In this document: positions 1 to 60,984 of the stretch, one piece after another
How positions within the stretch are numbered: position 1 is the first letter of the stretch
Layout of the letters: each line of letters opens with the position of its first letter
Virus record (IMG/VR): IMGVR_UViG_3300042465_000911
Location: 1-60,984 of that record
DNA length: 60,984 nt
Source: a virus
Strand: one strand, 5' to 3'
Program-made: the position numbers and the translations under genes
Notes under the pieces: model-generated
Database searches by the model: none
What the model was told of the DNA's origin: nothing
What the model saw: the letters and a program-made list of their open reading frames with translations, nothing else

Positions 1-141
1 ACCACCACCACCACCACCACCACCACCACCACCACCACCACCACCACCACCACCACCTACACCCAGTCCACCTATCCCACTTGTTGCATTTCCAACAGCG
101 GCAGAAGCAGCAGCATTTGCAGCGGCAGCGGCAGCACCGGG
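1..141. repeat. Left copy of terminal direct repeat (circular closure) with CCA microsatellite
   Basis: Bases 16-141 are identical to 60859-60984, the last 126 bases of the window. This is the usual sign of an assembled circular molecule, or of a terminally redundant or permuted phage genome. Bases 1-57 are 19 CCA-type triplets, whereas the right-hand copy has only 14. The difference is a multiple of three, so the gene crossing the join stays in frame either way. The true triplet number cannot be resolved from this sequence. Confidence 0.9.
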
Positions 142-1539
142 ACTTACACCACTTGCAGCCGCACCAGCCGCGCCTGTACCCATGCCGCCGATACCGGAAC
201 TTGTTCCACTTCCGGAAGAAACGCCGCCAAGAGCAGTGGGTGATAGGGTGGTTTGCGGAGCCACAGGAGATGTTATGGCAACAGGAGCAGGTGGCCCCAT
301 TTCTCCCATAGTTGTCATATTAGGAGCCGGTAAGGTAGTTTGCGGAGCCACAGGAGAGGTAACTGCAACTGATTCCGCTGCTGCGGCAGGAGACAAAGTA
401 TCCATATTCACAACAGGAGCAGGCAAGGCGTCGGGGTTTTTAGGTTTTAAAGCAGGCAGCATCTCTTGTGCTATTTTCACAATCGTAGGCGTCATCAATT
501 GGCTTATATTTTGCAACTGCGCATCATGATCTGCTTTTTGCTGAGGAGTCATGTTGTCAAAAAACGCATTTGTCTGGGCTTGATTTGGGTTTACTCCGCC
601 GCCCCCTGTAATAAGTGTAGGGATACCACCAGTATCTGTTAAAGGTTTAATAGTTGGAACAACCGGCTTTATAGCGGGGGTCATATCCATACGCGCTGGA
701 ACCCACCGGCTTGTGCCTGTTGCCGTATCAAACTCGTAGTGGCCTTCAAAAGTAGGCGCTTTAGTTATTGTCTCAACTTGCGGGGTCGAACTCTTACCCA
801 TCAAAAAATCGTAGGCACCTTGAGAGGTCATGCCGCCACCAGCAAGAGCAACAATACCGCCATTTGCCGCCTTGTAGGGCGTACCCCTCTCCCATTCGGT
901 ATCAAACCATCTTTGCTCCCGCGAGCCAACTTCCTGTTCTGGTTTGCGCACGGTTCGACGCATCGCATACGGGCGGATGTAACTTGGGCCTGAAAGAGAA
1001 CCCGCATCTGGCAAAGGTGTTTTTGTTGGCACCATCTGATCGGCCAATATAGGGCCTGCTGCCATAAGAGCTTTGCCGTAGTTGTCTTTGGTAAATTGCA
1101 AAGCCGCTTCGGGAGAACTTGCAACAGAGCCAAACCCCGCACTGATTTTGTCTAACGCAGATGCGTTAGCAACAGATGGGTACTGAAGAGCTTGATTACC
1201 AAACCCAGCGGTCTGTCCACCGATTGCGCCCTCATGAACGGCATTTGCCGCTATATCTGAGGTTCCGGCACTCATCAAAGAGCCAGATAAGCCAGCGCCG
1301 CCATAGGCACTCAAGCCGGTCATCAAACCTTTTTGCAAACTTCCAGTAGCCAAAGCAGAAATACCGCCAGCCGCCATTGCAGCTTGCAAAGAAGTCAAAC
1401 CATACCCAGCAGGGCCAAGCGCTAAACCTGCCACCAAACCAAAAGCGGGATCGGACACGACGTTTTTAACCGCGCTGCCGGGATCTTTTAGTGCGTTTGT
1501 GTAGGTTTCGGGAGTAAGCGCCCGTTCAAATATGTTCAT
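1..1539 (-). CDS. Gly/Ala/Pro-rich virion-associated protein, N-terminal part (continues at 60984)
   Basis: The frame is open from ATG at 1539 to the window edge (513 codons, no stop) and continues in the same frame at 60984 down to a TAG at 60418. The N-terminal ~170 residues are Ala/Gly-rich with hydrophobic stretches (FGLVAGLALGPAGYG). A middle part holds GGIVALAGGG, a motif type shared with the neighbouring ejection-type genes. The rest is a Pro/Thr linker with a duplicated segment (VAPQTTL twice), then Ala- and Gly-rich sequence into a polyglycine tract encoded by the CCA microsatellite. It sits between the small tail gene at 1580-1930 and the ejection-type genes at 60407-49305. A virion or tail-tip role is inferred from context only. 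The function of this half is unknown. Confidence 0.8.
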   Translation of the reverse strand, partial: MNIFERALTPETYTNALKDPGSAVKNVVSDPAFGLVAGLALGPAGYGLTSLQAAMAAGGISALATGSLQKGLMTGLSAYGGAGLSGSLMSAGTSDIAANAVHEGAIGGQTAGFGNQALQYPSVANASALDKISAGFGSVASSPEAALQFTKDNYGKALMAAGPILADQMVPTKTPLPDAGSLSGPSYIRPYAMRRTVRKPEQEVGSREQRWFDTEWERGTPYKAANGGIVALAGGGMTSQGAYDFLMGKSSTPQVETITKAPTFEGHYEFDTATGTSRWVPARMDMTPAIKPVVPTIKPLTDTGGIPTLITGGGGVNPNQAQTNAFFDNMTPQQKADHDAQLQNISQLMTPTIVKIAQEMLPALKPKNPDALPAPVVNMDTLSPAAAAESVAVTSPVAPQTTLPAPNMTTMGEMGPPAPVAITSPVAPQTTLSPTALGGVSSGSGTSSGIGGMGTGAAGAAASGVSPGAAAAAANAAASAAVGNATSGIGGLGVGGGGGGGGGGGGGGGGGGG

Positions 1540-1579
1540 ATTTGCCTCTGAAATATGGGTTTATTGGATGGTATCATGT

Positions 1580-1930
1580 TTAGCCAATTTTCCAATTGGT
1601 TCCGTCGGAGTAAACAGGCACTTGGTTAGCCCCGCCCCCTGCTACGGTGGATGCAAATGTTGTTGCGGTAGCGTCTGAAACAAATGCCCTAGCGCCCATT
1701 CCGGAGGTTGCCGCGTTGGGCAATGTTGCAACGGTGTAAACAGTCAAAGCGGGAATAACCCCACTGGCCGTACTAAGCTGCCCAATAATGTTGTCAAGCT
1801 GGTTGAAGTACAACCGCAAGACGTTGTTTAACTGGTTAATATAGTTTTCGTCGTATTGCGCACTAGCCGCAGGGAGCCGAGGCGCAACAACTCTATTGAG
1901 TTCATATTCGGATGTAACAACGTAGCTCAT
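1580..1930 (-). CDS. Conserved small virion-type protein (116 aa)
   Basis: The start codon overlaps the end of the tail hub-like gene by a few bases, so the two are probably translationally coupled. The N-terminal half is helical (YINQLNNVLRLYFNQLDNI). The C-terminal half (GARAFVSDATATTF, then PVYSDGTNWKIG) is the kind of Gly-rich beta segment found at the ends of phage fibre and tail proteins. It lies between the hub-like protein and the Gly-rich virion protein. A small tail-tip or fibre-attachment role is an inference. No catalytic motif is visible. Confidence 0.65.
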   Translation of the reverse strand: MSYVVTSEYELNRVVAPRLPAASAQYDENYINQLNNVLRLYFNQLDNIIGQLSTASGVIPALTVYTVATLPNAATSGMGARAFVSDATATTFASTVAGGGANQVPVYSDGTNWKIG

Positions 1931-3999
1931 CGTCTGCCGTCCGGTCTTATGTCAATACGAGGAGCACCAAGCTGCCACTGCACGCCCAAAGCATTTGATG
2001 TAATTTTCATCTGCATCTGACGACCCCGTATACGGATGTACAACTGCCCTGTGAACTCATCCACGTTTATGACGGAAGGCGCTGATCCGCTGTATGCCAC
2101 GGCTGCGTTGCCTGTTTGAGTAATACCAGAACCTGAGTTATTCAGCCCTTGCAAGTACATTGTCACGCTGGGTGTTGTACTGGCGGTAGATCCACGGAAG
2201 GTCATGTCGGGAATCATGCGATATACAAATGCAAAGTTGTGGCCATCCCCAATGTCAAACTGGGCGGATGTAATGGAAGCCTCAATAGGCAAGGTAGTGC
2301 CCGTCTCGTTGTCGTCAACGCCTTGCTCTTGATTGACAATGTTGTAGTTATATGTGGCAGCAAGCGGGTAATCGCGCAGCCCAGTATCTAACCAAGCTGT
2401 ACGCGCCAATGTGCCGTACATCCAAATATCTTCGGTGTAGTTGTAAACAACATATTTGTCGATTGAGCTTGAAGCAGACGAACAATAGAAGAACCAGACC
2501 TCATTGAACCCCTCATTGGTGCTGGCAAATATTTGGTCAAACTGAAGTTTGTTGATGTCGTTGTAGATGTACTGACGCAAGTCGCAACGCAGTGTTTGAA
2601 CACGCCCGTCATACTTATAGAACTTGTCCACACCCATCCAGTAGGTAACACCTGAAGCCATTGCTGCGGCATTGGGGCTAACTATGGATATGTTGTCGGC
2701 CAAAAGTTGCGTACCCCAGACATAGGGTGGGCCAAGGTACTGGAGAGAGTACAGAGCCTGATCTGTCCAAACCACAATCTCTTGGCGGCTTTGCAGAGTA
2801 GTGACAATCTTTGACCCGTGCGACAAACGCACACTACCCGCTTGGTTGGTGATTGCTGGAAACCATGTTGTCAACGACTCTTGGTCTGACCAACGAATAA
2901 GCAGTGGATCTAGTGTTGTGCTGCCGTAGTCGTTCGTACCAAACACAAGCAAGAAACGGCTTGCGTCCGATATGGTAAAAGTGTTTTGATAAAGCGGTGT
3001 ATAGCCATCAGCGCCAGATAACGACGACAACAAAATGCCCCGAGGGGAAATTGACTGCACTCCGCTTTGCGAGCCAGTAGTGGTTATTGCTGCGCCGCCG
3101 GATGTTGCAGCCAAATTAAATGTTGCCGCTGTTAAGTACTTGGTGTAATAAGTAACTCCGGGCAACAAGCCTGTCGGCAAAGCGCCTGTGGTTGCAAACG
3201 TAATTGGAGTCCCGTCCGGCAAATTTATTACCGCCGTTACTACACAAGGGGACGCAATAGTCATGGACACCACGGAATTTGACACACCAATAGCTGCGCT
3301 CCAGTAGTAAAGCGGGAAACCGCGAGGGCCATAAACTAAATCTTGACCCCAATTCAACTGGTTCCAAATACGCAAAGCGTCCGTGGATGTACTACCAAAA
3401 CCCCAAGTGCCCGAACCCCAAGTGCTTGCCCCCCAGCCCGTCAAAGGAGCGGTAGAGGCTGGGCCGGTGTTGATTTGATACACCGCATAAACAGTACCGC
3501 CGCCAGTAGCCGCAGTAGCAGCCGCAGCAATTGTTATGGTGTAGGAAGTTGAGTTTATATAGGTTATCTGATACTCGCCAGAAATAGTCTGTCCACCAAC
3601 AGCCGTTGCACCGTAGAAGGTAACGTAGTCATTGTCAATGAACCCGCCAGCAGCATCGGCAACGGTGACAGTTGTTGTTCCGTTTGTCGTAAACGGGTTT
3701 GTAAGTGTGGTGGTTGTTCTGATGGGTGTAACGTCGTTATAGACACCACCGCTCTCAATATAAAACTTAGAGCTTGTGCCAACACCAAGCAGGTTCAGGG
3801 AGCCAAGCGTCACCCAATTCCACAAAGAACGACAAACCCCCAAAAAGGTAGAAGTTGAGATGCGTTGCCAGCCGCCAATCTTTTCAGGTGTGCCTTGCCG
3901 GAACCGCACTTTGTCAGACTCGTACCAACCACCCTCGCTCGTATACCTCGTGTTCTCACGATTGACACCGGGCTTGAGGAGGATTTTTTGTAAGGGCAT
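1927..3999 (-). CDS. Tail hub/nozzle-type structural protein (690 aa)
   Basis: This is a large, beta-rich, Thr/Ser/Gly-rich protein. The N-terminus (LLKPGVNRENTRYTSEGGWYESDKVRFRQG) and the many Trp-containing strands (WNWVTLG, WGSGTWGFGS) are typical of short-tailed phage hub or nozzle proteins, such as the P22 gp10 type. Around residues 95-170 is a Thr/Val-rich module (TTVTVADAAGGF, then YTITIAAAAT) of the kind inserted in phage structural proteins; a similar module is in the gene at 17965. It follows the endolysin gene and precedes the small tail gene. The structural assignment is fairly safe. The exact position in the tail is inferred from size, order and composition. Confidence 0.6.
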   Translation of the reverse strand: MPLQKILLKPGVNRENTRYTSEGGWYESDKVRFRQGTPEKIGGWQRISTSTFLGVCRSLWNWVTLGSLNLLGVGTSSKFYIESGGVYNDVTPIRTTTTLTNPFTTNGTTTVTVADAAGGFIDNDYVTFYGATAVGGQTISGEYQITYINSTSYTITIAAAATAATGGGTVYAVYQINTGPASTAPLTGWGASTWGSGTWGFGSTSTDALRIWNQLNWGQDLVYGPRGFPLYYWSAAIGVSNSVVSMTIASPCVVTAVINLPDGTPITFATTGALPTGLLPGVTYYTKYLTAATFNLAATSGGAAITTTGSQSGVQSISPRGILLSSLSGADGYTPLYQNTFTISDASRFLLVFGTNDYGSTTLDPLLIRWSDQESLTTWFPAITNQAGSVRLSHGSKIVTTLQSRQEIVVWTDQALYSLQYLGPPYVWGTQLLADNISIVSPNAAAMASGVTYWMGVDKFYKYDGRVQTLRCDLRQYIYNDINKLQFDQIFASTNEGFNEVWFFYCSSASSSIDKYVVYNYTEDIWMYGTLARTAWLDTGLRDYPLAATYNYNIVNQEQGVDDNETGTTLPIEASITSAQFDIGDGHNFAFVYRMIPDMTFRGSTASTTPSVTMYLQGLNNSGSGITQTGNAAVAYSGSAPSVINVDEFTGQLYIRIRGRQMQMKITSNALGVQWQLGAPRIDIRPDGRR

Positions 4000-4003
4000 G
4001 AAA

Positions 4004-4471
4004 TTAGGCTACTAAACCGGGAACATACTGAGTTTTACCAGCGACTTTCATTGCGGTCAACTCCTGCTTCTTCAGGTTGTTCGGGTCGTAAGACACATGC
4101 ACCCAGCCGCTGTCAGGGATGCCGGGGGTATAGAACTCAAGGATGAGTTGGGTGTATTCTAAGTTATCCATGATCCATTGGGCAAGCTCTGCGTTTGCCA
4201 CTCCGGGTATCTCAATATCGGCTGCTTGGCCCTTGCAATGGTCTGAGGTACGAGATCCTCCCACCGCTTGGTTACTTTCAGGACTGCGGAACCCAGAATT
4301 ACACTTGACACCCTTGCCAAAGTGGTCACGCACAGGCTGTAGAACCTTTTCACAGAGCAAGCGCAAGGCTTCAGTTTCTGCCTCACCGGGCGTGTTGTCA
4401 AAGCCCATACGCAAAGCGGTCTCTGATTTGGTCAATTCATGCAGGGAAAAGTTGGCGGTCAATTGGGTCAT
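4004..4471 (-). CDS. Endolysin, peptidase M15-type (L-alanyl-D-glutamate or D-Ala-D-Ala peptidase)
   Basis: The 155 residues match the M15/VanY-like peptidase fold, a zinc enzyme that cuts the peptide stems of peptidoglycan. Seen directly: SGFRSPESN at 59-67, SDHCKGQAADIEI at 76-88 and GWVHVSYD at 122-129. These give the expected zinc ligands H78, D85 and H125. There is no signal peptide, so release needs a holin. It is the last gene of the lysis cassette and overlaps the end of Rz by 4 bases (4468-4471). The length is normal for a single-domain phage M15 endolysin. The exact bond cleaved cannot be told from sequence. Confidence 0.88.
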   Translation of the reverse strand: MTQLTANFSLHELTKSETALRMGFDNTPGEAETEALRLLCEKVLQPVRDHFGKGVKCNSGFRSPESNQAVGGSRTSDHCKGQAADIEIPGVANAELAQWIMDNLEYTQLILEFYTPGIPDSGWVHVSYDPNNLKKQELTAMKVAGKTQYVPGLVA

Positions 4472-4935
4472 TTCATTTTCCTCAAGGTTTCGTATTGGTC
4501 GATGCAGGCGTTGAGCTTGCGGATGGCTTGGTCTCCGTCGGCTGTGATTGCGATAAGAGCTTCAGCAACCGATCGGTCAAGTTCGGTTCTTGTTTCTCGG
4601 CTATCTCCGGCGGTAGAGGCGGCATTACCGGCGCTTGGTACGGGGCAGGTGGTTTTGGTAGGAATGAACAGCTTGCGCTCGCCAGTGGCAATATCAGCAC
4701 GCAACTTAGTTTCTTTAGCTTTTGCAACATTATTGGCTTTCCTCAAAGTTTGAGCATAGACTTGAGCAACTTCGCCCATACGTTGTTCTGTTTCCCGCGC
4801 CTGCTGGTTTAAACGGGCAATCTCAATCTGTTGACGGGTGTTCTCATCTTGTTCGCCCTTGTAGTACCCGCCTCCAAAACTGCCAAGCAGGGCAAGGACA
4901 ATGCCTAGCAAGACGTAAGGATTGAACAAGCTCAT
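4468..4935 (-). CDS. Rz: Rz-like i-spanin
   Basis: An N-terminal membrane anchor (residues 5-25, YVLLGIVLALLGSFGGGYY) is followed by a long charged coiled coil (RQQIEIARLNQQARETEQRM) and a C-terminal helix ending in LRKMK. This is the inner-membrane spanin architecture, which joins an outer-membrane lipoprotein to fuse the two membranes during lysis. The identity is backed by a lipoprotein gene fully embedded in another frame (4482-4730), the classic Rz/Rz1 layout, and by the endolysin gene directly downstream. It overlaps the upstream membrane protein by 4 bases. Confidence 0.85.
   Translation of the reverse strand: MSLFNPYVLLGIVLALLGSFGGGYYKGEQDENTRQQIEIARLNQQARETEQRMGEVAQVYAQTLRKANNVAKAKETKLRADIATGERKLFIPTKTTCPVPSAGNAASTAGDSRETRTELDRSVAEALIAITADGDQAIRKLNACIDQYETLRKMK
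4482..4730 (-). CDS. Rz1: Rz1-like o-spanin lipoprotein, embedded in Rz
   Basis: The 82-residue reading frame lies completely inside Rz in a different frame. It has a basic N-terminus, a hydrophobic segment and a lipobox LASASC, so lipidation and signal cleavage before Cys21 are expected. The mature part is rich in proline (FLPKPPAPYQAPVMPPLPPE), the hallmark of Rz1 outer-membrane spanins. It partners Rz across the periplasm in the last step of lysis of a Gram-negative host. The start shown is the first ATG; no better one is visible. Confidence 0.85.
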   Translation of the reverse strand: MLQKLKKLSCVLILPLASASCSFLPKPPAPYQAPVMPPLPPEIAEKQEPNLTDRLLKLLSQSQPTETKPSASSTPASTNTKP

Positions 4936-5255
4936 GGCTTGGGGGGCTCATCGTTGTCGTTGGCTTCAGCTTTGGCTACCGCATTGGCTACCGCCTTGAT
5001 GCCTGAGCGTCCTGCTACGCCACCAAGTACACCGGTAATGAACACCATGATGGTCGAAATCTGCTGGGTGTAAATCTTGTCGATGGGAGCCATACCCGCC
5101 ATAGGCTGCGTGACGTAGGTCACCGAGTACAGGAACGCCACCATAGCGCCAAGCAAGATCGTCACCAGAATGACGATGACAAAGGCCCATACACGGACTT
5201 CAATCTCTTCTGCGCTCAGGCGATTACTTGGTTTGTATCCAACAGTAGCCATCAT
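4932..5255 (-). CDS. Small membrane protein of lysis cassette, holin candidate
   Basis: The protein has 107 residues. A cytoplasmic-looking N-terminus (GYKPSNRLSAEEIEVRV) is followed by a strong transmembrane segment (VWAFVIVILVTILLGAMVAFLYSV) and a second hydrophobic segment (ISTIMVFITGVLGGVAG), with a charged C-terminal tail (KAEANDNDEPPKP). Two membrane segments and a polar tail directly before Rz/Rz1 and the endolysin fit a class II-like holin. ATGA overlaps link it to the genes on both sides. An ATG repeated at the second codon (5252) is an alternative start. Holin function is inferred from topology and position. Confidence 0.6.
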   Translation of the reverse strand: MMATVGYKPSNRLSAEEIEVRVWAFVIVILVTILLGAMVAFLYSVTYVTQPMAGMAPIDKIYTQQISTIMVFITGVLGGVAGRSGIKAVANAVAKAEANDNDEPPKP

Positions 5256-5431
5256 TTCTTCTCCTGTTCAGGTTTGATAAGTTGCTCTGGGCATGTGCCA
5301 GTAGCGGTACAGATTGGGGGCTTGCACTCGGCGTTATTCCAGTTTGTCGGATTTTGGCAAGGGTAGCGAAAACGGTCGTCGCACCCCACCAAGCACAGGG
5401 TTATCAGCAAAGGTATCAGGCTTTTTGTCAC
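5252..5431 (-). CDS. Small lipoprotein with lipobox LVGC (possible second o-spanin)
   Basis: I chose GTG at 5431 because AGGGAG lies five bases upstream; an in-frame TTG at 5446 has no better site. The result is about 59 residues: a short basic start, a hydrophobic stretch (LIPLLITLCLVGC) and a lipobox cysteine at about residue 17. The mature part holds several further cysteines (YPCQNPTNWNNAECKPPICT). It overlaps the end of the upstream coiled-coil membrane protein by about 100 bases in another frame, reminiscent of overlapping spanin genes. The function is not proven; it could simply be a lysis-associated lipoprotein. Confidence 0.6.
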   Translation of the reverse strand: MTKSLIPLLITLCLVGCDDRFRYPCQNPTNWNNAECKPPICTATGTCPEQLIKPEQEKK

Positions 5432-5579
5432 GTCGCTCCCTTTCAATTTCTCGTCTTAACTTCTCAACCTTTTCCATCTGCACCTTGGCATCATGCTTGG
5501 CATCCAGCACATCCAAGTACAGCATCCCCAGCATAGGAAGAAGCAGAGCGACCAACACACATGCGGCAATCCATCCCAC
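5334..5579 (-). CDS. Small single-span membrane protein with coiled coil
   Basis: The best start is GTG at 5579, which shares one base with the TAG of the upstream gene and has GGGGGAAG at good spacing; an ATG at 5702 would lie deep inside that gene. This gives about 81 residues: an N-terminal transmembrane helix (WIAACVLVALLLPMLGMLYL) and then a charged coiled coil (AKVQMEKVEKLRREIERERR) and a Pro-rich end. This is inner-membrane spanin-like architecture, shorter than Rz. The overlapping lipoprotein downstream makes a second spanin-like pair conceivable. Confidence 0.55.
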   Translation of the reverse strand: MGWIAACVLVALLLPMLGMLYLDVLDAKHDAKVQMEKVEKLRREIERERRDKKPDTFADNPVLGGVRRPFSLPLPKSDKLE

Positions 5580-6181
5580 TATGTCTTCCCCCAGCGATTC
5601 ACGAACAGGAGCCACAGCCACAGGTAGAGGAGGAATAGGAAAGTCGCTACGAGATACGCTGACTTTGCTTGGAAGTTTCTTTTTTCCTCCGCCCGTTGCC
5701 ATACCTTGTACCTCTCCTTCGCCTCTTCCTTCAGCCTAGCGCCTTCCTGTTCCTCCTTGATGATGTCCCGCATGTCAAACACTTTGGAATACATAGCCCC
5801 CATTTCGGGTGGAGACTGGTAGACCATAACCTCTCGGATCGTCTTTTCCAACTCTGCCATCTGATCCTGCGCCATGACACGTTTCAGGGCAGCTTCCATC
5901 AGGTTGGCATCGGGGTCGTAGACTGATCGGCTCTTTTCTTCCTCTTCCCTTATGTGTGCAGCTAACTGTTCTTGGAGCTTGAAGAACTCCGTGAGTCGGC
6001 TGACGACATCTGCCATGACTTTGGTTTCGTCAACGGCAACATACTTTTCCTTCTTTTTCGCCACAGGCTGGCTTTGGGCTGGCTTTGGCGCACCGCCAAA
6101 CATACTTGCCAGTTTGCCCCAAAAACCATATACCTCCTGTGCAACTCCAATAGCCTCGTCAACCGTTGCCTTGACCTCCAT
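5579..6181 (-). CDS. Membrane-anchored protein of lysis region (C-terminal TM)
   Basis: From ATG at 6181 the product is 200 residues. It is mostly charged helix (AAHIREEEEKSRSVYD, EEQEGARLKEEAKERYKVWQ) and ends in a transmembrane segment (SAYLVATFLFLLYLWLWLLF) with a short tail. The open frame continues upstream without a stop to about 6282 and reads plausible protein (DPISILFAANACVAAIKEGC). No ATG, GTG or TTG exists there, but an ATT at 6274 sits five bases after GGAG, so the true protein may be about 231 residues. Its place at the head of the lysis cassette suggests a lysis or membrane role. No family is recognised with confidence. Confidence 0.65.
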   Translation of the reverse strand: MEVKATVDEAIGVAQEVYGFWGKLASMFGGAPKPAQSQPVAKKKEKYVAVDETKVMADVVSRLTEFFKLQEQLAAHIREEEEKSRSVYDPDANLMEAALKRVMAQDQMAELEKTIREVMVYQSPPEMGAMYSKVFDMRDIIKEEQEGARLKEEAKERYKVWQRAEEKRNFQAKSAYLVATFLFLLYLWLWLLFVNRWGKT

Positions 6182-6276
6182 GAAAGATGTCTTAGCTTGC
6201 TTGTATAACTCACAACCTTCTTTGATTGCGGCGACACAAGCATTTGCAGCAAAGAGGATGGAGATTGGATCAATGA

Positions 6277-6444
6277 TTACTCCGCAGGCACTTCAGCTTT
6301 GGCTTCAGGCATTGGCACTTGGGGAATGGCTTGTTCCCGAATGGCTTGAATCATGTCTGCTACTTCAGCATAAGGACGTGTACCCAGATACTGCATAACA
6401 GCATTCACCAGACCCAAGGTCAGTTCAATTTTTTTGTCGTTCAT
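6277..6444 (-). CDS. Small hypothetical protein (55 aa)
   Basis: ATG at 6444 is preceded by GGAG at seven bases. The frame runs to TAA at 6277-6279: MNDKKIELTLGL, then VNAVMQYLGTRPYAEVADMI and an Ala/Pro/Glu-rich end. It looks like a compact helical protein. It fills the gap between the fibre-assembly gene and the lysis genes, and the next frame (possible ATT start at 6274) begins right at its end. The function is unknown. Confidence 0.6.
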   Translation of the reverse strand: MNDKKIELTLGLVNAVMQYLGTRPYAEVADMIQAIREQAIPQVPMPEAKAEVPAE

Positions 6445-6513
6445 AGTTTGCTCCAAAGCACCGCTGGGATGGGGCAGCGGTAGATACCCCTTAACCTTGT
6501 GGCATTGCCGCTT

Positions 6514-6843
6514 TTATTGCGGTTTTGGATATTTAGCTTTGACCGCCAAACAATCAGCTATGTACTTGTCAATCTGAGCCTGGTCACCCTTGACCACGCC
6601 GTCAAGGTAATCAGCCATCGGGGGATATTCTGCGGCACGTTTCTGGGCATAAGTTAATTCAACGACGGGCCTATCAACAAGAATTGGCAAACCGTTTTCG
6701 TCGGCTGAGATTTCCTTGCCCTGCTCTTGCCCCGCAATTAAAGCCGCATAGTTTTCGTCGGTGATTTCCAAAACGTCGTTTGGCATGTTGTCGCCGTGAA
6801 TTTCAACGCCGAAAAAACCACCAGTAGATTTTGAATAAAACAT
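6514..6843 (-). CDS. Tail fibre assembly chaperone-like protein
   Basis: The 109 residues start MFYSKSTGGFF, then EIHGDNMPNDVLEITDENYAALI and a GKEISADENGLPIL segment. This pattern is typical of Caudovirales tail fibre assembly (Tfa-like) proteins, which help fibre C-termini fold or trimerise. It lies immediately after the fibre-tip gene at 6853, the normal place for such a chaperone. The C-terminal half is helical and charged. The family call rests on the N-terminal motif and gene order. Confidence 0.72.
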   Translation of the reverse strand: MFYSKSTGGFFGVEIHGDNMPNDVLEITDENYAALIAGQEQGKEISADENGLPILVDRPVVELTYAQKRAAEYPPMADYLDGVVKGDQAQIDKYIADCLAVKAKYPKPQ

Positions 6844-6852
6844 ATTTTTTCC

Positions 6853-7329
6853 TTAGTTACCAATGGCTAACCAATGGGCAGTTGGCGACTGAGATGATCC
6901 AGACTGATTGTTAATAAACCATGCGACTGTTGTTGCTGTAGGAACTCCATAAGAACCCATGTAAAGATATGCGTTAGCCCCTCTTGACGGGTTGAAAATA
7001 ATATTGAAACACGCCGTTGGGAAGGCGTTGGGGAATGTAAGGGTGCCGTTTGCAAAGTTATTTCCAGCAACAGAACCTGTAGCAAAGTTCCCCCACTGAA
7101 TGTATAACCCGCTTGGCAACTTTTGATACCCGCTTGCCGCCTGAGAGTTTGTCCAGTCGGTTGTAAGAAGCTTCGCATAAGCTACGCTGGACGCAACCAA
7201 CTGAGAGCCGTTAACAGTTTTGTTGGTCAGTGTTTGAGTGTCGGTTGTACCAACGACTGCACCTGCTGGGTTACCTAAGCCGCCTGCTGGGAATGTGATC
7301 CCAGATGTTCCATCAATTGTGACTGCCAT
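6853..7329 (-). CDS. Tail fibre tip protein with gp53-like C-terminal domain
   Basis: The protein has 158 residues. The N-terminal part has the common fibre phrase TDTQTLTNKT. The C-terminal part reads GYQKLPSGLYIQWGNF, then TLTFPNAFPTACFNIIF and ends HWLAIGN, which is the pattern of the gp53-like/receptor-binding C-terminal domain of many phage fibres. It probably forms the trimeric tip that contacts the host surface. A Tfa-like gene follows directly. The receptor cannot be predicted. Confidence 0.75.
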   Translation of the reverse strand: MAVTIDGTSGITFPAGGLGNPAGAVVGTTDTQTLTNKTVNGSQLVASSVAYAKLLTTDWTNSQAASGYQKLPSGLYIQWGNFATGSVAGNNFANGTLTFPNAFPTACFNIIFNPSRGANAYLYMGSYGVPTATTVAWFINNQSGSSQSPTAHWLAIGN

Positions 7330-7332
7330 GAT

Positions 7333-7914
7333 TTAGCCCTCGTAGATTATGTTGACTGTGCCAGCGTCAAAGGTGTCTGTGCCGTTGACTGTGGTGATGC
7401 GAACTCGGTCTAGTGCGCCGCCAAGAGCGATTGCGCCTCCACCATACAAATTTGCACCACTGGCAGTACCAAGAACGTGGCTACATACCCATGTATTACC
7501 TGTAATACTGGAAATAGTAATAATTCCATACCGCGTGGATGTAGCGCCGGAGTCATTTAAAATAAAACCAGCGGTTGAAGTTGTAACACCGGTTGTATTT
7601 GTGCCAAAAACACTGGCGCTACTTGAGGTATACCCCGTAGTGGTGACGGAACCTGCTCCAATTTGAACCAAAGGTAAAGAAGTCCCGCTAGTACTCACTC
7701 CGTTGAACATCACAGTGATTTTTTCAACCCACGCAGGGATGCCTGTGAAGTCAACGCTTGTACCTGATGCTGAAACAGCAGTCGCCCTTACGATCCTCTG
7801 CATCTGCGCCCTAGACGCATTGCTGTCAGTGCCAAAGAATTGACCATCGTATTCAATGTTGCCAGAGGCTGGTGTGCCAATCAGCGTGTTGGAAGTTAAT
7901 GCAAGTATCGACAT
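7333..7914 (-). CDS. Tail fibre/tip beta protein (paralogue of the gene at 7917)
   Basis: The 193 residues are Thr/Ser/Gly-rich beta sequence. The C-terminal ~140 residues parallel the next gene: IPAWVEKITVMFNGVST, GNTWVCSHVLG, GGAIALGGALDRVRI and the ending FDAGTVNIIYEG. The paralogue ends FDAGSINIFYEG. The N-terminal ~45 residues (MSILALTSNTLIG) differ from it. Two adjacent paralogues with the same tip domain suggest alternative or stacked receptor-binding subunits. Confidence 0.7.
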   Translation of the reverse strand: MSILALTSNTLIGTPASGNIEYDGQFFGTDSNASRAQMQRIVRATAVSASGTSVDFTGIPAWVEKITVMFNGVSTSGTSLPLVQIGAGSVTTTGYTSSSASVFGTNTTGVTTSTAGFILNDSGATSTRYGIITISSITGNTWVCSHVLGTASGANLYGGGAIALGGALDRVRITTVNGTDTFDAGTVNIIYEG

Positions 7915-7916
7915 GA

Positions 7917-8501
7917 TTAGCCCTCGTAGAAAATGTTAATAGAGCCAGCGTCAAAAAACTGCGTCCCATCAATGTAAAAACGAACCGCTGTTAATGCTGC
8001 CCCAAGTGCAATAGAGCCACCTGTAATAATAGTGCCTGCTGTATTTGATAATCCTGAAACTCCAGAACAAGCCCAAGTGTTACCTGTAACATTTGTTAGA
8101 ACAATATTTCCACCAATTAAATAAGCAGCAGTATGACTAGCAGATATTGCAAAACCTGAAGTTGCAAGTGATGTTACAACTGTTGAAGCGCCAAGAATAG
8201 AAACAGAAGATAAATACCCGCTTGTTGTATAAGTTGTTGACCCTGTACCCAACTGAATAATAGGTGTTCCTGTGCTGTTTGTAGATACACCAGACATATT
8301 TAACGTAATTCTTTTTACCCAAGATGGTATAGCAGTAAAGTCTGGTGCGGTCTGATTAGTTAGAGTAATTGAGGTACCCAACGTATTCATCGAATTTGTG
8401 GCAGTACCCGCTTGAAGCGTCAACGTATTAGTACCCGCAACAGCAGGCGCTGATATTGTTACTGCACCGCTGGTATCTCCTGATATAACGACTGATGACA
8501 T
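7917..8501 (-). CDS. Tail fibre/tip beta protein (paralogue of the gene at 7333)
   Basis: The 194 residues are beta-rich with an N-terminal GDTSGAVTISAPAVAGTNTL segment common at fibre starts. It then carries the shared tip module IPSWVKRITLNMSGVST, GNTWACSGVSG, GSIALGAALTAVRFYI and FDAGSINIFYEG. It follows the 804-residue fibre by nine bases. A host-adhesion role is inferred. The local DNA looks more A/T-rich than the fibre gene before it. Confidence 0.7.
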   Translation of the reverse strand: MSSVVISGDTSGAVTISAPAVAGTNTLTLQAGTATNSMNTLGTSITLTNQTAPDFTAIPSWVKRITLNMSGVSTNSTGTPIIQLGTGSTTYTTSGYLSSVSILGASTVVTSLATSGFAISASHTAAYLIGGNIVLTNVTGNTWACSGVSGLSNTAGTIITGGSIALGAALTAVRFYIDGTQFFDAGSINIFYEG

Positions 8502-8510
8502 ATATTTCCT

Positions 8511-10925
8511 TTACAGAACAACCCAGCGAGCGCCGGTGGGGATGGTTACAGTGACACCGCTGTTGATGGTGATTGGGCCAGTAGACATTGCATTTTTACT
8601 TGTTGTTATTGTGTAGTTGGTTGTGACTATAAGGCTGTTCTCAATAAACACTTGGTCGGCTCCGCCGCCAGTAGCACCGCCACCAACAGAAGACCAAGCA
8701 GTACCGTTGTAGCCTTCAAACTGTGTAATTGAGCTATTGAAGCGCAAATAACCAGACGCACCTGTGGGGCGCTGCGCTGTTGTACCCACGGGAACCAACA
8801 TTGCATCAGTTCCAATAACCTCCAACATGACTGTTGCGCTTGTAGCGCCTCCAATATTAACCTTGCCGCTGGAGTTAATACGCATAGACTCAACACCACC
8901 CTCAGTAAAGGCAATGGTGTCAGCGGCAGGGAACCATATACCTGTGTTGGTGTCACCTGTAGTAGTGATGGCAGGAGCAGCAGCAGAACCAGCCTGCACG
9001 GTTGTTACACCTGTAGCTGACAAAGTAGTGAAAGCTCCAGTGCTTGCCGTTGTGGCACCTACAGACATATTGTTTATCGTGCCAACACCTGTAGAGGTAA
9101 GGGCAAGAGTAGGCGCATTAGCCGCAGTCAACGTAATTAAGTTTGTGTATGCAGCGCCATCAACATCATATGCAGCAAGTGCAAGTGTGTTGGTTGCTGC
9201 TTGTGCAGAGCGCAGCACTGTACCTGTAACAAACTGACCATTTACAGTAATGGTGTCTGCTACGGCATCACCTATGGTTGTGTTACCAGTACTGCTAAGC
9301 GTAGTAAATGTTCCTGCGGCGGCTGTATTAGCCCCAATAATCCCATCAAAGTTGGCTGCGTTGATTCTTCCGCTTACACCTAAACCGCCTGTGATTACAA
9401 GTGTTCCTGTTCCAGTAGTAGTTGAAGCAGTACCTGCGGTAAAAGTTGTTGCACCATTACTTGTTAATGTTGTAAATGCGCCTGTTGAAGCGGTGGTAGC
9501 ACCTACAGACATGTTGTTGATAGTGCCAACACCAGTTGACGTTAGCGCAAGTGTGGGTGTTGTACTAGCAGTTAGTGTGATTAAGTTCGTATATGCTGCG
9601 CCATCTGTATCGTAAGCCGCAAGGGCAAGTGTGTTGGTAGCTGTTTGTGCAGACCTTAAAACTGTACCTGTTACAAACTGCCCATTTACGGTAATGGTGT
9701 CTGCTACCGCATCACCAATTGTTGTATTGCCATTTAGCGTAGTCGCTCCAGAAGCAGTTAGCGTGGTGAACGCACCGGTTGAAGCTGTCGTTGCCCCGAT
9801 AGACATGTTGTTGATAGTGCCAGCCGTTCCCGAACTGATTGTTATCGTCCCTGCGCCAGTGGTGGTGTATGACTGTGCGTTGGTAGTTGTATTAGCGGTT
9901 ACAGCACCAGTAGCAGTCAATGTACCTGAAGCAGACAACGTAGTAAAAGCACCTGTTGATGCTGTTGTTGCACCAATGGACATGTTATTGATTGTGCCTA
10001 CGCCCGTTGATGTTAACGTCAGTGTTGGTGCATTAGCCGCAGTCAACGTAATTAAGTTGGTATAGGCTGTACCATCCACATCATATGCTGCAAGGGCAAG
10101 TGTGTTGGTTGCTAATTTTGCAGACCTTAAAACTGTGCCTGTAACATAGGAGGCCGCTTGAGTGATGGTATCAGTGTCAGCATCACCTATGGTCGTATTA
10201 CCTGTAGCTGACAAAGTAGTAAAAGCTCCAGTGCTTGCAGTCGTTGCCCCAATAGACATGTTATTGATAGTACCGACACCTGTCGAAGTAAGTGCAAGTG
10301 TAGGAGTAGTACTAGCAGTTAGTGTAATTAAGTTTGTATATGCTGCGCCATCTGTGTCATAGGCGGCGAGATTTAACGTATTGGTTGCTGTCTTTGCTGA
10401 CTTAAGCTGAGTGCCTGTGACGTAAGAAGCTGTTTGAGTGATGGTGTCAGTGTCGGCATCACCAAGCGTAGTGTTGCCTGTAACAGTCAAATTACCATTG
10501 ACGGTGAAGTTGCCCACAGTAGACGAGCCAATTTCAATGAAGTCAGAACCGTTCCATGCAACAACAGCACTTGAGCCGTTGGGAATAGTCAATCCTGTCG
10601 TTGGGCCAACACCAACCAACTTAACAGAAAATCCGCCTGTCGTAGCGTTAATGATGGTATAAATCTTTGACTGAGCAGGAGCCGTGATTGTGCGCAAAAC
10701 CGTTCTTGATCCCGAACACAACAAAATAGCCTGTCGTGAAGTATTTGCTGCGCCGGTAGTTGTTGTCAGTGTGACATCTGCATCAGTGCTTAAAGTGGTT
10801 GTACCCGCAATAGCTGAGTCAAGCAGCGAGGTAATGCTGTTATTTACTGTGTCACCCCATGTACCTGACAACTCTCCAGTAACGGGTAAAGCCAAGCCCA
10901 AAAGTGATGTATATGCTGTCGTCAT
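8511..10925 (-). CDS. Long repetitive tail fibre (804 aa)
   Basis: The N-terminal ~140 residues (LGLALPVTGELSGTWGDTVN, then an IINATTGGFSVKL segment) form the attachment domain typical of phage fibres. The shaft holds four full copies of a unit of about 90 residues, with the core DTIT, VTGTVLRSA, ATNTLALAAYD, AYTNLITLTA, LTSTGVGTINNMSIGATT and ASTGAFTTL, plus partial copies between them. The end (YLRFNSSITQFEGYNGTAWS) is a common fibre C-terminal piece. Expected to trimerise and reach the host surface. ATGs of neighbours overlap by a few bases. The repeats are also near-identical at DNA level and could recombine. Confidence 0.85.
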   Translation of the reverse strand: MTTAYTSLLGLALPVTGELSGTWGDTVNNSITSLLDSAIAGTTTLSTDADVTLTTTTGAANTSRQAILLCSGSRTVLRTITAPAQSKIYTIINATTGGFSVKLVGVGPTTGLTIPNGSSAVVAWNGSDFIEIGSSTVGNFTVNGNLTVTGNTTLGDADTDTITQTASYVTGTQLKSAKTATNTLNLAAYDTDGAAYTNLITLTASTTPTLALTSTGVGTINNMSIGATTASTGAFTTLSATGNTTIGDADTDTITQAASYVTGTVLRSAKLATNTLALAAYDVDGTAYTNLITLTAANAPTLTLTSTGVGTINNMSIGATTASTGAFTTLSASGTLTATGAVTANTTTNAQSYTTTGAGTITISSGTAGTINNMSIGATTASTGAFTTLTASGATTLNGNTTIGDAVADTITVNGQFVTGTVLRSAQTATNTLALAAYDTDGAAYTNLITLTASTTPTLALTSTGVGTINNMSVGATTASTGAFTTLTSNGATTFTAGTASTTTGTGTLVITGGLGVSGRINAANFDGIIGANTAAAGTFTTLSSTGNTTIGDAVADTITVNGQFVTGTVLRSAQAATNTLALAAYDVDGAAYTNLITLTAANAPTLALTSTGVGTINNMSVGATTASTGAFTTLSATGVTTVQAGSAAAPAITTTGDTNTGIWFPAADTIAFTEGGVESMRINSSGKVNIGGATSATVMLEVIGTDAMLVPVGTTAQRPTGASGYLRFNSSITQFEGYNGTAWSSVGGGATGGGADQVFIENSLIVTTNYTITTSKNAMSTGPITINSGVTVTIPTGARWVVL

Positions 10926-11821
10926 GTTGTTACCTCAATTTCTTCCCAATTTGGGGTTTGTTCATCATCAATCAGCGACCAGCCCGGAGTTTGCAAATTA
11001 CTGATATTTTGCCAGTTCACAGCCTGCGTGTCATCTATATTTGCCCAGCCTGCCGATTGTACGTCTGAGATTGTTGCCCAGTCTGCTGTTTGACTATCAT
11101 CAATCAGCTTCCAATAAACCGCAATCAGTGTTCCAACATATCCCTGAGCCTGATTTCCTGTCAGACCAAATGTTCTTGGCCCCAACGCTACCGATCCAAC
11201 AGCAGCCGTGGAAGCGTTACCAGTCAATTCAATGATTAGCTCATACCCCACTGACCCAACTGCGCCATTTGCTTGGTTGCTTGGAATCGGAACAATAACC
11301 GCATTCGCAATACCAGAAGCTACAACACCAGTCAGAGCAACCGAGCCGCCCCGAACAACCGTGCCAACCGCACCAGCGGCAGCATTACCAGTCAAGGCCA
11401 GTGAAGTTGCACCCCGAGAAACAGTACCGACCAAACCGCTGGCAACTCTGCCAGTCAAAGCCAGTGATGTAGCTCCCCTAAAAACCGTACCAGCACTTCC
11501 GCTTGCCAAGTCTCCGGTCAGCGCAACAGTTTTGCTGTGGACAACAGTACCAACCGCTCCCGCCGCTGAAACGCCAGTCAGAGAAATTACACGGGAAACT
11601 CCAACACTGCCCACGTTTCCAAAAGCAATATTGCCGTTTTCTGTTGGGTTATTTGTCTCAACAACAGTCCCAACCGCCCCAGAAGCCAGAACCCCACTTA
11701 ACGCAACAGTCCGACTGGGCGTGACCGTCCCTACGGTTCCTGTTGCTACATCCCCTGTTGCTTCAAGAGTGCCGCCCCAGCCGTTGTCGCCCCAAGCATT
11801 GTTGCCCCAGCCGAGAGCCAT
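10922..11821 (-). CDS. Virion repeat protein with VGTV and W-type repeats (299 aa)
   Basis: Three regions are visible. The start is Trp/Gly-rich (GWGNNAWGDNGWGG). About nine repeats of roughly 18-20 residues follow, with the core ALTGxxASGxVGTVxxxxT. The C-terminus has about five 11-13-residue repeats of the type WxxIDDxQTxxW (LIDDSQTADW, ISDVQSAGW, IDDTQAVNW). It overlaps the fibre gene by 4 bases (10922-10925). It is probably a fibre-base, baseplate or decoration component; I do not recognise a named family. Confidence 0.65.
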   Translation of the reverse strand: MALGWGNNAWGDNGWGGTLEATGDVATGTVGTVTPSRTVALSGVLASGAVGTVVETNNPTENGNIAFGNVGSVGVSRVISLTGVSAAGAVGTVVHSKTVALTGDLASGSAGTVFRGATSLALTGRVASGLVGTVSRGATSLALTGNAAAGAVGTVVRGGSVALTGVVASGIANAVIVPIPSNQANGAVGSVGYELIIELTGNASTAAVGSVALGPRTFGLTGNQAQGYVGTLIAVYWKLIDDSQTADWATISDVQSAGWANIDDTQAVNWQNISNLQTPGWSLIDDEQTPNWEEIEVTT

Positions 11822-11832
11822 GAACTACCTCT

Positions 11833-12324
11833 TTAGGTAGTTGCCAAGCGCAACAAAGCAGTTGACGTAGTGTTTGACGGCATAGTCAAAGTGAAAGTAC
11901 CCGCCGTGATGGTCTGTGAACCAAACGTGTGGACGCTGATAGCCTTGTTGCTTTGTGTTGAGTTGTACAGCAACACAGTATCAAACGCCGTGGTTAAGGT
12001 CACCGTGGTGTAGGTAATTGATGCTGAAGGAGTCCAGTACGCTACACCAGCAGTTGCTGAGGTGTTAGTTGACGTTGGAGCCGTAGCATTTGTTACCGTA
12101 ACTCCGCCAGCAACGTAGTTGGTGCCGGACACTTCTCCAGTTACTGTGTACGCAGTGGTAGCCGCATTGATGGTTGCTGAGGCCAAATACAAAGCTGCTT
12201 TTACAGTATCTGTAGTGGGTGATGTCAAACTACCACGGGACACGATGGTTGAAGTGCCAAGCTGGTGCTGACCAAGCATTAGCTCGCTCATGAATGAGGT
12301 GCACATTGATTGGGTGTTTGCCAT
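11833..12324 (-). CDS. Structural protein, paralogue of the gene at 12532
   Basis: The 163 residues are beta-rich. The stretch KAALYLASATINAATTAY followed by TVTGEV and YVAGG mirrors KIALYTNEATLDASTTAY, TSTGEV and YTAGG of the gene at 12532-12972, so the two look like an ancient tandem duplication. The C-terminus (SQTITAGTFTLTMPSN) also parallels it. It belongs to the late minus-strand operon between adaptor and fibre genes. The virion position is unknown. Confidence 0.7.
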   Translation of the reverse strand: MANTQSMCTSFMSELMLGQHQLGTSTIVSRGSLTSPTTDTVKAALYLASATINAATTAYTVTGEVSGTNYVAGGVTVTNATAPTSTNTSATAGVAYWTPSASITYTTVTLTTAFDTVLLYNSTQSNKAISVHTFGSQTITAGTFTLTMPSNTTSTALLRLATT

Positions 12325-12334
12325 GATTTATCCT

Positions 12335-12532
12335 TTAGCCAATTGATTGGGTTTCGCCACCGCCAAAGACGGGCATTTTCTTCAAGGCCACATGCGCAGA
12401 CCGGTGGACAAGCTCACCTTCCAACCAATACTCAACCCATGTGGTTAATTCATTGTCGTTGTCCACGGTACCCTCACGCTTTTCCAGCAAAGAGTCATCC
12501 ATGTCGCCTTTGGTTGTGGTTACAAGTGCCAT
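12335..12532 (-). CDS. Conserved small phage protein (65 aa)
   Basis: The start chosen is ATG at 12532, sharing one base with the TAA of the preceding gene; an upstream in-frame start at 12631 lies inside that gene. The sequence MALVTTTKGDMDDSLLEKRE, then ELTTWVEYWLEGELVHRSAHV, is compact and acidic with two Trp residues. It sits between the two paralogous structural proteins. The function is unknown; similar short proteins occur at this place in related phages, as far as I can recall. Confidence 0.6.
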   Translation of the reverse strand: MALVTTTKGDMDDSLLEKREGTVDNDNELTTWVEYWLEGELVHRSAHVALKKMPVFGGGETQSIG

Positions 12533-12972
12533 TAGCCGATCCTTATGATTGCTGTGGTGTTTGTGGCGGCAGGGAACTGCACCACAAAAGTGGTTGTTGA
12601 AGTCTTGTTTGAGCCAAAGTCCAGCACGCAAACTGCCGGATTAGTTGTCCCATTAAATTTATAAATCAAAGCTCCACGGGCAGTTATAGCACCAGTCCAT
12701 GAGGCATTTGAGAATGAAATATACGCCGTTGTGTTTGGCGCATTGCCTGTGGTTGGCACTTGGTTTATCACCAGAATTTCACCGCCAGCCGTATACCCAG
12801 CATCCACAACCTCGCCCGTAGACGTATAAGCCGTGGTAGAAGCATCAAGAGTGGCTTCATTGGTATAGAGCGCAATCTTGAATACGTCTGTTGTGCCCGT
12901 GCCAAAGTTGTACACGCCATCCAAGATGCCTGTACGAAACACGTTGCAGGTGTAGTTTCCCGTGAACGCCAT
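12532..12972 (-). CDS. Structural protein, paralogue of the gene at 11833
   Basis: I start it at ATG 12972, which overlaps the TGA of the adaptor gene; a TTG one codon earlier is possible. The 146 residues are beta-rich: FTGNYTCNVFRTGILDGVYNF, then KIALYTNEATLDASTTAY and TSTGEVVDAGYTAGGE. It shares this core with the gene at 11833. A neck, tail or decoration role is likely from position; there is no specific evidence for one. Confidence 0.7.
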   Translation of the reverse strand: MAFTGNYTCNVFRTGILDGVYNFGTGTTDVFKIALYTNEATLDASTTAYTSTGEVVDAGYTAGGEILVINQVPTTGNAPNTTAYISFSNASWTGAITARGALIYKFNGTTNPAVCVLDFGSNKTSTTTFVVQFPAATNTTAIIRIG

Positions 12973-13703
12973 CAACGCACCCCATTATTCTGTGGCAATG
13001 GCGGCTGTCTAAATTGACCGCTGCGGTAAGCATCGCTGCGCTCAAGACCATCACCGAGGCGAGATGCCAACGCAAGTGCTTCTTTGTACTTGCCATCATA
13101 GAGTTGCAGCATATCAGTCTCACCCTTCATAAAGGTGTATGCCTCTACAAGCGAACCGTACAACAGCACCGAATCAAAGTTGTCACCCAACCATGTCTGT
13201 CCAGAAGCAATGGTAGTGATTGACTCGGGGTAATAGTAGTAATGCAATTCAACGCTGTAAGTTGTATCCGGCGTTGGGCCAAGGATAAAACTTAACTCGT
13301 TGGTAATAGTTGGTGTTGGGCCTGCTGTTGTGGTTGGGCCAAACAGTGCATAGTACTTAGGAATGGCTGTATCTGTTGGCGTGGGGTACGCCTGACGGAT
13401 GAAGTTGACATCCTTGTTCAGCAAGTACTCGTAGCTACCATCGGTGTTGATTACTGCCAAGGAATACGTAGACAGGAAGTCATCAGGGCAAGCAAGGTAC
13501 TTATTGCTGGCTGTCACTGTGCCTGTCACGTTTTTGCGAAGCGACGGGAACTGAACTGTGTTGTATATGCGCTGTTCAGCTTGCTGGATGAATCGGGCGA
13601 TCTGAGCCGTAGACGAAACCGTAGACGAATCCGCAAGCGTAATCGTCGGAAAATTGTTTTCCGTGTAGGTTTGTATTGCTGCTACAAGCTCAGTGTACGT
13701 CAT
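12972..13703 (-). CDS. Head-tail adaptor protein (SU10-adaptor-like)
   Basis: The 243-residue protein begins MTYTELVAAIQTYTENNFPT and continues IARFIQQAEQRIYNTVQFPSLRKNVTGT, YLACPDDFLSTYSLAVI and LLNKDVNFIRQAYPTPT. This pattern matches the phage adaptor family typified by the phage SU10 adaptor, which binds below the portal in short-tailed phages. The C-terminal helix (YDGKYKEALALASRLGDGLER) fits the connector fold. It is placed among the late genes with the other neck candidates. Family assignment is from memory of the motif. Confidence 0.7.
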   Translation of the reverse strand: MTYTELVAAIQTYTENNFPTITLADSSTVSSTAQIARFIQQAEQRIYNTVQFPSLRKNVTGTVTASNKYLACPDDFLSTYSLAVINTDGSYEYLLNKDVNFIRQAYPTPTDTAIPKYYALFGPTTTAGPTPTITNELSFILGPTPDTTYSVELHYYYYPESITTIASGQTWLGDNFDSVLLYGSLVEAYTFMKGETDMLQLYDGKYKEALALASRLGDGLERSDAYRSGQFRQPPLPQNNGVR

Positions 13704-13900
13704 GCCATTGGGCCTCGTGCCATTTTGCCTTTGGTCTGCGCTTTACCACCGCGCACGACAATCCCCGAAGTTTTCATGGGAGGGTAGTCTTGGCTACGGA
13801 TGTTTGCCACAGAAACATTGGCCTTACGCATGGTTTCTTTTGCAGGCTCTTCACCAACAATCACGTTGGGTTTTTTGGTTGCTTGTTTGTAGGTGGCCAT
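13700..13900 (-). CDS. Small basic phage protein (66 aa)
   Basis: ATG at 13900 follows the stop of the preceding gene by one base; the longer frame from 13957 would run into that gene. The sequence MATYKQATKKPNVIVGEEPA, then SQDYPPMKTSGIVVRGGKAQ, is basic and ends KGKMARGPMA. It is one of a cluster of very small Lys/Gly/Met-rich proteins in the late operon. The function is unknown; minor virion or assembly roles are possible. Confidence 0.6.
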   Translation of the reverse strand: MATYKQATKKPNVIVGEEPAKETMRKANVSVANIRSQDYPPMKTSGIVVRGGKAQTKGKMARGPMA

Positions 13901-13901
13901 G

Positions 13902-14093
13902 TTACTTACCCCGACCAGCACTGCGCTGGTTAACGATCTTGGCCATATTGCGGCCATATTTCAGCATGTCGCTGTTGGTTTTGCCGCCAGCCTTGAGCTT
14001 GGTCATGGGCTTGCCGGGGTGCATGGCTTTCTCGTGCTTATGCACTGCGCCAGCAACCATCTTTTTGTCTTGTTTTAAGTCTGCTTTGTCCAT
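13902..14093 (-). CDS. Small Lys-rich phage protein (63 aa)
   Basis: The sequence is strongly basic: MDKADLKQDKKMVAGAVHKH, then KLKAGGKTNSDMLKYGRNMA and an RSAGRGK end. It is tightly packed between the zinc-ribbon protein and another small basic protein. The KLKAGGKT type motif recurs in the small basic proteins of this operon. Nucleic-acid or capsid-interior contact is a guess from charge only. Confidence 0.6.
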   Translation of the reverse strand: MDKADLKQDKKMVAGAVHKHEKAMHPGKPMTKLKAGGKTNSDMLKYGRNMAKIVNQRSAGRGK

Positions 14094-14102
14094 TTTGAAC
14101 TC

Positions 14103-14531
14103 CTAAGTTACGCTTACCGTGACTGTACCAACTTCTACCACAGAAACCAAGTCATTTGGGGTCAAACCTGCATCATTTGCTCTTGAACCACCGACAGGGT
14201 TCCACCCCCACTCAAATATCCTACTGCCGCCGCCAACAATACCCTGCGCATCAATGCTTGGGTTGTTGGTCAACACGACTTGCAAACCTGTTCTGCCAGA
14301 AACCTTGTAGCTCAAGTCTGGCCTTGGGTCTCTCACGCCCTGCGGATCGTCCACAGGGTACATACCAAGTTGCAACTGAGGCTGATCTGGATCCCAGCAC
14401 TGCGGACACACCTTCAAGTCGTAGACCTTGGTCTTGACAACAAGCTTTTGCAAAGCCGTCAGCTTGAATCTGAAGCCGCACCGGTCGCACTCGGCAATCG
14501 AGTTCTTGCCACTGGCAAACCGGTTCCCCAT
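14103..14531 (-). CDS. Zinc-ribbon virion/assembly protein (142 aa)
   Basis: An N-terminal treble of cysteines, CDRCGFRFK at 15-23 and KVCPQCW at 40-46, forms a CxxC...CxxC zinc ribbon. A Pro/Asp-rich middle (DPQGVRDPRPDLSYKVSGR) and a Gly/Ser C-terminus (SRIFEWGWNPVGGSRAND) follow. The ATG overlaps the stop of the upstream adaptor-type gene. Similar ribbon proteins sit next to adaptors in related phages, to my knowledge; the role (neck or assembly) is unproven. Confidence 0.7.
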   Translation of the reverse strand: MGNRFASGKNSIAECDRCGFRFKLTALQKLVVKTKVYDLKVCPQCWDPDQPQLQLGMYPVDDPQGVRDPRPDLSYKVSGRTGLQVVLTNNPSIDAQGIVGGGSRIFEWGWNPVGGSRANDAGLTPNDLVSVVEVGTVTVSVT

Positions 14532-15469
14532 TACGTACCGCTCCCAATAAACATCTGTCTAGGCACAAGACGCAACGCGGCGCGTTCCTGATCCTCGTCA
14601 GCCGCAGTCATCCATGCCTCGTCATATTGAGCTTTGAGCACTTGTAGCCTGTCCATGCCACCCGGCACCTTCAAAGCGATGTAGTAGGCCAACCCAGCCA
14701 CCATACAGGGCACAAAACGGAAAGGCACATCCATCACATTGACACCGCTACCGGCATCTTGCACGCGACGCATACGCCAGTACACAAACTGGTAGGTCTG
14801 AGAGCCGTCAGGCGTTGGCCACACGGTTACGCGAGGCGTATTGTTGACGTAAATCTTGGCATTTGCACTTGCGGTATGGGAAGCCGCGGTTGTTCCGTTC
14901 TGTCCACGGAAGCAATCTCCCAAAGTGTTGCCGTCAATGTAGTTGTAGAAGATGGTTTCGCTGTCAAGGTTGATGTAACCAATGGCAGGCAAGCCCACGA
15001 CGTTGGACAAGACGATTGTGTTGTCTGTGGCGTTGATGTTTGTTGCCAAAACCGCTGAAGTGGGGCTGACTTGCCCGTCCAAACGCTGATACCAGACCTG
15101 AATTGGTCGTGCTTGGGTCAATTTGTTGGGCAAAGTGGCGTATGTAGACACGCTGATGCGTGTAATTGTCAAATCTGCCTGTGTTGACTGGACATTTGCC
15201 TGTGTTCGGATCACATGATCCAGCAAATCCACGGTATCTGTGGGGACTGCGTAGGTATTTAACCCTTGCGTCAGGGTAATTGTGCCCTGCTCAAACGTCC
15301 ACATGTTGACACCACGGTTTGCCCAGTCCGCAAACAGCAAATTCAACGACCGGCGAGCCGTTTTAAGGTCGTATCCCGTGCGCAACTCTGAACCGGCACG
15401 CTCAAACGCCTCCTCCACCAGTTCGGTGAGGTCTAAATTAAAGCCTGATGATCCAGAAGTTGTTGCCAT
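14531..15469 (-). CDS. Neck/adaptor-type protein (P22 gp4-like candidate)
   Basis: The 312 residues begin FNLDLTELVEEAFERAGSEL and RTGYDLKTARRSLNLLFADW, a helical start typical of head-completion adaptors. They continue with beta-rich sequence (NINATDNTIVLSNVVGLPAI) and a C-terminal helix (LQVLKAQYDEAWMTAADEDQ). Size and start resemble the adaptor rings below the portal in short-tailed phages. It precedes the zinc-ribbon gene and follows the low-complexity protein. Exact equivalence to P22 gp4 is an inference. Confidence 0.62.
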   Translation of the reverse strand: MATTSGSSGFNLDLTELVEEAFERAGSELRTGYDLKTARRSLNLLFADWANRGVNMWTFEQGTITLTQGLNTYAVPTDTVDLLDHVIRTQANVQSTQADLTITRISVSTYATLPNKLTQARPIQVWYQRLDGQVSPTSAVLATNINATDNTIVLSNVVGLPAIGYINLDSETIFYNYIDGNTLGDCFRGQNGTTAASHTASANAKIYVNNTPRVTVWPTPDGSQTYQFVYWRMRRVQDAGSGVNVMDVPFRFVPCMVAGLAYYIALKVPGGMDRLQVLKAQYDEAWMTAADEDQERAALRLVPRQMFIGSGT

Positions 15470-15488
15470 TGTTTAGTCCATTGCTGGG

Positions 15489-16604
15489 TTATACGGGTAT
15501 CCCGCTTCGGAGTACTTGACGCTCCGCATCCCAATCGCCTTGCCTTGGGAGTACTTGCGGTCGCTCTTGTGGTTGTCCGCCCAATAATGTCGCCAAGCCT
15601 TGCAGCCCCATTTGACCGCCGTATCCACCACCGCCCATGCGACCAAATGTTCCTGGTGGTGGAATGTCCATAGTCATACCGCGTCTAGCATCCTCTTGGG
15701 TAGCCTGCTGCCACGCGGACTGTAGTTGTGTTTGGTGTTGTGCATTGCGCTGCTGTTGCATCTGGTCAATGTTGCCGTATGGGTTTTGTCTCATTTGTCC
15801 TTGCTGGGGTTGGGCCATCCCCTGCATCTTGCCCTGCAAGTCTTGTAGCTGCTGGTACATCGGGGCTTTTTGCATGTAATCGTTCATTTGTCGGCTCAAG
15901 TCTTCTTGCTGCTGCCGGTAGCCTTGGAACTCTTGGTCTTGGAAAAACGCAGGTTGTTGTGCTTGTTGTTGTGCCATTTGACCCATGTTGCCCATGTAAC
16001 TTTGAGCAAAGGCTGGCAACTGCTGTTGTCCGCCCATGCCGCCACCAAAGCCTTGACCGCCGTAGCCGCCTCGATTGCCATAGCCGCCTCGATTGCCATA
16101 GCCACTATTCAGGCTTTGACCAAACGGGCTTTGCCCTTGCGGTTGAAATCCGCCACCAAAACCTTGGCCACCGCCAAATCCACCCATGCCACCCATAAAT
16201 GGATTCTGCATCTGGTAAGGGCTGTAGCCTCCACCAAAGCCGCCCATGCCACCCATGAAAGGGTTTTGCATTTGACCGCCGCCGTAGCCGCCTTGCATAG
16301 GATTAAAACCACCACCAAAGCCACCACCAAAGCCGCCGTAACCGCCTTGGCCACCAAACCCTTGATTGCCGCCAAACCCTTGATTGCCGCCAAAACCGCC
16401 CATGTTATTCATGTAGCCTTGTGCGTATGCAGGCATTTGCGGTTGACCAAAGCCACCACCAAAGCCACCACCAAACCCGCCGCCACTAGACTGCATAAAA
16501 GGGTTTTGCATCTGCTGCTGGGGTTGCTGAGATTGTTGCTGGCCGTTTGACCCGCCAAACAAGCTTTGCCCAAACGGGCTGGATCGGGGTGCTAGGGAAG
16601 TCAT
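15489..16604 (-). CDS. Gly/Gln/Phe-rich low-complexity protein (371 aa)
   Basis: The whole protein is low complexity. GGFGGGFGG and GGYGG runs alternate with the repeated peptide QMQNPFMGGMGGFGGG, followed by a Gln-rich helix region (MQQQRNAQHQTQLQSAWQQ) and a short ordered end (RQGDWDAERQVLRSGIPV). No known domain is visible. The composition resembles FG-repeat or RNP-type disordered proteins. It lies in the late operon between tiny basic proteins and the adaptor-type gene, so a virion or assembly role is likely. Repeats at DNA level are extensive. Confidence 0.75.
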   Translation of the reverse strand: MTSLAPRSSPFGQSLFGGSNGQQQSQQPQQQMQNPFMQSSGGGFGGGFGGGFGQPQMPAYAQGYMNNMGGFGGNQGFGGNQGFGGQGGYGGFGGGFGGGFNPMQGGYGGGQMQNPFMGGMGGFGGGYSPYQMQNPFMGGMGGFGGGQGFGGGFQPQGQSPFGQSLNSGYGNRGGYGNRGGYGGQGFGGGMGGQQQLPAFAQSYMGNMGQMAQQQAQQPAFFQDQEFQGYRQQQEDLSRQMNDYMQKAPMYQQLQDLQGKMQGMAQPQQGQMRQNPYGNIDQMQQQRNAQHQTQLQSAWQQATQEDARRGMTMDIPPPGTFGRMGGGGYGGQMGLQGLATLLGGQPQERPQVLPRQGDWDAERQVLRSGIPV

Positions 16605-16625
16605 TTTTTGTTCCTTTATCAGCCG

Positions 16626-16859
16626 TTATCTAAATCCAGCCGTTTTCTTTGCCACTTTGGGTGGTTGTTTCACGAATTGCTTTCCGGCTTTTTTACCCGC
16701 ACGTTTTGCACGCGTTGTCGCAGCGTACTCAGAAGGGCTAAGAGCTTTAATTGCAGCTTCAGGGAGATATCTTTCACCTGTGTCAGAAGAGCGTTTGCCA
16801 CTTTTGGTTCTCCATTTTTGGTCGCCCCAGTTTTTCAAGGACTGTTGCGGCGCTTTCAA
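16626..16859 (-). CDS. Small basic protein with TTG start (77 aa)
   Basis: The start is TTG at 16859, which overlaps the TGA of the preceding gene (TTGA); no ATG precedes the conserved-looking start LKNWGDQKWRTKSGKRS. It continues GERYLPEAAIKALSPSEYAA and then a very basic tail (KRAGKKAGKQFVKQPPKVAK). The coupling and coding quality support the unusual start codon. It may bind nucleic acid or the capsid interior, on charge alone. Confidence 0.65.
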   Translation of the reverse strand: MKAPQQSLKNWGDQKWRTKSGKRSSDTGERYLPEAAIKALSPSEYAATTRAKRAGKKAGKQFVKQPPKVAKKTAGFR

Positions 16860-17131
16860 TCTCGGTAGCCCCCGCCAGCAGCCTTGTACTTCTTGGCTAC
16901 CAACTGTGCTTTTCTAGCCGACCACTGACCTGCACCTGTGCCGTGAGTAGCCGCCGCCTTCACTTGCGACACAATCTTCTTGCGCAGGCTAGGCTTGGTG
17001 TAGTTTCCCGCCGCGTTGACTTTCCCACCCTCTTTGTATTGGGTGAAATCGGTGTCATCGCGGCGTGGTGTCTTCACGCCTTTGGGCATTTTGGAGGGAT
17101 TGATATCCCCCATTCCACGGCTGGACATCAT
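16856..17131 (-). CDS. Small basic phage protein (91 aa)
   Basis: It starts one base after the previous stop (MMSSRGMGDINPSKMPKGVK) and ends in SLRKKIVSQVKAAATHG, then GQWSARKAQLVAKKYKAAGG. The C-terminal helix pattern GAGQWSARKAQ looks conserved in this type of phage. It is basic throughout and part of the small-protein run after the capsid genes. The function is unknown. Confidence 0.62.
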   Translation of the reverse strand: MMSSRGMGDINPSKMPKGVKTPRRDDTDFTQYKEGGKVNAAGNYTKPSLRKKIVSQVKAAATHGTGAGQWSARKAQLVAKKYKAAGGGYRD

Positions 17132-17132
17132 G

Positions 17133-17480
17133 TTAGCAGTAGGCTTTGCCGCCAGATTTCATGGTGACCATTTTGCCTTTGGTCTTGCCTTTTACAGCAA
17201 CACCGTCTTTGCTGGGAGCAGCAGTTTTCACTGAACCCATCTTGGCGTTGGTGATGCCACCAGAAGCCATTTTCTTTGTGCCCATTGCTTTTTTCTTAGC
17301 AATCATTTCCATGAAAGGGTTTGCTTTAGCCATATCACCACCTCTTTTAAAAGTTTTGCCTTTATCGGCGTTTGAAAAATCCTTGCCCACAGATTGCGGG
17401 ACTCCCACCTTCTTGGCAAACGATGGGTTGTGGGCCACCGCTTCCATGAAATTGTGTTGCTTCTTACTCGTGCTTGGCAT
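17133..17480 (-). CDS. Small Lys/Met/Gly-rich phage protein (115 aa)
   Basis: I start at ATG 17480 (MPSTSKKQHNFMEAVAHNPS), overlapping the holin-like gene by 17 bases; the longer frame from 17540 reads through that gene. The start module SKKQHNFMEAVA...GVPQSVGKDF looks like a conserved phage element. The C-terminal half is repetitive and basic (KKKAMGTKKMASGGITNAKM). The function is unknown. Confidence 0.6.
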   Translation of the reverse strand: MPSTSKKQHNFMEAVAHNPSFAKKVGVPQSVGKDFSNADKGKTFKRGGDMAKANPFMEMIAKKKAMGTKKMASGGITNAKMGSVKTAAPSKDGVAVKGKTKGKMVTMKSGGKAYC

Positions 17481-17652
17481 ACTTAGCCACCAAGTTTTTA
17501 ACAGTTTCAGTTTCCCAGATGCGGATAACCATCCACACAATAGTCAACACGCCGCCAATGAGCGCTACGACAGGAGTCATCCAGCCCATGAAACCACCAA
17601 GTCCAACAACCACAGCAGCGCCATCAGTCATTGTTTTTACGTCGTTGTTCAT
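17464..17652 (-). CDS. Holin-like small membrane protein (62 aa)
   Basis: ATG at 17652 overlaps the TGA of the upstream gene. The protein has an N-terminal Gly-rich hydrophobic segment (GAAVVVGLGGFMGWMTPVVA), a clear transmembrane helix (LIGGVLTIVWMVIRIWE) and a charged tail (TVKNLVAKYAKHE). Length, one or two membrane passes and the basic tail fit small class II/T7-type holins. It lies far from the main lysis cassette at 4004-6444, which has its own holin candidate. The function is inferred from topology only. Confidence 0.6.
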   Translation of the reverse strand: MNNDVKTMTDGAAVVVGLGGFMGWMTPVVALIGGVLTIVWMVIRIWETETVKNLVAKYAKHE

Positions 17653-17972
17653 ACCATACGTCCTTTCGTTTTGCCCTTGGTCGCGCAACCATCAGCCTTG
17701 GTGACATAGCCACCATCAGCGCAGTTCCAAGCTCTCAAGGACTTGTTAATCCTCGAATCCGGATCGTTTGCGGTCTTGGCGCTCGTAAGCTTCGCTTTCA
17801 TCCCTTTCATACGGGCGCAAAAAGAGTCTCGCCTGCTGCCGCCCTCGGGTTGAGGACGCTTCAGCCCCGGTTTCCCGGGATTCGCTGCGTTGTAAGAAGC
17901 CCGACCTTTGGCGTTCAAGCCTCCGCTCGGATTCTTCCCTTCTTTGCGCGTCCATGCTGGGGATTTAGCCAT
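17649..17972 (-). CDS. DUF6321-like small basic protein (107 aa)
   Basis: ATG at 17972 overlaps the stop of the preceding structural gene by eight bases. The sequence reads SPAWTRKEGKNPSGGLNAKG, then KRPQPEGGSRRDSFCARMKG and LTSAKTANDPDSRINKSLRA, followed by WNC. I associate this combination with the DUF6321 phage family. It is highly basic with two conserved-looking cysteines near the end. No biochemical role is known to me. Confidence 0.68.
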   Translation of the reverse strand: MAKSPAWTRKEGKNPSGGLNAKGRASYNAANPGKPGLKRPQPEGGSRRDSFCARMKGMKAKLTSAKTANDPDSRINKSLRAWNCADGGYVTKADGCATKGKTKGRMV

Positions 17973-18486
17973 AGTAAATCTGCGCCCCGTCAATAGCGCT
18001 CATGTAGGCATAAATTCCATTTGCTGCCACTACGCCTTCGCCGGGGATAAGAGGAGCATTTTGGAACTCGTCTGATGCGTGGGTTTCATAGGTTAACAGC
18101 CAACGATTTGTACCACTGACATAAAGCGCTGCTGGAGAACCTGTAATAGTCCCAGTATTGATGTCTGTGATCGTAAACGCGTCTGCGGTTGTTACAGTGA
18201 TGGCGTAATTCCCATCAGTGGCAGCGCCACCTGAGCCACTAACAAAGTGAATACCTACAACAGTGCCGGTTGTTAACCCATGCGCAGTTTTTGCAATCGT
18301 TACAGTCGTGCCGCTACGCCCGTAAGTAACACTTGAAGTTACTGGAGCCGTGGTTGTATCAAACAAAACTAAAGTTCCGCCGCCGCCATAAAAAGAAACG
18401 CCTTTTACCCGGTTGCGTCCAAGCACAAAAAAACCGCTTTGGTTTAGGTGCCCTTGTTTGACATCATATTGCATCGTCATAATCAA
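17965..18486 (-). CDS. Structural protein with inserted beta module (about 170 aa)
   Basis: The start may be the first codon or the internal ATG four codons on (MQYDVKQG). A central module (TVTIAKTAHGLTTGTVVGIH, then TDGNYAITVTTADAFTITD) is a beta-sandwich-like insertion common in phage virion proteins. The flanks (GFFVLGRNRVKGVSFYGGGG and NRWLLTYETHASDEFQNAPL) hold Trp and Tyr. It follows the gene at 18526 after a UUCG hairpin. Probably a decoration or tail-related protein. Confidence 0.65.
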   Translation of the reverse strand: MIMTMQYDVKQGHLNQSGFFVLGRNRVKGVSFYGGGGTLVLFDTTTAPVTSSVTYGRSGTTVTIAKTAHGLTTGTVVGIHFVSGSGGAATDGNYAITVTTADAFTITDINTGTITGSPAALYVSGTNRWLLTYETHASDEFQNAPLIPGEGVVAANGIYAYMSAIDGAQIYYG

Positions 18487-18498
18487 ACTCCTGATTTA

Positions 18499-18518
18499 AC
18501 AGGGGCCGAAGCCCCATT
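18499..18518 (-). terminator. Stable GGGGC-UUCG-GCCCC hairpin after the stop of the gene at 18526
   Basis: On the minus strand the sequence GGGGCTTCGGCCCC forms a five-pair GC stem closed by a UUCG tetraloop, seven bases after the stop. No real T run follows, so it may be a weak terminator, a pause site or a 3' mRNA stabiliser rather than a full intrinsic terminator. Confidence 0.5.
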
Positions 18519-18525
18519 GGGTTGA

Positions 18526-19056
18526 TTATTGGTCTGAGAAGGCAGGGGCAGTTGCGCCAACCACAGTGCCAAACACTTGCCAATTTGTACCGTCTTTTGC
18601 GATCACAGTGATTTGCGCAGAAGCTGGAACATTCACTTGCAGTTTAGAGTTGGAGTTGCCGTCAGAGAACACAACAGAAGCTGCGCCATCGTCAGTGTCA
18701 TGGAAAGCCACACCGCCAATGAAGTAGTTGGTGTTTGAACCAGTATTGATGATGAAGTCGGTGGCATCTGCCGCGCCGCCGCCATACACAAACACAAACG
18801 ATGTACCGGCAACAGGGGCAGGCAGTGTGTATGTATTGTCTTGAGTGCCGTTGGGAACAATGTTGACCATGCCGCCAGCATTTGCTGCTGCTGTCAAAGT
18901 TGCGTTGCCATCAGTTAAAGCAACGGGGGTGGCCACGATACCAGAAGCGCCCAAAGAAACTGGAGCGGTAGAAACCACGCCAGTAGTTGCGTTGATGGAG
19001 ATGGTTTGGAAACCGTTTTCAGACCGTACTGGGCCGTTAAATGTGGTATTTGCCAT
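18526..19056 (-). CDS. Virion structural protein (176 aa)
   Basis: The start MANTTFNGPVRSENGFQTIS has a good AAGGA site. The rest is beta-rich (VALTDGNATLTAAANAGGMV, then GDGGAASVVFSDGN-like sequence) and ends NWQVFGTVVGATAPAFSDQ. FNGPVRSENGF is a start I associate with abundant phage structural proteins. It is the first gene after the major capsid terminator and probably has its own promoter or receives read-through. Head decoration or a fibre on the capsid is possible. Confidence 0.65.
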   Translation of the reverse strand: MANTTFNGPVRSENGFQTISINATTGVVSTAPVSLGASGIVATPVALTDGNATLTAAANAGGMVNIVPNGTQDNTYTLPAPVAGTSFVFVYGGGAADATDFIINTGSNTNYFIGGVAFHDTDDGAASVVFSDGNSNSKLQVNVPASAQITVIAKDGTNWQVFGTVVGATAPAFSDQ

Positions 19057-19155
19057 GATTTTTTCCTTACATGCAAGTGGGGCGTATCTGTCTGCATGTC
19101 GTCAGCCGGGACTGTCAGATACACCGGAAAACCCCGGAATGGTTTGAATATACCT

Positions 19156-19184
19156 CAAAAGAAAAGGGGGCGCTAGCCCCCTTT
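19156..19184 (-). terminator. Intrinsic terminator after the major capsid gene
   Basis: On the minus strand, AAAGGGGGC-TAGC-GCCCCCTTTT forms a six-pair GC stem extended by three A-T pairs, followed by TTTTCTTTTG. It lies about a dozen bases after the capsid stop at 19196. This is a textbook rho-independent terminator. It would insulate high capsid expression from the downstream structural genes. Confidence 0.88.
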
Positions 19185-19195
19185 CCATCTTTCGC

Positions 19196-20125
19196 TTACG
19201 CGCCAGCAGAGCCCCACATACCGAGGGGATCAGACCAGCCAAAGCTGTAACGCTCACGAGCCTTGTAACGGACGTTGCCGGTATCAAAGTCGCCGTCCAT
19301 TGAGTTAGACAAAGGCATACGTTCAAAATGCTTCATGCCGTTTGGAACGTCGGTAATCAAATACCAGCCGTTTGTGTCGGTCAAGAAGTGGTTGACGGTA
19401 TAGCCTTCAGGGATTGCACCCATCTGCTTCAACGCGTTGATGTCGTTGTCGGCAGTTGAAACACGCAGTTCAGTGTCAAGCAAACGCTTGGCAACGAACA
19501 TCAGTGAAGGAGGCACAATCATCTTGCGAGGCTTGGCAGCAATCAACAGACCGCGCTCATCAGTCCATGCAGCGATTTGAATCACGGCATTTTCCAATGA
19601 AGTTTCGTTCAAGTCCACGCCAGTGGTTGGGCTGTTGTAGTTAACAGAGCCATTAACCAGTGGGTGACCAACACGAGTGTTGGAGCTGTTGTTACCAAAC
19701 AAGGTAACGCCGTCACCGCCCAAGTAGGAGCCATTGAAACCGTTGTTGATAACAGCGGCTGCTTTGACTTGCTTGGTGTAGGACATGGCACGGGCCAAAG
19801 CTTTGGTGTAACGAGCAGACAAGCTGTCGTACAAGTTATCTTCAATCGCTTCTTCAGTGATTGAGAAACCCAAAGCAATGGTTTCGTGGTTGTAACGTGC
19901 GGTGAACGCTTCTTGCGCATTGTCATAAGCAATGGCAGAACCTTCGTTCTTGACGGGAGCAGCACCGAAACCAGCAAGCTTGGTCTCTTCTTCAAAGCTA
20001 CGCTCTGATTTCTCAGTTTCGTAGATTTCTTTGTGCTCTTCGCCGTAGCGAGCATACTCCATACCGAACAAAGCGTTCAGGCCGGGGAGCAACTCTTTAA
20101 GTAGTTGTGCGCGTGAAATTGCCAT
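19196..20125 (-). CDS. Major capsid protein (HK97-type)
   Basis: The 309 residues start MAISRAQLLKELLPGLNALF and EYARYGEEHKEIYETEKSER, a typical N-arm of HK97-fold capsid proteins of podovirus-like phages. They continue with GFSITEEAIEDNLYDSLSARY (spine helix region) and end NVRYKARERYSFGWSDPLG, an ending seen in many such capsids. It sits in the standard order terminase, portal, scaffold, capsid and is followed by a strong terminator. The gene just upstream (20139) is a decoration candidate. Confidence 0.88.
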   Translation of the reverse strand: MAISRAQLLKELLPGLNALFGMEYARYGEEHKEIYETEKSERSFEEETKLAGFGAAPVKNEGSAIAYDNAQEAFTARYNHETIALGFSITEEAIEDNLYDSLSARYTKALARAMSYTKQVKAAAVINNGFNGSYLGGDGVTLFGNNSSNTRVGHPLVNGSVNYNSPTTGVDLNETSLENAVIQIAAWTDERGLLIAAKPRKMIVPPSLMFVAKRLLDTELRVSTADNDINALKQMGAIPEGYTVNHFLTDTNGWYLITDVPNGMKHFERMPLSNSMDGDFDTGNVRYKARERYSFGWSDPLGMWGSAGA

Positions 20126-20138
20126 TTTGAGTTACTCC

Positions 20139-20765
20139 TTACAGGCCAACAGCGTTGGTGAATGTGTGATAGCCGGGGTTAATCTTGACAAGGATGTCGG
20201 TGTAAGCGTCGCCTACAACTGAGAAGCCTTGCATATTAACGAACCCAACAACACGGAAAGCTGCGGTGGTAGTCACAGCCGAGGAACCTGCTACAACAGA
20301 AGCTGTAGAGTTACCTGTGGATGTGCTGCCAGTTGCCACAGCGCCAGTTGAGAAAAACACGTTTGTGCCAACCGCAGCTTGCGTGACAGAGCCAGCAGAC
20401 TGAACTTGGAACACAACACCGGGATCATCCACAACGTAAGCGTTAACCACGCCAGTTGTACCTGTGGGGTAGTACTGAGCGTAAATTACTTGACCTTGTG
20501 CATTGACGTAAGAACAGCCAACAAACACACCTACGATACCGGTATTAGCGGTGCCAGTAGGAAAGCCATTGGTGGTCGCGTCAGCGCCGGTTGCGGTTGC
20601 CACAGCTAGATAGCCGTTTGCGTTCACATACACGGGCGAACCGTTGTAAATGTTTGCGGCAGTACCTGCGGGGTCGATGAGATAAGTACGGGTTGCACCT
20701 GCATATGGTGTGCCGCCCAACTCATTTACGGGTTTTAGACCGTAAGGGGATGCTACTGATGCCAT
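20139..20765 (-). CDS. Head decoration-type structural protein (208 aa)
   Basis: The start MASVASPYGLKPVNELGGTP recalls a family of abundant capsid-associated proteins encoded next to the capsid gene. The rest is beta-rich with many Gly, Val and Thr (TGTANTGIVGVFVGCSYVNA, FQVQSAGSVTQAAVGTNVFF). Its place between scaffold-type genes and the major capsid protein, with a similar strong Shine-Dalgarno, suggests a stoichiometric virion component. A decoration role is inferred. Confidence 0.65.
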   Translation of the reverse strand: MASVASPYGLKPVNELGGTPYAGATRTYLIDPAGTAANIYNGSPVYVNANGYLAVATATGADATTNGFPTGTANTGIVGVFVGCSYVNAQGQVIYAQYYPTGTTGVVNAYVVDDPGVVFQVQSAGSVTQAAVGTNVFFSTGAVATGSTSTGNSTASVVAGSSAVTTTAAFRVVGFVNMQGFSVVGDAYTDILVKINPGYHTFTNAVGL

Positions 20766-20780
20766 TTAAGGACTCCTTGT

Positions 20781-21233
20781 TTATTTAGAACCTGAACCAA
20801 ATCCGGCTCCGCGACTGACTGACGATTTTTTCTCGGCAAACAGAGGCATCATCGGGTTATTGTTTCGCATGAAGTGGTTGTCCACGGATTCCATCTGGTT
20901 TTGAGCCTGCTGATCGTAGTAGTCGTCCCGAGAACGCGCTCTTTCGGCAGACATCTTGCAAAGCATGAGTCCACCAATTTCGACGTTTCCTGTCTTTTCA
21001 CTACCAGTAATCATCAACTCAGGATGGTCTACTGCTTTCACCGGCTCCCAGCCATCGCGAAACTTACGTGACACGTTGGTTGGTTCGTGCTGACCCAAGA
21101 CATGAGTGGCTACCCATCGGTAGACATATCCGGGTTCAGGTGTCGGATCGGGCAGTGCGGTCGGCGGTACATATACAGCGCGAGCCTGTTTTTCGCGTGA
21201 AACATTGTCACGAGGGTTACGGTTTTCAGCCAT
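20781..21233 (-). CDS. Conserved head-region protein (150 aa)
   Basis: It overlaps the scaffold gene by eight bases. The sequence includes YVYRWVATHVLGQHEPTNVS, KFRDGWEPVKAVDHPELMIT and ERARSRDDYYDQQAQNQMES, with a short GAGFGSGSK end. The phrase about a replaced description (GNVEIGGLMLCKM) is conserved-looking in phage proteins at this place. No enzyme motif is visible. It may assist head assembly together with the scaffold; the function is unknown. Confidence 0.65.
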   Translation of the reverse strand: MAENRNPRDNVSREKQARAVYVPPTALPDPTPEPGYVYRWVATHVLGQHEPTNVSRKFRDGWEPVKAVDHPELMITGSEKTGNVEIGGLMLCKMSAERARSRDDYYDQQAQNQMESVDNHFMRNNNPMMPLFAEKKSSVSRGAGFGSGSK

Positions 21234-22164
21234 TTTGATTCTCCAATTTTAAAACTTCAGCAACATACTTCTTAGGGTCAAGGTTGTACTTTTTAATTAA
21301 CGCCGCTTGTGATGGCGTTAATTGCACCTTCCTTGTTCCTGTGGAACGTGTTGCCGGAGCAACCACTGAAGAAGGTCGCCGTGGCTTTTCGCTAGTACCA
21401 CCGAACATTTCGGGGAACGTAGACTTCACGCGAGCATCGATTTGCTCGAAATATTCATCACTGCGGGGATCGACCCCGTTTGACACTAGTTTTTGGTGCA
21501 GCCCTAGTGCAAAGCTGGAAACTTCCTCAAACCCCTGTGCTCCGAACCACTGGTTTTTTGCCTGCCAGCGCAGTGTCTTTTCGTCGGGTTGCACCTGTTG
21601 GGGTACAGGTTGTTGAGGTTGTACATCATATTCATCCACTTGTAAAGGGGCTGGACGAAAATTTTGCACCGCCGTAATTTTCATTTTGGCATCAGTCAAA
21701 GCCTCCTGAGCCGCAAGGATGGCATCGGTGTCAAACGCCTCTTGCGCTGCCTTGTAGTCTCGTCGGGCTTTCTCCAATTCAGCATCGGCAACAGACTTGG
21801 CCATTGCGCCATACTGCTCAGTGCCGTTGTTCACATATTGTTTGAGACGCTTGTTCTCTTCAACCATGTGCTGTGCAAGACGCTCAAGTTCTTGCTTCTC
21901 GCGGTAAAGCGCTTCTTTGGCCCTGCGCTCGTCGTGCCGCGCATGGGTTAGCTCTTTAATGCGTACCTTGACCTTATCGGAGTAGTTCTCAATTTCGTCG
22001 TCCGTGGGGTCTTCAACATCTTTGTCCAACGGTCTGCGACCACGGTCTTGTATGGGTGTGTCATCAACAATCTCAATTTCAACATCGTCTTCTTGTTGAG
22101 TTATCTCAACCTTCTGATTTCTGCCGTCATCAAGCTCGTCGGGGAACTTGTATTGCTCTGCCAT
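21226..22164 (-). CDS. Scaffold-type protein (312 aa)
   Basis: The protein is acidic and helical: an acidic N-terminus (EITQQEDDVEIEIVDDTPIQ), a long coiled coil (ARHDERRAKEALYREKQELE, then LAQHMVEENKRLKQYV), a Pro/Gln linker and a C-terminal segment (PSQAALIKKYNLDPKKYVAE) that could bind the capsid protein. This layout and the position between portal and capsid genes fit a head scaffold. It would be expected inside procapsids and absent from mature heads. Confidence 0.72.
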   Translation of the reverse strand: MAEQYKFPDELDDGRNQKVEITQQEDDVEIEIVDDTPIQDRGRRPLDKDVEDPTDDEIENYSDKVKVRIKELTHARHDERRAKEALYREKQELERLAQHMVEENKRLKQYVNNGTEQYGAMAKSVADAELEKARRDYKAAQEAFDTDAILAAQEALTDAKMKITAVQNFRPAPLQVDEYDVQPQQPVPQQVQPDEKTLRWQAKNQWFGAQGFEEVSSFALGLHQKLVSNGVDPRSDEYFEQIDARVKSTFPEMFGGTSEKPRRPSSVVAPATRSTGTRKVQLTPSQAALIKKYNLDPKKYVAEVLKLENQNG

Positions 22165-22174
22165 TTCTACTCCT

Positions 22175-22609
22175 TTAAGCGCGGGTTAACCCGCGTGGGT
22201 CTTGCACAACAGCGTCCACTTGGTCATCATTGATGAGCCGGAACTCTTTTCCAAAAATCTTAAATCGCGTACCGGAATAAGTACGCACGAGCACAAAGTC
22301 TCCTTCCTTGCACCACGCGCCTGCGGGGAACTTGGTCTGGTCTTTATACGCGTCTGGGCCAACCTTCAACACAAACAACACGGTTGTGGCGTGCTCTTCT
22401 TGTCTAAGGGTGGACGTTGCTTTTACGAGATCAAGCTCAGTACCATCAATCCTTTCGGATATATCGGGTACGGCACACAGCAGCTTCCAGCCTGTCGGCT
22501 CTGGCAACATGGTGGCTTTTTCTTCGTCTGTTGCGTCTTGCGCTGGCGCTTCAACGGGTTGGATTTCGGGCAACGCAAATTGCCCCGGTTCTAGAACAAG
22601 TTCACTCAT
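22175..22609 (-). CDS. GroES-like co-chaperonin
   Basis: I start at ATG 22609 (MSELVLEPGQFALPE), overlapping the previous stop by eight bases; the frame is open to 22657, which would add 16 residues. The folded part reads GWKLLCAVPDISERI, then TTVLFVLKVGPDAYKD, CKEGDFVLVRTYSGTRFKI and FRLINDDQVDAVVQDPRG. These align in order with the GroES beta barrel (PLxDRVLV, RGEVLAVG, VKVGDxVLF, YLLIxxxDILAVV). The variable stretch between the first two strands would be the mobile loop for GroEL. It lies beside portal and scaffold, so capsid folding, as with T4 gp31, is the likely job. Confidence 0.66.
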   Translation of the reverse strand: MSELVLEPGQFALPEIQPVEAPAQDATDEEKATMLPEPTGWKLLCAVPDISERIDGTELDLVKATSTLRQEEHATTVLFVLKVGPDAYKDQTKFPAGAWCKEGDFVLVRTYSGTRFKIFGKEFRLINDDQVDAVVQDPRGLTRA

Positions 22610-22796
22610 CGGATTTTTCAACTTTCTGTGCAAGGTCAAGTAGATAACGCTCTGCAAGGGCTAGACCCTGAATAATCCCGCAGAGTTTTTGGTACTCGTC
22701 AAAATTGCGACATGCGCCACCAGCGCAGTCATCTGCGTAGTTGTTCATGTCGGTGCGTAATTTGTCGCGCAATACGCGTGCGAATTCTTGGATCAT
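22602..22796 (-). CDS. Small helical phage protein (64 aa)
   Basis: ATG overlaps the portal TGA (ATGA). The sequence FARVLRDKLRTDMNNYADDC, then FDEYQKLCGIIQGLALAERY, and a charged end (AQKVEKSDE) form a helical protein with three cysteines. Similar short proteins follow portal genes in many phages. It is coupled upstream to the portal and downstream to the GroES-like gene. The function is unknown. Confidence 0.65.
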   Translation of the reverse strand: MIQEFARVLRDKLRTDMNNYADDCAGGACRNFDEYQKLCGIIQGLALAERYLLDLAQKVEKSDE

Positions 22797-25390
22797 TTAG
22801 TAGGCTTCTCCTTTGGTTGACTTACATTTAACGCAGTTTTACGCGCATCCAATTCAGATTGAGCTTTGTGCTTGGCCATGTCAATGCCCATGCGCACGCC
22901 CTCTCTTTGTTGATTGGCTTCAATTTGCGCTTGGTCTTTTTTGATTTGCGCCCCAAGTTTTGTGCCGTCCAACTCCATGCGAGATTGCAATGTGGCCTTG
23001 TCCAATTCCAATTTTTGCGCTGCAATTTGCGCATCTGTCTGGGTTTTTTGACTTGTTTGTTGAGCTTGAGCCGCTTTAAGTTGCATGTCTTGTTGGGCAA
23101 TTTGTGATTTAAGCTCCAGCTCTTGCTGAGCAAGTTGAGCCTTGGCCTGCGCTTCTTGCGACTTCATCTGCAACTCTTGTTGCTTCAACTGAAGCTCGGC
23201 TTGTTGCATCTGGAGGATCGGGTCTTGAGCTTGTTGCTGAGCTTGCTGTTGCGCCTGTTGTGTTTGGCTTTGTTGCACCACTTGTTGAGATGCTTGAGCC
23301 AACAAACTTGCCAGCGCATATTCTGCTTGAGGTGGCAAATTGTCGTCTTGTTGCGGCAGGGCTGCACCCAACTGCTCTTCGACTTTACGGCGGTACTCAA
23401 AGCCAACGTGTTCAGCAATGTGCGCCATGAGTGCCGCTGAAATCTGCTGAGCCTTGGGGTTTTGACCAAGCATCTGTGCAATTGTTGGATCTTGTATAAG
23501 AGCCATATGCACTTGAATATGTGATTGATGGTCTTGGTAGAAGAACGCCTTGACTGGCTCACCTTTGATGATGCCCATGTTCTCAGACACGGGGTCTTTG
23601 GGCTTCATGTCATCCGGCATAGGCACGAGCTTGTCGGCATCCTTGATACCCAGCACCTCCAACATATTGCGGTGCAACTGCGGCAAATCATAAATATCGG
23701 GAGCCATCTGAGCCATTTGGATGACAGCTTGGTACTGGACAACTCGCTGACTCATCGTTGCCGCGTTGGGATCGCTTACAGGGATGATGTCAATATGGTC
23801 GTAGTCTTCTTTCTTGGCCTTGCGTGGGGCATCAACGGGGTCGTAGTCGTAGCTTGGCTCGGTGTAGTCGCGGATGATCGCGGCCAACAAGCGCAACTCT
23901 TGTTTGAATGTGTAGTGCAGCCGGGCCTGCACAGCAGACATAACCTTAAGCTGGCGCTCAAGCAAGGCAAGCGTGGTGCCCACAGGAGCCTGTGCGGACA
24001 TGTCCGACACGTTCATGTCGGCAGTGGCTGCAAACCTGCGACCCTCCTCCACAATCTTGTCCATCAGTCCGGCCAAAACAACGCTTGGCTCTTTGTAGGG
24101 TAAGGGCAGGATGCTGTCACGTAGTGCGCCAGAAGCAATATCTACGTCTCGCCATTCTCCGGGAGCGATGGGGGTGTCGTCTCCCTTAATGCGCATTCCG
24201 CGAGTCTTAAGACCTCCGGGTAAGTTAGATAACGTCCCAGCATCGACAAGCTGACGCATGATACTGGTGGCTGACCTAGCGTACCCACCGATGAGGTGGA
24301 AGAGGCCAAAACCGTAGGCTCCAAAGCCGGGGATGTACTGGTAGTGGACAAAGTGCTGACGTTTGAGGCAGAGGGGGTCATCTTGTTCCCAATTGCGCCG
24401 AATTGACAAGACATCGTTGCTTCCTTTAATTAGGGTAACTACATAGGGCTTCATCACGCCGGTAGGTTCACCGTCGTCATCTTTGTCTTCATCACCCTCT
24501 AGCACCAAGTCAACATGGCACTCGTACAGGGTATAGCGCTCGTCGTTCAGGTCAGAAAAGCCTGTCTCTTTATCCTTGGCCTTCTTGATGTTGTCTTGTT
24601 CTTTGCTGGGGTCAGGCAACTCAATGTCACGGTAAAAGCCTGCTTGCTGAAGCTTGATGATCTCATTCTTGGTCTTGCGCATACCGTGTGTCAATCGGTA
24701 GCAAGTGTCTAAGTCGGTTGTACCGTAGGGCAGGATGATGTCTTCTGCTGGGATAAACATAGACACCTGACGGCCAAGGTTGGGATCAAAATAAACTTTC
24801 TTGAACGCCGAACCTGTAGCCGGGAGGCTCCACAACATGCGCTCATGCTCAGGGCGAAACTCACGCATGACTTCTGTCAACTCGTAGTTCATGTCAGCCT
24901 CAACACGCACAGCCGCCTCTTGCTTCTCAGGAGTCTCTCTACCCAAGATTTTTGTACGTACAGGCCCTGCGGCTGGGAACTGCTCAGTGATGGTTTCTGA
25001 TTGGAACCGCACCACAGCTTCGGTAATCATGGGGTGGAACACACCACAAGCTCCATTCCAAGGTTCTGTACGTTCTTCATACTGCAAACCCAAAAGCTTC
25101 AAGCCTTCTGTATAGGCTTTCTCCCAGTCCTTGCGGGAGTTTTTGTCATTGTCAATGTCCCCTGACAATTCTTCAGCCAGTGCAGACAGCGCACCTTCGT
25201 CCATGTCCTCGGCCAAGTTCTCACCAAAGTCATCTTCACCATCAGCCATCATGCTGATTTCTAAGTCACCAGCGCGGATATTGACGGCTTCAGGATCGAC
25301 AATCTCGATCTCAATGGCCTCTTCTTCTTGCGCTAGATCGTCTATGCCTTGGGGTTGTTGGTACAGAGCTTTGTCAAAATTGGTTGCCAT
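22793..25390 (-). CDS. Portal protein (P22-like, 865 aa)
   Basis: The protein has an acidic N-terminus, then EPWNGACGVFHPMITEAVVR, FQSETITEQFPAAGPVRTKI and MLWSLPATGSAFKKVYFDP, phrases typical of large podovirus portals. The core carries FVHYQYIPGFGAYGFGLFHL and ADMNVSDMSAQAPVGTTLAL. The last ~170 residues are a Gln/Ala-rich coiled coil (QQELELKSQIAQQDMQLKAA) like the barrel of P22 gp1. The dodecamer is the DNA gate and the platform for terminase and neck. It directly follows the large terminase. Confidence 0.88.
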   Translation of the reverse strand: MATNFDKALYQQPQGIDDLAQEEEAIEIEIVDPEAVNIRAGDLEISMMADGEDDFGENLAEDMDEGALSALAEELSGDIDNDKNSRKDWEKAYTEGLKLLGLQYEERTEPWNGACGVFHPMITEAVVRFQSETITEQFPAAGPVRTKILGRETPEKQEAAVRVEADMNYELTEVMREFRPEHERMLWSLPATGSAFKKVYFDPNLGRQVSMFIPAEDIILPYGTTDLDTCYRLTHGMRKTKNEIIKLQQAGFYRDIELPDPSKEQDNIKKAKDKETGFSDLNDERYTLYECHVDLVLEGDEDKDDDGEPTGVMKPYVVTLIKGSNDVLSIRRNWEQDDPLCLKRQHFVHYQYIPGFGAYGFGLFHLIGGYARSATSIMRQLVDAGTLSNLPGGLKTRGMRIKGDDTPIAPGEWRDVDIASGALRDSILPLPYKEPSVVLAGLMDKIVEEGRRFAATADMNVSDMSAQAPVGTTLALLERQLKVMSAVQARLHYTFKQELRLLAAIIRDYTEPSYDYDPVDAPRKAKKEDYDHIDIIPVSDPNAATMSQRVVQYQAVIQMAQMAPDIYDLPQLHRNMLEVLGIKDADKLVPMPDDMKPKDPVSENMGIIKGEPVKAFFYQDHQSHIQVHMALIQDPTIAQMLGQNPKAQQISAALMAHIAEHVGFEYRRKVEEQLGAALPQQDDNLPPQAEYALASLLAQASQQVVQQSQTQQAQQQAQQQAQDPILQMQQAELQLKQQELQMKSQEAQAKAQLAQQELELKSQIAQQDMQLKAAQAQQTSQKTQTDAQIAAQKLELDKATLQSRMELDGTKLGAQIKKDQAQIEANQQREGVRMGIDMAKHKAQSELDARKTALNVSQPKEKPTK

Positions 25391-25398
25391 TTTTTACC

Positions 25399-26937
25399 TC
25401 AGTAGTACGCCGCAGAGCGACGTTTAAAAAATCGTGGTTCATCTGCCTCATCCGTGTCTAGCGTGATAAAGCCGCCTTGTCTGAATCGAAGCAGTGCTTG
25501 GCTGGTCGTGTCCACATAGTCGTCGTGTTCGCCCACTGGGAAGGCCGCAACCTCCTCAATTACTTCACGCGCCCAGCGTGTGTCAGGTGCCCACACCATA
25601 CCAGAGGAGAACAAGTCAGCAATAGCCTGCACACGCACCATCTTATCGTTTCCACGGCTCGGTGTAAATTCTTGTACAGGGATGCCCATTGCCCTGAGTT
25701 CTTGGATCAACGGGCCACCTGCCGCCTTTTTCTCCACAATGAAGGCATCGGGTTGCCATTCCTTCCAGTGCTTGAAGGCGACTTGCTTGAGTTCTGGGAA
25801 TGGGATTCGGTCTTTGAAAGCGTCAAGGAGGATAAGCTGGGGCTTGTCGTTCTCCTCCTCGTTGTACCAGACCCCCCAAGTAGTACAGGCAGAATAGTCG
25901 GAGGTTGTTTTGGTTTCATGCGCCGTGTCCCAAGACTGGATGATGTACTCACAAGTGGGCGGTTCATCCCCCTCCCATATCCGCCAGTGCTTTCTGGAGA
26001 TGATCGCCGCCGTATCGCTGGTAGGCTGCTGCATGTACTGCGCGTTCCAGTAGCGGGGATCCATTGAGGACTTGGCAGACTTCAGCGCCTCGAGTGGCCA
26101 CTGCTCCGGCCAGAGGGATTTCTCTTTCTCCGTGTTCTCATGCAGGATGGCTGGAAGCTCCACAATCTCCCAGCGTGGGCTGTCGGGGTTGCTTACCTGA
26201 TACTGTATGAGTCTGCCGGTCAAGTCCAGTGGCCCCCAGCGCGTCATGATGACTATGATCGCACCGCCCGGCATCAGACGCTGCAACGGGCCGGTTTGAA
26301 ACCAACTCCACGCCGTGTCAAACGCTAGACGGCTGTTTGCTTTTACGTCTTGTTCCGAATGCGGGTCGTCGATAACAAAGAGATCAGCCCCGCGACCGGC
26401 AAGAGCACCACCAACGCCAGCCGCATAATACTGACCGCCAGCAGCAGTACTCCACTTTCCAGCAGCCTTCTGGTCATCTGCAACAAGTGTTTGCGGAAAA
26501 AGTTCATGGTACTGCTCATCATCCAGTAAGTTACGAACCCGCCGTCCAAAGTCTTCAGACAGCGACGCAGTGTGCGTCCCCATGATAATCTTCTTGTTGG
26601 GGTAGTTACCTAGAAAGAACGCGGGGAACAGGTAAGACGAGAACTCAGACTTACCCATACGGGGGGCAATGTTGATGATGACGCGCTTCTTTTTGCCTTC
26701 GATCACATCTTGGAATATCTTGGCCAGCTTCCTGTGATGTGGCCCAACCTTGAACCCGGGGTATACGTACTTGGAAAACTCAATCATGTTTGTACGACCG
26801 GCGTTGACGTTGTAGCGTTTCTCACGTTCTTCCAGCATTTCCATAAGCTCCACCTTCTCCGCCAAATTCAAGGTGGGGAGAGCTTTTTGGATTGCCTGAA
26901 TCTCAGTTGGACTCAGTGTCAGATCGTTCAGGTTCAT
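25399..26937 (-). CDS. terL: Terminase large subunit
   Basis: The 512 residues carry both packaging domains. ATPase: Walker A-type IAPRMGKSE at 90-98, Walker B LFVIDD at 186-191 with the catalytic acidic residue next to it, and a coupling motif near MTRWGPLD at 231-238. Nuclease: SWDTAHE with D337, FIVEKK with E402 and EHDDYVD with D472/D473/D476. It translocates DNA into the procapsid and cuts the concatemer. The start overlaps the small subunit by 35 bases. The whole family length is present. Confidence 0.95.
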   Translation of the reverse strand: MNLNDLTLSPTEIQAIQKALPTLNLAEKVELMEMLEEREKRYNVNAGRTNMIEFSKYVYPGFKVGPHHRKLAKIFQDVIEGKKKRVIINIAPRMGKSEFSSYLFPAFFLGNYPNKKIIMGTHTASLSEDFGRRVRNLLDDEQYHELFPQTLVADDQKAAGKWSTAAGGQYYAAGVGGALAGRGADLFVIDDPHSEQDVKANSRLAFDTAWSWFQTGPLQRLMPGGAIIVIMTRWGPLDLTGRLIQYQVSNPDSPRWEIVELPAILHENTEKEKSLWPEQWPLEALKSAKSSMDPRYWNAQYMQQPTSDTAAIISRKHWRIWEGDEPPTCEYIIQSWDTAHETKTTSDYSACTTWGVWYNEEENDKPQLILLDAFKDRIPFPELKQVAFKHWKEWQPDAFIVEKKAAGGPLIQELRAMGIPVQEFTPSRGNDKMVRVQAIADLFSSGMVWAPDTRWAREVIEEVAAFPVGEHDDYVDTTSQALLRFRQGGFITLDTDEADEPRFFKRRSAAYY

Positions 26938-27526
26938 CTGTATCTTGTGAGTGAGTACTAACTTCTTCTATGTCTTCGATTACTTCAGCGTCTTGCACGC
27001 CCATGAACTTGGCCAGCTTGTCTTTGAGCTTGCGGTCGATCTCCTCATCCGTGAGGTCAGTCTTCTTGACTTCAATCTTGTCGGTGAACAGGCCGACTTC
27101 GGTGACCTTACCCAAGAGCCCCAAGGCTTTCAGGCGGATGTTGGCGCTGGGGTTTTCGCATTCTTCCAACAGCTTGGCCACTGTGTAGCCACGAAGCTCT
27201 TTGGCCTGTTGGACAAACTCCCAGTCATAGGCGGTCAGCATCCCAACTAAGTGTTGCACAGCCGCTGGCGTTTTGATCTGAGACAGATGTTCGTGCGTGA
27301 TTTCGCTTGGTGCGGCAGATACTAAGTTAGTGAATGCACCCCGCGCTGCTTTGACTTCTGCTTGGCTGACCACGGTATCTGTGTCTGCCGCACCCAGACT
27401 CTTAAGCCAGTCGGTTGTCTTTACTTGGGCGTCGATCCTATCCGCCGGATGTTCTTTTTCAAGCGGCGTAGGTTTACCAGAGTGGGCAACCACTTCGGGT
27501 TCAAAATCAATAAGGTGTTCTAGCAT
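26903..27526 (-). CDS. terS: Terminase small subunit-type protein
   Basis: The 207 residues are helical. The middle part (MLTAYDWEFVQQAKELRGYT, then NIRLKALGLLGKVTEVGLFT) followed by KIEVKKTDLTDEEIDRKLKD is a pattern I associate with small terminase subunits of podovirus-like phages. The tail is acidic (VIEDIEEVSTHSQDTDEPER). It is the first gene of the leftward late operon, overlaps terL and has a promoter candidate about 30 bases upstream. DNA recognition for packaging is inferred. Confidence 0.75.
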   Translation of the reverse strand: MLEHLIDFEPEVVAHSGKPTPLEKEHPADRIDAQVKTTDWLKSLGAADTDTVVSQAEVKAARGAFTNLVSAAPSEITHEHLSQIKTPAAVQHLVGMLTAYDWEFVQQAKELRGYTVAKLLEECENPSANIRLKALGLLGKVTEVGLFTDKIEVKKTDLTDEEIDRKLKDKLAKFMGVQDAEVIEDIEEVSTHSQDTDEPERSDTESN

Positions 27527-27541
27527 CGGCGCATAAGTCCC

Positions 27542-27570
27542 TTGTACCTGCGATGCGCGGAGTGTATACT
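27542..27570 (+). promoter_or_regulatory. Rightward sigma70-type promoter of the putative small RNA
   Basis: TTGTAC (27542-27547) and TATACT (27565-27570) are separated by exactly 17 bases; the -10 box matches five of six consensus bases. The predicted start is near 27577, just before the structured element that ends in an intrinsic terminator at 27697. No coding frame of quality lies between them. Confidence 0.55.
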
Positions 27571-27590
27571 ATTTCCCAGTGATGCGGCAA
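27563..27590 (-). promoter_or_regulatory. Leftward sigma70-type promoter for the terminase/virion operon
   Basis: On the minus strand TTGCCG and TATACA (27568-27563) are separated by 16 bases, four of six matches each to the consensus boxes. The start point would be near 27555, about 30 bases before the terS ATG. It overlaps the rightward promoter of the small RNA, so the two may compete. Confidence 0.45.
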
Positions 27591-27697
27591 GTTGCGAATT
27601 GGCCTTTGGCCAACCGCAACAGCAGTTGCCGATTGCTTCTCCTCGGTTGTTGGTTCGACCGTTCAGCCCCCCAGTCTCAAGCTGGGGGGTTTTTTTT
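27577..27697 (+). ncRNA. Putative structured small RNA (about 120 nt) with anti-Shine-Dalgarno segment
   Basis: Between a 17-spaced promoter and an intrinsic terminator lies a set of nested perfect stems: CGGCAA (27585-27590) with TTGCCG (27626-27631), GTTGCG (27591-27596) with CGCAAC (27615-27620), and TTGGCC (27599-27604) with GGCCAA (27608-27613) closed by TTT. After them an unpaired stretch, TTGCTTCTCCTC (27633-27644), precedes the terminator hairpin. Its first ten bases are the exact complement of GGAGAAGCAA, the ribosome-binding site in front of genes at 34118, 34486, 40952 and 42418. The layout is that of a trans-acting riboregulator. Existence as a transcript and target pairing are inferences. 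Confidence 0.6.
27667..27697 (+). terminator. Intrinsic terminator of the small RNA
   Basis: CCCCCCAG (27667-27674), a seven-base loop and CTGGGGGG (27682-27689) form a perfect eight-pair GC-rich stem followed by eight T residues. It works only in the rightward direction, because the other side of the stem has no T run. The only sensible upstream transcript is the small RNA. Confidence 0.9.
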
Positions 27698-27716
27698 ATT
27701 TGGCTTTGTCCAACGA

Positions 27717-27747
27717 TTGACACCAAATTTTATAAAATTTTTATAGT
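27717..27747 (+). promoter_or_regulatory. Main rightward early promoter candidate
   Basis: A perfect TTGACA at 27717-27722 is followed by an A/T-rich stretch with TATAGT at 27742-27747 (19-base spacing) or TTATAG/TTTATA at 17-18 bases. It lies 20 bases after the small-RNA terminator and would give the rightward operon a leader of about 220 bases ahead of the first gene at 27977. Confidence 0.55.
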
Positions 27748-27827
27748 AATTGTAAAGTACTAAATTGAGTTGTAGAGAATGGTTGGGGAATAGTGTTCAG
27801 TGCTGAGCCACCCCAAGCTGCCTATAT

Positions 27828-27851
27828 GGGTTGGTGGGGGATGGGTAGGGG
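27828..27851 (+). promoter_or_regulatory. G-quadruplex-type motif in the early leader
   Basis: Four G runs, GGG (27828-27830), GGGGG (27836-27840), GGG (27843-27845) and GGGG (27848-27851), have loops of five, two and two bases. This fits the standard G3+N1-7 rule for a quadruplex in the RNA leader or the non-template strand. The rest of the 27748-27976 leader shows no gene. Confidence 0.45.
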
Positions 27852-27976
27852 TCGAAAGTAGTCGGTTTTCAGGCTTGAATAGTACCCTCGACCTCGTTTG
27901 GAAGGGGCTGTGTGGATAATGGCTTCAGCAAGTCGGGAATTGGTCTCGGCAAGCTATCAACTCAAAGGAAACAATC

Positions 27977-28399
27977 ATGACTAAAGCATCAAACACAAAC
28001 ACAGTTCACGCCGCACTCGATTCATGCTTCACGTATGCAGAGAAGATTGCCGCCTTGCAAGGGGTGTTCAAGGGCAAGACCGCCGAGGCGGTTCGTGCAT
28101 CCATCCTGCCCGATGTGGCGAGCTACCCGAAGTACTCTGTGCCCTTGGTTGCAGGTTCAGGCAAGGCAGAGGGCACGAAGGTACTCGACAAGGGGCACGC
28201 GAACTACGAAGCGTGCCGTAAGGCTTTGGGGCGTTTGGTCTCGGCTATCGTAGGCAAGGCATCAAGCGGTGCAAAGGAAGAAATCGAGATACCCGCAGAG
28301 GTTCTTGCCGCCGCCGCGAAGCTCGCCAAGCTGTGCGCTCAGTACGAGGACTCACGCAAGCTCGCCTCGACCGCTGTCGCTCAGGCTTTCGCCAAGTAA
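27977..28399 (+). CDS. Early protein of unknown function (140 aa)
   Basis: This is the first gene of the rightward operon, with AAAGGAAAC before the ATG. The sequence is Ala/Lys-rich and helical: LDSCFTYAEKIAALQGVFKG, then KVLDKGHANYEACRKALGRL and EIPAEVLAAAAKLAKLCAQY. There is no signal peptide or membrane segment. As the first early product it could be a host-takeover protein, but nothing in the sequence shows how. A GGGGACA stem-loop follows the stop by one base. Confidence 0.75.
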   Translation: MTKASNTNTVHAALDSCFTYAEKIAALQGVFKGKTAEAVRASILPDVASYPKYSVPLVAGSGKAEGTKVLDKGHANYEACRKALGRLVSAIVGKASSGAKEEIEIPAEVLAAAAKLAKLCAQYEDSRKLASTAVAQAFAK

Positions 28400-28418
28400 C
28401 GGGGACACGATGTCCCCG
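28400..28418 (+). repeat. Palindromic stem-loop copy 1 (GGGGACA-CGA-TGTCCCC)
   Basis: An eight-pair stem, CGGGGACA with TGTCCCCG around a three-base CGA loop, starts directly after the stop of the gene at 27977. A T-rich run (GTGTTTTTTCC) begins five bases later, so this copy might also terminate weakly. It is one of four copies in 28400-31525. Confidence 0.8.
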
Positions 28419-28494
28419 ATGTGTTTTTTCCACGGCGGTGTAGACGGCTTGTCTTGCCGCTGTTTCTTTTCTTGTCCAACTAGGAGATTTTTCC

Positions 28495-28770
28495 ATGCCT
28501 TATCAAATTCAAACCTACACAATCCGACCTGACGGCGTTTGGGATTACGACCCGCCCATCGAGGTAGAGCACAAACACGCGCCGCTTTGGTGGCATGAAC
28601 GCGGCCTAAGTCAAACCGCCACAGGCTACGGCAAACGCATTGCCACCGCCACAATGATTAAGTACAAGGGCAAATGGCGCAGGGTTTACTGTTGCATCTA
28701 CTCGAATGTAGGCACCTGCTATATCGGCAAGCTATCCGACCGCCTGATTGTTTCAGGCTACCCAGAATAA
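28495..28770 (+). CDS. Early protein of unknown function (91 aa)
   Basis: AGGAGA precedes the ATG by good spacing. The sequence is rich in Tyr, Trp and Arg: YTIRPDGVWDYDPPIEVEHK, then LWWHERGLSQTATGYGKRIA and YKGKWRRVYCCIYSNVGTCY. It looks like a small beta protein. The bases between 28419 and 28494 hold no gene. No family is recognised. Confidence 0.68.
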   Translation: MPYQIQTYTIRPDGVWDYDPPIEVEHKHAPLWWHERGLSQTATGYGKRIATATMIKYKGKWRRVYCCIYSNVGTCYIGKLSDRLIVSGYPE

Positions 28771-28781
28771 GGAGAACCACC

Positions 28782-28982
28782 ATGAACCGCAACAAGTACA
28801 CACAGCACAGCAAAATAAAGATTGATACCCTCAAGCGACTGCGTGAGATACGCGATGAGATAGTCGAACGCCTACCCGAGGGCAAGGATAAGAAAGCCTT
28901 GCAAGCCAAGGCACGCCTACGCACAGACCTCGATGAGTGGAACGCCGTGAAGCGTACCTGCACACAAATGAGGTTGCTCTGA
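28782..28982 (+). CDS. Small helical early protein (66 aa)
   Basis: I start at ATG 28782 because AAGGAGAACCACC lies right before it; the longer frame from 28674 runs into the previous gene. The sequence (MNRNKYTQHSKIKIDTLKRL, then REIRDEIVERLPEGKDKKAL) is a charged helix. It is followed by stem-loop copy 2. The function is unknown. Confidence 0.62.
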   Translation: MNRNKYTQHSKIKIDTLKRLREIRDEIVERLPEGKDKKALQAKARLRTDLDEWNAVKRTCTQMRLL

Positions 28983-28988
28983 CTGATG

Positions 28989-29011
28989 AACGGGGACACA
29001 ATGTCCCCGAT
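28989..29011 (+). repeat. Palindromic stem-loop copy 2 (GGGGACA-CAA-TGTCCCC)
   Basis: The core 28992-29008 has the same eight-pair stem as copy 1 with a CAA loop. It begins a few bases after the TGA at 28982. The 5' flank GAAC is shared with copies 3 and 4 and the 3' flank GATG with copy 1. No T run follows. Confidence 0.8.
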
Positions 29012-29400
29012 GTCACAAAAATGGGTAAAATCTTTCGGTTCCATCGTTTTACCCACTATCCTTGGAAGAAGACAGCGTTTAAGCCAGCAACCACGGGCAG
29101 TCAGCAAAAACTGTCCTATATATCTACTTAATTAAAATATATTTATATATAGGAGATTGTTTATATGTGCGTGCTCTCCGCCTCTCGGTTGACTTTGGTT
29201 TGTTTTAACCTTTGGCGCTTTCCCTGTTGCCAGTAGGTACTTTTACGGGACAGCTTTTTTAAAACCCAATACTGGCGTGGCTTGGCGACTGTCTTCACCC
29301 AAGGATATTTGTAAAAATCATGGATAGTACAAAAAACAGAGCTATCTTTTTACTCAAAAGCAAGTAGAATCACGGATACTTTCACCACAAGGAGTCTTTC
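29012..29400. other. Intergenic stretch with inverted, homologous ORF fragments and an A/T-rich island
   Basis: Nearly 400 bases without a convincing gene. A short plus frame at 29021-29131 (36 codons, with THYPWKKTAFKP) and a minus frame at about 29345-29161 (with YKYPWVKTVAKP) are homologous: bases 29041-29116 and the complement of 29247-29322 align without gaps over 76 positions, with about 59 percent identity. The minus frame has no standard start codon. Between them lies an A/T-rich island (29117-29150) and an AGGAGA before a 23-codon frame at 29165. Confidence 0.55.
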
Positions 29401-30168
29401 ATGAAAGAGTTGAAGTACCACATCAGCAACAAAGCGCATTTAGAAACGTATCTCGCCGCCGAGTACAGGAAGGGTGCGTCTGAAGAAACGCTCAAGTATT
29501 TGCGGCGTGAGGGCATGGATTACCTAGCCAAGCGCAAGTCAGAGAACGCAAGACGCAAGCAAGTGGAGCGTATGTGGGACGAACACATTTTACCGCTTCA
29601 AGCGGAAAAGAAACGCATCGTGGCATCCCTCGCCTACCCTACGCACAACCGCAACAACTCAGACCCAAGGCGCATAGCACTCAAGGCATACCTAAAAGTC
29701 ATCGACACTTTGTTGGGCAAGATGCGGCGAGAGGCAACCTGTGTGCCGTTCGATGACCGACCAACCATGACACCCATCGAGTACGCCAAGGCAAAGAACG
29801 TACCCAACAACGGCGAGCATTGGACAGACTTCGTGCCGACCCACATCAAGCAAAGGGTTTGTCAAATGTTTGACGACATACCCTACACACCAAAGGCAAG
29901 GCGCAAGATTCCGTTTGAGCGTGTCGTAGGTGTTGAGTTGCACGAGTTACAGAAAGACCGACTCATCAGGCGCACAGAGAAGGAGCTAGTCAGGTGCAAG
30001 CAAGATGCGCTGTTGAACCCAAGCGATGAAAAGCTACCCGAGCGCATCCAAAAGATTGAAGCCGCCCTTGCCGAGATAGACAAGCTCGAACCCAGCGAGT
30101 TTGTACCGACCACATGGCAGGGGTTGATGAGTAAGCACAGAAACATCATCAAAGATTGGGACGATTAA
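29401..30168 (+). CDS. Early protein of unknown function (255 aa)
   Basis: AAGGAG lies nine bases before the ATG. The protein is charged and helical: SEETLKYLRREGMDYLAKRK, then WDEHILPLQAEKKRIVASLA, a central segment (THIKQRVCQMFDDIPYTPKA) and a coiled-coil end (ERIQKIEAALAEIDKLEPSE). There are no zinc motifs and no membrane segment. It is the longest of the first early genes and is followed immediately by stem-loop copy 3. I do not recognise a family. Confidence 0.72.
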   Translation: MKELKYHISNKAHLETYLAAEYRKGASEETLKYLRREGMDYLAKRKSENARRKQVERMWDEHILPLQAEKKRIVASLAYPTHNRNNSDPRRIALKAYLKVIDTLLGKMRREATCVPFDDRPTMTPIEYAKAKNVPNNGEHWTDFVPTHIKQRVCQMFDDIPYTPKARRKIPFERVVGVELHELQKDRLIRRTEKELVRCKQDALLNPSDEKLPERIQKIEAALAEIDKLEPSEFVPTTWQGLMSKHRNIIKDWDD

Positions 30169-30193
30169 GAACGGGGACATGGTGTCCCCGTTC
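30169..30193 (+). repeat. Palindromic stem-loop copy 3 (GGGGACA-TGG-TGTCCCC)
   Basis: An eleven-pair stem, GAACGGGGACA with TGTCCCCGTTC around a TGG loop, starts directly after the TAA of the gene at 29401. The bases from here to 30274 hold no gene but end in ACATTCGCAACCGAAGGAGA, which is nearly identical to the leader after copy 4. Confidence 0.82.
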
Positions 30194-30274
30194 CCTGTGT
30201 GTGGCATTTCGTCAGGCGATGCCGCGCACAACCCTGAACCTAGCCTGACATTCGCAACCGAAGGAGAAAACAAA

Positions 30275-30436
30275 ATGAACAGAGAAGAACTGATTAACGA
30301 AGTACTGAACCAAATACTTCAAGACGTAAAAGACTTTGACCTGACAGCCATCGAGGAACTCATCAAGCACATACCTGACGAGGCGCTGATGGCGTACCTA
30401 CCCGAAGCAACCGAAGGAGAAACAAATGAAATTTAA
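30275..30436 (+). CDS. Small acidic protein (53 aa)
   Basis: ATG at 30275 has GAAGGAGAAAACAAA in front. The sequence MNREELINEVLNQILQDVKD, then AIEELIKHIPDEALMAYLPE, is an acidic helix hairpin. The end (EATEGETNEI) is encoded by the ribosome-binding site of the next gene, which it overlaps by eleven bases. The function is unknown; small acidic early proteins are sometimes DNA mimics or inhibitors. Confidence 0.62.
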   Translation: MNREELINEVLNQILQDVKDFDLTAIEELIKHIPDEALMAYLPEATEGETNEI

Positions 30437-37043: not shown

Positions 37044-37321
37044 CTGAAGAAGATGAAGCGTTCAACGAGATTGAGCGCCGAGCCAAGCAACGCAAGGAGT
37101 CGGTGAGAGCCGCGATAACTAAGGAGAAAACAATGAACAACCCACCAGCATTTCCAAAGACACCATTCATTGAAGTAGGTACGCCACAAAACGGCATGAC
37201 CTTGCGGGACTACTTTGCGGCAAAGGCTATGTTAAGGACAAGCGTGGGTTCATCCTACGAACAGCTTGCAAAGACGGCTTACGAAATTGCAGACGCAATG
37301 CTGAAAGCGAGGGAAGCATGA
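37040..37321 (+). CDS. Accessory protein with GMTLRDYFAAKAM motif (93 aa)
   Basis: It starts in the ATGA of the previous gene. The N-terminal 31 residues (TEEDEAFNEIERRAKQRKES) look like a separate small helical protein. From ATG 37133, which has its own GGAGAAAACA site, the text GTPQNGMTLRDYFAAKAMLR and YEQLAKTAYEIADAMLKARE matches a common phage family. It may be a fused pair or have two starts. The function is unknown. Confidence 0.65.
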   Translation: MTEEDEAFNEIERRAKQRKESVRAAITKEKTMNNPPAFPKTPFIEVGTPQNGMTLRDYFAAKAMLRTSVGSSYEQLAKTAYEIADAMLKAREA

Positions 37322-37590
37322 TTGGAAAAGACGACACCATCAAGAACTATGTTCCTATTGGAAGTATTGAGTTGAAGTTGGCTGTGGCAAGGGCAGAGGG
37401 CTACGCCATTCGGGTTGAAGAAACAAGGTATCACCACGTTGTTGATGGGACAGTTGTTACCAGCGTAGATGAGAGCAAGCCAAAATACTATTACTACTCC
37501 GATGACTCAAAACACCAACCCAATCGCTTGCTTCCAATGCTTAACCCATACCGTATTGCAATGGAGTTTTATTTGAAGGAGAGGGTATGA
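37318..37590 (+). CDS. Small accessory protein (90 aa)
   Basis: It is coupled by ATGA to the gene before. The sequence NYVPIGSIELKLAVARAEGY, then VEETRYHHVVDGTVVTSVDE and YYYYSDDSKHQPNRLLPMLN, is Tyr-rich and alpha/beta-like. No known domain is seen. Confidence 0.6.
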   Translation: MIGKDDTIKNYVPIGSIELKLAVARAEGYAIRVEETRYHHVVDGTVVTSVDESKPKYYYYSDDSKHQPNRLLPMLNPYRIAMEFYLKERV

Positions 37591-37802
37591 GCTTTAGAGA
37601 AACCACAATCAAATACATCAAGGATATTCTTAGACCAAAGACTATCTACGAAGTGGTTTACGCAGAACTGCAAGAGGCATACCTACGCAAGTTGGAAGCC
37701 GAGACTGCGGCTGAGTATGCAGATGCCACTATCGAATACAACAGTCGCCGAATCGAAAGGCTGAAGCAACGCTTGTTTGAACACGCAGAGGAAGACGCAT
37801 GA
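37587..37802 (+). CDS. Small coiled-coil protein (71 aa)
   Basis: The ATGA overlap fixes the start. The sequence KYIKDILRPKTIYEVVYAEL, then QEAYLRKLEAETAAEYADAT and YNSRRIERLKQRLFEHAEED, is a helical hairpin. The arrangement LRPKTxxEVxxxELxEAxxxxLxAExAxEYA recurs in small phage proteins of unknown role. It overlaps both neighbours by four bases. Confidence 0.65.
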   Translation: MSFRETTIKYIKDILRPKTIYEVVYAELQEAYLRKLEAETAAEYADATIEYNSRRIERLKQRLFEHAEEDA

Positions 37803-38005
37803 TTGAAAAGATACGCACATTCTTTGGTAGGGAGAAGGGTACGCACCCAAACAAGTCAACCGTTGTTGCCCAAGGGTCAGCATGGTATTGCACAGAGTGC
37901 AGGTTGGTATTCATAACCAAGGCGGCAGGAGACACGCATAGTTGTGAGTATCGTTTTCAAGACACGATTGTAGGGATGAGGAAGAATGCCGAGACCAAAG
38001 ACTGA
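37799..38005 (+). CDS. Small zinc-finger protein (68 aa)
   Basis: Residues ~29-49 read AWYCTECRLVFITKAAGDTH followed by SC, a CxxC...HxC finger. The flanks are basic (IEKIRTFFGREKGTHPNKST). It overlaps the next gene by twenty bases. Nucleic-acid binding is likely; targets are unknown. Confidence 0.62.
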   Translation: MIEKIRTFFGREKGTHPNKSTVVAQGSAWYCTECRLVFITKAAGDTHSCEYRFQDTIVGMRKNAETKD

Positions 38006-38186
38006 GTTAACCAAAAGCGGCAAGACCATCGGTATCCGCGTGACGCAGAGTGAGTATGAGGAGTACATGAACTTAGGAGGAGGTAAATGGCTGAGAAAAA
38101 TGCTACAAGACAGAAGAGACAACAAAGAGTCCCTAGCACTGCAACGCTACTTAAACAAAACGCTTGGAACCCATTCGATAGAGTAG
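37986..38186 (+). CDS. Ribbon-helix-helix-like regulator (66 aa)
   Basis: The start MPRPKTELTKSGKTIGIRVT, then EYEEYMNLGGGKWLRKMLQD, has the beta-strand plus two-helix pattern of Arc/MetJ-type DNA binders. Dimers of this fold bind short palindromes, so the GGGGACA or promoter palindromes of this region are candidate sites. It overlaps both neighbours; the Gly-Gly-Gly-Lys-Trp part is coded by the ribosome-binding site of the next gene. Confidence 0.66.
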   Translation: MPRPKTELTKSGKTIGIRVTQSEYEEYMNLGGGKWLRKMLQDRRDNKESLALQRYLNKTLGTHSIE

Positions 38187-38275
38187 ACCCCAAAGTGTTA
38201 GAGCGCATACACAACGAGCACAAAAGGCAATCCCGCCTGTACCTGCTCACCAACATGGAGGATGCAGTTATATGA
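38087..38275 (+). CDS. Small protein nested in part within the previous gene (62 aa)
   Basis: An exceptionally strong site (AGGAGGAGGTAA) lies right before ATG 38087, so it is translated although it overlaps the ribbon-helix-helix gene by 100 bases. The sequence QRVPSTATLLKQNAWNPFDR, then LERIHNEHKRQSRLYLLTNM, is basic and helical. It overlaps the nuclease gene by four bases. The function is unknown. Confidence 0.62.
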   Translation: MAEKNATRQKRQQRVPSTATLLKQNAWNPFDRVDPKVLERIHNEHKRQSRLYLLTNMEDAVI

Positions 38276-38586
38276 TGACCCCAGAAGGCAAGGTCAAGAA
38301 GCGTGTCAAGGCAATCCTTGATGAGCTAAAGGTGTATCACTTCTCGCCTATGCAAAACGGCATGGGCAGAGCGGGTATCCCCGACATCGTGGCGTGTCAT
38401 AACGGTAAGTTCGTTGGCATCGAGTGCAAGGCAGGCAACAACAAACCCACAGCCTTGCAAGAGCGCGAACTCAACCGCATACTAAACGCAGGCGGTGAGG
38501 CATTTGTAATCAACGAAGAGAACATTGAACAACTACGGGAGGAATTGATATGGATGAACAGACAATCGAGAGACGACTTGCTTTGA
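38272..38586 (+). CDS. VRR-NUC nuclease
   Basis: The 104 residues have the VRR-NUC order: an N-terminal helix (GKVKKRVKAILDELKVYHFS), GRAGIPDIVACHNGKFVGIECKAG with the PD-(D/E)xK set D38, E51, K53, and TALQERELNRI with Q63. These stand-alone nucleases occur in phage replication modules and may resolve branched DNA. It lies just before the DNA polymerase and overlaps the next gene by 37 bases. The substrate is inferred from family knowledge. Confidence 0.88.
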   Translation: MMTPEGKVKKRVKAILDELKVYHFSPMQNGMGRAGIPDIVACHNGKFVGIECKAGNNKPTALQERELNRILNAGGEAFVINEENIEQLREELIWMNRQSRDDLL

Positions 38587-38816
38587 TGAGCGAGGATGAG
38601 CAAGAGCACTTCAAGATGGTGATACTGCAACTGGTCAGATGCTACGGCCCTGACCCAGACCAAGCGGTGCTGCTCATCAAGTCGAAGGGGGATATGGCAG
38701 GCATCATCACCATGAACGCTGACGACATGGAAGCTGCGGAGCTAATGCTCGAGGCAAATGATTTTTTCGGCTATCTAAATATGGCTGGCGCACCACCAAA
38801 GGAGGCATTTAATTGA
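38550..38816 (+). CDS. Small acidic helical protein (88 aa)
   Basis: It starts inside the end of the VRR-NUC gene. The sequence DEQTIERRLALMSEDEQEHF, then QLVRCYGPDPDQAVLLIKSK and ADDMEAAELMLEANDFFGYL, is acidic and all-helical. It is coupled by overlap to both sides. A replication-accessory role is possible from position only. Confidence 0.62.
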   Translation: MDEQTIERRLALMSEDEQEHFKMVILQLVRCYGPDPDQAVLLIKSKGDMAGIITMNADDMEAAELMLEANDFFGYLNMAGAPPKEAFN

Positions 38817-38995
38817 ACACACAAATCAGCAGGAAAAGAATCGTAGAGCTTGCGCACGAATCAACAGAAGAACCCTACCAGTTTGATGAAGGGTGGATTG
38901 TCCGGTTCATGACACGGCTGGCTAAAGAAGACCCCGAACTTGCAAAAGGGATACTAAAAGCAGCAGACAAAAGACTAAAGGAACTTGATGACTAA
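38813..38995 (+). CDS. Small helical protein with TTG start (60 aa)
   Basis: TTG at 38813 overlaps the previous TGA (TTGA) and GGAGG lies eight bases upstream. The sequence SRKRIVELAHESTEEPYQFD, then GWIVRFMTRLAKEDPELAKG and LKAADKRLKELDD, is helical. It overlaps the polymerase start by eight bases. The function is unknown. Confidence 0.6.
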   Translation: MNTQISRKRIVELAHESTEEPYQFDEGWIVRFMTRLAKEDPELAKGILKAADKRLKELDD

Positions 38996-40955
38996 ACCAT
39001 TTGACAGGATACTGACCATCGACTTTGAAACTCGGTGGGACAAGAGGGACTACACCTTATCCAAACTAACAACCGAGGAGTACATACGTGACAAGAGGTT
39101 CAAGGCTTTCGGAGCGTGCATACATGAATATGGAACTGACAACCCAACTGAGTGGGTTGGAGGAGATGGACTACCTGAATTCTTTTCAGGAATCGACTGG
39201 GGACGAACCGCCATGCTTGCGCATAACGCACAGTTCGATATATCCATCCTTGAGTGGGTCTACGATTCTCACCCAGCCTTTATATTCGACACGCTATCAA
39301 TGGGGCGCGCTCTTCGAGGCGTGGAAGTGGGGAACAGTCTCGCGAAGCTGGCGCTCGACTTCGGACTTCAACCAAAGGGAACGGCAGTTAACAGCACTGA
39401 TGGCCTCACATCAATATCGCCAGAGATTGAAAGAGAGCTTGCCGAGTATTGCGCCCATGATGTGTACCTGTGCGAAGAGATTTTCAAGCGACTCGTTGAT
39501 GGGTATCCCAAATCCGAACTGCGTTTGATCGACATGACGCTCAAGATGTACACACGCCCACAGCTTGAGCTTGACAGCAAGATGCTCATCAAAGCATTAA
39601 CAGAAGAAGGAGAAGCGCGTGAAGGACTACTACAAAGACTCGGCATACAAGAAGTTGAGCTTGCGTCGAATCCGAAGTTTGCAAACATACTTCAAAGCCT
39701 CGGGGTTGTTCCCCCGACTAAAGTCAGTAAAACTACCGGCAAAGAAACGCTCGCTCTTGCAAAGAATGACGCCTTGTTCCAAGCGTTGCTCAACGGTGAA
39801 CGTGAAGACGTTGCCCTCCTTTGTGAAGCACGCCTTAAAGTTAAGTCCACCACCGAACGCACGCGTGCGCAACGGTTCCTTGATATCTCCCAGCGTGGCA
39901 AACTACCTGTTCCGCTATCGTATTACGGTGCTCTCTCGGGACGCTGGACGGCGGCAAAGGGGAGTGCAATCAACATGCAAAACCTCAAGCGAGGCAGTTT
40001 CCTACGCAAAGCGATTATGGCTCCCGAAGGGTACCAACTGGTCGTGGGGGATTTGTCTCAAATTGAACCGCGAGTGCTTGCGTGGCTTAGTGATTACCAA
40101 GAGATGCTTGACATCTTCAGGGGAGGTGGTGACCCTTACGCGGCGTTCGGCGCTCAAATGTTCAATATACTGGGGCTCACTAAAGAAAGTCACCCAGAAC
40201 TTCGCCAGTCTGCGAAGAGCGCTTTGCTCGGTTGCGGATACGGCTTGGGCTGGGCATCGTTTGCTTCGCAGCTACTCACGGGCTTCCTTGGCGCTCCGCC
40301 GCAAAGGTATGACAAAGCCTTCGCTAAAACGCTCGGGGTCGATCAGGCGTATGCCCAGAAGTTCGTTGACTGGGAAGACAACGTGACCAAGATGCTGGAG
40401 ATTCCCCACACCTGCACCGACCAAGAGCTACTGACTCACTGCCTTGCGGCCAAGAAGATTATTGACATCTACCGCGCCACTGCCCACCCCGTGGCTACCT
40501 TCTGGGACATGTGCTCACAGCTTATTGAGGACAGCCTGTATGGGGGTAAGGTGTACCAGTACAAGTGTTTGACATTCAGCAAGGAACGTATAGAATTACC
40601 CAATGGGATGAGCTTGCTCTACCCACAGTTGCGACGCGAGAAAGATGACAAAGGTAGGAGCCAGTGGGTATACGGGCCAAACGCTACCAAGCTGTATGCA
40701 GGGAAGGTGACCAATAACGTAACGCAGGCCGTTGCGCGTATTGTCATGACCGATGGAATGTTGAGGGTAACCAAGAAGTACCCCGTGGTTGGCACAGTGC
40801 ATGATGAACAGATCGTGTTGGTGCCTGATGATGAGGTCGCTAGCGCCAAGACTTGGGTCTTGGAGCAGATGACTATGGAACCGAGATATATGCCGGGGAT
40901 ACCCTTGGCCGCTGACGGTGGTGCGCACCGTAGATATGGAGAAGCAAAACAATGA
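38988..40955 (+). CDS. polA: Family A DNA polymerase with 3'-5' exonuclease
   Basis: I use ATG 38988; a TTG one codon upstream is less likely. Exonuclease motifs: Exo I TIDFETRWD (~10-18), Exo II LAHNAQFD (~77-84) and Exo III YCAHDVYLCEEIF (~150-162). Polymerase motifs: A VGDLSQIEPRVLAWL (~353-367), B RQSAKSALLGCGYGLG (~404-419) and C GTVHDEQIVLVP (~601-612). At 655 residues it is a compact replicative polymerase without a 5' nuclease. It replicates the phage genome with the primase-helicase and SSB-like protein encoded downstream. Confidence 0.95.
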   Translation: MTKPFDRILTIDFETRWDKRDYTLSKLTTEEYIRDKRFKAFGACIHEYGTDNPTEWVGGDGLPEFFSGIDWGRTAMLAHNAQFDISILEWVYDSHPAFIFDTLSMGRALRGVEVGNSLAKLALDFGLQPKGTAVNSTDGLTSISPEIERELAEYCAHDVYLCEEIFKRLVDGYPKSELRLIDMTLKMYTRPQLELDSKMLIKALTEEGEAREGLLQRLGIQEVELASNPKFANILQSLGVVPPTKVSKTTGKETLALAKNDALFQALLNGEREDVALLCEARLKVKSTTERTRAQRFLDISQRGKLPVPLSYYGALSGRWTAAKGSAINMQNLKRGSFLRKAIMAPEGYQLVVGDLSQIEPRVLAWLSDYQEMLDIFRGGGDPYAAFGAQMFNILGLTKESHPELRQSAKSALLGCGYGLGWASFASQLLTGFLGAPPQRYDKAFAKTLGVDQAYAQKFVDWEDNVTKMLEIPHTCTDQELLTHCLAAKKIIDIYRATAHPVATFWDMCSQLIEDSLYGGKVYQYKCLTFSKERIELPNGMSLLYPQLRREKDDKGRSQWVYGPNATKLYAGKVTNNVTQAVARIVMTDGMLRVTKKYPVVGTVHDEQIVLVPDDEVASAKTWVLEQMTMEPRYMPGIPLAADGGAHRRYGEAKQ

Positions 40956-41272
40956 CAGCAAGAACAAAAACACCCATCCCCCGCCGCATCCGTGTCGGGG
41001 CCAGACAGTACTCAGTTGACATCGTGGAGACCATGCTGCGCAAACGTGACATGGCGCGGGTCTACTACGGCGACAAGAAGATCGAGCTTGGCCAGTTCAG
41101 TAATGTGTCCGGCAAGAAGTTCGATGACGACCGAGTACAGGAGAACTTCTGGCATGAGGTAACTCATGCAATCCTGTACGACATGGGCGAGCACAAGCTC
41201 AACAGCAACGAGAAGTTTGTAGTCGAGTTCTCAAAGCGACTAGCTAAAGCAATCAAATCAGCGAGGTTCTAA
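40952..41272 (+). CDS. Small zincin-type metalloprotease-like protein (106 aa)
   Basis: Residues 63-77 contain NFWHEVTHAILYDMG, a HExxH zinc motif with H68, E69 and H72; E87 in NSNEKFVVEF could be the third ligand. The N-terminal half is beta-rich and basic (RRIRVGARQYSVDIVE). The same short protein type sits beside phage replication genes elsewhere, to my knowledge, with unknown targets. The ribosome-binding site GGAGAAGCAA is one of the exact partners of the small RNA. Confidence 0.75.
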   Translation: MTARTKTPIPRRIRVGARQYSVDIVETMLRKRDMARVYYGDKKIELGQFSNVSGKKFDDDRVQENFWHEVTHAILYDMGEHKLNSNEKFVVEFSKRLAKAIKSARF

Positions 41273-41937
41273 TGAAAGCAGTAACGTGGAGCCACAGTGC
41301 CTTGAAAGACTTTGAAGGATGCCCTCGCCGGTATCACGAGGTCAAGGTACTTAACAACTTCCCATTCCAAGAAACTGAGGCTACATATTACGGCAAGGAG
41401 TTTCACACCGCCGCTGAGCTTTACATCCGAGATGGCAAACCCTTACCCCCACAGTTTGAATACACCAAGGACGTACTCGATGCGCTGATTGCCAAGCCCG
41501 GCAGGAAGCTATGCGAGTACGAGATGGGCATCATGCCCAACTTAGAACCGTGTGACTTCAACGAGAAGGGTAGATGGGCGCGGGGTATTGCCGACTTGCT
41601 CATCATTGATGACGAGAACTTAACCGCGTGGGTGGTGGACTACAAGACCGGCAACAACAAGTACCCCGACCGCGACCAGTTAAAGCTCATGTCGTTGATG
41701 GTCTTCAAGCACTTCCCCCACATCAGGAAAGTCAACTCAGCCTTGCTGTTCGTTGTCAAGAATGATATGGTTAAGCACAGCATGACCGTTGACGAGACGG
41801 ATGCTGAGTGGTGGAATTACCGCGAACGTGTGGCCAAGCTAGAAGCTTGTGTTGCATCCGGCGTATGGAACCCCAAGTCCTCTGCGCTGTGCCCGTGGTG
41901 CCCAGTTAAAACGTGCGAGTTCAATCCAAAACATTAG
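41272..41937 (+). CDS. Cas4/RecB-like PD-(D/E)XK nuclease with Fe-S cysteines
   Basis: The nuclease set is visible: GKEFHTAAEL (H45), RGIADLLII (D108), WVVDYKTG (D123, K125) and DQLKLMSL (Q136). One cysteine near the start (C17 in EGCPRRY) and three at the end (C207, C210, C215 in CPWCPVKTC) give the 1+3 spacing of a 4Fe-4S cluster as in Cas4 and AddB. It probably processes DNA ends during replication or recombination. It starts directly at the stop of the zincin gene. Confidence 0.88.
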   Translation: MKAVTWSHSALKDFEGCPRRYHEVKVLNNFPFQETEATYYGKEFHTAAELYIRDGKPLPPQFEYTKDVLDALIAKPGRKLCEYEMGIMPNLEPCDFNEKGRWARGIADLLIIDDENLTAWVVDYKTGNNKYPDRDQLKLMSLMVFKHFPHIRKVNSALLFVVKNDMVKHSMTVDETDAEWWNYRERVAKLEACVASGVWNPKSSALCPWCPVKTCEFNPKH

Positions 41938-41946
41938 GAGTTATTC

Positions 41947-42189
41947 ATGGCAACCAAACGAGTAAGAGATTACAAAGCTGAATACAAGCGTGACTTAGAG
42001 ACAGGTAAGTCTGGCCCCGGCTCCGACCAATCAGAGCGCCAGCGAGCACGCAAGATGTACGACAAGAAAGGCATCGACCGCGCAGGTAAAGACATCGACC
42101 ACATCAAGCCGCTAAGAGCCGGTGGTAAGTCCGCGACAGGTAACTTGAGACTGCGTGCGAAGAAAGCCAATCAAGGCGACAACAAATGA
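41947..42189 (+). CDS. Small HNH-type nuclease-like protein (80 aa)
   Basis: Residues 48-76 read KDIDHIKPLRAGGKSATGNL and RLRAKKANQG, the DH...PL.GG...NL...N pattern of HNH nucleases with D51, H52, N66 and N75. The N-terminal half is basic (TKRVRDYKAEYKRDLETGKS). It is shorter than most HNH enzymes but keeps the catalytic core, and resembles compact HNH proteins of phage replication regions. It overlaps the next gene by four bases. Confidence 0.72.
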   Translation: MATKRVRDYKAEYKRDLETGKSGPGSDQSERQRARKMYDKKGIDRAGKDIDHIKPLRAGGKSATGNLRLRAKKANQGDNK

Positions 42190-42404
42190 CGCAAGAGGAA
42201 ATCAGCGATATAGCTAGGGCACGTTGCAGTGCCATAGCCTATATGCGAGAACAGGGTATGACCTTCGATGCAATCGGTAGAAGATGCGGCATATCTCACA
42301 GCAGAGCGCACCAGATGTATGAAAAACACAAACGAAACATGCAGTATGCGTTGCGTGCCGTGCATCGACAAAAACTAATTGAACTACTAACACCAATAAT
42401 ATAA
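42186..42404 (+). CDS. Helix-turn-helix protein (72 aa)
   Basis: Residues ~18-46 (AYMREQGMTFDAIGRRCGIS, then HSRAHQMYEKHKR) form a helix-turn-helix like sigma factor region 4 or small regulators. The rest is helical and basic. It lies between the HNH gene and the helicase gene. It may regulate transcription of this region; the targets are unknown. Confidence 0.68.
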   Translation: MTQEEISDIARARCSAIAYMREQGMTFDAIGRRCGISHSRAHQMYEKHKRNMQYALRAVHRQKLIELLTPII

Positions 42405-42417
42405 ACGGAGAAGCAAC

Positions 42418-43977
42418 TTGGAAATCCTTGAAGACAAGGCACTAATATTTAGAACTAGAAACCCAGAAAAGTACAGCATCATTCCTAAACACAAAGTCAT
42501 CGAACGTGATGACGGTGGGTACGATGTCGCTGTCTACTGGGGACTAGATGAATGTAGGGTGCTACGCAACCTCGGCGTGAAAGATGTGCCCTCGCCAATC
42601 ACACGCAAGTACAAGTGGCCCGGTCGTTACAAACCTATGGCGCATCAGATGGAGACTGCCGCCTTCTTGACCATGCACCGCAAGGCGTTTGTGTTCTCAG
42701 AACCTGGCACTGGCAAGACGCTCTCTGCACTATGGGCGGCTGACTACCTGATGCAACGTGGTGAGGTGCGCAGGTGTTTGATCTTGTGTCCACTATCTAT
42801 CATGCAGTCTGCATGGCTGGCAGACTTGAGCAACAGCATCATCCATCGCTCGGCCATCGTCGCTCACCATACGCAGGCTAGTCGCCGCATCGAGATGATT
42901 CAACAAGACTACGAGTTCGTCATCGCTAACTACGATGGCTTGAACTTGATAGCTGACGAGGTTAAGAACGATGGTAGGTTCGACCTTGTGATCGTCGATG
43001 AGGCCAACGCATACAAGACGGTGACGACCAAGCGTTGGAAGGCATTGAAGTCCATCCTCACACCCAAGACCCACGTATGGATGATGACTGGTACACCTGC
43101 ATCGCAGTCACCAGCAGATGCCTACGGCTTGGCCAAGATCGTCAACCCCGAGGGCGTACCCAACTTCTACACATCGTGGCGCGACAAAGTGATGAACAAG
43201 GTCACTCTATACAAGTGGGCGGCAAAGCACAACGCCGCTGACCTAGTGCATGAAGCACTGCAACCAGCAATACGCTTTAGCAAAGCGCAGTGTCTTGACT
43301 TACCCCCAGTGCTGACCACCACACGTGAGGTTCCCCTCACACCACAGCAAGCCAAGTATTACAACCTGCTCAAAGACAGGATGCTGGTGCAAGCCGCAGG
43401 CGAAACAATCAGCGCAGTCAACGCTGCCGCTGGTGTGAGTAAGCTGTTGCAGATAAGTTGTGGCGCTGTGTACACCGACGAGAAAGAAGTGATTGAGTTT
43501 GATGCCGCCCCCCGTCTTGGTGTGCTGGAAGAAATCTTGGATGAGACTACACGCAAGGTCATCATCTTTGCGTTGTTCAGGTCAAGCATCGACACCATAC
43601 AGACGCACCTGACCAAGAAGAACATTGCCAACGAGTGCATACACGGCGGTATCACACCCAGTAAACGTGCCGACATCATCCACCGCTTCCAACATGAACC
43701 TGACCCTCGCGTATTGGTTATGCAACCGCAGGCTACGGCGCACGGCATCACGTTGACTGCGGCTGACACGGTAGTTTTCTTTGGCCCACTGATGAGCGTG
43801 GAGCAGTACATCCAGTGCATTGCACGGGCTGACCGCAAGGGACAGAACTCCGACAAGGTGACTGTCATCCACATCCAAGGCTCACCGATTGAGCGCAAGA
43901 TGTTCAAAGCATTGGAGGGCAAGGTAAGTGATAACTCACTTCTTACCCAAATGTTTGAGATAGAAATAAATTCATGA
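42418..43977 (+). CDS. SF2 (SNF2/DEAD-like) DNA helicase/ATPase, TTG start
   Basis: The TTG start at 42418 is supported by GGAGAAGCAAC in front and by the family length (519 residues). Motifs: Q-like H76Q77, Walker A SEPGTGKT (94-101), Walker B variant VDEAN (193-197), motif III MTGTPAS (223-229), a second RecA domain with IIFALFRSSID (~373-383), and motif VI QCIARADRKGQ (~463-473). Phage enzymes of this type remodel replication forks or unwind branched DNA. It is followed by the SSB-like pair. Confidence 0.9.
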   Translation: MEILEDKALIFRTRNPEKYSIIPKHKVIERDDGGYDVAVYWGLDECRVLRNLGVKDVPSPITRKYKWPGRYKPMAHQMETAAFLTMHRKAFVFSEPGTGKTLSALWAADYLMQRGEVRRCLILCPLSIMQSAWLADLSNSIIHRSAIVAHHTQASRRIEMIQQDYEFVIANYDGLNLIADEVKNDGRFDLVIVDEANAYKTVTTKRWKALKSILTPKTHVWMMTGTPASQSPADAYGLAKIVNPEGVPNFYTSWRDKVMNKVTLYKWAAKHNAADLVHEALQPAIRFSKAQCLDLPPVLTTTREVPLTPQQAKYYNLLKDRMLVQAAGETISAVNAAAGVSKLLQISCGAVYTDEKEVIEFDAAPRLGVLEEILDETTRKVIIFALFRSSIDTIQTHLTKKNIANECIHGGITPSKRADIIHRFQHEPDPRVLVMQPQATAHGITLTAADTVVFFGPLMSVEQYIQCIARADRKGQNSDKVTVIHIQGSPIERKMFKALEGKVSDNSLLTQMFEIEINS

Positions 43978-44046
43978 AAGGAGTTGCAAAACAAACGCAA
44001 ACGTGTAAACTGTCCAACCTTAGACAAACAATAAACAGGAGAAGTA

Positions 44047-44451
44047 ATGGAAGACACCGACATTCCGCTCGACAAACTCGTGAAGATTTACCGTAAGATA
44101 AAAATGGAAATCGACACCATGACCCAAGAGTACGACACCAAACTGGAAGTGCTCAAGGGGCAACAAGACGAAATCAAATTTGAAATTAAAGACCGTATGA
44201 AGGCGCTGGGCGTCACATCGGTCAAGAGTCCCTTTGGGACTGTATCCATGCGTACCTCGACTACGTACACAACAAATGACTGGGCTTCGTTCAAGGAGTT
44301 TGTCCTTGAGCACGGCGCTGTTGACCTGTTGTTCAAACGTATCGCGCAGGCAAACATGGCGCAGTTTCTTGAAGAGAACCCGGGGGTAGTACCACCGGGG
44401 CTGAACTCTGTAACGGAGTTCAACATAGTCGTAACCAAACCAACCAAGTGA
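44047..44451 (+). CDS. Replication-module protein of unknown function (134 aa)
   Basis: CAGGAGAAG precedes the ATG. An N-terminal coiled coil (LVKIYRKIKMEIDTMTQEYD, then LKGQQDEIKFEIKDRMKALG) is followed by SVKSPFGTVSMRTSTTYTTN and DWASFKEFVLEHGAVDLLFK, and the ending VVPPGLNSVTEFN. This type regularly precedes ssDNA-binding genes in phage replication modules. It may be a partner or nuclease inhibitor (Gam-like); the function is not established. Confidence 0.7.
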   Translation: MEDTDIPLDKLVKIYRKIKMEIDTMTQEYDTKLEVLKGQQDEIKFEIKDRMKALGVTSVKSPFGTVSMRTSTTYTTNDWASFKEFVLEHGAVDLLFKRIAQANMAQFLEENPGVVPPGLNSVTEFNIVVTKPTK

Positions 44452-44458
44452 GTTTTAT

Positions 44459-45427
44459 ATGTCAAACATAACGCTTTTTTCGTCCGCAAACGTACCTGCA
44501 TTCGCTCGTAATAACGAACTGTCCGAAACAGCCAAAGCCCTGACCGGTGGCGGCGTATCCAACACCAAACGCATCTCTATCAAAGGCGGCGTGTTCCGTC
44601 TGGTAGCTGGTGGTAAGGAAGTTGCCGCTATTGATGACCGCCATTTGGAAGTCATCATTGTGAAAGCTGCCCCCAAGGTCAGCCGTATCTTCTACGCCGC
44701 CCAGTACGATGCCGACAACATCACTGGCCCTGACTGCTGGAGCAATGACGGCGAACGCCCCGATGCTTCTTCTCAGAACAAGCAGGCTGAAACTTGCATG
44801 AGTTGCCCCAAGAACGTGGCTGGCTCAGGTCAAGGTAATAGCCGTGCTTGCCGCTACCAACAGCGCCTTGCTGTTGTGCTGGCCAACAACCCATCAGGGG
44901 ATGTGATGCAGTTGACCTTGCCTGCCACTTCGGTGTTCGGTAAGGAAGAAGGTGACAAGCGTCCGTTGCAAGCCTATGCACGCTACTTGGCGGTGCAGAA
45001 CCCTCCTGTTAACCCCGAGCAGATCGTGACAGAGATGCGTTTTGATACCAAGGCCGAGTCTCCCAAGCTGTTCTTCAAGCCTGTGCGCTGGTTGACGGAT
45101 GATGAGTACGAGATCATCAAGGAGCAAGCTGAGAGTGCTGACGCACAACGTGCCGTGGTCATGACCGTGGCGCAAAGCGATGGCGTGAAACCTAACGCCC
45201 CCAAGATGTCTCTTGCTGGTACACGCCCTATGGGTGACTTGACCAAAGAGGAAGACGCACCTGCCTACGAGCCGATTGCTGAGAAGGCTGAGAAAGCCAA
45301 GAAAGCAAAGCCTGTGGTCGATGCTGACGACGAGCCTGAAGTTCGCAAGGAAGCCGCGAAGCCGTCTGCTGTGCCTGCCAAGAAAGGCAAGCTGGCTGAC
45401 ATCGTGTCTGACTGGGATGATGAGTAA
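44459..45427 (+). CDS. Probable ssDNA-binding protein (322 aa)
   Basis: An OB-like core of about 200 residues includes a zinc-type cysteine set (GPDCWSNDGE, ETCMSCPKN, RACRYQQR). A linker rich in Lys and Ala and a very acidic C-terminus (LADIVSDWDDE) follow. An acidic tail after a flexible linker is the hallmark of phage SSBs such as T7 gp2.5 and T4 gp32, where it recruits partner proteins. Placement between helicase, polymerase and primase fits. Exact family unconfirmed. Confidence 0.72.
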   Translation: MSNITLFSSANVPAFARNNELSETAKALTGGGVSNTKRISIKGGVFRLVAGGKEVAAIDDRHLEVIIVKAAPKVSRIFYAAQYDADNITGPDCWSNDGERPDASSQNKQAETCMSCPKNVAGSGQGNSRACRYQQRLAVVLANNPSGDVMQLTLPATSVFGKEEGDKRPLQAYARYLAVQNPPVNPEQIVTEMRFDTKAESPKLFFKPVRWLTDDEYEIIKEQAESADAQRAVVMTVAQSDGVKPNAPKMSLAGTRPMGDLTKEEDAPAYEPIAEKAEKAKKAKPVVDADDEPEVRKEAAKPSAVPAKKGKLADIVSDWDDE

Positions 45428-45526
45428 ATAAAACGGGGGGAAAGCGGGAGTCGCCTCGCTCTCTACCAATCAACTGGTGCCGTCACAAGGAGAGCACCGC
45501 CAGTACCCCCACCTTCAGGAGAAACA

Positions 45527-45868
45527 ATGAGCACACTTGGAACAGATCCCCACGTCATGGCGCGAACCCATGACCCTGACACAAGCCACGAAGCAGCCGC
45601 CAGCATCGACACTGCCATGATGGAGCGTATGGTGCTGGACGTAGTTGCCCAGTTCCCCAACGGTTGCATAGCCGATGATGTTGAGCGTGCGTTACCGCAT
45701 GTACGTAGCCACAGCATCACCCCGCGCTTCGCACCGCTATTGAAAAAAGGTTTCATCATCGACACAGGTGAAAGACGCATCGCCTCATCAGGGCGCTCAC
45801 AGCGTGTTGTCCGTGTCACTCTGCCAGAAGAAAGAGCAAGTAATGGCCTATTCTCAAAAAACCATTGA
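45527..45868 (+). CDS. Winged-helix-type phage regulator (113 aa)
   Basis: CAGGAGAAAC precedes the ATG. The sequence MARTHDPDTSHEAAASIDTA, then VLDVVAQFPNGCIADDVERA, SITPRFAPLLKKGFIIDTGE and SGRSQRVVRV, is a known-looking phage winged-helix pattern (helix, recognition helix, wing). DNA binding is likely. It overlaps the next regulator-type gene by 26 bases. The 99 bases before it hold only a short hairpin-poor leader. Confidence 0.7.
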   Translation: MSTLGTDPHVMARTHDPDTSHEAAASIDTAMMERMVLDVVAQFPNGCIADDVERALPHVRSHSITPRFAPLLKKGFIIDTGERRIASSGRSQRVVRVTLPEERASNGLFSKNH

Positions 45869-46121
45869 TGCAATCATGCGTGCGCCAAAGACTCCGGGCA
45901 ACCAGCTTGGACGATGGGCGGCGCATCACAACTTCTCAGTTGTTCGCATCTCAAAAGCCTTGGGCGTGTCCCGACAGACGGTCTACAACTGGTTTGAAGG
46001 TGGCGACATCTTCCCAGCGTATGAACACCGAGTCGATACGCTCCTCACAATCCTTAGATCAGCACATTCAGCGGACGACGCATGGAGAAAAATATGTCAT
46101 CACTACAACCTCGTACCTTAA
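45843..46121 (+). CDS. Cro/C1-type helix-turn-helix protein (92 aa)
   Basis: I start at ATG 45843 (MAYSQKTIDAIMRAPKTPGN); the longer frame from 45768 is a shadow of the previous gene. Residues ~22-50 (LGRWAAHHNFSVVRISKALG, then VSRQTVYNWFEGG) are a clear HTH_XRE unit. The rest is helical (HRVDTLLTILRSAHSADDAW). It is probably a transcription regulator of the early or replication operon. It overlaps the next gene by 28 bases. Confidence 0.75.
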   Translation: MAYSQKTIDAIMRAPKTPGNQLGRWAAHHNFSVVRISKALGVSRQTVYNWFEGGDIFPAYEHRVDTLLTILRSAHSADDAWRKICHHYNLVP

Positions 46122-46282
46122 GCAACGCGGAACTCATCCGCTACTTCGCTATGTACATGGACAACAAAGACTTCGGCGCTCCTATTGAATGGCAACATGA
46201 AATACTGCGCCGCTTCACTGCGGTAGCAACCGACCACGCTTACCCCGTCAAAGACGAAAAGCAACTCGACCTGTTCATCTAA
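46094..46282 (+). CDS. Small accessory protein (62 aa)
   Basis: ATG at 46094 has GGAGAAAAAT in front; an in-frame ATG at 46082 is possible. The sequence PRTLSNAELIRYFAMYMDNK, then IEWQHEILRRFTAVATDHAY and KDEKQLDLFI, is helical. RTLSNAELIRY recurs in small phage proteins that precede primases. The function is unknown. Confidence 0.6.
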   Translation: MSSLQPRTLSNAELIRYFAMYMDNKDFGAPIEWQHEILRRFTAVATDHAYPVKDEKQLDLFI

Positions 46283-46296
46283 CCCAAAGGATTCCC

Positions 46297-49182
46297 ATGA
46301 CTCCGCTTGAATTTCTAGCGGTGGTTTTGCCGTCTCCGGATAACGGGTTGTACTGCGCGGCAGAGCTAACTACAAAAAAGAAAGAACACACGTTTGTTCA
46401 AAAGATTGAGGAGATAGAACCAACAGTAGGTAAGTGGGTCACGCAGAACAAGGACACCTATTTTGCGTTGTCCACCTTTGAGAACTCGGGTAAGCGAACA
46501 GCAGACAACGCACGGTACATCCGGTCGTTGTTCATTGACATGGATGGGTATGAGACCAAGAAGGCTGCTGCCCTTGCGTTGGATGGGTTTCTTGCCAAGA
46601 CTGGCATCGACCTGTTAGGCAACCCCTACATTGTGAATTCAGGTGGTGGACTGCACTGCTACTGGCCGTTCACAGAAGATGTGGCTGTTGATGAGTGGAA
46701 GCCTGTTGCCGAGAACTTCAAGCGCCTGTGTAAGCAAGAAGCTTTGAGTATCGACATGACTGTGACCGCAGATGCGGCGAGGGTGCTACGCATCCCTGAG
46801 ACGTTCAACAACAAGGCCAAGTACGCTACGCCGCGCCGAGTGCGCATACTAGCTGAAGGCGACACGTTCGACTTCCACGACTTGGCCAACCATATCGAGA
46901 GCCAACTCAAGAACGCTCCACCGCCCCTGCCCCCCAAGGGTAAGACTGACCTAGCGTTGCCGGGCAAGCGCCCTGAGACTGCGTTGTCAGCGACAACAGT
47001 CAAGCTGTTTGAGAACAGCGTCACGAAGTTCAAGCACATCTACAAGAAGACCAAGGATGGCGTGGGCTGTGACCAACTCAGGTACTACGTTGAGAACGCA
47101 ACTGAAGATGGCATGGAACCGCTGTGGCGTGGGTGGTTGAGCATTGCACAGAAGTGTGAGGATGGTGAGAAGGCGGCAGTGTGGCTGTCCGATCTGCACC
47201 CCTACCCCCATGAGCGTATGCACCAGAAGCTGGCCGAGATCAAAGGCCCGTACCCCTGCGTGAAGTTTGACTCAGAGAATCCCGGCATTTGTGACGAATG
47301 TCCCCATAGGGGGAAGATCACCAACCCGCTGGCGCTTGGGCGTGAGACGGCGGTGACCACAGCCGAGACCACCATCGAGGTCGAGAACGGCAACCAACAA
47401 CTCATCCGACCAGAACCGCCGCGTGGCTACGCATACGGCATACGAGGCGGCGTGTTCATGGAGAAGGAAGATACAGACGCTAACGGGCAGGTGACCAAGC
47501 GTCAGATCATGCTGTTGCCCTACGACATGTTCCCTGTGGATATCTTGAGCCATAACGGTGAACATCTTGTGCATATGTTGGCGGTGCGTGACTACAAGGT
47601 GCAGGCCGTATCGTTCCCACAGAAAGCCGTGGTCAGCAAGGATGAGACAGTCAAGGCGCTGGCTCAGCAGAACGTGCTGGCTACCTTTGGCTCGGGCAAC
47701 GACAAGAACTTGTACGACTACGTGCGAGCTTGCGTGGAGAAGATGAGCAGTGAGAAGAAGCCCATAGAGGTGCCAGACCACTGCGGCTGGCAACCCAACA
47801 ACACCTTTGTGTGGGGTGGCAAGATTTACTCTCCCAACAGGGAAGCCATCGAAGTGCCCATGCCCGGCCTTGAGAACATCACAATGAACTCCAAGCCTGC
47901 CGGAACACTAGAGAACTGGCGCAAGTTTATTGACCTGCTGGTGCGCAGGAAACTGTGGGATCACTTGGCCATCATCCTTGTGGGCGCTGGCTCACCGCTG
48001 ATGCGCTTCACAGGGCTACACGGCCTGACTGTTCACTGCGCCTCGACCGACTCGGGTACTGGCAAGTCACTGGCGCTGGAAGGTGCGGCATCCATATGGG
48101 GTCACCCTACCCACTACCGTACAGGCGCAGGCACTTCTCCTGTTGCGATGCAACAAAGGCTCGGCCTCCTGCACAGCAACCCCCTCATTACGGATGAGAT
48201 CACCAGCAAGAACCGCGACGAGTTTGAGTGGTTCCCTGCCTTCTTGCTTAGTATGACCGAGGGGCGCGGCAAAGAGCGCATGGAGTCTGGAGCCAACAAG
48301 GAACGCTTGAACCTGTCTACATGGGCAGCGATGGCGATCATGTCATCAAACACCCACGCCGTGGACTACCTGACAGGCACACGCAAACACGCTTCTGAAG
48401 GCGAGCTTCGCCGCTTGATTGAATACATCATGGACGAGAAGCTGGAGTGGAGTGCGGACGAGATCGAGATCATCAAGTCTTTGAGTAGCAACTATGCCGT
48501 GGCTGGCGTTGTCCTAGCGCAGTACATGGTTGACAACATTGAGATGGTTAAGACGCTGGTGCTTCAGACTGTGCGCCAGATGTATGCGGAGTACAAGGCT
48601 CCCAACGACGAGCGATTCTGGATGGCAGGCGTTGGCTGTGCCATAGCCGCCGGTATATTGATGAACAGCGAACACGCAGGCATTGCCGAGTTCCCGTTGG
48701 TAGAGATCATCGAGAGTTTCCGCAAGCGTATCAATCACCAGCGCGGCAGTATCAAGGGTAGTTACCGCAGTGCCGAGGACGTACTCAATGCGTTTGTGCA
48801 GGAGTACCAAGGTAAGTTTGTGGTGGTGCGTTATGGTGAGAAAGCTGGCCCACTGGCGCACTTGGGGGATGGCTCGATGGTAGACAAGAACACCACACGC
48901 GCAGAAGTTATGGGGCGGGTCGAGCACGGCGTAACCGCAGGGCATGTGGACTTCTTCATTGAAGAGCGTATGCTCAAGTCATTCTGTTCCAACATGAGCT
49001 TTGGTTATGCCAACTTCAAGCGGTATCTTGAAGCGCAGTTTACGGTGTCGTATATAGCCAAGAAAGACATGATGTCTAAGACCAGCGCACCACCTATGCG
49101 TGTGACCGCCATGAAGATTAGCCGCGCTGTGACGGAAGTCGATGAAACGCTTATCCATCAAATACCCTTGGCAAAAGACTGA
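46297..49182 (+). CDS. Primase-helicase (AEP-type N-terminus, DUF927-type ATPase)
   Basis: The 961 residues hold two parts. The N-terminal primase-like part shows LFIDMDGYE (D81, D83), NSGGGLHCYW (H120), DMTVTADAARVLRIPETFNNK (D153, R165) in the order of archaeo-eukaryotic/RepB-like primases. After a linker with CDECPH (zinc-type) the C-terminal part holds CGWQPNNTFVWGGKIYSP and CASTDSGTGKSLAL (Walker A, ~580-593), with DEITSK as a possible Walker B, as in DUF927-type replicative ATPases. It would prime and unwind DNA at the fork. Confidence 0.88.
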   Translation: MTPLEFLAVVLPSPDNGLYCAAELTTKKKEHTFVQKIEEIEPTVGKWVTQNKDTYFALSTFENSGKRTADNARYIRSLFIDMDGYETKKAAALALDGFLAKTGIDLLGNPYIVNSGGGLHCYWPFTEDVAVDEWKPVAENFKRLCKQEALSIDMTVTADAARVLRIPETFNNKAKYATPRRVRILAEGDTFDFHDLANHIESQLKNAPPPLPPKGKTDLALPGKRPETALSATTVKLFENSVTKFKHIYKKTKDGVGCDQLRYYVENATEDGMEPLWRGWLSIAQKCEDGEKAAVWLSDLHPYPHERMHQKLAEIKGPYPCVKFDSENPGICDECPHRGKITNPLALGRETAVTTAETTIEVENGNQQLIRPEPPRGYAYGIRGGVFMEKEDTDANGQVTKRQIMLLPYDMFPVDILSHNGEHLVHMLAVRDYKVQAVSFPQKAVVSKDETVKALAQQNVLATFGSGNDKNLYDYVRACVEKMSSEKKPIEVPDHCGWQPNNTFVWGGKIYSPNREAIEVPMPGLENITMNSKPAGTLENWRKFIDLLVRRKLWDHLAIILVGAGSPLMRFTGLHGLTVHCASTDSGTGKSLALEGAASIWGHPTHYRTGAGTSPVAMQQRLGLLHSNPLITDEITSKNRDEFEWFPAFLLSMTEGRGKERMESGANKERLNLSTWAAMAIMSSNTHAVDYLTGTRKHASEGELRRLIEYIMDEKLEWSADEIEIIKSLSSNYAVAGVVLAQYMVDNIEMVKTLVLQTVRQMYAEYKAPNDERFWMAGVGCAIAAGILMNSEHAGIAEFPLVEIIESFRKRINHQRGSIKGSYRSAEDVLNAFVQEYQGKFVVVRYGEKAGPLAHLGDGSMVDKNTTRAEVMGRVEHGVTAGHVDFFIEERMLKSFCSNMSFGYANFKRYLEAQFTVSYIAKKDMMSKTSAPPMRVTAMKISRAVTEVDETLIHQIPLAKD

Positions 49183-49330
49183 GCCGGGGCAGGGGTTCTT
49201 TATACCCTGCCTTGACACCGATGCTGTCCGCACTGAGGGCTTAAACCAAGCGCTCAAGCACAGGATATTCAACGCCAAAGCCGCCCCGTGTGTACGAGGA
49301 GGGCTTATCGGGGTATGGTTCTTTCGCTAG
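49142..49330 (+). CDS. Small conserved protein at the end of the replication operon (62 aa)
   Basis: It begins 41 bases inside the primase gene in another frame. The sequence SIKYPWQKTEPGQGFFIPCL, then DTDAVRTEGLNQALKHRIFN and RGGLIGVWFFR, is of the type PWxKLxPGQGFFVPxLD...GVxFYR that often follows phage primases. Its end overlaps the convergent 2186-residue gene by 26 bases. The function is unknown. Confidence 0.62.
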   Translation: MKRLSIKYPWQKTEPGQGFFIPCLDTDAVRTEGLNQALKHRIFNAKAAPCVRGGLIGVWFFR

Positions 49331-52300
49331 CCGCAAGGAAGCGTCGAGCGTAGGTCAGCTTGGCCTTATCAATCTGCGCTAACCGCCTGTCTTTTTCTTC
49401 CTGAGACATCGTTGGGTGTGCGATGACACGGCGTTCTTGTGCGGCAAACTCACCCAATTGCTTCTGCACGAAGCCGGAGGTGGATGCCATACTAAGTTTG
49501 GTAGCGTACTCTTGGGCAAACGCATTTGCTTCAGCGCGACGACCTTCAGACACCAGCCTGTTATACGTACCTTTAACTTGCTGTATCTCCACCATTTCTG
49601 CATACGCTTCATCCAACGTACCACGACCTTCAACCGGTTGGAAGATACCGCCAATGAACGGAGTCTTGCTGGCTTTCATGGATGGCTTGGCAATAGCGGC
49701 TTCGGCTTCGGTGTTTAGTATCGGGTTGGCAAGCTGCACAACAGCAATACCAAGAGGCCCTGTGTATCCACGCATCAGATAGTCCAGCGTGATAGGGCTG
49801 ACCCCAACCTTGCCAGTGACTTGACCAAGCAGTTTGGACACTTCTGTGGTGGACTCGCGGTAACGCTCAGTAGCCATCATGGTCTTCTTCTCGCGCTCAG
49901 ACTCAATGTCGCCGCTGTAGAAAGACTTGCCCAGTACTGCTTCAGTCAGCGGCTTAACTGCTTGTGGCAACGCAAACGGATTAGATAGCGCAAGCAACTT
50001 CATCATGCCGTCCATAGATTTGCTGGCCTTCTCGTCGCTAAATGCCATGTTGTACACAGCTTCGGGCAACGCTTTGAACAGGTAACCTAATTCAAATGGG
50101 ATTGGCACACGCACAGGCTCATCAACGCCGGGAACATATACGAACCAGTTTGCCAGCCGCTCTTCAGGCTTGGCGCGTTTGTACGCTTCGTCATCTTCCA
50201 TCATCATGGCGTAAGCCACAGTTCCAGCGGCCAGCATAACGCCACGCGCCACCAGTTTTTGACGAATTTTCAACTGCTCGCTGAAAGGCATATCGCCCTT
50301 GAACGCACGATATAAAACATCCAAACCTTGAATCTGTGCGTTGAAGAACGGGATCAACACGGACAACATCTGCATACTGGGGGACACACCACGGCGGCTA
50401 AAGTTCATCGACTCCAACGTGCGCAACAATGCTTGTTGCTTGGTCATACCTTTGTCCAAAGAATCCTTGTAGACCACAGCGCGGGTAGCCGCATCTCCCT
50501 GCACTGCCAGCGAATCCAGCCTGCTCATTGCTTTATCCCAACCAGACTTGCCTGCGGACACATCTTTCAAGAACCTAGACATATCGCGCTGGTCGCCGGA
50601 GAAGACATTGCTAGTAATAGCGCCTGCAGCCATCAGTTCTTTTTCCACTTCGCTGCGACCAGCCACCATCTTGGCCAGTTCTTTGAACGAACTCAGCACT
50701 GGGAAAGCGTCTGTGCCTGTAGTCAACCACGCACTAAGCGGGTCACGAACCATTTGGCGCAAAGCGTATGTCGGGTTGCGCGTAACAAATGTGCGCAAAA
50801 TATCTGCGGGTATACCCATCAACTGCACAATGGCGGGGATGGTTGTCTTGATACCTTCCATACCTTTGACCACCAAGTCCGCAGGGATGCCATACATATC
50901 GGAGTCAATTAAAGCGTAGTAATCTTTGCCTTTCTTTTTGAAACGCACAACATCACTGCTGGCTGGCCCTTTGCCTTCTGCTACGCGGCTGGCCATCCCT
51001 ATCTTACGCAGGGCGTAAGCGGTTTCTTTCACGCTTTGATTACGCAAGCCCATGTTGGTAAGCATGAAAGTGTTCTGCACGGCACTGGTAAAGATGGGCA
51101 TGATGTAATCATTGCCGCCCACAAGCGCCTGCAACTGAGGTTCGTCCTTGATGTTGCCAATACGGAAGGGGTGCTCTTTGTCCACCATAAGCTGAACGTC
51201 CCCGTTGCCAGACACACGGTAGAACGGCACGTAGCTGATGGCCTTAAGTTCAGCAGCCTTCTCTTTGGTGATAGCGCCAGTCTCGACAAGGAAGTCCAAC
51301 AAACCTGCGTTGTACTCACGGTAAAGTTTGGACGCGGCTTTGACAGCATCCTCTTGTTCTTTGTTTGTGGCAAGTTGCGCCATTACAGCGTTGTACTCAG
51401 CTTTTGCTTTTGCGGAGTTTTCTAAATTCAACTTTTCCCAACCAACTTGATTGGCACGCGCCCCGGCCTCGTAAACAGTCAAAACTTCTTCAGCTTTGGT
51501 GTCACTCTCAAATTTGCCTTTGCTCAACGCTTCAGCAACGTCCACCATGCTTACACCCTTTTTGCTCTCATAGGTGTAGGCAGTGCCGTCAGGTGTGTCT
51601 GTTCTAACAAGAGACACTCTACCGTTTGTCAAAAATTGACCGGAATACATACTGCGTTGCTCACCAAACCGAAGCAGATACTCAGCGTTCAATGCTTCTT
51701 GGGAAGAAATCTGACCAGCAGTTTGGCCTTTCTTCAACGCTTCAGACAGTGCGGCGTACTTGTCAACGAACTGGACGCGACCAGCCAAACCCATCACGTT
51801 GCCAAGGAACTTATCCACCACACCACTTTCACGGGCAAAGATAGAACTGCTTGGCTCTTTCTTGGTTCTGAATGCAATCTGCCCATCGGCTGCACGGTAT
51901 GGGCCAATCTGCTTACTGGCAAATGCTTTGCGGGATTCACGCAAGGCGTAGTACACATCGGACGTGGACATGGCTGACATCTTGGTAAAGCCCAGACGCT
52001 TCAAACCAGCGCGAACCATGCCAACCAGTTCTTTTAACCAACGTCCTGCTTTCTCACGGAAAGCTTCAGTCACCCGAGCTTCTTCGGTGTGGGCGATGAT
52101 CTCGCGCAATACTTGTAATTTTTGAGTAGCTTCGTCACGTCCAAGCGCCGCGTTGGATGCTGCTACTTGTTGGACTTCTATCAACAGTTTGTTGCCGCCA
52201 ATCTCGGTGGCCAGCTTGAACAAGTCGGTTTTGTTGGCATAGTCTTTTAGCTTGTCAATGCCGATGATGGTGTCGATGCCGTAGTGACCAACCAACTCGT

Positions 52301-55300
52301 GAGCAACAGTGGCTTCCAAGTCTTTCAAGTCAGCATGTTGATCGCCCACCACCAGCACAGTACCGTCACTGAAAACCGCGCCCTGAACCATAGCTTCGTT
52401 GGGGTCAACGCCCTCTGCGGTCATGCGCTTGAGTAGGCTCACAGGAATCTTGCCGGGGTCAGCAGCGTACACAAACTTGACGTTCTCAGGCAAACCGGCA
52501 ATAACTTTGTCCATAAAGGCTTGGGCTTCTGCGGTGTCTACAGACCCGCCTGCGGCTTCACGTTTACGGTATGCGGTGCCAGAGTCTTCATCAAACTTAC
52601 GCGCAGCTTCAAGGTCTTTCTTGAGTTGATTGCGGTATGTAGCAATGATCTGGTCTTTGGTAAAGCGTTGTGCTGCACCTTCTTGCTTACCTTCTGTGGC
52701 TTCACGACTTTCAGGCGAACCGGTACGATTTTCCCTTGGGGCACGGTTGACCTTGCGAGTTTCTTGAACACCGCGCTGGCTCTTAACTTCTTGTTTACCA
52801 GCACCCAAGGTCTCTTGGAAGTACGCAATCTGCTCTTTTAGCGTGGCTTTGTATTCAGGTGTTTCTTTACCAAACTGAACAGCCTTGTCTTGGTTGGTTT
52901 TAAAAGACTCGTTGATGTACGCAGTTACCTTAGAGTCGCCCTTACCGTGTCGTTCAGTCAACGCTTTGATACGGCGCTGAGTTTCTTTGACAAGCTGGAT
53001 GTAGCGAGGGTCTTCACGGCCAAGCTCTGCTGCCAAGTTGCGCATCTTTTCAGATGTTTCGGCTTCTTTGCGAACATCGCCACGATTGATACGGGCAGCA
53101 GTAGCGGCTTGTCTTGATTTAAAAACTTTGGTTTTTATGCCTTTTGCTTTTTCTTCTGCTGTAGGCATTCTGAAATCACTAGCCGCACGCAGATTTTCTA
53201 TCGTTCGCTTCTCGCCCTCAACCACGCTTGCGGCTCTAGCTTCCTCAACTTTAACTTTGTGCAGGCTTTGGTATAAATTCTCAATGCGCTCACGAACAGG
53301 CTCAACTCTGGCAAGTACGCTGTTGTATTTATTGAGCGTGGCGTTGATCTTGCGTTGAAGGTTTGCTCTTTCTAACCCTTGCATGGGGCGCTCAGTGGGC
53401 GCTTCCCCTTTGCCAAGCTTGGCTCGCAAAGCCATAGCCTTGTCTTGCACTGTGGGCGTAGCAATACCTCGTTCCATCTGGGCGGTAAGCTGCGCGTGCT
53501 CATCGGCTAAGTCGTGCAACTCTTGCAACAAAGACTTCTTGGCATTACGTTGGGGTGTTTCAACCAGACGTTTCTCAGCCTCAATATTTGCCATAACGCG
53601 GTCGTATTCTTCGGGCGTTACGTCACGGGATACTTTTTTACCTGTCAGATCAAGGCGCTCATCCAACGCTTTGACAAGTGCGTCGCGTTTGGCTTTCTCT
53701 GCATCAAGCTCACCAAGCCTAATCTTTTCTTTCTGTGCTTGCAAAACATCAAGTGTGCGTTGATCTTTGTTGCGAATGGCGGTACGGATGACGTTCTCTT
53801 CACCAAACAAATCAAGGGACTTAGTGTCAATGCGTTCTGGTTTGACGTTTTGCAAAGATGCAATTTCATCTTTGAGGTCTTTAACTTTGGACAACGCAGA
53901 TAAATACGTGGATTGGTCGCGGCTACTAGCTGCCATTTTCTGCATGGGCGCAAGGCTTGATTCCGCCTCACGTAGTTGTTCAGTAAGCGCGTAAGCTTTT
54001 GTGCGTGCTTCGGTTGCTTTTTCTTCAGCGGTTGGTTGAATATTTGAGACTTGCGTTGTCTCCATCTTTGCCGCAACCGGTGCCGATACTGCCTCTTCAG
54101 GCTTCTCAGCCATGCCGGGAATACTTGGAGGTGTTACGTCCGCAACTTGGGGCGCAGGGGTGGGGGCTTCGGCTTCTGTAAACAAGGGGCGGGTCTCGCC
54201 ACGCTGGGTCAGATTGGCTTGCTTCTCAGTCAATGCCTTGCGGCGCATCTCAATATCAGCGGCGGCTTTCTCACGCTCTGCATTCAGTTCTTTGAGCTTG
54301 GCCAAAGATTTATCGGCAACTTCATAGTCACGGTTGTTGGGGTCAGTGGCTTTTGCAAAAGCTGCTTTCTGTGTCTCGATCTGCTTGTCAAGAGCGCCAA
54401 GCGTTACGTTTGCTTGGGCTTCAAACTCGGCAGGTTTGACGGTAACTCCGCCCATTTCCTCAATCTGCTTAGACAAATCGCCAATTTGCGTGTTCAGTTC
54501 TTTGTGCTGTGGGCGCAACTGCTCATACGCTTCGGGGCTTTCAGCCATCTTTGCCGCAAGCTGATCTTCTTGTAGCTTAAGCGTGTCATACTGATCCATC
54601 AGCATACTGACATCCGGCACTGGGGGTGCAGGTGGTATGACTTCTTGGGTAGGTTGCGCCTCGGGCGCGGCAGGGGCTTGCTGTGCTTTTAATTCAGCAA
54701 TTGCATCTTTGCGCTTTTCAAATTCACTACGCACAGCAAAGAAATCATTTTCTTCGTTGAACGCGGATATAGCTTGTTTGGCTTCTTTGTATGCTTGCTT
54801 CTCTTCGTCAGTCGAACCTTTTTTGGGTTTGACAGCAAGAGCTTCCAACTCTTGTTTTTGCTGGAGAAGTCCAGCATACTGGGCATCCAGTGCCATCAAC
54901 GCTTCTGGCTGGTTCTTGGCGGCTTCGGCTTCGTCGGCTATGCGTTTTTGTTCCACAGCACGGGCGGCTTCACGTTGACCCGCTTCTTGACCGCGTTCAA
55001 AATACCGGCCAGCAGGAGAAATAGCACCACCAAGAACAGCGCCACCAATGAAACTGTCAAAATACTCATCCCTAGCTTTGTCATCCGTAATTGACAGTCC
55101 AGCCTGTAAACGCTCAAGTAATTGTTGACCTGATTCAGTCAAACCTTCAATACCGGCACCTTTGCCTGTGGCAAGTGCGTAATCTCCCGCAACCTTGCTA
55201 AGATTTTGTTTGGTTGCTTGCGCCAATACTTGCTCGGGCACTTCTTTACCAGCGGCGGCAAAGATTCGACCGATACCGGGGAGCAGTCTTAAAGAGAGCG

Positions 55301-55865
55301 TGTCCAACACGGCTTGTGGTATGGCGGCTGCGGCAGCACTACCCAGTTCAGTTTCTCCAAGCGTCTTACCTTCTTCCATTTGGCGGGAAAGGTTTGATCC
55401 AGTGAACTGTGCAGCAGACGCAAGTCCTGCCGCTACAGGGGCAACAACCGCTGCTCCGGGCGCAGCCAAAGCGCCAATACCTGCCGCAAGGGGCGCTGCC
55501 ATGTATGGTAAAGAACCGCCCAACAGTTCAAGCCCTTTGGTAACAGGAGCTTCGCCAAAAGTTTCTGTGGGCTTAAATGTTTTTTGGCGGTAGGTTTCTT
55601 GCTCTTGGATGTACTTTTCGGCAGCGGCCTCATCCATCAAACCTGTGCGGCCTGCAAGGGCGGCAACGTCACCTTTTAAAGAAGAGAACCCCGCCTTGGT
55701 AGCAGGCATAAAACCGCTTTGTGCGGGAGCAACTTCTTCTTTTTTCTTAGTAACGCCAAATGCCTGCGGGTACAGCTTTTCCGCTTCACGTAATGCAGAA
55801 TTAGGGTCTTCTCCTTCTTTTAATGGAAAGAACCCGCCATCAGGAAGCTGTACGTATTGAGGCAT
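49305..55865 (-). CDS. Giant polyvalent/ejection protein with HELVGH metallopeptidase motif and LPD38-type C-terminus (2186 aa)
   Basis: Layout: an N-terminal LPDGGFFPLKEGEDPNSALR module; an Ala/Gly-rich hydrophobic segment (~118-155) able to enter membranes; about 900 residues of Glu/Lys/Ala coiled coil; VAHELVGHYG at about 1186-1195 (a HExxH zinc site); and a C-terminal ~650 residues of the LPD38 type (ISYVPFYRVSGNGDVQLMVD, LRTFVTRNPTYALRQMVRDP, SVLIPFFNAQIQGLDVLYRA). Such proteins are packed in the head and injected with the DNA. It is the last and longest of three ejection-type genes. The protease substrate is unknown. Confidence 0.82.
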   Translation of the reverse strand: MPQYVQLPDGGFFPLKEGEDPNSALREAEKLYPQAFGVTKKKEEVAPAQSGFMPATKAGFSSLKGDVAALAGRTGLMDEAAAEKYIQEQETYRQKTFKPTETFGEAPVTKGLELLGGSLPYMAAPLAAGIGALAAPGAAVVAPVAAGLASAAQFTGSNLSRQMEEGKTLGETELGSAAAAAIPQAVLDTLSLRLLPGIGRIFAAAGKEVPEQVLAQATKQNLSKVAGDYALATGKGAGIEGLTESGQQLLERLQAGLSITDDKARDEYFDSFIGGAVLGGAISPAGRYFERGQEAGQREAARAVEQKRIADEAEAAKNQPEALMALDAQYAGLLQQKQELEALAVKPKKGSTDEEKQAYKEAKQAISAFNEENDFFAVRSEFEKRKDAIAELKAQQAPAAPEAQPTQEVIPPAPPVPDVSMLMDQYDTLKLQEDQLAAKMAESPEAYEQLRPQHKELNTQIGDLSKQIEEMGGVTVKPAEFEAQANVTLGALDKQIETQKAAFAKATDPNNRDYEVADKSLAKLKELNAEREKAAADIEMRRKALTEKQANLTQRGETRPLFTEAEAPTPAPQVADVTPPSIPGMAEKPEEAVSAPVAAKMETTQVSNIQPTAEEKATEARTKAYALTEQLREAESSLAPMQKMAASSRDQSTYLSALSKVKDLKDEIASLQNVKPERIDTKSLDLFGEENVIRTAIRNKDQRTLDVLQAQKEKIRLGELDAEKAKRDALVKALDERLDLTGKKVSRDVTPEEYDRVMANIEAEKRLVETPQRNAKKSLLQELHDLADEHAQLTAQMERGIATPTVQDKAMALRAKLGKGEAPTERPMQGLERANLQRKINATLNKYNSVLARVEPVRERIENLYQSLHKVKVEEARAASVVEGEKRTIENLRAASDFRMPTAEEKAKGIKTKVFKSRQAATAARINRGDVRKEAETSEKMRNLAAELGREDPRYIQLVKETQRRIKALTERHGKGDSKVTAYINESFKTNQDKAVQFGKETPEYKATLKEQIAYFQETLGAGKQEVKSQRGVQETRKVNRAPRENRTGSPESREATEGKQEGAAQRFTKDQIIATYRNQLKKDLEAARKFDEDSGTAYRKREAAGGSVDTAEAQAFMDKVIAGLPENVKFVYAADPGKIPVSLLKRMTAEGVDPNEAMVQGAVFSDGTVLVVGDQHADLKDLEATVAHELVGHYGIDTIIGIDKLKDYANKTDLFKLATEIGGNKLLIEVQQVAASNAALGRDEATQKLQVLREIIAHTEEARVTEAFREKAGRWLKELVGMVRAGLKRLGFTKMSAMSTSDVYYALRESRKAFASKQIGPYRAADGQIAFRTKKEPSSSIFARESGVVDKFLGNVMGLAGRVQFVDKYAALSEALKKGQTAGQISSQEALNAEYLLRFGEQRSMYSGQFLTNGRVSLVRTDTPDGTAYTYESKKGVSMVDVAEALSKGKFESDTKAEEVLTVYEAGARANQVGWEKLNLENSAKAKAEYNAVMAQLATNKEQEDAVKAASKLYREYNAGLLDFLVETGAITKEKAAELKAISYVPFYRVSGNGDVQLMVDKEHPFRIGNIKDEPQLQALVGGNDYIMPIFTSAVQNTFMLTNMGLRNQSVKETAYALRKIGMASRVAEGKGPASSDVVRFKKKGKDYYALIDSDMYGIPADLVVKGMEGIKTTIPAIVQLMGIPADILRTFVTRNPTYALRQMVRDPLSAWLTTGTDAFPVLSSFKELAKMVAGRSEVEKELMAAGAITSNVFSGDQRDMSRFLKDVSAGKSGWDKAMSRLDSLAVQGDAATRAVVYKDSLDKGMTKQQALLRTLESMNFSRRGVSPSMQMLSVLIPFFNAQIQGLDVLYRAFKGDMPFSEQLKIRQKLVARGVMLAAGTVAYAMMMEDDEAYKRAKPEERLANWFVYVPGVDEPVRVPIPFELGYLFKALPEAVYNMAFSDEKASKSMDGMMKLLALSNPFALPQAVKPLTEAVLGKSFYSGDIESEREKKTMMATERYRESTTEVSKLLGQVTGKVGVSPITLDYLMRGYTGPLGIAVVQLANPILNTEAEAAIAKPSMKASKTPFIGGIFQPVEGRGTLDEAYAEMVEIQQVKGTYNRLVSEGRRAEANAFAQEYATKLSMASTSGFVQKQLGEFAAQERRVIAHPTMSQEEKDRRLAQIDKAKLTYARRFLAASERTIPR

Positions 55866-55928
55866 ATGTTACTCATCGAATTGTGTTACGGCAGCGACCC
55901 CGTGATTCTGCGCTGGTTGGATTATGGC

Positions 55929-57875
55929 TTATTTAGGCCGGTCGTACACAGGCGCATTTGCTCCCGGCATAGTCGTTACTTTTGGACTCATGGCGGTCAA
56001 AATACCGCGCATACTTGCGGCAAATTCTGTGGGAGTCATGGGCTCAGTCATCTGTTTCTTAGATTCAGTCACATGATCGGCGTACAACTTGGCGTAGGTA
56101 GCGCCTGTCTTATCGCTTTGTAGGTCTTGGACTTTACGTAAGCCGGACTCCAAACGCTCGGCATCTGTTTTGCCTGTGCCCAACATCATGGCCATGCGTG
56201 CTTCTGCGGGGGGTGCGCTGAGTTGTGCTTGTGTGCGTGCGTTTGCTCCACGCTCTTGAATGAGTGTGCGGTCTGTGGCTGCGCCTTGCTCAAACTCTGC
56301 GCGTTTATTGCCAACATAAGCTTCAAACATTTTACCGGCTTGCTGTTGTGACAAACCATAAGCTTGTTGCGCACCAGCCAACACATCTCTCTCGGTTTGA
56401 GAAACAGTCTTTCTGACATTGTTTTCAAGTTCACGCAACTCTCTGGTGTTGAGCACCTTCTCGCTGCGACGCGCTTCTTCGATGCGACCAAACGCGTCAT
56501 CCAACTTGTCCTTGGCTTCGGATATTTTGTCAATACCTTGCTTGTATGACTTCACGCCTGTTGCACCACCAGCGCCAATATTGACAAAAGCGTGGGGAGA
56601 AGTTCCACTCATCATGGCCAAACCAGCCTCAAGCATTGCCATGTAAGGCAACTTGCCTTCTTCTTTTTCAATCCGGCCTTGGCGATCTTTTAACTTGGCT
56701 TCGCGTTCGGTATATGCGGGGCCGAGGTCGGCAATATCTTGACGGCGTTGAGCCAACGCCGCTGCTGCGTTTGCCTGCTCCATCTCGCCAATGTTGCGGA
56801 TTCTTCCTTCAAACGGGTCTGCCGCAGGAGGCACCATGTTGCCGTAAATGCGCTGCAAGTCTTCAGGCTTGGTGGCAAGCGCAGAAATACCGCCTTGTTG
56901 GGGCATTGTGGGTTCTGCAAGTTTGGGGCGGCTTGGCAGTCCGCGTTTATCAAGTGCTGCGGGTGGTACGGGAGGAGCAGCCCCTGCGCCGGAGGTGGTC
57001 ACGGCTGTTGCTGTTGGGTCAGGCAAGTTATTGCGTTGAGCCACATCGGATTGAAATTGCTGCTCGTCACTACGACGAGGCTTGTACCCTTTCATAACAG
57101 GGCCAATACGCTCTTCTGCTTGTATGTTTTGTTTTCTAATTTCGGCACGGCGTTGTTCTTTGGGGTTGAGCAACAGTTTTCCAAGCCCACTCTTTATCTC
57201 CCCACCTAAATCAGAAAGAGTCATTCCTGCATATTCAGAACGCTCAGGTTCAGAACCGGGGATGTACTTCATTTCGCCTGTATCGGGGTCTTTGTACATG
57301 TTGCCCATGACAATAGCGCCATCGGGTATTTCAGGAGGCATCATAAAACCCGCTTTTACAAGCCCACGATCAGCATAGCCAACAATGCCGCCTTCGGCAA
57401 AGTCCATATTGCCTACAGGAAGCGTGGCAATACCTTGATCTTCAGGCAACACATAACCGCCGTCGGCCATGCCTTGTGGTGGCATTTGACCTTGCGCCAT
57501 TTGGGGCGGCATACCTTGAGGAGGCATACCTTGAGGAGGCATTGGCCCACCTTGCCCTTGAGGAGGCATCGGGCCTTGGCCCTGTTGGGGGCCTTGTGGC
57601 TGCTGTTGCTGTGGGGGCTGACCAATGCTTTGCAGGATTTGCTGTGCAATAGGGGGCTTTTGCTGTTGGCCCGACATCAGCGCCATAGCTTCTTGACCGT
57701 GCTGCTTCTTGTACTTATCCGCTTCGGCGGCTAGGCTGAGCTTGATGGCATCGTCTTGATTTGCTTGTGCAAACGCTTGCAACTGCTGCGCATTCATCTT
57801 CATTAGCTGGACGCGCAATGCGTCGATACTGCCAGAGCTAATGCCTGATGTTCCCCGTTGTGTGGATGTGTACAT
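55929..57875 (-). CDS. Internal virion/ejection-type protein (648 aa)
   Basis: The N-terminus is helical (DALRVQLMKMNAQQLQAFAQ) and leads to a Pro/Gln/Gly-rich linker (QGPMPPQGQGGPMPPQGMPP). Then come GGYV/GGIV phrases (MADGGYVLPEDQGIA, FAEGGIVGYADRG) like those of the Gly-rich and 228-residue proteins. The C-terminal half is a long coiled coil (KLDDAFGRIEEARRSEKVLN). This arrangement fits a head-internal protein injected with DNA. It lies between the Gln-rich and the giant polyvalent genes. Confidence 0.68.
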   Translation of the reverse strand: MYTSTQRGTSGISSGSIDALRVQLMKMNAQQLQAFAQANQDDAIKLSLAAEADKYKKQHGQEAMALMSGQQQKPPIAQQILQSIGQPPQQQQPQGPQQGQGPMPPQGQGGPMPPQGMPPQGMPPQMAQGQMPPQGMADGGYVLPEDQGIATLPVGNMDFAEGGIVGYADRGLVKAGFMMPPEIPDGAIVMGNMYKDPDTGEMKYIPGSEPERSEYAGMTLSDLGGEIKSGLGKLLLNPKEQRRAEIRKQNIQAEERIGPVMKGYKPRRSDEQQFQSDVAQRNNLPDPTATAVTTSGAGAAPPVPPAALDKRGLPSRPKLAEPTMPQQGGISALATKPEDLQRIYGNMVPPAADPFEGRIRNIGEMEQANAAAALAQRRQDIADLGPAYTEREAKLKDRQGRIEKEEGKLPYMAMLEAGLAMMSGTSPHAFVNIGAGGATGVKSYKQGIDKISEAKDKLDDAFGRIEEARRSEKVLNTRELRELENNVRKTVSQTERDVLAGAQQAYGLSQQQAGKMFEAYVGNKRAEFEQGAATDRTLIQERGANARTQAQLSAPPAEARMAMMLGTGKTDAERLESGLRKVQDLQSDKTGATYAKLYADHVTESKKQMTEPMTPTEFAASMRGILTAMSPKVTTMPGANAPVYDRPK

Positions 57876-57884
57876 AGCCGCCTC

Positions 57885-59711
57885 TTATCCCATCTTTGAA
57901 AGTACGATTGCAGGCAGTCCAGCAGCGCCGCCCTTTTTCTCTTTGATACTACCGCCTTTAGCTTTGCTTGTGCCGCCAAACAGATTGCTTAAACCCGCAA
58001 GAGACAAACCCGCGCCTGCCACTTGAGACAGCATACTTGGCGGCTGTTGATACACAGACTGATTACCTTGGCTCATAGGCATACCGCGCAGGGTGTTGGA
58101 CATGTAAGACAACTGCTGATACGGGAACTGTTGTTGCGTCAGGAAGTCTTGATACTGCTGATTTAGTATGTTTTGTGCTTGCTGTTGCTGTTGTCCGCCA
58201 AGTTGTGCTTGCGTGCTTAAGTTGCCAATGTTTTGACCGTACAGGTTTTGCCCGATAGCGCCAAGGTTTTGATACCCCTGCATACCTGCTTGCAGACCTT
58301 GAAGACCCAAACCAGCGCCGTACTGTTTAGATTGCTCTCCCAACTGTTGCATCTGTTGGTTGGCGGTTTGGTTGGCAAGTTGAGCTTGCAAGTTTTGACC
58401 CGAGCCAAGTTGCTGTACACCAAGATTGGCTTGCAAGTTTTGGTTGCCTACGTTGTAGCCCATTTGCTGGTTGGCCAAAGCTGCTTGCATTGCTTGTGTA
58501 GCGTTCATGCCGCTGGCTTGCAACCTGTTAGCTTCATTCTGAACATTGGCCTGCTGTTGATTGGTCAAGTTTGCAAGAGCTGTCTGCACACCTGTTTGCG
58601 TGCCTAATTGTTGGGTACCAATTTGAGAGGCGAGGTTTTGTTGGCCAACAGTCAAACCCGCTTGTTGATTTGCAATTGCCGCCTGCATTGCTTGTGTGGC
58701 GCTCATGCCTGATGCTTGTAACCGATTGGCCTCATTTTGTACATTGGCCTGCTGTTGCGCAGTTAAGTTTTGCGTGCCGACAGTTAATCCTGCTTGTTGG
58801 TTGGCCTGTTGTGCTGCAAGCTGACGAGCTTGGTCAGATGTAAACATCTGCGCCGCTTGGTTGTACGCCTCTTGGCTACCTTTTGACTGAATGTCCGCCA
58901 TCTGTTGAGCCAGATTACGCTGCGCCTCTGCGTTCTCAATAGCAGAGCGCGAGCCGCCAAAAGCCCCAGCTTGAGCTTGACGAGCGCCGCGTTGTGTGCC
59001 TGCAATGTCAGCTTGGCGTTGAGCTTCCCGCTTTCCTATGTCGGTGACGGCCTGTTGATAAGGCGACATGTACGCATCGACAGTGCCCGGCGCAGTAAAC
59101 ATCCCAGTACTTACTTGCTGAGCGGGGCCCATCTGAGCCGCGTTTATGTCCCCTGCACTTACGCGTTGCGATGATACGTTTGCAGGCCCTTGCATTTGGA
59201 AAGTTTGCAAGTTGGGGTTGTAACCCGTTTGTGCAGCATTGATTGTTCCCGCATTTACTTGTTGCGCCGCAACATCAGCAGGCCCTGTCATTTGGTAGTT
59301 TTGTAATGTTGGCGCGACAGCTCGTGTGTAATCAAAACTTGACGGCGTGTACCCGTACTGACCCGCTTGTTGCGCTAAACCCTGCAAGCCTGTGGCGGCT
59401 CCTGTGGAATATGGGTTATAGCCCAAGCCTTGAGCTGTAGCATATGCTTGTTTTTGTAGGTCGGAATATCCCGCAGTTCTTTCGCCGGTATAAGGCTGAT
59501 AGTCTTGGAGGCCGGTAGGAGTAGGCTGAGCGCCAGCGGTGCCTTCAGGAACAATTTTCCCCGAAGCGTCCCGATAAATCATTTTACCGCTGGCATCTGT
59601 CTCGTAGTTATAGAGAGCGCCAGCGGTCATGCCCAGCAATTGCTCAACGTATGGGCGAGCGTATTCTGGGATTGAGGTTGTCGTGTTTACTACTTGTGTT
59701 GGTTCTGCCAT
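57885..59711 (-). CDS. Gln/Ala/Asn-rich internal virion-type protein with tandem repeats (608 aa)
   Basis: The N-terminus reads IPEYARPYVEQLLGMTAGAL. The middle holds two similar ~25-residue units (NYQMTGPADVAAQQVNAGTI and TFQMQGPANVSSQRVSAGDI), then AGAFGGSRSAIENAEAQRNL, a phrase typical of ejection-type proteins. The C-terminal half is a tandem repeat of about 67 residues (QQANVQNEANRLQASGMSAT, then AMQAAIANQQAGLTVGQQNL), mostly helical. A role in forming a DNA-transfer channel is inferred from composition and neighbours. Confidence 0.68.
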   Translation of the reverse strand: MAEPTQVVNTTTSIPEYARPYVEQLLGMTAGALYNYETDASGKMIYRDASGKIVPEGTAGAQPTPTGLQDYQPYTGERTAGYSDLQKQAYATAQGLGYNPYSTGAATGLQGLAQQAGQYGYTPSSFDYTRAVAPTLQNYQMTGPADVAAQQVNAGTINAAQTGYNPNLQTFQMQGPANVSSQRVSAGDINAAQMGPAQQVSTGMFTAPGTVDAYMSPYQQAVTDIGKREAQRQADIAGTQRGARQAQAGAFGGSRSAIENAEAQRNLAQQMADIQSKGSQEAYNQAAQMFTSDQARQLAAQQANQQAGLTVGTQNLTAQQQANVQNEANRLQASGMSATQAMQAAIANQQAGLTVGQQNLASQIGTQQLGTQTGVQTALANLTNQQQANVQNEANRLQASGMNATQAMQAALANQQMGYNVGNQNLQANLGVQQLGSGQNLQAQLANQTANQQMQQLGEQSKQYGAGLGLQGLQAGMQGYQNLGAIGQNLYGQNIGNLSTQAQLGGQQQQQAQNILNQQYQDFLTQQQFPYQQLSYMSNTLRGMPMSQGNQSVYQQPPSMLSQVAGAGLSLAGLSNLFGGTSKAKGGSIKEKKGGAAGLPAIVLSKMG

Positions 59712-59720
59712 GACTATTCC

Positions 59721-60407
59721 TTAAGCGGGAAGATACTTATCTGCCTTGGTGTTCGCGGCAACCTTGCCTTTACCCACAGTCTTGCCACGGGCTGCTTGGA
59801 TACGATCCATCATTTTGTACAGTTTGCGTGCGCCTGCCTCAGTTGAGCCGTTACCAATTTCAGAAACGATACGTGCAGGTACCACAAACTCACCGTCAGC
59901 TAAACGCGCAGGCTGACCTTTACCAATAGTAGCGGGGATGGAGTCCGATACGCCGTCACCGGGGCCGCGCAACAACCTGCCGCCATCTGAGTAGGAGCCA
60001 AGGTCAGACATGCCGCCCATAGCCAAATTCTTAGGAGCCATCAGTTTGGAATCACTAACATTGGAAATCTTTTTGGCAAACTCAACCATGCGCTTATAAA
60101 TGTTGTGCGCACCAATAAAGTCGCCCTTTTTGATTTTCTTGTAGGCTGGCTCAATGAACTCGCTATACATTTTCTTGTATATCATCTGACCGTCTGGGCG
60201 GTTGTCAATTGCATCCACAATATTGGCGGCGTTCTTGTAATACCATTCAAGTTCTTTGGCTTTTTCTTTGTCTTTCACCATGAAAGTGTCACGGAAAGCG
60301 GACAAAGTGCTCAACAAGTCATCATCAAACTTATGGCCCATGTGGTCAACGGCTGCGACTCCAATAAAGCCGCCATCGTCTGCAAGATTCTTTTTAACTT
60401 TTGCCAT
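59721..60407 (-). CDS. Virion-associated protein with GPGDGVSDSIPA motif (228 aa)
   Basis: The N-terminal half is helical (KEKAKELEWYYKNAANIVDA, EFIEPAYKKIKKGDFIGAHN). The C-terminal half holds MGGMSDLGSYSDGGRLLRGP, GDGVSDSIPATIGKGQPARL and ADGEFVVPARIVSEIGNGST, a phrase found in many phage virion proteins of unknown role. It belongs to the ejection-type cluster and follows the Gly-rich junction gene by ten bases. Confidence 0.66.
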   Translation of the reverse strand: MAKVKKNLADDGGFIGVAAVDHMGHKFDDDLLSTLSAFRDTFMVKDKEKAKELEWYYKNAANIVDAIDNRPDGQMIYKKMYSEFIEPAYKKIKKGDFIGAHNIYKRMVEFAKKISNVSDSKLMAPKNLAMGGMSDLGSYSDGGRLLRGPGDGVSDSIPATIGKGQPARLADGEFVVPARIVSEIGNGSTEAGARKLYKMMDRIQAARGKTVGKGKVAANTKADKYLPA

Positions 60408-60417
60408 GTCTTATCCC

Positions 60418-60984
60418 CTAAACCACTTCGCCGTTTTCACGGATAAATTTAGTTTCTGTGCCAAGCGTATCAAATAAGCCCATCCAAAAACGCTCCAGTG
60501 GCTTGAATATCCAGCCCCATTTGTTCTCGCCGTAATACCACTTGGCATAACACACGGCAGGATCAGCAAAGGTTTTGACTACAAAGAAGCTGAATAGCTT
60601 TGATTTGCGCATCAAAGGAATAAACACTTCAGCCAATTTGTAATAACCACGCTTGTTTCTTTCGGTGACTTTCTCATCTCTGTAGCGGCGCACAACCCTG
60701 TCCATAGTGCCATTACCATATCGGGCTTCAAGCATGATGAAACAGCAACCTCCACCACCGCCACCACCTCCACCTCCACCTACACCACCAGTAGCAGCGG
60801 CAGATGCAGCAGCACCAGCGGCTCCAGTGCCCATGCCGCCCATACCAGATCCGCTAGAACCACCACCACCACCACCACCACCACCACCACCACCACCACC
60901 TACACCCAGTCCACCTATCCCACTTGTTGCATTTCCAACAGCGGCAGAAGCAGCAGCATTTGCAGCGGCAGCGGCAGCACCGGG
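60418..60984 (-). CDS. Gly-rich virion-associated protein, C-terminal part (continues from 1)
   Basis: This is the same reading frame as 1-1539 across the genome join; it enters in the Ala-rich and polyglycine region and ends at TAG 60418-60420. After two Gly tracts and a second MGGMGTGAAGAAAS unit comes a compact domain: CCFIMLEARYGNGTMDRVVR, RYRDEKVTERNKRGYYKLAE and VFIPLMRKSKLF, then KTFADPAVCYAKWYYGENKW. Gly linker plus CFI...YG plus V-RRYRDE resembles the CFI-box C-terminal domain of bacterial secreted proteins. The role in the virion is unknown. Part of 60859-60984 duplicates bases 16-141. Confidence 0.8.
   Translation of the reverse strand, partial: PGAAAAAANAAASAAVGNATSGIGGLGVGGGGGGGGGGGGGGSSGSGMGGMGTGAAGAAASAAATGGVGGGGGGGGGGGCCFIMLEARYGNGTMDRVVRRYRDEKVTERNKRGYYKLAEVFIPLMRKSKLFSFFVVKTFADPAVCYAKWYYGENKWGWIFKPLERFWMGLFDTLGTETKFIRENGEVV
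60859..60984. repeat. Right copy of terminal direct repeat
   Basis: These 126 bases equal 16-141 exactly and begin with 14 CCA-type triplets. The left copy extends the triplet run by five more. This marks where the circular genome was opened and places the opening inside a gene, so it is not a natural end. Confidence 0.9.

Follow-up and report, generated by a model that had tools for sequence, protein, structure and literature searches.

What is the function of an element of 121 bases that sits, without an evident gene, between the divergent late and early gene arrays of an uncultured tailed phage? The window, that is, the whole stretch of DNA analyzed here, is a 60,984-bp IMG/VR virus record. 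Its late genes run leftward (large terminase, 25399-26937; putative small terminase, 26903-27526), and its early and replication genes run rightward from 27977 and include those for DNA polymerase A, an SNF2-like helicase, a PD-(D/E)XK nuclease and a DUF927 primase-like protein. An initial annotation, made from the letters alone, had proposed that the element encodes a trans-acting RNA directed against the phage's own ribosome-binding sites. That reading is supported by the conserved structure of the element, by complements at early start sites in excess of shuffled controls and by co-variation between the RNA and these sites; repression itself is inferred, and there are no transcript data. 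We consider it highly likely that 27577-27697 encodes a small non-coding RNA (sRNA) and that this RNA represses, in trans and by antisense pairing, a particular group of early and replication genes of the phage itself.

A phage family known from metagenomes

Relatives were collected with putative small-terminase proteins as queries in five scans of IMG/VR, which yielded 312 loci with sufficient upstream sequence, 199 of them distinct; all element counts refer to these distinct loci, each taken from upstream of the putative small-terminase gene. Gene calling covered 21 full records, with start codons taken from a home-made gene caller.

26903..27526, minus strand: putative small terminase gene, adjoining the large terminase gene; identity by position only; query for relatives

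The product of this gene is conserved and has no PHROG match, and its more than 590 related loci in IMG/VR mark a large phage family. The search of a phage collection turned up no isolate of the family: neither the region nor the putative small terminase had a relative among isolated phages by blastn and tblastn, and the primase had only distant matches there. A scan of bacterial genomes with a profile of the putative small terminase found no host.

A conserved small RNA gene

27542..27570, plus strand: sRNA promoter (-35 TTGTAC at 27542-27547, 17-nt spacer, -10 TATACT at 27565-27570)
27577..27697, plus strand: small RNA of about 121 nt; its 5' end is deduced from the distance to the promoter
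27578..27637, plus strand: 5' hairpin (stem 1); the UUGCU half of the linker is held in its outermost helix, 27578-27583/27632-27637
27644..27661, plus strand: second hairpin, from the fold; its sequence varies in the relatives folded
27665..27697, plus strand: intrinsic terminator, 11-bp stem followed by a T-run

The promoter with 17-nt spacing and the strong intrinsic terminator that had been described for this locus both withstand comparison. A generic promoter scanner missed the promoter because its -35 box fits at only 3 of 6 positions; the pattern TTG-N15-19-TANACT nevertheless recurs in 195 of the 199 relatives, with a spacer of exactly 17 in 184, as against 3.6% of shuffled sequences. 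A GC-rich hairpin with a T-run is likewise found in the aligned relatives' terminators. The element as a whole is present at all 199 distinct loci (195 were recognized by a simple motif, the other four on inspection), and each of the 21 fully read records has one copy per genome. Open reading frames of 68-73 aa do overlap it in the window, but they are not conserved genes, since the element can be as short as 73 nt and as long as 136 nt in relatives. With its own promoter and intrinsic terminator and without a conserved open reading frame, the element meets a first criterion for the sRNA class.

The fold of the window element has a minimum free energy of -57 kcal/mol and a z-score of -5.95, which none of 200 shuffles equaled. 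Conservation of the stems in relatives, which the initial annotation had set as a check, was borne out: all 56 non-redundant copies have z < -2, each beating its shuffles. The three nested perfect stems reported for the 5' hairpin need correction, as there are four helices and the outermost contains two G-U pairs. Across relatives, the sequence and length of stem 1 vary while its design is constant, and the linker that follows is nearly constant. RNAalifold on a MAFFT alignment was uninformative because of this variation in stem 1 length, and it was replaced by per-sequence folding and counts of pairing partners.

An exposed linker with a proposed toehold

27633..27644, plus strand: target-recognition linker TTGCTTCTCCTC (complement GAGGAGAAGCAA)
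27638..27643, plus strand: unpaired UCUCCU, the proposed toehold meeting the Shine-Dalgarno sequence; opening cost 0.02 kcal/mol

The pyrimidine linker reads (T)TGCTT(T)CTCCT across relatives. All 12 of its bases had been taken as unpaired, which holds for UCUCCU and fails for UUGCU: 27632-27637 (AUUGCU) pairs with 27578-27583, so that only 27638-27643 is free, and opening the entire linker in the window costs 5.8 kcal/mol, compared with almost nothing for UCUCCU. In the 56 non-redundant relatives, the mean probability of being unpaired is 0.93 for CUCC and 0.13 for UUGCU. The stem partners of the linker bases vary between A and G and between C and U with pairing kept, and all four copies with an A in place of G in the linker (UUAC) have U as its partner. 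A stable fold with an accessible seed, kept among relatives, is a second feature expected of an sRNA. With UCUCCU alone unpaired and UUGCU held at the base of stem 1, this architecture suggests a toehold mechanism.

Complementary start sites in the window

31558..31582, plus strand: target start site of a 451-aa gene of unknown function, 31580-32935; -19.3 kcal/mol
34107..34120, plus strand: target start site AGGAGAAGCAA-A-ATG of a 123-aa gene, 34118-34489 (MazG-like PHROG match); 11-nt exact complement, duplex -18.2 kcal/mol
34475..34488, plus strand: target start site of a 77-aa gene, 34486-34719; 11-nt exact complement, -18.1 kcal/mol
34902..34916, plus strand: near-target start site GAGGAGAAGTAA-ATG of gene 34914-35156; 9-nt exact complement plus G-U pairing, -19.8 kcal/mol
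36195..36207, plus strand: GGAGAAGCAA abutting an in-frame GTG inside gene 36130-36645
40938..40954, plus strand: target start site of a 106-aa HExxH (SprT/WLM-like) gene, 40952-41272; -17.0 kcal/mol
42407..42420, plus strand: target start site of a 519-aa SNF2-like helicase gene, 42418-43977 (TTG start); -17.0 kcal/mol
44038..44049, plus strand: target start site AGGAGAAGTA-ATG of a 134-aa Gam-like gene, 44047-44451; -17.5 kcal/mol

The ten bases GGAGAAGCAA, whose complement occupies 27633-27642 of the element, occur exactly on the plus strand at 34107, 34475, 36195, 40938 and 42407, as had been claimed; four of these sites are 1-4 nt upstream of a start codon, and the near-match claimed at 34902 is also real. 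With at most one mismatch there are 19 sites where 4.4 are expected, a number that none of 100 shuffles reached. The gene with the internal GTG has a partly matching site at its own ATG as well, and both sites are found in the near relatives G001-G004. Its protein has a weak match to Penicillinase_R (BlaI-like), and its in-frame starts are ATG at 36130 and GTG at 36205. The site at 40938 overlaps the end of the DNA polymerase gene, and its conservation is partly coding. The protein encoded there, at 40952-41272, has an invariant HExxH and SprT/WLM-like matches in its orthologues, and it represents a small phage metallopeptidase-like gene within the sRNA regulon. The 451-aa product of 31580-32935 is a conserved, cysteine-rich early protein, also in the regulon; its AlphaFold model has a pTM of 0.41 and matches uncharacterised phage proteins only.

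A putative early regulon in relatives

Early and late start sites of the 21 records were compared with each phage's own linker, with spacer-shuffled sites as controls, a comparison with shuffled sequences that the initial annotation had also proposed. Complementarity at early sites exceeds the controls in most genomes. Early sites with a complement of at least 10 nt number 14 in G010 (shuffled mean 1.8), 10 in G008 (1.9), 7 in G007 (1.4), 7 in G004 (0.4) and 4 in the window (0.7); late sites have none in any of the 21 records. In several lineages the linker CATTTGCTTTCTCCTT exactly complements AAGGAGAAAGCAAATG, start codon included, and in G010 the AAGGAGAAAGCAAATG start site precedes several early genes.

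The regulon was defined by clustering the early genes by homology. Strong linker matches are found at orthologues of the SNF2-like helicase in 11 of 11 genomes, of the Gam-like 134-aa protein in 10 of 11, of the SprT-like 106-aa protein in 10 of 11 and of the 451-aa protein in 11 of 13; the SprT-like site overlaps the DNA polymerase gene end in some phages and is therefore partly coding-constrained. No match was detected for the primase (0/10), the exonuclease (0/11), the HNH protein (0/11) or the 322-aa protein (0/11), and DNA polymerase start sites were matched in only 1 of 10 genomes. An early protein of unknown function (29401-30168 in the window) is present in all 21 records and has a linker match in none (0/21). 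A seed that complements several unlinked mRNAs beyond chance is a third criterion of the sRNA class, and it is met here.

Co-variation of linker and targets

The linker occurs as CTTCTCC, as CTTTCTCC and in rarer forms. Among the 98 loci that were informative, GGAGAAAG sites are in the majority at every one of the 44 with a CTTTCTCC-type linker, and the 30 GGAGAAG-majority loci have exclusively CTTCTCC-type linkers; 24 CTTCTCC-type loci are nonetheless GGAGAAAG-majority. Across 96 loci, 195 exact complements of at least 11 nt were observed, compared with a mean of 110 and a maximum of 144 in 2000 permutations of the linkers. The rarer forms have their own counterparts: GGAGAGAGA is seen at four of the 92 start sites from loci with CTCTCT/GTTTCTC-class linkers and at none of the 1686 others, and a GGAGAAAAG[CT] site is found once among 40 in the CTTTTCTCC linker class and nowhere else in the set. 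In the CTTTTCTCC-class lineage, the orthologous Gam-like gene reads GGAGAAAAGTA. At the helicase of G004, the linker AGATGCTTCTCC faces GGAGAAGCATCT, and neighbours with the linker GTTGCTTCTCC have GGAGAAGCAAC.

Orthologous sites gave the same picture. Helicase orthologues of 33 phages pair with their own linker at -18.5 kcal/mol, as against -14.9 kcal/mol for permuted linkers, and Gam-like orthologues of 34 phages at -17.8 as against -16.0 kcal/mol; in neither case were any of 2000 permutations as good. For primase orthologues, the own linker was no better than permuted ones. There are also exceptions. The G009/L304-type clade has CTTCTCC linkers yet mostly GGAGAAAG sites; a toggled-linker test did not favour the own linker in G009, G012 and G017-G019; and lineages with TACTTCTCC lack an exact GGAGAAGTA site (0/62). 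Tree-based independent pairs point in the right direction and never contradict it, but linker changes are too few for significance, and the linker permutations were not corrected for relatedness. For these two reasons, the co-variation, as judged from the sequences, is a strong association, short of a finished phylogenetic test. Compensatory change of seed and target, a fourth criterion of an sRNA, is thus met, albeit with too few independent phylogenetic contrasts for significance.

A putative overlapping leftward promoter

27561..27590, minus strand: putative leftward (late-side) promoter (-10 TACACT at 27566-27561, 18-nt spacer, -35 TTGCCG at 27590-27585); function inferred

The -10 box of this putative promoter overlaps that of the sRNA, and a leftward TTG-N17-19-TA[CT]A[CT]T directed toward the terminase genes is present in 170 of the 199 relatives, compared with 2.9% of shuffled sequences. 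The overlap with a late promoter noted previously therefore stands; the suggestion attached to it, that the RNA acts when the late genes turn on, lacks support in that form, as overlapping promoters would rather compete. Because such competition is expected, the sRNA is probably tied to the early/late decision, with the sequence leaving the direction undecided.

Directly past the sRNA terminator, at 27708-27721, is the palindromic, operator-like GTCCAACGATTGAC (GTCTAACGTTAGAC in many relatives), which is followed by an AT-rich stretch ahead of the early genes. At this palindrome, 129 of 199 relatives match GTC-N8-10-GAC, a count for which there is no background rate. The palindrome is a possible repressor operator of an early promoter.

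Discussion

Three observations underlie our interpretation: the promoter, the structured RNA and the terminator are universal in the phage family; the linker fits an early regulon and not the late genes or several other early genes; and linker and sites co-vary. The sRNA very probably serves the phage as an inbuilt brake on translation, and nothing of this kind has been described for these phages. In the mechanism that we infer, the exposed UCUCCU would contact the Shine-Dalgarno sequence of a target, and pairing would next spread into UUGCU(U), displacing the weak, G-U-rich base of stem 1. The resulting duplex would extend across the spacer, taking in the start codon in some lineages; the 30S subunit would be excluded, and translation would be reduced. 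The most likely purpose would be a feedback brake or timer that limits the SNF2-like helicase, the Gam-like, SprT-like and 451-aa proteins and several small early proteins.

Known phage antisense RNAs mostly control one gene or host genes. The C4 antisense RNA of P1/P7 and the sar RNA of P22 act at the ribosome-binding site of a phage gene and prevent its translation (reviewed in PMC12197685), as we infer for the element, but they serve temperate phages and have a single target (ant), whereas the element has many unlinked targets with a common motif. VpdS of phage VP882 and PreS of phage lambda are, like the element, phage-encoded trans-acting sRNAs, active during development (PMC12197685); they depend on Hfq, PreS targets the host dnaN and VpdS both host and phage mRNAs, and no universal anti-start-site linker has been described for them. 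The closest architecture is bacterial. Neisseria NmsRA/NmsRB (NgncR_162/163) have three stem-loops with a UC-rich, single-stranded anti-Shine-Dalgarno segment after stem-loop 1, and several mRNAs are repressed by a single such RNA through pairing at their Shine-Dalgarno regions (PMC5362039). The element shares the three stem-loops, the UC-rich segment and the multiple mRNA targets; unlike NmsRA/NmsRB, which are chromosomal, have metabolic targets and contain two anti-Shine-Dalgarno segments, it is phage-encoded and directed at the phage's own early genes. RNAs of the Betaproteobacteria toxic small RNA family (RF02278; ncS27, ncS03 and the homologous Bordetella S17) similarly combine hairpins with unpaired, CU-rich stretches whose sequence is the reverse complement of ribosome-binding sites (PMC5688073; PMC11722255), but they lack the large 5' stem, are host genes and have broad predicted targets.

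The element has no Rfam match at the gathering threshold. Membership was rejected for NmsRb (RF02877; 23.1 bits against a gathering score of 52), anti-hemB (RF02837; 22.1 against 49.5) and the Betaproteobacteria toxic sRNA (RF02278; 20.5 against 50), and C4 antisense RNA (RF01695) gave no match in the region up to E = 10. Our best reading, by analogy, is that the element would work like Neisseria NmsR or the phage P1 C4 RNA and is a member of neither. In the open-access literature, to which the search was confined, no phage RNA came to light that targets a start-site motif common to the genes of an early regulon.

These resemblances raise the possibility that the RNA is a copy or mimic of beta-proteobacterial anti-Shine-Dalgarno sRNAs that mainly hits host mRNAs and rewires or shuts down host translation, with phage targets secondary. 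The sub-threshold matches to NmsRb, anti-hemB and the Betaproteobacteria toxic sRNA are consistent with such an origin, as is the use of single-stranded, CU-rich anti-Shine-Dalgarno segments by those RNAs (PMC5362039, PMC5688073); changes in the linker, however, are mirrored in the phage's own start sites, which would not be expected of a purely host-directed RNA, and we regard this explanation as unlikely.

Less credible still, and indeed very improbable, is that the linker merely mirrors a common Shine-Dalgarno type, the caveat raised by the initial annotation, with the start-site matches arising by chance and the RNA having another role. Any CUCC stretch pairs with GGAG, and pairing with the 16S tail is indeed stronger at early than at late start sites. 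The match nevertheless runs into GCAA(ATG), past the reach of 16S complementarity, and is abolished by shuffling the spacer; other early genes in the same genomes are unmatched, orthologous sites prefer their own linker, and the linker co-varies in both length and sequence with the target spacers.

Certain sRNAs activate translation. That the same RNA and targets are involved but pairing activates translation or stabilizes the mRNA is a reading to which we give scarcely any weight, as pairing covers the Shine-Dalgarno sequence and often the start codon, a classical repressive geometry that has been demonstrated for NmsRA by mutagenesis and gfp reporters (PMC5362039). The least plausible alternative, that the element is a cis-acting or DNA-level feature (an early leader or attenuator, an antisense to the late leader, or a packaging site) and not a trans RNA, can appeal to its position between the divergent arrays next to the terminase genes, to the terminator ahead of the early genes and to the operator-like palindrome after it, but is opposed by the element's own conserved promoter, by a stem 1 that varies in length and sequence beside a nearly constant linker, by a linker that tracks start sites as far as ~17 kb away, and by the putative leftward promoter, which would start upstream of the sRNA and so give non-overlapping transcripts.

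The reading of a trans-acting repressor of early genes can be extended to a universally conserved, phage-encoded master brake, in which one sRNA would control early genes as a coordinated regulon by way of a start-site motif that they share (the whole of AAGGAGAAAGCAAATG in some lineages), with toehold activation, co-evolution of RNA and regulon, and an early/late timer set by the overlapping -10 box; we see the case for this complete picture as evenly balanced. For data that come from metagenomes alone, the record of seed-target co-evolution makes an unusually strong case for RNA-RNA pairing, and it predicts each phage's regulon from about 12 bases. An entire early regulon appears to be under the control of one phage RNA, and that RNA is present in all sampled members of a widespread, uncultured family.
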